Positions 1-20,508 of a DNA stretch of 20,508 nt are shown piece after piece. The position numbers and the translations under genes were made by a program. The stretch is from a virus: positions 1 to 20,508 of IMG/VR virus record IMGVR_UViG_3300035179_000437; one strand, 5' to 3'. The stretch's first letter is position 1, and every line of letters begins with the position of its first letter. The notes under the pieces were generated by a model. The model was not told the origin of the DNA, searched no databases, and was given only the letters and a program-made list of their open reading frames with translations.

Positions 1-3000
1 GTCTTTCCTTGGTAATCTATCGTAACCTGGTCCTGCTCCGTGATCGTGATATTGTCCGAAAAGACTATGATCCCATCCTTGAAGTTCGGATAATAATCAG
101 TGCCCTCTACAAGCGCGATATCATTCTTTCTGAGGCCGGTCACGACTTTGACGCGACCATCGTGGAATTTAAACTTTTTCCTTTGGGCCTCATCGATGCA
201 ATAAAGAAGGCCATTTGTGACCGGCCCAAAAAGGATAGGCAGAACCGTCCCCTCAAGTGCGGCTGCCATCATCGGATAATTCTTTCTCCAAAGTTTATTG
301 AACGGAAGATCGACATTGATTGCCTCTCGAGAATCGACAAGGTTAAAAACCATCTCCTTATCGTTCAATTCGTGGGAATCGATCAACGCCGAAAAGAAGT
401 TTTTGAATTGGGCATAAGTGAAGCTAGGCTTTCCGATTTTCACCCTAACAAGGGCATTTTTCCAAACATAGCGATCGAACTTCTTGTCAAAGAAATGTTC
501 GCCTCCAACGGAGGCATTGAAAAGTTTTATCGTGCCGGAAGAAATCGTGAAGGCACCCTCATAGTAAGGCTTTATTTCTTGAGATATATCAGGAATGTTC
601 TCCGCCCGCAAGAATGGGAAATAATATTTATCATTGAAGGTGATATTTCCATCTTGATAATTCGTGAAGTAGAGCCAGAAAGAACCTTCTATGAAAAAAT
701 TTATGGGATCGATTCCGCCGGAAGTATGAATATATAGTACCCTATTATAGAAATCAAAATAAAAACTTGATTCTGCCTCGTTCACTTCCGTGATTGAAGT
801 TTTTTTGGAATAGGCCTCGCCATTTTCCCAGACCGCCTCAAAGTCGATCCCCCGGTCCAGGATTGAAAGCTCATAAGTATTTCCGCTACCTTGATTGAAT
901 CCCAGAAGTCTCATTTTTGGCCGTATCTCTACAAGGAAGATAGGCTTGATCTTTGGGTTTCGGATAAAAAGCTCGAAATCGCTTTCTATATATTGACTAT
1001 CCGTTATTTGGCTGACCGGTTCACAATAGTCTGAATTTCCCACGATCGTATAGTTCCGGACCTTGAACCAATATTCAGTTCCAGGAGAAAGTCCAGTAGC
1101 AAGATATTCCGTTATGCTTCCATCGATTTTTGCGATTTCTGTATAATCAGTTCCATTCAAAGATTTCTCTATTTTATATCCGGCAGCTCCTGCGGCATCT
1201 GTCCAGGCAATTCGAATTTTCGTGTCCGTATGATCCACGACATGAAGGCCGGTTGGCGCGGCAGGATCGCCCATCGTCCAGGCCGAAACTGCCTCTGAAT
1301 AACTTGCATATTGATCGCCTTGCTTCGGCCTCACGCGATACCAATATTTCGTGTTTTTTTCTAGACCGGAATCCCGGTAATATTCCACATTTGGAGGAAG
1401 AAAGACGACCTCCGCATATTCTCCACCATCTGGTTTGCGCTCTACACTATGACCATCTTCCTCGGACGAGTTGTCTTTGAAGGTGATCTCGATTTTCGTG
1501 TCGGAAAAAGGAAAAGCCTGCAAATTTGTAGCTTGAGCAATTGCCGCCAACGTCCGGGCAGATGCTATATTTGAATAATCTGAATAGCCCGCCGAGTTAT
1601 GGGCACGTACCCGGTAATAACGAAGTTGATCAGAGCCAAGACCTGTGCGCTCATAGTGCGTGACATTCTGCCCGACGGTCGCAATATCCAATGTGAAATC
1701 AACACCATTCAAACTTTCATCTATATGGTAATCATTCTCGTAAAGTTCATTGTCCTGCCAGTCCAGGTTAATCTGTGATGTGCTCACGGATTGTGCCGTG
1801 AGGTTCGACGGTGCGTTCGGCGGATAGGCCGTATAGATCCGCACTTCGTTCGATGGGAGGGACTCGACAAATGTCGGGATTCCGGTATATTTGAAGGCCG
1901 TGATTTTATAAGTATACCAAGTCGAGGCGGAGACGCTGTTATCTATCCAGGTTTCTATGTTGGGTCCGATGGTTTTGATGATCCCGCCGTCTCGATAAAT
2001 ACTGAATCCTACCTCATCGGGACTATTATCCTTCCATGTAAGTTTCACTGATGTGGGCGAAAGGCAACTTGCCTGCAACTGGGAGGGCGACTGGAATCCA
2101 ATAAAACACCATGCCTCATTCGAATAGTCGGAATCAGCCTCATGAGGACTGCCCAAATAAGCATAAATTCGGTAATTATAAATATGTCCAGCCTCCGCCC
2201 AAACATCTATGGCCGAAGTCTTATTGCCAGCGATGTGGAGGCCCCAGTCATCCAAGGACTGCCAAGGTCCCCAATCATCCTGGCGTTCAATATAAATCTT
2301 TGAGTAATAAGTCAGGCGATTTGACCAAGCGAGCTGGATTTTGTTCTGCGAGAGCATTGTCGCCTTAAGATTGTATGGTTCCCTGAGAATAGTTATCCCG
2401 TCCCAGATGTCGGAGAATGGTCCCCAATTTCCTTGGATCTTGTACCGGACCTTATAAAAATAGCAATAGCCGCTGTGAATATTATTTGTATCAACATAAC
2501 TTGATTGACCGGTCCATTCCCAAAATGCTATGCGGTTCCAGTCGCTTTCCCCGGCGACTCTTCTTTGGACTTCGACAGAATCCGGCGTCTCGGTATTTGT
2601 CCAAGCCAACTCGACATAGCTATAGGATATCCCGACTTGATGAAGATTCGATGGAGCTATGATTGTCGGCGTAGTATCATGGGCCTCGTTTGAATAGGCC
2701 GAATAGACATAGTTTGGATCGTCGCGGTATCCCCTGACCCGGTAATAATAGGTCGTGTTAATCGAAAGGCCGATATTTTGATAAGATGTTGGTGACCCGG
2801 TAAGGAAGACAATCTCCTCCCATGTCCCCCCTGAGCCCTTTTTTCTCTCGATATTTACCCGCGAATATGGGCCATTATTTGTCCAGGCCAAATCTATGCG
2901 CGAGCAGTTGATGGCCGAGGCCGAAAGACCGCTAGGGCTATCGAGTAGCGTCGCCTCATCTGGTTCATTAGAAAATGCACTCCACTCACCATTTCTTTTG

Positions 3001-3224
3001 CCTCGCACGCGGTATTGATATCTCGTGCCTTCGGCAAGGTTTACACTCTGATATGTATTGTCTGGCCAGTCGACTGTTGCGATATGGGACCAACTCCCAC
3101 CTGGGAGTCTGCGGTTGATATAAATTCCCTCATTATAAGAGGTACCATTTGTCCAGGCTAGGTCAATCCTGGTTGTTGAGATAGGTGTGAGGTTGAGTCC
3201 ATACGGGGAGGCTGGAGCAGACAT
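1..3224 (-). CDS. Giant fibronectin type III tail protein, 3' end cut off by window
   Basis: Reading the minus strand from ATG at 3224, the frame stays open for 1074 codons to the window edge, so the C-terminus is missing. Residues 1 to about 742 form eight consecutive FN3-like repeats of about 85-95 residues. Each has an early Trp strand (LAWTN, LTWKDN, IAWTD) and a late Tyr-x-Tyr-[RK]-[VI] strand (YQYRVRG, YYYRVRG, YWYRVRP). Residues 743-1074 are a different, beta-rich region that I cannot assign. The start forms a TGATG junction with the upstream tail-tip gene, which implies coupled translation. FN3 arrays are common in phage tail and baseplate proteins, where they are thought to make weak surface or sugar contacts. 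Position after the tape measure and tail-tip genes supports a tail-tip or fibre role. The large plus-strand frames here, such as 9-737, are antisense shadows. The FN3 assignment is firm and the exact tail role is inferred. Confidence 0.88.
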   Translation of the reverse strand, partial: MSAPASPYGLNLTPISTTRIDLAWTNGTSYNEGIYINRRLPGGSWSHIATVDWPDNTYQSVNLAEGTRYQYRVRGKRNGEWSAFSNEPDEATLLDSPSGLSASAINCSRIDLAWTNNGPYSRVNIERKKGSGGTWEEIVFLTGSPTSYQNIGLSINTTYYYRVRGYRDDPNYVYSAYSNEAHDTTPTIIAPSNLHQVGISYSYVELAWTNTETPDSVEVQRRVAGESDWNRIAFWEWTGQSSYVDTNNIHSGYCYFYKVRYKIQGNWGPFSDIWDGITILREPYNLKATMLSQNKIQLAWSNRLTYYSKIYIERQDDWGPWQSLDDWGLHIAGNKTSAIDVWAEAGHIYNYRIYAYLGSPHEADSDYSNEAWCFIGFQSPSQLQASCLSPTSVKLTWKDNSPDEVGFSIYRDGGIIKTIGPNIETWIDNSVSASTWYTYKITAFKYTGIPTFVESLPSNEVRIYTAYPPNAPSNLTAQSVSTSQINLDWQDNELYENDYHIDESLNGVDFTLDIATVGQNVTHYERTGLGSDQLRYYRVRAHNSAGYSDYSNIASARTLAAIAQATNLQAFPFSDTKIEITFKDNSSEEDGHSVERKPDGGEYAEVVFLPPNVEYYRDSGLEKNTKYWYRVRPKQGDQYASYSEAVSAWTMGDPAAPTGLHVVDHTDTKIRIAWTDAAGAAGYKIEKSLNGTDYTEIAKIDGSITEYLATGLSPGTEYWFKVRNYTIVGNSDYCEPVSQITDSQYIESDFELFIRNPKIKPIFLVEIRPKMRLLGFNQGSGNTYELSILDRGIDFEAVWENGEAYSKKTSITEVNEAESSFYFDFYNRVLYIHTSGGIDPINFFIEGSFWLYFTNYQDGNITFNDKYYFPFLRAENIPDISQEIKPYYEGAFTISSGTIKLFNASVGGEHFFDKKFDRYVWKNALVRVKIGKPSFTYAQFKNFFSALIDSHELNDKEMVFNLVDSREAINVDLPFNKLWRKNYPMMAAALEGTVLPILFGPVTNGLLYCIDEAQRKKFKFHDGRVKVVTGLRKNDIALVEGTDYYPNFKDGIIVFSDNITITEQDQVTIDYQGK

Positions 3225-4687
3225 CACAAGACCTCGCGGATGACAAGTCCCCAGTCCCAGTTATCAAAGTTCTGGTATTGCGGGTCGACGAGTTCGACGT
3301 TCTGGACCCAATAGGAGTTTGTGTTCGGTGCCTCATAATCCAGGCAGATCACGAAGGCTTTCGATATTTCAACTTCATCAAAGAAGGCTAGAACTGCATC
3401 TTTGGAGGATGTTCCAATTCCCTTGAACGGAAGGTTCCACTTGCCGAGGACTGGCTTCTCCTGGGCATAGGAGACAAGGGAATCCGAGAAATCCAAAGAG
3501 GAGAAAGACTCCTTTCCTTCGCTATAGGACTTGGCTATACCTTTTTCGATCTCCCACCAGTAGCCAAGTATGATGTGGCCAATCTGGATGAAACTCTGGG
3601 CATTAGTCGGATCCGAGACGCGGATTTTGGCATAGCGGTTTGTAACGGAGCTCAATAGGAAAAAAAAGATGTTATAAAGGTTATTTGTAATCTCGGTTTC
3701 CGTCAGATCTTCGCTGAAAATTTCATTGCTGGCCGTGATAAGCGTGATTAGAACATTTTCTTTTAAGCTGATATTATCAAGGCTACCGTTAAAGTCCGTT
3801 GATGGTGTGAATGCGATCACGGCCGTGGAGGTTGCTATTACATATTCTGTATAGGTTCCATTTTCGCTTTTGGCTGCCCCGGACACGCCTCCGAAGGACA
3901 TTATTAGAGTTCCGGCAGTCATGGCACCTATCATATAGGTAATTTTATATTTTTTTCCGACGATTGCCGGCCTACTGGCTTGCGATAAGGCCCCGGTAGA
4001 TCCCGCCGTGTGCAGTGCCGTTCCGGCAGACCATGCCCAATTCGCGCCCGACCATCCGGTCAAATCGGTAGCGAAATCGCCGTTGACAATTAACTCGGGA
4101 CCAAGATTCTGGCTGATGTTGTGGCCAAGGATTCCGACGAAATTTATTTCCTTGCTTGATCCCAGGTCATTCGATGCGTAGGCGCACGGATAATGGATCC
4201 GCTTATAATCCGAAGTATATGTCGTCCCGCCGGCATCATCCGCCAAATCTGAAAATCCGCAGACATCTGAGATGTCAATTTCCTTATTTGTCCCGGTATT
4301 CCAGAGCAAGGAGAACTCTGACTCGGCCGAGATTGTGAATTTGCCAGTGCTTTCTGAATAAGTCACAACATAGGTAAGCGTTCCAACCATCCTCATTATG
4401 AATTGGATTTCGGCGGCGAGACTCGCACCCGTAAAATATTCCGGATATCCCCCATTAAACGTCGCGGTGAGCTCCGGTCCGGAACCTTCTTTGAAATTGA
4501 GTTTATTGCTTAGCTCCGTAAGCATAAAAAGGCCATTGCCCGATCCCACGCCATATCTTGTGCGCCAGAACTGGAGAAGTGTATCAACCTGAGTGTCCTC
4601 TACGGGGAATTGAGGATGCTGGCAGCACTTATCGATGATTATCCCCTTTCTCCAGAAATCATCATAGATGATGCGGGGCTTTTTCAT
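3224..4687 (-). CDS. Tail-tip/minor tail protein with inserted carbohydrate-binding-like domain
   Basis: 487 residues, starting 4 bases after the tape measure stop with GAGGTGA upstream. Residues about 60-165 include a pattern seen in many phage tail proteins (YVVTYSESTGKFTIS, then a WNTG and a GF motif). Residues 311-440 resemble a beta-sandwich ending in a YAKIRVSDP / IQIGHIILG pattern. Between them, residues about 196-310 begin PELIVNGDFATDLTGW and end GSLDNISLKE. These are the hallmarks of a CBM4/9-like jelly roll that recurs in phage tail proteins. The outer fold is interrupted right after FVGILGHNIS and resumes at NVLITLITAS, so the module is nested, not appended. Gene order puts it in the distal-tail position. 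It probably acts at the tail tip and may bind host surface glycans. Its exact equivalent in model phages (Dit or another tip protein) is not settled. Confidence 0.75.
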   Translation of the reverse strand: MKKPRIIYDDFWRKGIIIDKCCQHPQFPVEDTQVDTLLQFWRTRYGVGSGNGLFMLTELSNKLNFKEGSGPELTATFNGGYPEYFTGASLAAEIQFIMRMVGTLTYVVTYSESTGKFTISAESEFSLLWNTGTNKEIDISDVCGFSDLADDAGGTTYTSDYKRIHYPCAYASNDLGSSKEINFVGILGHNISQNLGPELIVNGDFATDLTGWSGANWAWSAGTALHTAGSTGALSQASRPAIVGKKYKITYMIGAMTAGTLIMSFGGVSGAAKSENGTYTEYVIATSTAVIAFTPSTDFNGSLDNISLKENVLITLITASNEIFSEDLTETEITNNLYNIFFFLLSSVTNRYAKIRVSDPTNAQSFIQIGHIILGYWWEIEKGIAKSYSEGKESFSSLDFSDSLVSYAQEKPVLGKWNLPFKGIGTSSKDAVLAFFDEVEISKAFVICLDYEAPNTNSYWVQNVELVDPQYQNFDNWDWGLVIREVL

Positions 4688-4691
4688 TTTC

Positions 4692-6563
4692 TCACCTCGT
4701 CCTTATTGCCTTTGGATGGATGCGGAGGGTTCCCAGGTCGGATGTCTTCTCAACGATTTTGATGACCCTTTTTTCGAATAGTTCCCCTCCCAGATAAACA
4801 TCGAGATTGATCGTCTCGCTTTTTCTCCCGTCGCCGCGACCGCCCAGATAATTGTTGATCGTCTGTTGATTGAGCGGGATGACCGCCTCGGGGCCCCGCT
4901 CGCCGATCATACCCATAGTTGGCCTGATCACGATTCCGCCTTCCTCGAAGGCTCTGATCTTCGCGAAGAGTGCCGTCACCAGGGCAATCGCCCCGCCGAC
5001 CGCCCCAATATTGAATGGGAAGGGCAGTTTCATGACTGATTTTATGAGAGATGATAGGGCCGACATTTTATCTGCTATCCACTGGCGGCCCACCTCCATG
5101 ATCGCATCCATCGCCATCTTCCGCATGGCTCCGCCGATCTCGTTCGCATAGGTAGTCACCACAAGCCCCATGCCCTCGAAAAGGTTTTTATGTCCAAGCC
5201 CTATTTGGACGAATTGATCACCTAAATCTACCTTTAAATTTTCAAAGGCCTGGGCGGTCCGGCTATTGTAATCCACGATATATCCGTAATTTTTCTCAAG
5301 GAGATCTCCCCATTGCTCGTAAGTTGGTGCTATAGATTTTTCGTAATCATCTTGCCATTTTTGAGCCATATCATGCTGAGATTTCTCAATATTTTTATCC
5401 ATCTTTGACAATTTATTGAAATCACTAAGTATATCTTGAATTACTGTATTCTCGGTTTCTCCCATGTCTTCAAAACTAAATCCTATATCTTCTATAATAT
5501 CAACAAAAGTCATGTTTTTTTTGATCGCCGCATCTATTGCATCAGCAAAAGATTTTGTGCTAACTTCTGTAAATTTTAATTCCGGAATTAAATGCTCTAA
5601 AGCTTTGGAGGTTTCTTTTGTGGTCGCTTCCATACGCTTAAATTTTTCATTCAGATACCCGCCTGATTTTAAAGCTAATTCTTGGGCTGCATTTGCTTTT
5701 TTCATCAAATCTACATAATTCGCCATTGTTGGATGTAAAAAAAGAAATGCTTTTTCAAGTTTTTTAAAAAATCCTTCTGATTTATTTGTTTTATCTGTAA
5801 CATCAGCCATCGTTTTTGAAAGAAATTTTATGGTCGTATTAAGTATCTCGCTGCCTAAAATAACTCGTCCTATTGCCTCCTTAAATTCACTAAATGATTT
5901 AGATAATTGGGTTATTGATCCGCCAAATGTATTAACATCGCCTTCGGCTCTTTTATAGAATGATCCAAGTTTATCGAGCAAAGCAGCCCTTTTCTCTTCC
6001 AAGGTTCCCACGTCTGCAATTTTGATTCCATATCGTCCTAAAGCCGCAAAATTGCCTTCCATTGCTTTGGCTACCATCATCGTGGCACTTTGTAAATCTA
6101 TTTTCAGAACGCTTGCCAAACCTGCAGCACCTTTGACGGCCTGATCGATTCCCTTCTGGTCAAGATTCGTCAACTGAAGGAGAAGTGTTTGAGAGGCTTC
6201 AACCTGTTCATCTGTAAACAGCGTTGCTTGTTGCATCTGATTAGCATATTCAAGGAAATGCTTTTTATTTGCATCAACCTCTCTTCCTGTTATAGCAAGA
6301 GTATTTGCCAGCGCTGCTTCAGTTTGTTCCGCTTCAATACCTTGACCGACGCAATCTTTCATGAATCCGGTTAATTTTGAGACTGCTTGGGAAGCAGCAT
6401 GATAGGCAGCAACTCCGGCCACTATAGCTCCAGAAAGAGTGCCGAATGAAGTTCCGGATTTCTTCCCCTCCTCCCCGAGGTTTTTGACATCGCCCTCGAA
6501 TTGCTTGATAGATGCCTGGCCGGTGGCGGTATCGACTATCACTGTGAATTTAATATCAGCCAT
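4692..6563 (-). CDS. Tail tape measure protein
   Basis: 623 residues. It sets tail length and is ejected with the DNA in long-tailed phages. The N-terminus (MADIKFTVIVDTATGQASI) and the Ala/Gly-rich segment at about 45-70 match the start of many tape measures. The body is helical and rich in Lys, Glu and Ala. A hydrophobic segment lies at about 520-538. The Gly-rich C-terminal motif FEEGG (539-543) followed by IGERGPEAVIPL (553-564) is a strong family signature. It lies just after the chaperone genes, overlapping the chaperone extension by 8 bases, with GGAAAG upstream of the ATG. At about 1.5 angstrom per residue the length would give a tail near 90 nm, which is short to medium (inference). 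The middle of the gene is clearly more AT-rich than both ends, which suggests replacement of the central region. Confidence 0.93.
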   Translation of the reverse strand: MADIKFTVIVDTATGQASIKQFEGDVKNLGEEGKKSGTSFGTLSGAIVAGVAAYHAASQAVSKLTGFMKDCVGQGIEAEQTEAALANTLAITGREVDANKKHFLEYANQMQQATLFTDEQVEASQTLLLQLTNLDQKGIDQAVKGAAGLASVLKIDLQSATMMVAKAMEGNFAALGRYGIKIADVGTLEEKRAALLDKLGSFYKRAEGDVNTFGGSITQLSKSFSEFKEAIGRVILGSEILNTTIKFLSKTMADVTDKTNKSEGFFKKLEKAFLFLHPTMANYVDLMKKANAAQELALKSGGYLNEKFKRMEATTKETSKALEHLIPELKFTEVSTKSFADAIDAAIKKNMTFVDIIEDIGFSFEDMGETENTVIQDILSDFNKLSKMDKNIEKSQHDMAQKWQDDYEKSIAPTYEQWGDLLEKNYGYIVDYNSRTAQAFENLKVDLGDQFVQIGLGHKNLFEGMGLVVTTYANEIGGAMRKMAMDAIMEVGRQWIADKMSALSSLIKSVMKLPFPFNIGAVGGAIALVTALFAKIRAFEEGGIVIRPTMGMIGERGPEAVIPLNQQTINNYLGGRGDGRKSETINLDVYLGGELFEKRVIKIVEKTSDLGTLRIHPKAIRTR

Positions 6564-6906
6564 TTTTCTTTCTTTCCATCTCCAATTTTATTTTTTCATT
6601 CTGGATTTTCTGTTCTGTCCTGTGGACTATAGTCATCGCCCTGAGGAAAATTTCCCTATCCACGCCATCAAGCTTCAGGTCCTCAAACAGTCCCGGCATA
6701 AGGCCGCAATCTAAAGTAAACTGGCTGATATTGCCATAATACCAATTAAGGGCCGCAACCTCGAATCTTGAGAGTCCTCTGAGGCTTTCCTCCAGGATGC
6801 AGTTCGCACAGTTTTTCTTCTGCTCCTCCGGCTCGCCCACCTCGTGGCTATGCTCCTCGGTCAGCATGTTCCAAAGTTCGAGCCGCAGCCCGAGGTAGGC
6901 CTCTAA
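6556..6906 (-). CDS. Tail assembly chaperone, frameshifted extension (gpT-like)
   Basis: This is the -1 frame that continues the chaperone gene ending at 6903. From the slippery A AAA AAT it reads LEAYLGLRLELWNM with no stop, then runs to the stop at 6556. That gives about 116 extra residues and a fusion of about 236. An internal ATG at 6867 could look like an independent start, but it has no good ribosome binding site (only GGA three bases away). The extension carries a CxxC (NCANC) and a charged helical C-terminus. In lambda-like siphophages the gpG/gpGT pair is made exactly this way, just before the tape measure, and keeps the tape measure soluble while the tube assembles. The stop overlaps the tape measure start. 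Role rests on position and frameshift architecture, not on recognised sequence. Confidence 0.8.
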   Translation of the reverse strand, partial: LEAYLGLRLELWNMLTEEHSHEVGEPEEQKKNCANCILEESLRGLSRFEVAALNWYYGNISQFTLDCGLMPGLFEDLKLDGVDREIFLRAMTIVHRTEQKIQNEKIKLEMERKKNG

Positions 6907-7265
6907 TTTTTTAGGTAGTTCCCGATATCCGCTGCATATTCAAAAAGTGCAAAGAAGAGACTTCGTTTCTGGCCAGCAACCATGGTCCCAAAAAGAATCT
7001 TGAACGATGTGAGGTACTGGTACTTGATCGCCTGCGAGCATGGGAAGGGCAGATTCCATTCCTGAATCGCATCCAGGAGCGTGAGTGCTGCCCCGTCTGA
7101 GATCGAGATGGCATCGCCGGATTCCTTCGTGCGCGCAAAGGGCAGCACGAGTGCGGGGTTGATTGGCGCAATTTTAACCTTAAGGGTCGGCGGGTTCAGA
7201 ACCGGATTCACCTCGAGTTCAAATGTCAGCTCCTCCGATATGGCCTTGATCTCCTTGAATTCCAT
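6903..7265 (-). CDS. Tail assembly chaperone (gpG-like)
   Basis: 120 residues, with a clear GGGAGG ribosome binding site four bases before ATG, nine bases after the tail tube stop. The sequence starts MEFKEIKAISEELTFEL, has a Pro-rich middle (NPPTLKVKIAPINPALVLPF) and ends in a helix, YAADIGNYLKN. It lies between tail tube and tape measure, which is the standard slot for the tail chaperone. Its last sense codons are CTA AAA AAT before TAG, a heptamer that allows slippage into the downstream frame. The protein alone would be the abundant short form and the frameshifted fusion the rare long form. Family assignment is by context. An alternate frame at 6911-7171 is an Arg-rich shadow. Confidence 0.8.
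   Translation of the reverse strand: MEFKEIKAISEELTFELEVNPVLNPPTLKVKIAPINPALVLPFARTKESGDAISISDGAALTLLDAIQEWNLPFPCSQAIKYQYLTSFKILFGTMVAGQKRSLFFALFEYAADIGNYLKN
6906..6912 (-). promoter_or_regulatory. -1 programmed ribosomal frameshift site
   Basis: On the minus strand the zero frame reads CTA AAA AAT TAG. The heptamer A AAA AAT fits the X XXY YYZ slippery pattern. Slipping back one base lets translation continue as AAA AAA TTA GAG into the 6556 frame. A small GAGG/CCTC stem with a four-base loop follows directly after the zero-frame TA and could stimulate slippage. The zero-frame stop sits right after the heptamer, as in other phage chaperone frameshifts. Confidence 0.78.
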
Positions 7266-7274
7266 ATTGCCTCC

Positions 7275-8306
7275 CTAATCAAGATATTTTGTCGTTCTTT
7301 CATTCTGAATATCAATCTGCACCGGTTTCGTGATTCCCGTCATGCCTTCCGGGTCCTCATCGGCCTCAAGTGCCCTGAGCACCAGCTTCGCCGGGATGAT
7401 GTTTGCATCTGGGTATTCAATATCTTCAATCTTGAGCCGCGGGAACTGAAACTTGAAGTAATAATAAAGATCTGTCTCGATCTCTCCGCCAGTGAAGATA
7501 ATATTCGCCTTCTTCTCGTTTTCAGCCTTCCAGTCGGCAAAATAAGTCTTGTTCGCCTCATCCATCCTGTTGAATTCGAGCGTAAGTTTGACTGTCGGTT
7601 TGTCGGTCTCTCGGGGTTCGACTATATACTGCGAACCGGCAGCATATGCAGCATCGACTTTCCGTTCTATCTCAAGCACTAGAGATTTAGGCCTGATCAA
7701 GTCATCGTCGTCAAAGTCTTCGCCGGTCTGTTCATTAAGATGGAAAATGCCCTGACGCCCCAGCACACGATTATGCTTGTCCGCCCAAGTTATATCATCC
7801 ATCGCCTCGATGATGCCGGAGTCATCGATTACTTTGTCACCTCGGCAAGCAACTGTGAGTTTGACCACGCCCCCAGCGATTGTAAATGTCAACTTATGCG
7901 GCTTGACGCTCGGAACGACATGGATTTTGTCGAGTTTTTCTGTCGCGTAGGTCCCAAAGAGTCCGAAGATGGAATCCGCCATCTCGATCGTGTGGAGATA
8001 TGTTCCGGCCCCTTGTTTAGTTCCTATATCGGCCAAGCCCATGACCATTGCGATCAAAGTGCCAAGTGTTTCATAACGTAAGTCAAAATCAAGATTGAAA
8101 TCGACCGCACCATAATCACCATGATCCAAGTCATGCTCGAATGCCGAGATAGCCGCCTCATCCTCGAGTGGCGGGATTTTAAGGATTGGTGCCCCCGCAT
8201 TCAGGGGATAAATTCCACTTAGGAGTACATTCACGTCAATCTCCGTGCCCCAATCCTCTGCCTGTAAAAAGGCCGCCTTGTTTAACCTTTTTTCTATGTC
8301 TGCCAT
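7275..8306 (-). CDS. Major tail tube protein
   Basis: 343 residues, with GGAGG five bases before the ATG. It should form the stacked rings of the tail tube. The sequence is beta-rich. A central region (GTYLHTIEMADSIFGLFGTY and then HKLTFTIAGGVVKLTV) has the pattern of phage tail tube proteins: a conserved His, Phe-rich strand and a Leu-Thr-Phe-x-Ile strand. It lies between head-tail joining genes and the tail chaperones, which is the usual place. It is longer than minimal tube proteins (about 150-250 residues), so it may carry an extra surface domain in its second half. The TAG stop is nine bases from the chaperone start. Confidence 0.85.
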   Translation of the reverse strand: MADIEKRLNKAAFLQAEDWGTEIDVNVLLSGIYPLNAGAPILKIPPLEDEAAISAFEHDLDHGDYGAVDFNLDFDLRYETLGTLIAMVMGLADIGTKQGAGTYLHTIEMADSIFGLFGTYATEKLDKIHVVPSVKPHKLTFTIAGGVVKLTVACRGDKVIDDSGIIEAMDDITWADKHNRVLGRQGIFHLNEQTGEDFDDDDLIRPKSLVLEIERKVDAAYAAGSQYIVEPRETDKPTVKLTLEFNRMDEANKTYFADWKAENEKKANIIFTGGEIETDLYYYFKFQFPRLKIEDIEYPDANIIPAKLVLRALEADEDPEGMTGITKPVQIDIQNERTTKYLD

Positions 8307-8344
8307 TTATGCCTCCATTATTTCCTTATTAGGTTTCTTTAATT

Positions 8345-8536
8345 TTATTTTTGATTCATTATTTCGGAGAAGATGGCTTCCCGTCTCCGGTTTGACTTGA
8401 CAAAATCGCGCCAAAATTGCTTCCTTTTCCACTGAGGCCATCCCATCTTTTTCATTGTCCTGTCTATGCCAATAAGAACAACTACGGCTCGCCTTATCTT
8501 CCTGTGAAACAGCCAGTCTTTGATTCTTCGGATCAT
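8345..8536 (-). CDS. Small basic protein of unknown function in the tail-joining region
   Basis: 63 residues, very basic and Trp-rich (WPQWKRKQFWRDF). The ATG lies directly after the TGA of the upstream gene, with GGGGAG six bases before it, a very good site. A competing 77-residue frame at 8307-8540 begins with TTG, overlaps the upstream gene, and looks like a low-complexity shadow. The 63-residue frame has a plausible helix (IRRAVVVLIGIDRTMKKMGW) and a compact basic motif, so it is preferred. Proteins of this size and look appear beside tail tube genes in other phages, but I know no tested function. It could bind nucleic acid or an acidic partner (speculative). Confidence 0.65.
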   Translation of the reverse strand: MIRRIKDWLFHRKIRRAVVVLIGIDRTMKKMGWPQWKRKQFWRDFVKSNRRREAIFSEIMNQK

Positions 8537-9016
8537 TCAAAGCTCCCCATAGGTGCCCTCAATCATGACGCGGATCTGCTGATCGAAAAAACCGAATCCT
8601 TCGAGCGAGAGATAGCCGTTGTCCGTGTCCGGCGATTTCTCGATTCTGACCTCATCCGCTAGGGCTCCTAAGGATCCCGCGGCGGCACTCTTGGAATCAA
8701 CGTCGATCGCCTTCCTTATGTCTCTTATGGCCTGCTCGAGCTTTGTCACCGTGTCCGAATTATCCTGCACATAGCCCTTCACATTCACATAGAAATTTTC
8801 GGTATATAGATCGGGGACGCCCGAAAGCTCCACAGCTCCGCCGGAGTCGGTGAACACCATATAAGTCGGGAACCCGTGGCATTCGTTCCAGTGTTTGAAT
8901 CGTTTCACCACTTCAAAAGGTGTGAAGAAATAGTTACTCCCGGCGACGATCGCCGCTAGAACGGCCACGACCCTGTCGATGACCTGAAGTCTGAGCGGAT
9001 TTGTCGGTGCACCCAT
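8537..9016 (-). CDS. Tail terminator/tail completion-like protein
   Basis: 159 residues, starting one base after the stop of the preceding gene with GGAG upstream. The N-terminus (LQVIDRVVAVLAAI) is a helix of the type that begins many tail terminator and minor tail U-like proteins. It is followed by an alternating beta region (ENFYVNVKGYVQ) and a helix (TVTKLEQAIRDIRKAI). This helix-strand-helix order and the place between the gp10-like gene and the tail tube suggest the protein that caps the tail tube and joins it to the head. I do not recognise a precise family. The assignment rests mostly on gene order. Confidence 0.6.
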   Translation of the reverse strand: MGAPTNPLRLQVIDRVVAVLAAIVAGSNYFFTPFEVVKRFKHWNECHGFPTYMVFTDSGGAVELSGVPDLYTENFYVNVKGYVQDNSDTVTKLEQAIRDIRKAIDVDSKSAAAGSLGALADEVRIEKSPDTDNGYLSLEGFGFFDQQIRVMIEGTYGEL

Positions 9017-9017
9017 C

Positions 9018-9602
9018 TTATTCTCCTTCCGCTATCATTTCCTTGATGATCTCCTGCGGATTGAGTGCCTGCTTTAAATCGACCGAACATTCGTCCATAG
9101 TCCTTGATAGCCAGTACCTCGCCGGTATATTCACTTCAGGTTTGAGTAAGAATAGTGGTTTGAATCCCTGGCCAGCGATATTCTGAATCATTATTTTGTT
9201 GCCCGCCTTTGACGTTATAACGGCTGTGTTAGGATAATCCCTGGCACGGAGATGGATGCCGGGAAAAGGAATTGTCAGATATTTCTTTTTGGCTTTTATT
9301 ATCCCCCCTTCCTCGTGGATCCTGGCATAAACCACTTCTTTCGTTGGGGGGATCCCGGTACCGATGACGGTTTGGATGGAGCCGCCCATATCCGTCGTCC
9401 TCTGGCTGATATTCCGCCGCAACTCGCCGCTTTTCCGGCCGCTTCGATATTGCCCCAAAATGGTGCCGCTCACATTCCTGATCGCCGCCTTGACGACCGC
9501 CGCACCGTAGCCGGTCATTCGCCTGACAAGTGGCCTATTCATGGTCTTGAGTGCATTAAGTTTCCTTTGGCCTTCTGGAGTTATCTCGATGCCGAATTTC
9601 AT
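9018..9602 (-). CDS. HK97 gp10-like head-tail joining protein
   Basis: 194 residues. The start overlaps the stop of the connector gene by four bases (ATGA), with GGAG nine bases upstream. A distinctive segment, VVYARIHEEGGIIKAKKK followed by YLTIPFPG, matches the region conserved in HK97 gp10-type and virion morphogenesis proteins. The N-terminus is basic with RPLVRRMTGYG followed by an amphipathic helix. The protein is expected at the neck, between connector and tail terminator. It is somewhat longer than typical members (about 120-150), with an added C-terminal helix. The family is fairly secure, while the exact contact is inferred. Confidence 0.8.
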   Translation of the reverse strand: MKFGIEITPEGQRKLNALKTMNRPLVRRMTGYGAAVVKAAIRNVSGTILGQYRSGRKSGELRRNISQRTTDMGGSIQTVIGTGIPPTKEVVYARIHEEGGIIKAKKKYLTIPFPGIHLRARDYPNTAVITSKAGNKIMIQNIAGQGFKPLFLLKPEVNIPARYWLSRTMDECSVDLKQALNPQEIIKEMIAEGE

Positions 9603-10180
9603 ATTTTTATTCTCCGGTAGTTGTCAAGGATCGCCATCTCCTCCTTATCAAAAAGCACGGCCTCAATTACATTCACGGAGCCGTCCGGAAACGACCTCGA
9701 GGTTTCGCCCCATCCCTGCGTCCTGGCCTCTTTCCATGCCCGGGCAATCTTGTGATAGCACATGAGCTGCAAGTCCTTCGGCATAGTCGGCTCCTCGTCA
9801 TCATCCGCCTCGACTGTGTATCCAGCCGTATAATTTACGATAATATTGTTCGATCCCTTCATCCAGGTCCCGTTTAGCTTCTCGAGTATGCCACTTGCAG
9901 CATGGAGGCTAAAATCTTCATCCTCCGTGAGCTCCACGCCATTCTCCTCGATGGATGTCAAATCCGTCACCGGCCAGGCTGGTAGGCAAAGGAAAGTCAG
10001 GCCATTGCCACTGATTGGGGCATCCTCATATTCGGCTTCGACTAGGCTTCGACCCAGTTCTTTTTGAATGACCTCGGATATCGCGGAGATGAGTTGTCCC
10101 AAGAGGTCATCAAATTCCTCGGCATTATCTGGCAATCTGAGATAGATTTTCAAGTTATCCAAGGTGATGATGTCGCTCAT
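9599..10180 (-). CDS. Head-tail connector protein, gp6-like
   Basis: 193 residues. MSDIITLDNLKIYLRLP is the classic start of HK97 gp6-type connectors (PF05135 or its relatives). Helices DDLLGQLISAISEVIQKEL follow, then a beta section with PAWPVTDLTSI and a typical IIVNYTAGYT strand, and a C-terminal helical bundle with KIARAWKEARTQGWG. Members form a ring below the portal. The start overlaps the upstream small gene stop (ATGA) with AAGAGAAAG as a weak binding site, so coupled translation is likely. The C-terminal part, including SFPDGSVNVIE and DNYRRIKI, also fits the family. Confidence 0.88.
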   Translation of the reverse strand: MSDIITLDNLKIYLRLPDNAEEFDDLLGQLISAISEVIQKELGRSLVEAEYEDAPISGNGLTFLCLPAWPVTDLTSIEENGVELTEDEDFSLHAASGILEKLNGTWMKGSNNIIVNYTAGYTVEADDDEEPTMPKDLQLMCYHKIARAWKEARTQGWGETSRSFPDGSVNVIEAVLFDKEEMAILDNYRRIKI

Positions 10181-10371
10181 TTCTTTCTCTTCGCCTTCTT
10201 TTCTGGGGGACCTTCGAGAATTTTATCCTGCTCCGCTACTCCTACGGCCAGCCAGCTCAGGGCCGTGGACTCGTCGATATCCTCTCCGACCCTCAGGACT
10301 ACTCCTATAGGGAAACTCCTCTTCGAGTTCGCCAGATTTCGCAGGATGCGGATTTTTTTAATTCCGCCCAT
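10177..10371 (-). CDS. Small conserved phage protein between capsid and connector genes
   Basis: 64 residues. The centre, GVVLRVGEDIDESTALSWLAVGVAE, resembles short proteins often placed just after capsid genes. They share a V-G-x-x-I-x-x-x-x-A-x-x-W-L pattern. The C-terminus is strongly basic (EKKAKRKK). The role is unknown. The ribosome binding site AGAGGAGA lies seven bases from the ATG, but the whole site is inside a perfect ten-base-pair hairpin (see 10379-10422). The stop overlaps the connector start. Repressing or opening the hairpin would therefore affect this gene and, through coupling, the connector and gp10-like genes. Confidence 0.75.
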   Translation of the reverse strand: MGGIKKIRILRNLANSKRSFPIGVVLRVGEDIDESTALSWLAVGVAEQDKILEGPPEKKAKRKK

Positions 10372-10378
10372 TCTAAAA

Positions 10379-10422
10379 TCTCCTCTATGGAGAAATATAG
10401 AGGAGAGCCGCAGCCCTCCTCC
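10379..10422 (-). promoter_or_regulatory. Two mutually exclusive hairpins, one sequestering a ribosome binding site
   Basis: On the minus-strand RNA, positions 10406-10397 (UCUCCUCUAU) pair perfectly with 10388-10379 (AUAGAGGAGA), giving ten base pairs around an eight-base loop. The second arm contains the ribosome binding site of the gene starting at 10371. Upstream, 10422-10413 (GGAGGAGGGC) can instead pair with 10408-10399 (GCUCUCCUCU), nearly perfectly, around a UGCG loop. The two structures share 10399-10406, so both cannot form together. That is the architecture of an attenuator or translational switch. Only UUUU follows the second stem, so it is a poor intrinsic terminator. Regulation is inferred. 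Confidence 0.55.
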
Positions 10423-10445
10423 GAATATTCATCTTTTCTGCTCTC

Positions 10446-11291
10446 TCATGGAGCGATCATCAGATAAATGAAACAGGAACCATAATTGGATTTCGTGCAG
10501 GGAATGACATAGCCCGCAATTTGCGAAGCCAAAGGAACAACAGTACCAGATGATTTGGTTGTCCGGATTCCGCCTTCGACCGAGAACACAACGGTCCGAT
10601 CATTCGGCCCATTATTGCCTGGCCATTCTGTTGCTCCGCCAGTATAGTGGCCGTGGCCCGGACCCCAGGTCTGGACCCAACCGAATCCACCGGCGGCGTG
10701 GAATGCGTGAGCGTAACCAACAAACATTTCAGAGCCTGATTCAGAATGCCCTGATTTGCAGACTAGGGAATAGGGTGATGGGTAGCAATCGACCGTAGCT
10801 ACGGGTACGCAGGTCAGCGGATAATCGAGTGTGAGCGTGATAGAGACGGTGTTTCCGACTGTAGAGGCGATGATCTTTCTGAACTGATCGTGATTTAATG
10901 CGCTCTGCGCAATAGCCGGATTCCGATAGATCAGGCAGTATCCGCCCTGATAATAATTTATTGGGCGATTTGAAGCACTGTGAGTATCAAGAACAACAAG
11001 GGTTTTGTCTCCTATTGCGGGGCTGCCTCCAACGGCAACTTCCGCCCCATCATCGGGAATGATATTCCCATTGACGAGAGCATAGGTCAACTCATCGACA
11101 TCCGTGTGGAATCTGGCATAGCGGTATGCCTGGTCTCCGATGACCAATCGGGTACCGATCTCGAAATTCTGTACTGTTGAAACTTCGTGAGGGTCCTGCC
11201 ACTTTCCGCCCCCCAGCATTTTCCCATCCGAAATGAGATGATCGAGTTTGCTTCCAGTTGAGAACCTTTTAGGAATATAGTGTGTTTTCAT
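10446..11291 (-). CDS. Probable virion structural protein, decoration-like
   Basis: 281 residues, starting ten bases after the capsid stop with a strong GAGGAGG site. The layout fits a family of virion proteins that often follows HK97-fold capsids in environmental phages. It has an N-terminal VQNFEIGTRLVIGDQAYRYA motif, then a beta core with NYYQGGYCLIY and ITLTLDYPL, and a C-terminal region with AGGFGWVQTWGPG and SQIAGYVI. I recall this pattern but cannot name a defined domain. Expression just after the capsid gene and strong translation signals suggest a high-copy protein on the capsid. Five Cys residues are visible. Alternatives are a head fibre or an unusual capsid-lining protein. Confidence 0.65.
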   Translation of the reverse strand: MKTHYIPKRFSTGSKLDHLISDGKMLGGGKWQDPHEVSTVQNFEIGTRLVIGDQAYRYARFHTDVDELTYALVNGNIIPDDGAEVAVGGSPAIGDKTLVVLDTHSASNRPINYYQGGYCLIYRNPAIAQSALNHDQFRKIIASTVGNTVSITLTLDYPLTCVPVATVDCYPSPYSLVCKSGHSESGSEMFVGYAHAFHAAGGFGWVQTWGPGHGHYTGGATEWPGNNGPNDRTVVFSVEGGIRTTKSSGTVVPLASQIAGYVIPCTKSNYGSCFIYLMIAP

Positions 11292-11301
11292 TTCATCCTC
11301 C

Positions 11302-12471
11302 TCATGTATGCTCTTTCAAAATCCGGAGAGCATCCGGACGAATAACCCCACCGCCGACTCTGAATGACGCCAGGAGACCGACCAGTCCTGCGGTAGCATA
11401 AATTTCGACTAACCGCTGAATAGTCATGCCTGACCGGTCAAGAATCCTGTAGCCGGCCTTAAGGTCGCCAAATATGGCGATATCGCCTCCGGTAGATGCG
11501 CCGAGGGCAGGAATGTCCTCCTGGTTCTCGAGTGGATATCCAGCGAAAGATGCCGGCTTTCCGGCCTGTACCGATGGTTGCCACAAATATTGGTCGTCAT
11601 CATCTTTGAGCTTTCTAAGTGCAAGTTCTGTCGTGGATGGAACCAGATAAATCCCATTTTTTCGATATTGTGATGGAACTGCATAAGCTAGATCGAGCAT
11701 ATCATCGCAAGCGATCACATCAGGTGCGGCGCTTGTGACTCTTGTTACAACCGAACCATTCAGGATTCCCTCTGGCTGTTGGTTTGTGTGGCCTGTGCCA
11801 TTGATAAAAGCCGTCTCCTCGGTCTCTGCTCTTGCTCTGCTGAATGAATCAACTATACCTGGTTCGATTGCCACGTCCGTATCGGCCAACTCGTCCTTGC
11901 CGATCTTGGCAAGGCCTTCAAGATCTTCGACATATTGATGATCTTCAGATGGCACAACGGTTGTCTCAATCGGCTCCCCTCCCAGTTCGAGTTTCCCCCA
12001 TCCCATCTGCACTTCTGTCAGACTCCGGCGTCTGATTCTATCTCTGCCGATTGCTCTAACTGTGGCGTATTGTCGGATGACGTTAATTTTAGGCAGTGAC
12101 CTGTAGATCTCCGCCTCTAGTTCCTCGGGGATGAGGATCTGGCCGGCCGCATCCGAGACGAGGGCTTTTTTCTGTAGTCCCTTGAGATAGTTGGCTGCTG
12201 CCTCGTCAAGTTTCATTTCTCCGGTTCGCAGGAAATTGAACCATGCCGCCTTGTATTCTTTCGCGCCTGGGACTTCCTGCTTTAAATCCTGGCCATCGAA
12301 AAGTTGCGGCCTCTTTACGATCGTCTCGAGCTGGTCTATCCGGGCATTGAGTTTTGTTTCCTTTTCCTTCCATTCCGCCTCCGTGATATGCTTTTTGCTT
12401 TTGAATTCCTCATAACCCTGCCGAAGTTCGCTGACGATCTGGTTCAGTTCTTGAATTTTTTGTTCTGGCAT
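11302..12471 (-). CDS. Major capsid protein, HK97 fold with N-terminal scaffold segment
   Basis: Builds the icosahedral shell. Two ATG codons compete. The first at 12477 is one base from GAGGAG, while the second at 12471 is seven bases away, so I start there (389 residues). Residues 1-55 are a charged coiled coil (delta-like scaffold). Near residue 103 the sequence becomes ALVSDAAGQILIPEEL, a typical start of mature HK97-fold capsids, so the protease may cut close to this point (inference). The core has the familiar FINGTGHTNQQPEGIL motif and a C-terminal ATAGLVGLLASFRVGGGVIRPDALRIL. Its neighbours are the protease upstream and a decoration-like gene downstream. No separate scaffold gene is seen or needed. 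Confidence 0.95.
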   Translation of the reverse strand: MPEQKIQELNQIVSELRQGYEEFKSKKHITEAEWKEKETKLNARIDQLETIVKRPQLFDGQDLKQEVPGAKEYKAAWFNFLRTGEMKLDEAAANYLKGLQKKALVSDAAGQILIPEELEAEIYRSLPKINVIRQYATVRAIGRDRIRRRSLTEVQMGWGKLELGGEPIETTVVPSEDHQYVEDLEGLAKIGKDELADTDVAIEPGIVDSFSRARAETEETAFINGTGHTNQQPEGILNGSVVTRVTSAAPDVIACDDMLDLAYAVPSQYRKNGIYLVPSTTELALRKLKDDDDQYLWQPSVQAGKPASFAGYPLENQEDIPALGASTGGDIAIFGDLKAGYRILDRSGMTIQRLVEIYATAGLVGLLASFRVGGGVIRPDALRILKEHT

Positions 12472-12473
12472 TT

Positions 12474-13730
12474 TCATACTCCTCTTAAATTTTGATTAAG
12501 CTTTTTAAGCTCATCAATGTTGATTTCGGATAAGTGGTCTTCCGGCTTGTCCGTTTTATCCTGCGGCTTCCCGCCTTTCTGAGTGTCCTCATCGGACGGC
12601 TCAGCAGTTTCGAGAAGTGCATTAAGAATCTTGACGGCTTCTTCCGCCAGATTCTTTTGTTCATCGGTTAAATATATGCAACAGGAACCTTTCCAAGAAA
12701 TGATCTTTGAAAGGATTTCTTCCATGCCTTTTTCTCCGGGCCATGCGCCTAAACATTCATGGTGTAACCAAGCGCAAAAACTTTCTTTGTCTCCTGGATC
12801 AAAATCCCCGAAATTTTTATCCATACATCTTGTAAAAAAACCAGGATCATTCCCGATTGAAGCACATAGACCTTCAAGAAGTCTTGCTGGGATTTGTTTG
12901 AGGTCTATCTCTTCCATTCCGTCCTTTTCCATAAGTTTAATAACTTCTGGAAAGGCAGATTTGAGTTGATTTTTTTTAATAATCATGGATGTTCTCCTTT
13001 TTCCACGAGCTGGCTCAAATTGGCCGCCGTGATCTTTACAGTGATTCTTGGCTTCTTCCTCAGACCAAGTCTCCTTGGGATATCTATATGAAATATCTTC
13101 AGAGGTATCGCCTTTATAACCAATAAGAACAGAATATTCTTTGCCTTTATGTTTCCGTGTCATGCGAGCGATTCGATCATATCCACTAGAATCATGAAAT
13201 TGGCAGGCATGTTCATTAGGATAAGGTTTCAATTCCATTTTGATTTCCGGCTTTTTTTTCAGTGGGCAATCTGCGCACTTAATCTCGGTTATAAGAGCTT
13301 TCGGATCCATTCCAAATGTCACGATTCCTATTTCCCATACCCTGAGCTCCTTCAGTGCCCGAATATTGTCATCCATCTCCCATTTGACCGCATCGTATCC
13401 AATCGAGAGTTGTCTGGCGACTCGCTTTGTCTTTTTCATCAGGGCATGAAGCTCCTTGGCACGCTGGACATCAAGTACAAGTTGGCCTTTGATTCTCAGG
13501 CCGATTTTATCTTCCTCGCCAGTTGCTTCCCCGACCGGTTCCTTCAAGTCATGATACCAATGGAGCGGGATGTTCGGGTTCTCCTGGAGTGTCTTTACGA
13601 AAGCCCCGGGATCTATTCTGTCGCCCCCAAGATCAGAATCTTTTCCTTTCCTAAAGATAGCGGCATAGCCTTCGAATGTTCCATCTTCCTCAAGTTTTTT
13701 TAATTCGAAATCAAAAACTTTGTATTCCAT
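12474..13730 (-). CDS. Prohead protease with extra C-terminal Cys/His-rich domains
   Basis: Cleaves the capsid scaffold segment during head maturation. ATG at 13730 is preferred because GAGG lies nine bases upstream and MEYKVFDFELKKL is the usual family start. A TTG at 13745 in frame is the alternative. With this start (418 residues), H60 (LHWYHD) and S109 (RQLSIGYD) are the likely catalytic pair of the HK97 gp4-type serine protease domain (residues 1 to about 155). Unusually, more modules follow. CxxC (CADC) precedes a domain at about 170-248 with PNEHACQF and NHCKDHGGQFEP. A second region at about 280-345 has FFTRCMDKNFGDFD and FCAWLHHECLGAWPGE. The tail is charged and disordered. Usual family length is about 200-250 residues. 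Confidence 0.88.
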   Translation of the reverse strand: MEYKVFDFELKKLEEDGTFEGYAAIFRKGKDSDLGGDRIDPGAFVKTLQENPNIPLHWYHDLKEPVGEATGEEDKIGLRIKGQLVLDVQRAKELHALMKKTKRVARQLSIGYDAVKWEMDDNIRALKELRVWEIGIVTFGMDPKALITEIKCADCPLKKKPEIKMELKPYPNEHACQFHDSSGYDRIARMTRKHKGKEYSVLIGYKGDTSEDISYRYPKETWSEEEAKNHCKDHGGQFEPARGKRRTSMIIKKNQLKSAFPEVIKLMEKDGMEEIDLKQIPARLLEGLCASIGNDPGFFTRCMDKNFGDFDPGDKESFCAWLHHECLGAWPGEKGMEEILSKIISWKGSCCIYLTDEQKNLAEEAVKILNALLETAEPSDEDTQKGGKPQDKTDKPEDHLSEINIDELKKLNQNLRGV

Positions 13731-13773
13731 TCTTGTTTTCCTCAAAATTAATCATCCTGATAGTCTCACGAAA

Positions 13774-13793
13774 ATTGTTAGAGCCGGAACAAT
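13774..13793 (-). terminator. Weak terminator-like hairpin before the protease gene
   Basis: In the minus-strand RNA AUUGUU pairs with AACAAU around an eight-base loop, followed by UUU then CG. The stem is only six pairs and mostly A-U, and the U run is short, so termination would be weak. It lies in the 68-base gap between the accessory gene ending at 13799 and the protease start. It could slightly reduce readthrough from the upstream genes. Confidence 0.22.
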
Positions 13794-13798
13794 CATTA

Positions 13799-14140
13799 TC
13801 ATTGTGCAACCGTCCTCTTTGCTTCGATCATATAAGTTCCATCTGAAACAAAACCTAGGATAAAATACTTTCCTGAGACTGTTCCAGTCGCCAATGTTCC
13901 TGTAGATTTAAATCCTGTTCCAAAGGTCATTGTATAAGATGTTGTCCCACTTGTAAGGATAATAAGTTGGACATGAACGCCGGCGGCTGCCACGGTAGTC
14001 GTAAAAGTTCCGGTTGCATTTGGCGTGACCTTAACACAGGAATTTGTTCCGAAAGCTAAAGTTAAAGTTCCAGCTGCCAAGGCAGCATAAAACACGCCAC
14101 CAGTGGCCTGCTTCGGAACGTTCTCGGCTTGGACTGTCAT
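13799..14140 (-). CDS. Beta-rich virion accessory protein, decoration or fibre-like
   Basis: 113 residues, rich in Thr, Gly and Ala. It shows alternating short strands: GTLTLAFGTNSCVKVTP, VHVQLIILTSGTTSYTMTFG and a closing KYFILGFVSDGTYMIEAKR. Proteins with the same LIILTSGTTS and FVSDGT patterns recur among phage structural genes. I recall them but not a defined function. It looks like a single compact beta domain suited to trimers on the capsid or a fibre head. There is no good ribosome binding site, but the start follows tandem stops (TAATAA) of the upstream gene by one codon, so reinitiation is likely. It is the last of four small genes between portal and protease. Confidence 0.65.
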   Translation of the reverse strand: MTVQAENVPKQATGGVFYAALAAGTLTLAFGTNSCVKVTPNATGTFTTTVAAAGVHVQLIILTSGTTSYTMTFGTGFKSTGTLATGTVSGKYFILGFVSDGTYMIEAKRTVAQ

Positions 14141-14143
14141 TTA

Positions 14144-14563
14144 TTAAACCGCGACGTCGTCATAATCCGCCTTAAATTTTCCGTCCGCCTGTCTCTCAAC
14201 AGAAATGACCTTGAATTGGCCAGTTGTGGGACTTGTTTTGACGTAGCCGCGTGCTGTGTCAGCCATTGCATCGAGGCTGGCCTTTGCTTGGCCGGCTGCG
14301 ATCTGTGTGGCTGCAACAGAGGCGGCAGCGGCTAATTCGTTCGCTGTAAGTTTATTGGCATCTGTTTCGGCGGTCAATTTTGCCTTGATAGCTCCAGTGG
14401 CAATCTTGGCAGCTGCTACTTCACCGTCAGCAATCGGTCGGGCTGCAGCCGCAACAGACGAGGCCCGAGTAATTTGTGCCGTAGCGGAATTTACTTTTCC
14501 CACAATTTGGTCGTCCGTATAGGATACGGCATTCGGGTCCAAAACTATACTTTGAATAGCCAT
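14144..14563 (-). CDS. Ala-rich fibre-like protein sharing a C-terminal motif with its neighbour
   Basis: 139 residues with a clear AGGAGG site five bases before ATG. Residues about 20-105 are very rich in Ala, Thr and Lys with no Trp or Cys (VAAAKIATGAIKAKL, ELAAAASVAATQIAAG). This suggests a long helical or repeat stalk. The C-terminus, about 115-139, reads GQFKVISVERQADGKFKADY plus DDVAV. The same pattern ends the collagen-like protein upstream (KVTNIYVDNNGKLVIKYDD). A shared terminal motif on two stalk-type proteins suggests a common anchor or trimer cap. Role as head fibre or decoration is inferred from the place between portal and protease. Confidence 0.65.
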   Translation of the reverse strand: MAIQSIVLDPNAVSYTDDQIVGKVNSATAQITRASSVAAAARPIADGEVAAAKIATGAIKAKLTAETDANKLTANELAAAASVAATQIAAGQAKASLDAMADTARGYVKTSPTTGQFKVISVERQADGKFKADYDDVAV

Positions 14564-14572
14564 TTAAACCTC

Positions 14573-14845
14573 CTATGGATTTACCGCGTCATCATATTTG
14601 ATAACCAGTTTCCCATTATTATCCACATAGATATTAGTAACTTTATGACAGTTTACTGGTGGCACGCTAAATGGTTCGGCACTTTCGCCTTTATCACCCT
14701 TAGGGCCTTGATCTCCGGCATCTCCTTTTGGACCGGGCGGCCCTTGAGCGCCTTGTCCGATGTTCGCCAAATCTACCTCAACTTGAGATAGACGTTCTTC
14801 GATCTCGCCATCGGGCAATATTGTTGGCCTTGTTCCGTCGCTCAT
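14573..14845 (-). CDS. Collagen-like short surface protein
   Basis: 90 residues. Residues 32-55 are eight Gly-X-Y triplets (GAQGPPGPKGDAGDQGPK and on to GES). This is a collagen-type triple helix that would need trimers. An N-terminal helix (EIEERLSQVEVDLANI) could start trimer formation. The C-terminal 23 residues hold KVTNIYVDNNGKLVIKYDD, a motif shared with the next gene and familiar from phage fibre-type proteins. No membrane segment or signal peptide is seen. The ribosome binding site is weak (AAGAAAT). Probable role: a short capsid or tail spike. In known phages collagen-like repeats occur in fibres and appendages. The family of the termini is not identified. Confidence 0.78.
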   Translation of the reverse strand: MSDGTRPTILPDGEIEERLSQVEVDLANIGQGAQGPPGPKGDAGDQGPKGDKGESAEPFSVPPVNCHKVTNIYVDNNGKLVIKYDDAVNP

Positions 14846-14853
14846 ATTATTTC

Positions 14854-15243
14854 TTAATAGCTCACTATGGCATTACAATTTTCTATATAATTGGAGTTAT
14901 CGTTATTTATGATCCGGGACAGACGTATATGAGAAATCCCATAAAAATTAACTGGCAAAGTTTTACTTACGGCCTCGGCTACCGCATCCTCGTTTGTCCT
15001 AACCCGGATTCTTAAATAATAAGCGCTTGACCAGATATTTGTGAGACCATAACTTACTTGGAATTCAAAATCAATCGTAGAAAGTGATCCCGATTCTCGA
15101 TTAAATATGACAGTGATAGCGCCCACTTTCTTTCTGATTGAAATTTCGCGTGATACAAAATTCACAAAGTTATTTTTTATTTCGGAAGGGTCAATAGAAA
15201 TGCCTTCTTTCAAGAATTCAGATATATAAGATATTAGCGCCAT
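14854..15243 (-). CDS. Unknown protein after the portal gene
   Basis: 129 residues if started at the second of two adjacent ATGs (15243), seven bases after AGGGG. The first ATG (15246) is only four bases away. A longer frame from 15288 would lie inside the portal gene and lacks support. The stop of the portal gene overlaps this start. The sequence starts with helices (ALISYISEFLKEGISI) and turns to beta strands (AITVIFNRESG, SAYYLRIRVRTNEDAVAEAV). I do not recognise it. Base composition is lower in G+C than the portal gene before it (22 of 60 in 14881-14940), so it may have been gained separately. Possibly a capsid accessory, by position only. Confidence 0.6.
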   Translation of the reverse strand: MALISYISEFLKEGISIDPSEIKNNFVNFVSREISIRKKVGAITVIFNRESGSLSTIDFEFQVSYGLTNIWSSAYYLRIRVRTNEDAVAEAVSKTLPVNFYGISHIRLSRIINNDNSNYIENCNAIVSY

Positions 15244-17291
15244 CATTCTTCCCCTATTTCGGGATAGGTCCCGCATAAGCAGTTGCATATGTTTCCGGCG
15301 GACCCTTTCGGATCCCCCGGATATTGGAGCTCCTCTCCGCCCACGATGAATGCCTCCTCAAGGAGTATCGGGTTATCCGAGTACCTCCGGTCCGCATCCA
15401 TGTGTTCCTGGCGCGAATCCTTGACAAACGAGCAGAGCCAGCCCTTGCGCTCGACGAACGGCATCTGCTTATAACCCTCGAGGTTGCCATAGTTCTCGAC
15501 TTTTCCAGTCTCCGTTCTTGCGATCCGCTCCGCCCTCGAGATTGAGAGATCCTTGAACTTCTCCCAGAGTTCATGGCTGAGATCTTCGACTGTCCAGTCC
15601 TCGGCCTCCGCCTTCTCGATCATTTCGAGCATCTTCTTGACGGTCTCTTCGTTTATATACTTTGCCGAGTTCATGACTAGGCGCTCGAGCTCTTCCTTAA
15701 GCTCTTGCGTGAACTCGAATCGACCGGCCTCCTTCATATCCTGAGCGATATCATAGAGTTTGCCTTCCGACACATCCATCCCGGCGTCGCCAGCTTTCTT
15801 GAAGAACCAAAGATAGTGTGGCATAAACGTCTTGATATATTCCTTCATCTCCTTGTCCTGGGAGAAAAGTTCAGTCTTGTTGATATATACTAGGCCGGTG
15901 GCCTGCTCTATTTTCTCCCTGATCTCCCTAGCCTGTTTTCTAAGGAAGGACTCGACCCTCGACTTGAATGACTTCTCTTTGGCGGTTATCCTTGAAACAA
16001 AGTTTTTCCAAAGGAGATCCTTTCGCTCAGGTACTTTCCAATAGCCTTTTGTCAAAAGTGCCTTTTTTATTTCGATTTTCTTTTTACTTTTGCCTTGTAG
16101 GCTAGGCAAGGTCACAGGGGTCAATCCCATCGGGATATAGATGACATTGCCCGCCTCTCCAATTTCCGAATATCCACAAGCAGCTAATTTCTGATTTAAA
16201 CTTAGCCACCAGGCTTGTGCCATCCTATTATAGGCTTCATTGCGTTTTTGCTGTAAGGCGTCTATTTGGTCAAGATTAAGATCGAGTAATAAATTGTCCC
16301 CAAATTTCGGCGTGAGCCAATTATTCAACTCATCCCGCACCCAGTATGCCAAGGGGATGATCGTTTCCATGTAGAGGGCGAGGCGAGCTTCCTGATAATT
16401 CGAATAGGTTTTATTTTCCGAATCCCCTATAAGTTCAGGTGCAATTCCATAAACACGGCAGATCTTGCGCGTGGTCATTTTATCCGCATTTAGCCAGTCC
16501 ATGTCATGCGGCGATATTGAGTTCTGTTTCCAGTCGATATCCCCGCCCGCAAGAATTAACGGCTCCCCAGCCTTTTCTGATCCGGAATATTTCTCTTTTA
16601 TGCGTTTTGCCACGATATTAAACTCGTCTTCTTCCAGTTTCCCCTTGATAATGAATGCTCCTGGGGGACGGCAGTCGTTTTTCAAAAGGTTCGCATTCCA
16701 CTCCTGAGCGAGAATCGAGATATCGATTCCCCTCATGGCAACTTCCATCGGACTCAATCCATAGAAGTCATTAGTGGGATGAAAGAACTTTAAGTGGAGG
16801 ATTTCGTCGAAGTTAAAATCCGTCTTTTCTCCTCCAACCGTATATCTGTAACCTTGGATGAACTGCTTCGAGTTACCAGCAAGTACCTGCATTCGATCTG
16901 GCCGGAGTGCATAAAGTTCTTTTGGCGGGCCACTATTTGGCCCGACTGATTCGATATAACTATTTCCTGCAATGAGTAAGAACCTGATTGCCCTATCGAT
17001 GAACTTCTTGCCGCCGTCCTGCGGATTCGGTCGCCTCATAAGGTCCAAAAGCTTGTGGATTTCAACCTCCTTGCGACTTCCATCTTCCTGCTTCTGATAA
17101 AGAAGCCATGGAATCTGTGCTGTTGTCTCCGCAATTAGTTTTATGCAGGCGTAAGCATCCATACATGATTGATATCCGGCCCTGGCAAATCCCGCATAAT
17201 CTTTTTTGGTCCAGATGACCTTTTCGGCCATCGTCATCAAGATTGCGCCCCAGGTCCGGCTCTGCTTCTTAAGAAAATTAAATATGCTCAT
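15243..17291 (-). CDS. Portal protein fused to MuF-type head morphogenesis domain
   Basis: 682 residues. Residues about 35-400 are an HK97-type portal (PF04860 class): CIKLIAETTAQIPWLLYQ, RRPNPQDGGKKFIDRAIRFL, GNSYIESV and LHLKFFHPTNDFYGLSPMEV. The portal forms the twelve-part ring through which DNA enters and leaves. Residues about 440-682 are a helical linker then a MuF-like domain (PF04233 class): RAERIARTE (586-594), GNLEGY, H630, YPGDP (657-661) and GSAGNICNCLC (663-673). MuF is usually a separate gene after the portal. Here there is no stop between them. The fusion would fix one MuF domain to each portal subunit. The start overlaps the terminase stop (ATGA) with only a weak AAGAG site, so translation is coupled. 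Confidence 0.92.
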   Translation of the reverse strand: MSIFNFLKKQSRTWGAILMTMAEKVIWTKKDYAGFARAGYQSCMDAYACIKLIAETTAQIPWLLYQKQEDGSRKEVEIHKLLDLMRRPNPQDGGKKFIDRAIRFLLIAGNSYIESVGPNSGPPKELYALRPDRMQVLAGNSKQFIQGYRYTVGGEKTDFNFDEILHLKFFHPTNDFYGLSPMEVAMRGIDISILAQEWNANLLKNDCRPPGAFIIKGKLEEDEFNIVAKRIKEKYSGSEKAGEPLILAGGDIDWKQNSISPHDMDWLNADKMTTRKICRVYGIAPELIGDSENKTYSNYQEARLALYMETIIPLAYWVRDELNNWLTPKFGDNLLLDLNLDQIDALQQKRNEAYNRMAQAWWLSLNQKLAACGYSEIGEAGNVIYIPMGLTPVTLPSLQGKSKKKIEIKKALLTKGYWKVPERKDLLWKNFVSRITAKEKSFKSRVESFLRKQAREIREKIEQATGLVYINKTELFSQDKEMKEYIKTFMPHYLWFFKKAGDAGMDVSEGKLYDIAQDMKEAGRFEFTQELKEELERLVMNSAKYINEETVKKMLEMIEKAEAEDWTVEDLSHELWEKFKDLSISRAERIARTETGKVENYGNLEGYKQMPFVERKGWLCSFVKDSRQEHMDADRRYSDNPILLEEAFIVGGEELQYPGDPKGSAGNICNCLCGTYPEIGEE

Positions 17292-18484
17292 GCTACTCTT
17301 ATCTCTAATTTATGATGCAGTTTCCAATTAGCCAATGCCATGGCGATGACACAATCGTCATGATATCCTTCGGGTGCTGAATAATGTACAAGGCCTGACT
17401 GCCCTATCTGGTATTCAAAGATCTCGAGCTCATTTGTTTGCACGGGATCATCCAGAATGTTAATTATCTTCTTCTCAAAAGAAAGCATAAGGAATTCAAT
17501 GAGTTTTTTCTTTGAATCGAGTGTAAATTTATATCCTTCAATATTGAGGCCGGCTCGCAAAAGATCATCATAAATGGGATCCCCGATCCCAGTTGAATCA
17601 ATCAAAGCTTGGGCCTTATATTTTTGGCAGATCATGATGATTCGTTGCTTTTGGACCGCCCAATCAAGGATATTAAAACGATCAAAAAATACTTGATTTG
17701 ATTTATTATCCAAAATCGAAAGCACGGTAAAATCTGTGAGCCGCGCAATATCAAGACCAGCATAATATCTTTTTCCTTCTTTCGGATCTTCCGGTTTGGA
17801 ATTGGCGCATTCCCTGACATTCCTGAATACTCCGGCCTGGTTTTCAAGGAACTCGGCCAGATATTCTTGGCTGAATACATCCATGGGAAGGCTTTGCCTC
17901 GCCTGCTCAATATCATCAGCAGGAACCTTTGGGTTATCTGAAGTCGGGAATTTCCAGGATTTAAACGCTTGTTGCAGGGGATCCTTTCCTCTGGTCCAGA
18001 GATCATAGAACCAATTTTTCCCTTTGGGAGTTGAGAGAAAAAGTACGCGGCCCGCCGTATCGGAAATCGCCGGCCTTATTATTTCCTCAAAAACCTCTCT
18101 TTTAACTCTAGCCGCCTCATCCACCACGACTCTTTTCAATCCCTCGCCACGCAAATTCTCATAATTGTCGGCGCTTTTAAATTCCAATGACACGCCATTG
18201 ACAAATTCTATTCTTAGTTCCGTATCGGATTTTGATTTTATAGCTTTATCAGCTCCGCCCTTTTTAGCAGCACTCAAAAGCCGGCGATATGCCATTTTGC
18301 TTTGAGCATAAATCGGTGCTATCCACCAAATTGGCCCACCTTCTTTACAGGCACCTTCAAGCGCCCAGTTTAAGCCAACCAAAGACTTGCCCCAGCGTCG
18401 GCCGGCGTCAACCGTGAGAAATCGATTAGGAGAAGAAAATATTTCTTTTTGAGTTTCGCGCGGAGAAAAGCCTATGATCTTCAT
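17288..18484 (-). CDS. terL: Terminase large subunit
   Basis: 398 residues. This is the ATPase-nuclease that pumps DNA into the prohead and cuts it. Visible motifs: Walker A GRRWGKS (28-34), Walker B VVVDEA with D122 and E123, coupling motif LSTPKG (150-155), and nuclease acidic residues D245 (GLDIA), D296 (LIDSTG) and D376/D377 (YHDDCVIAMALA). All key residues of both domains are present, so it looks functional. It is on the short side for the family (usually 400-550), with a compact linker. The start overlaps the small-terminase-like gene by four bases with GGAAAAG just upstream. Confidence 0.96.
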   Translation of the reverse strand: MKIIGFSPRETQKEIFSSPNRFLTVDAGRRWGKSLVGLNWALEGACKEGGPIWWIAPIYAQSKMAYRRLLSAAKKGGADKAIKSKSDTELRIEFVNGVSLEFKSADNYENLRGEGLKRVVVDEAARVKREVFEEIIRPAISDTAGRVLFLSTPKGKNWFYDLWTRGKDPLQQAFKSWKFPTSDNPKVPADDIEQARQSLPMDVFSQEYLAEFLENQAGVFRNVRECANSKPEDPKEGKRYYAGLDIARLTDFTVLSILDNKSNQVFFDRFNILDWAVQKQRIIMICQKYKAQALIDSTGIGDPIYDDLLRAGLNIEGYKFTLDSKKKLIEFLMLSFEKKIINILDDPVQTNELEIFEYQIGQSGLVHYSAPEGYHDDCVIAMALANWKLHHKLEIRVA

Positions 18485-18795
18485 TCTTTTCCATTCATTC
18501 CATTTTCATTGCCAAAATCGAAGCTTAAAAGATGAGAAATCTCTCCACTATGGCTCACATCAAGAGAGATAAGTTTAGGAAAAATATCTGAATAAAAAAT
18601 TGTCTTATTTTTTTCACTTTTTCTGGCCCAGGTTTCCATACCTTTCCATCCACCGAGAGCTTCAAAAACCTTTTCGATATTTTCTTTGGCTGTCCGTTTA
18701 AATTTATTCGGCACACCTTTTGGTCGCCCAGGTCCAGGAATCGGAAGTCGGCTTGCCGGATTTGCTTTATCAATGGTTTTTGTAACCTGCTTCAT
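18481..18795 (-). CDS. Terminase small subunit-like protein
   Basis: 104 residues directly before the large terminase and overlapping it by four bases. GPGRPKGVPNK (21-31) followed by a helical section (KENIEKVFEALGGWKGMETW, then FYSDIFPKLI) matches a family of short proteins found beside large terminases. They are thought to act as the small subunit in recognising phage DNA. The basic Arg-Pro-Lys-Gly stretch looks DNA-binding. The C-terminus is acidic and likely flexible. It has no standard helix-turn-helix that I can see clearly. Function is inferred from position and pattern. Confidence 0.75.
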   Translation of the reverse strand: MKQVTKTIDKANPASRLPIPGPGRPKGVPNKFKRTAKENIEKVFEALGGWKGMETWARKSEKNKTIFYSDIFPKLISLDVSHSGEISHLLSFDFGNENGMNGKE

Positions 18796-18962
18796 CTTTC
18801 TATTTTCACCTTTACTTCATCTTCAGCCGACATGATTCGATTTAATCCGGCGATTGTCTCTTCATCAGCATTGAACTCTAAAAGCAATCTGCCTCCTCGA
18901 TCCAGAGATATAAGCGATTTAATTTCTAACTTTTTCATGAGCGCGGAAAATTTAATTTCCAT
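18792..18962 (-). CDS. Unrecognised 56-residue gene filling the gap before the terminases
   Basis: ATG at 18962 opens a frame of 56 codons to TGA at 18794-18792. The protein starts MEIKFSALMKKLEIKSLI and ends EDEVKVKIER. It overlaps the stop of the upstream membrane gene by 11 bases and the small-terminase-like start by an ATGA junction. That chain of overlaps is typical of real genes here. It is otherwise the only non-coding stretch in the cassette, about 150 bases. The sequence is mixed charge with one beta-like run (GGRLLLEFNAD) and two short helices. An inner ATG (18938) is possible. No function can be given. Confidence 0.6.
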   Translation of the reverse strand: MEIKFSALMKKLEIKSLISLDRGGRLLLEFNADEETIAGLNRIMSAEDEVKVKIER

Positions 18963-19173
18963 TAAGTTTTCTTTCTATTCGTTCGATGCCTTTTTCGACA
19001 TTTTCGGTTCGAGCTTCAAGGTTAGCTAATCTTTCCCCATGTTGAGCACATGGATGATATGAGCTAGTTGGATTCCCTTTTTTCTTTCCATTTTTATTTT
19101 CGATGATCTTAAATGCTATCAATACTGCCTGGACAAGCGTGAGAATAATTAACCACGCGTATTTTTCGAACAT
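18952..19173 (-). CDS. Small membrane-anchored coiled-coil protein, lysis cassette
   Basis: 73 residues. One membrane helix is near the N-terminus (YAWLIILTLVQAVLIAF, about 5-21), then a Lys-rich linker, a Cys-His segment (YHPCAQH) and a coiled coil (RLANLEARTENVEKGIERIE). Its start shares one base with the stop of the gene before it (TAATG). Short phage proteins with this plan occur in lysis regions, as holin-like or hemolysin-like partners. Orientation with the helix first differs from XhlA-type proteins, where it is last. Function is inferred from neighbours: two other membrane genes and a peptidase. Confidence 0.65.
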   Translation of the reverse strand: MFEKYAWLIILTLVQAVLIAFKIIENKNGKKKGNPTSSYHPCAQHGERLANLEARTENVEKGIERIERKLNGN

Positions 19174-19904
19174 TATTTTTTATTCCCAAAGAGCAGATAA
19201 AGACCTCCGGCCGTCACGGCTACGGCAAAGCCCCCGATCGAAAATTTGAGCCATTTCGCCTGCCGCTCTGATTTCTTGAGAATATCGGCATAGGAAATTT
19301 GGATTTGGCTATATTTTTGCTTGATTTCATCACATGTCTTCAAGGCATTTTCGTCATTGATTATAGCGGTATTAAGCGAATTTATTTGTTTATCTTTGCC
19401 TTCGATTATTTTAAGCAGGATTGGTTCTTTTACCAAAGTAAAATAATCTGCATCCGAGAGTCGAAGCAAATTTTTCTTTGCTCCCATCAAAGAAAATTGA
19501 ACTCCAAAACGATTCTTCCAAATATCGGTTTCTGAAAGTGATAGTTTTGCCCTTGTCTCAATCAATACTTCATCGGCGGTCATCTTTTCAATTAGTCCCT
19601 TTTGCTGCTCATTCTCGATTTTTATTTTTTTGAGTTGTTCTTCGAGCTCCTTATTTACCTTTGCCTGTTTCTCCGCATTTGCCTTTTCGATCATAGCAGC
19701 GTTCATCCAGTTCAGTTGCGCTTCATTCAGGTTCTTGATATCTGATTCACTCTGTTTTAGTTTCTCCTCAAAATTCTGTTTCTCCACTTTGTAGGCGGCA
19801 CTTTGCCTAAGATTTTGAATAAAACTCAAAAGTATAATGAGAATAAGAATGCCTATTATCAGCCAGGCAAATTTTCTCAGCTGATCTAGGATTTTATTTA
19901 TCAA
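19173..19904 (-). CDS. Coiled-coil protein with membrane helix at each end, TTG start
   Basis: 243 residues when started at TTG 19904, seven bases after GGAGGG. An earlier in-frame TTG at 19976 has no ribosome binding site and would overlap the previous gene by 83 bases. One membrane helix lies at about 12-28 (FAWLIIGILILIILLSF) and one at about 221-239 (FSIGGFAVAVTAGGLYLLF). Between them is a long charged coiled coil, rich in Lys and Glu, with one Cys. Both ends thus lie on the same side and the coil on the other. The family is not recognised. It may be a spanin-like or holin-partner protein, or a membrane-anchored structural factor. It fits the lysis cassette only by neighbourhood. Confidence 0.68.
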   Translation of the reverse strand: MINKILDQLRKFAWLIIGILILIILLSFIQNLRQSAAYKVEKQNFEEKLKQSESDIKNLNEAQLNWMNAAMIEKANAEKQAKVNKELEEQLKKIKIENEQQKGLIEKMTADEVLIETRAKLSLSETDIWKNRFGVQFSLMGAKKNLLRLSDADYFTLVKEPILLKIIEGKDKQINSLNTAIINDENALKTCDEIKQKYSQIQISYADILKKSERQAKWLKFSIGGFAVAVTAGGLYLLFGNKK

Positions 19905-20106
19905 CCGTTTGCCCTCCAATTTCAGAATTAAATCTCTCTGTTTTTTGCGCAAGACGTTTGCCCGCATATCCACCAAAGATCAGGCCGACGGCAGTCGAGA
20001 ATGTGGTATATGGTGAATTTGGATAGAAGGTAGTCCAGATGAAGCCTATGAAGATCAACGCAAGGACGATCAGGAAGGCTTGCCAGGTTCGGATTGTCGC
20101 CTTCAT
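19894..20106 (-). CDS. Holin-like protein with two membrane helices
   Basis: 70 residues, with GGAGAGG eight bases before ATG and three bases after the peptidase stop. Two hydrophobic helices are visible: WQAFLIVLALIFIGFIWTTF (about 8-27) and a more polar TFSTAVGLIFGGYAG (about 34-48). The tail is basic and charged. Size, two helices and adjacency to a peptidoglycan peptidase fit a class II-type holin, which would make membrane holes to release the lysis enzyme. No family motif is recognised, and small membrane proteins can be mistaken for holins. The stop overlaps the next TTG start by 11 bases. Confidence 0.62.
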   Translation of the reverse strand: MKATIRTWQAFLIVLALIFIGFIWTTFYPNSPYTTFSTAVGLIFGGYAGKRLAQKTERFNSEIGGQTVDK

Positions 20107-20109
20107 TTC

Positions 20110-20493
20110 TTATGCCTCTCCATAAAGCCAGATTACGTTTTGAGGCAGCGTCTTTGAAACATCGACATGAAGAAAATTTTTGCCGATTCCGAATCTTCGG
20201 ATGCCCAATGAATAAAATACTTTAATTAACGAAAATCTTTCCTCGGCAAAATAGCAACGAAGATCAACGGCTTCACCAATACAATGAGCAGAATTCGGAA
20301 CGCCACCAACTTCTTGATTATGTTTTTGGCAGCGATAACCGGAATCTATTATGATCGGCCTTTGTATAAGCAATCTGGCAGATTCAAGAATACTCAAAAG
20401 GCCGGAATCGATATAGACTTTTCCGCAGCAAGGACAGGTAAATTCTTGATCGCTAAAAAATGATTTTTTAGATTCTTCTGCAGTGCTCGACAT
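20110..20493 (-). CDS. M15-type peptidoglycan peptidase, probable endolysin
   Basis: 127 residues. The sequence has the M15 zinc-peptidase signature: SGYRC (51-55), VGGVPNSAHCIGEAVDL with zinc ligands H70 and D77, and FLHVDV with H109 as the third ligand. Such enzymes cut D-amino-acid links in peptidoglycan stems. A CPCCGK segment (20-25) near the N-terminus looks like part of a metal site seen in related phage members. No signal peptide is seen, so export would need a holin, which lies directly downstream. The frame stays open to the window edge with no clear ribosome binding site at ATG 20493, so the true start may lie outside. Alternative role: a structural, tail-associated peptidase. Confidence 0.85.
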   Translation of the reverse strand: MSSTAEESKKSFFSDQEFTCPCCGKVYIDSGLLSILESARLLIQRPIIIDSGYRCQKHNQEVGGVPNSAHCIGEAVDLRCYFAEERFSLIKVFYSLGIRRFGIGKNFLHVDVSKTLPQNVIWLYGEA

Positions 20494-20508
20494 TCTGCGT
20501 TCAAGATA

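Follow-up and report, generated by a model that had tools for sequence, protein, structure and literature searches.

A conserved RNA hairpin at the boundary between capsid and connector genes in the late operon of an HK97-type siphovirus and its relatives

A tailed phage needs its capsid subunit in hundreds of copies and each connector protein in about a dozen, and all of them come from one late operon. In the HK97-type siphovirus described here, an RNA hairpin (H1) lies between the capsid and the connector genes, and H1-like hairpins with compensatory base changes mark this boundary across the relatives, which bears out the placement given in an earlier sequence-only reading of the same DNA. 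The fold, the conservation with its compensatory changes and the position relative to the capsid block were computed. With moderate confidence we regard H1 as a leaky terminator or an mRNA-stability boundary which separates the high-copy capsid genes from the low-copy connector and tail genes. A hairpin that is retained precisely where the capsid block ends, even within coding sequence, is a concrete site at which the capsid:connector ratio may be set.

The window, i.e. the whole stretch of DNA that was analysed, is an IMG/VR virus record of 20,508 bases carrying an HK97-type siphovirus late operon on the minus strand. The gene order on this strand is terminase, portal, protease, major capsid protein (MCP), a 281-aa gene, a gap of 74 nt, a 64-aa gene, a gp6-like adaptor and more neck and tail genes. 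The portal gene (15243-17291, minus strand) carries a head-morphogenesis domain fused at its C-terminal end (phrog_12 over residues 1-406, phrog_2468 over residues 430-677), and a small gene between the portal and protease genes (14573-14845, minus strand) encodes collagen-like repeats (GPPGPKGDAGDQGPKGDKG). The gap and its flanking genes contain the following features:

11302-12477, minus strand: HK97-type major capsid protein (phrog_10, 6.6e-51; PF05065, 1.7e-51)
10446-11291, minus strand: 281-aa gene after the MCP gene, which closes the capsid block (presumably high-copy); modelled as all-beta and not assigned to a named family
10399-10422, minus strand: hairpin H1, GGAGGAGGGC-UGCG-GCUCUCCUCU, conserved in relatives; stem of ten pairs including two G-U pairs, UGCG loop
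10397-10406, minus strand: 5' arm of hairpin H2, UCUCCUCUAU, overlapping the 3' arm of H1 by 8 nt; not conserved in relatives
10391-10398, minus strand: tail following H1, moderately rich in U (AUAUUUCU); as a terminator U-tract it is imperfect (from the sequence)
10389-10393, minus strand: 5' arm UCUCC of the small local hairpin H2', compatible with H1 (from the minimum-energy fold)
10379-10388, minus strand: 3' arm of H2, AUAGAGGAGA, which contains the Shine-Dalgarno sequence and pairs with 10406-10397
10379-10384, minus strand: Shine-Dalgarno sequence AGGAGA, 7 nt upstream of the start codon (from the sequence)
10379-10383, minus strand: 3' arm GGAGA of H2', predicted by folding to sequester the Shine-Dalgarno sequence while H1 is formed
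10177-10371, minus strand: 64-aa gene downstream of the hairpin; its class-2 homologue (see below) carries the hairpin within the coding sequence
9599-10180, minus strand: gp6-like head-tail adaptor (connector; phrog_442, 3.4e-28; PF05135)

Neither the 64-aa nor the 281-aa protein had matches in Pfam or PHROGs. For the 281-aa protein no match was obtained in the phage collection either, and its profile retrieved from the solved structures only antibody and baseplate matches, which were judged spurious. Its structure model (pLDDT 79.8) is all-beta, with unnamed viral proteins as the best match; since nothing in the PDB matched this model below E = 0.001, the role of the protein stays presumptive, and its high copy number is presumed from the place of its gene. 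A search of the phage collection with 1.9 kb of DNA around the gap gave no match, so that this collection holds no near relative. Two scans of genome collections, one of them empty and the other with one distant MAG locus, did not reveal a host.

The two strong hairpins of the gap, sharing eight bases (10399-10406), had already been recognized in the sequence-only reading and are confirmed here, as are the ten pairs and the UGCG loop of the upstream one. The downstream hairpin (H2) likewise has its ten perfect pairs, all of Watson-Crick type, closes a loop of 8 nt and covers the Shine-Dalgarno sequence of the gene starting at 10371. H1 and H2 are mutually exclusive as both use 10406-10399. Among the perfect hairpins on both strands of the 20.5 kb window H1 ranks second in stability; a hairpin as stable was reached in 2 of 20 whole-strand shuffles and in 2 of 200 shuffles of the gap only. 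First in stability is the perfect hairpin at 4977-5010 (minus strand, -19.1 kcal/mol), which is situated within a 623-aa gene (4692-6563). A short gap at 6868-6902 (minus strand) contains a small hairpin, CGGGC-UGCG-GCUCG, with the same UGCG loop and flanking pairs as H1.

Relatives were gathered by means of the capsid protein, the 281-aa protein and the adaptor; the counts given here are distinct sequences and not events, and the relatives are not independent samples. Three loci (L093, L098, L102) with a large gene after the MCP gene, and with either no recognizable start of the small gene or a different layout, were set aside. An H1-like strong hairpin is present in the gap of all 22 distinct relatives with the same gene order. 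Compared with shuffles of their own gaps, all tested relatives but L028 (6/200) lay at or beyond 2/200; the hairpin of L103 was found but left out of this comparison. As alignment of the whole gaps with MAFFT misaligned the stems, covariation was counted on stems anchored at the loop. Since the selection of these stems had been confined to the best perfect hairpins with a loop of 4 nt, their pairing is 100 % by construction and only changes of pair type are informative. In the alignable subset of 14 sequences, compensated changes occur in eight of nine pairs, both sides are changed in 31 cells (8.6 expected), and the covariation score was reached by none of 500 shuffles. Arms swapped between sequences pair to 68 %, own arms to 100 %. 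The sequence of the H1 stem has thus turned over among the relatives while its pairing persists. Of the two stems for which the sequence-only reading had suggested such a comparison, the upstream one holds up and the downstream one does not.

The position of the hairpin is tied to where the capsid block ends. For every gene end, the best perfect hairpin in the following 110 nt was determined, and values of -14 or lower were taken as strong. A strong hairpin follows the ~270-aa gene, the counterpart of the 281-aa gene, in 86 % (22 cases) and the MCP gene in 53 % (30 cases) where MCP is the last capsid gene, but follows MCP in 9 % (22 cases) when the ~270-aa gene comes next, and other gene ends in 2 % (n = 302). 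In 45 further distinct and more distant relatives of the ~270-aa gene the proportion was 56 %, versus 4 % of 260 other ends. All these percentages, for capsid-block ends and controls alike, are lower bounds because the perfect-stem search under-scores hairpins with bulges or mismatches; the full terminators of phages GBK2 and Silence were missed by it and are visible by folding. In L115 (2200-2300) the adaptor is 68 % identical and the upstream protein is a different one, and a hairpin still precedes the small gene. Tracking of block ends and persistence in L115 show that the element belongs to the capsid/connector boundary and not to one gene.

A second arrangement, class 2, is found in relatives in which no more than about 15 nt separate the small gene from the stop codon of the capsid gene. 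Here the hairpin lies inside the coding sequence of the small gene, around codons 12-20 (first ~60 nt), where the protein motif S-R-A-F-A-P-G-S is encoded. The members with a strong codon-embedded hairpin and compensating changes are:

L032, L039, L049, L061, L065, L070, L074, L081, L085, L088

Compared with synonymous recodings based on the codon usage of the phage itself, about two-thirds of the distinct class-2 sequences tested have a far stronger hairpin or a far stronger local fold around it (z mostly -3.4 to -7.6). The compensating changes include AAC/GGT for AGC/GGC and CAG/CTG for CGG/CCG. The pair statistics are weaker in class 2 because four pairs never vary, and in the subgroup L053-L064 the in-gene hairpin is absent. 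This codon-embedded form is the part of the boundary hairpin that may be new.

For the hairpin after the capsid block as such, the sequence-only reading had been aware of no earlier description from this position; in general this is wrong, since the boundary hairpin is an element of an already known kind, like T-phi of T7. The only terminator of the T7 phage polymerase, T-phi, is located immediately after capsid gene 10, and expression of genes 11 and 12 depends on read-through alone (PMC5592923). LUZ100 has a strong terminator directly after its capsid gene (PMC10134795), a terminator is annotated after the capsid gene of Bacillus phage Silence, and in cluster O mycobacteriophages the major tail gene is followed by a stem that resembles a terminator (PMC4351075). 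T-phi and the LUZ100 terminator share with H1 the place of a control point directly after the capsid genes. However, the RNA polymerase on which T-phi acts is that of the phage itself, whereas no phage polymerase was seen in the window, which is a partial record, and in comparison with both the tail of H1 is only moderately U-rich and its termination is a prediction.

With respect to the features of intrinsic terminators, H1 has the stable GC-rich stem, which is conserved, as well as the T-phi-type location, behind the last capsid gene and ahead of the connector genes. Its tail has an interrupted run with 5 T in 8 positions (ATATTTCT). At least 5 T in 8 follow 13 of 48 hairpins, versus a background of 4 %, and 21 of the 48 are followed by at most 3 T; together with the imperfect U-tract this indicates that many of the hairpins are not canonical intrinsic terminators. 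Among the named phages examined, all eight whose gap measures 45 nt or more have a hairpin, and the four whose gap is 17 nt or shorter have none. GBK2 (Geobacillus), Silence (Bacillus), Vibrio K253 and PhiPS02 have, like the window, a GC-rich stem at the same place of related capsid operons; unlike the window and most of its closest relatives they have clearer T-runs, i.e. a T-rich tail as in typical terminators. The hairpins of SfI, Eudoria and D14E have no T-rich tail. Judging by stem and tail, partial termination at H1 is plausible in the window.

What we infer from fold, conservation and position is termination, protection of a 3' end and a ratio of doses. H1 would fold as it emerges from a polymerase transcribing the late operon, and H1 and the moderately U-rich tail would stop part of the polymerases (leaky termination). 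On stopped or trimmed transcripts H1 would shield the 3' end of the capsid mRNA. The outcome would be an excess of capsid-block mRNA over connector mRNA, to which H2' may add a fixed, mild damping of the translation of the 64-aa gene.

A more general view, which we hold only tentatively, is that a conserved hairpin independent of any U-tract marks the capsid/connector boundary across a large HK97-type group, moves with the last capsid gene, becomes embedded in coding sequence where a spacer is missing, and may set the ratio via mRNA stability or interference with ribosome or polymerase. The main rival of the leaky terminator is a pure mRNA-decay barrier or processing hairpin without termination, at which 3' exonucleases would halt so that the capsid segment would outlive the connector segment. 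It is a possible explanation to which we assign a rather low probability. The hairpin is far better conserved than any U-tract. A barrier also accounts better than a terminator for the in-gene class-2 hairpins, whose translation would be odd for a terminator, and for the U-poor hairpins in SfI, Eudoria and D14E. A precedent is the intercistronic hairpin of the Rhodobacter puf operon, given as the classic case of mRNA stability (Klug et al. 1987, as cited in PMC6238624); like H1 it lies between cistrons needed in unequal amounts, and it acts through mRNA stability. It belongs, however, to a bacterial operon in which stability was measured, whereas H1 is known here from its sequence. Against a pure barrier, T is still enriched after the stem in the 13 of 48 hairpins mentioned above, and plain terminators occupy the same spot in several relatives. 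Termination and decay barrier would have the same result, namely less connector than capsid mRNA.

Improbable in our judgement is a plain ribosome-site hairpin, H2' or its equivalents, which would constitutively lower the translation of the small gene while H1 merely insulates it. Weak local hairpins at the Shine-Dalgarno sequence do recur, in the window as well as in L006, L067, L057 and L007/L075/L083, with a combined p of about 0.001 against shuffled linkers if related sequences are counted separately, and the distance from the end of the H1-like hairpin to the next start codon is 24.9 ± 2.8 nt. Individually, however, only 3 of 20 reach p < 0.05, the pairing comprises mostly 4-5 bp, and in class 2 the hairpin is located inside the gene instead of before it. 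The small gene of L025 (5555-5566) apparently begins with ATA; in L027 and L031 this codon is ATG, preceded by the same AAGGAGAAGACT sequence.

The alternative-hairpin switch proposed in the sequence-only reading, in which H1 and H2 would alternately expose and bury the ribosome site of the 64-aa gene, is not supported, and we consider it quite improbable. It was suggested by the overlap of the arms by 8 nt and by the strength of H2, whose pairing exceeds all of 300 linker shuffles; weaker, partial versions of H2 exist in L004 and L062 (-9.7 and -6.1). Folding of the minus-strand RNA from 10450 to 10360 predicts one populated state instead of two. The free energies are -17.1 kcal/mol for H1 alone (-16.3 to -17.1), -14.3 kcal/mol for H2 alone and -23.4 kcal/mol for H1 with H2', and the minimum-energy fold is H1 with H2' (10393-10389 paired with 10383-10379), a small hairpin that had been overlooked before. 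In the ensemble P(H1) is 0.9996 and P(H2) 0.0002, the states being about 5.5 kcal/mol apart; taken together, the 91 nt of this region exceed shuffles in stability only modestly (z -1.69). Nor is H1 predicted to free the ribosome site, as had been assumed, because H2' keeps it covered: the GGAG is about 99 % paired (~1-2 % unpaired) in the H1 state and 0 % unpaired in the H2 state. The site is, however, sequestered less strongly in the H1 state (-6.3) than it would be in the H2 state (-14.3), so that a graded effect is conceivable, provided that something blocks the 5' arm of H1. When folding was followed on the growing transcript, H1 formed before the 3' arm of H2 was made. A ribosome leaving the 281-aa gene stops ~24 nt short of H1 and therefore would not open it. 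Rfam contained no family matching the element, and no ligand domain was recognized.

Conservation points in the same direction. Pairing of the exclusive H2 type is strong (-13.5) in the window; L004 and L062 have it in part, and in the remaining 17 of 20 it does not rise above chance. Among the relatives the 5' arm of H1 is purine-rich (on average 80 % purine); its 3' arm is therefore pyrimidine-rich and will pair to some extent with any Shine-Dalgarno sequence, so that part of the length of H2 is expected. Between 4 and 8 such pairs are found in most relatives. H2 is accordingly taken to be an incidental alternative pairing rather than a switch. Riboswitches and attenuators also have two overlapping helices near a ribosome site, but for the gap a single populated state is predicted, the site is covered in either state, and conservation of the second helix is lacking. 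An overlap of two hairpins should thus not be equated with a switch when one of them has a purine-rich arm adjoining a Shine-Dalgarno sequence.

A leader-peptide attenuator, in which a ribosome stalled at three Arg codons of a mini-ORF would block H1 and let H2 form, is very improbable: an ORF of 15 codons (10432-10385, minus strand, MNIRRRAAALLYISP) does span H1 and ends just before the Shine-Dalgarno sequence, but it has no good Shine-Dalgarno sequence of its own, most relatives lack such an ORF and no equivalent peptide is conserved.
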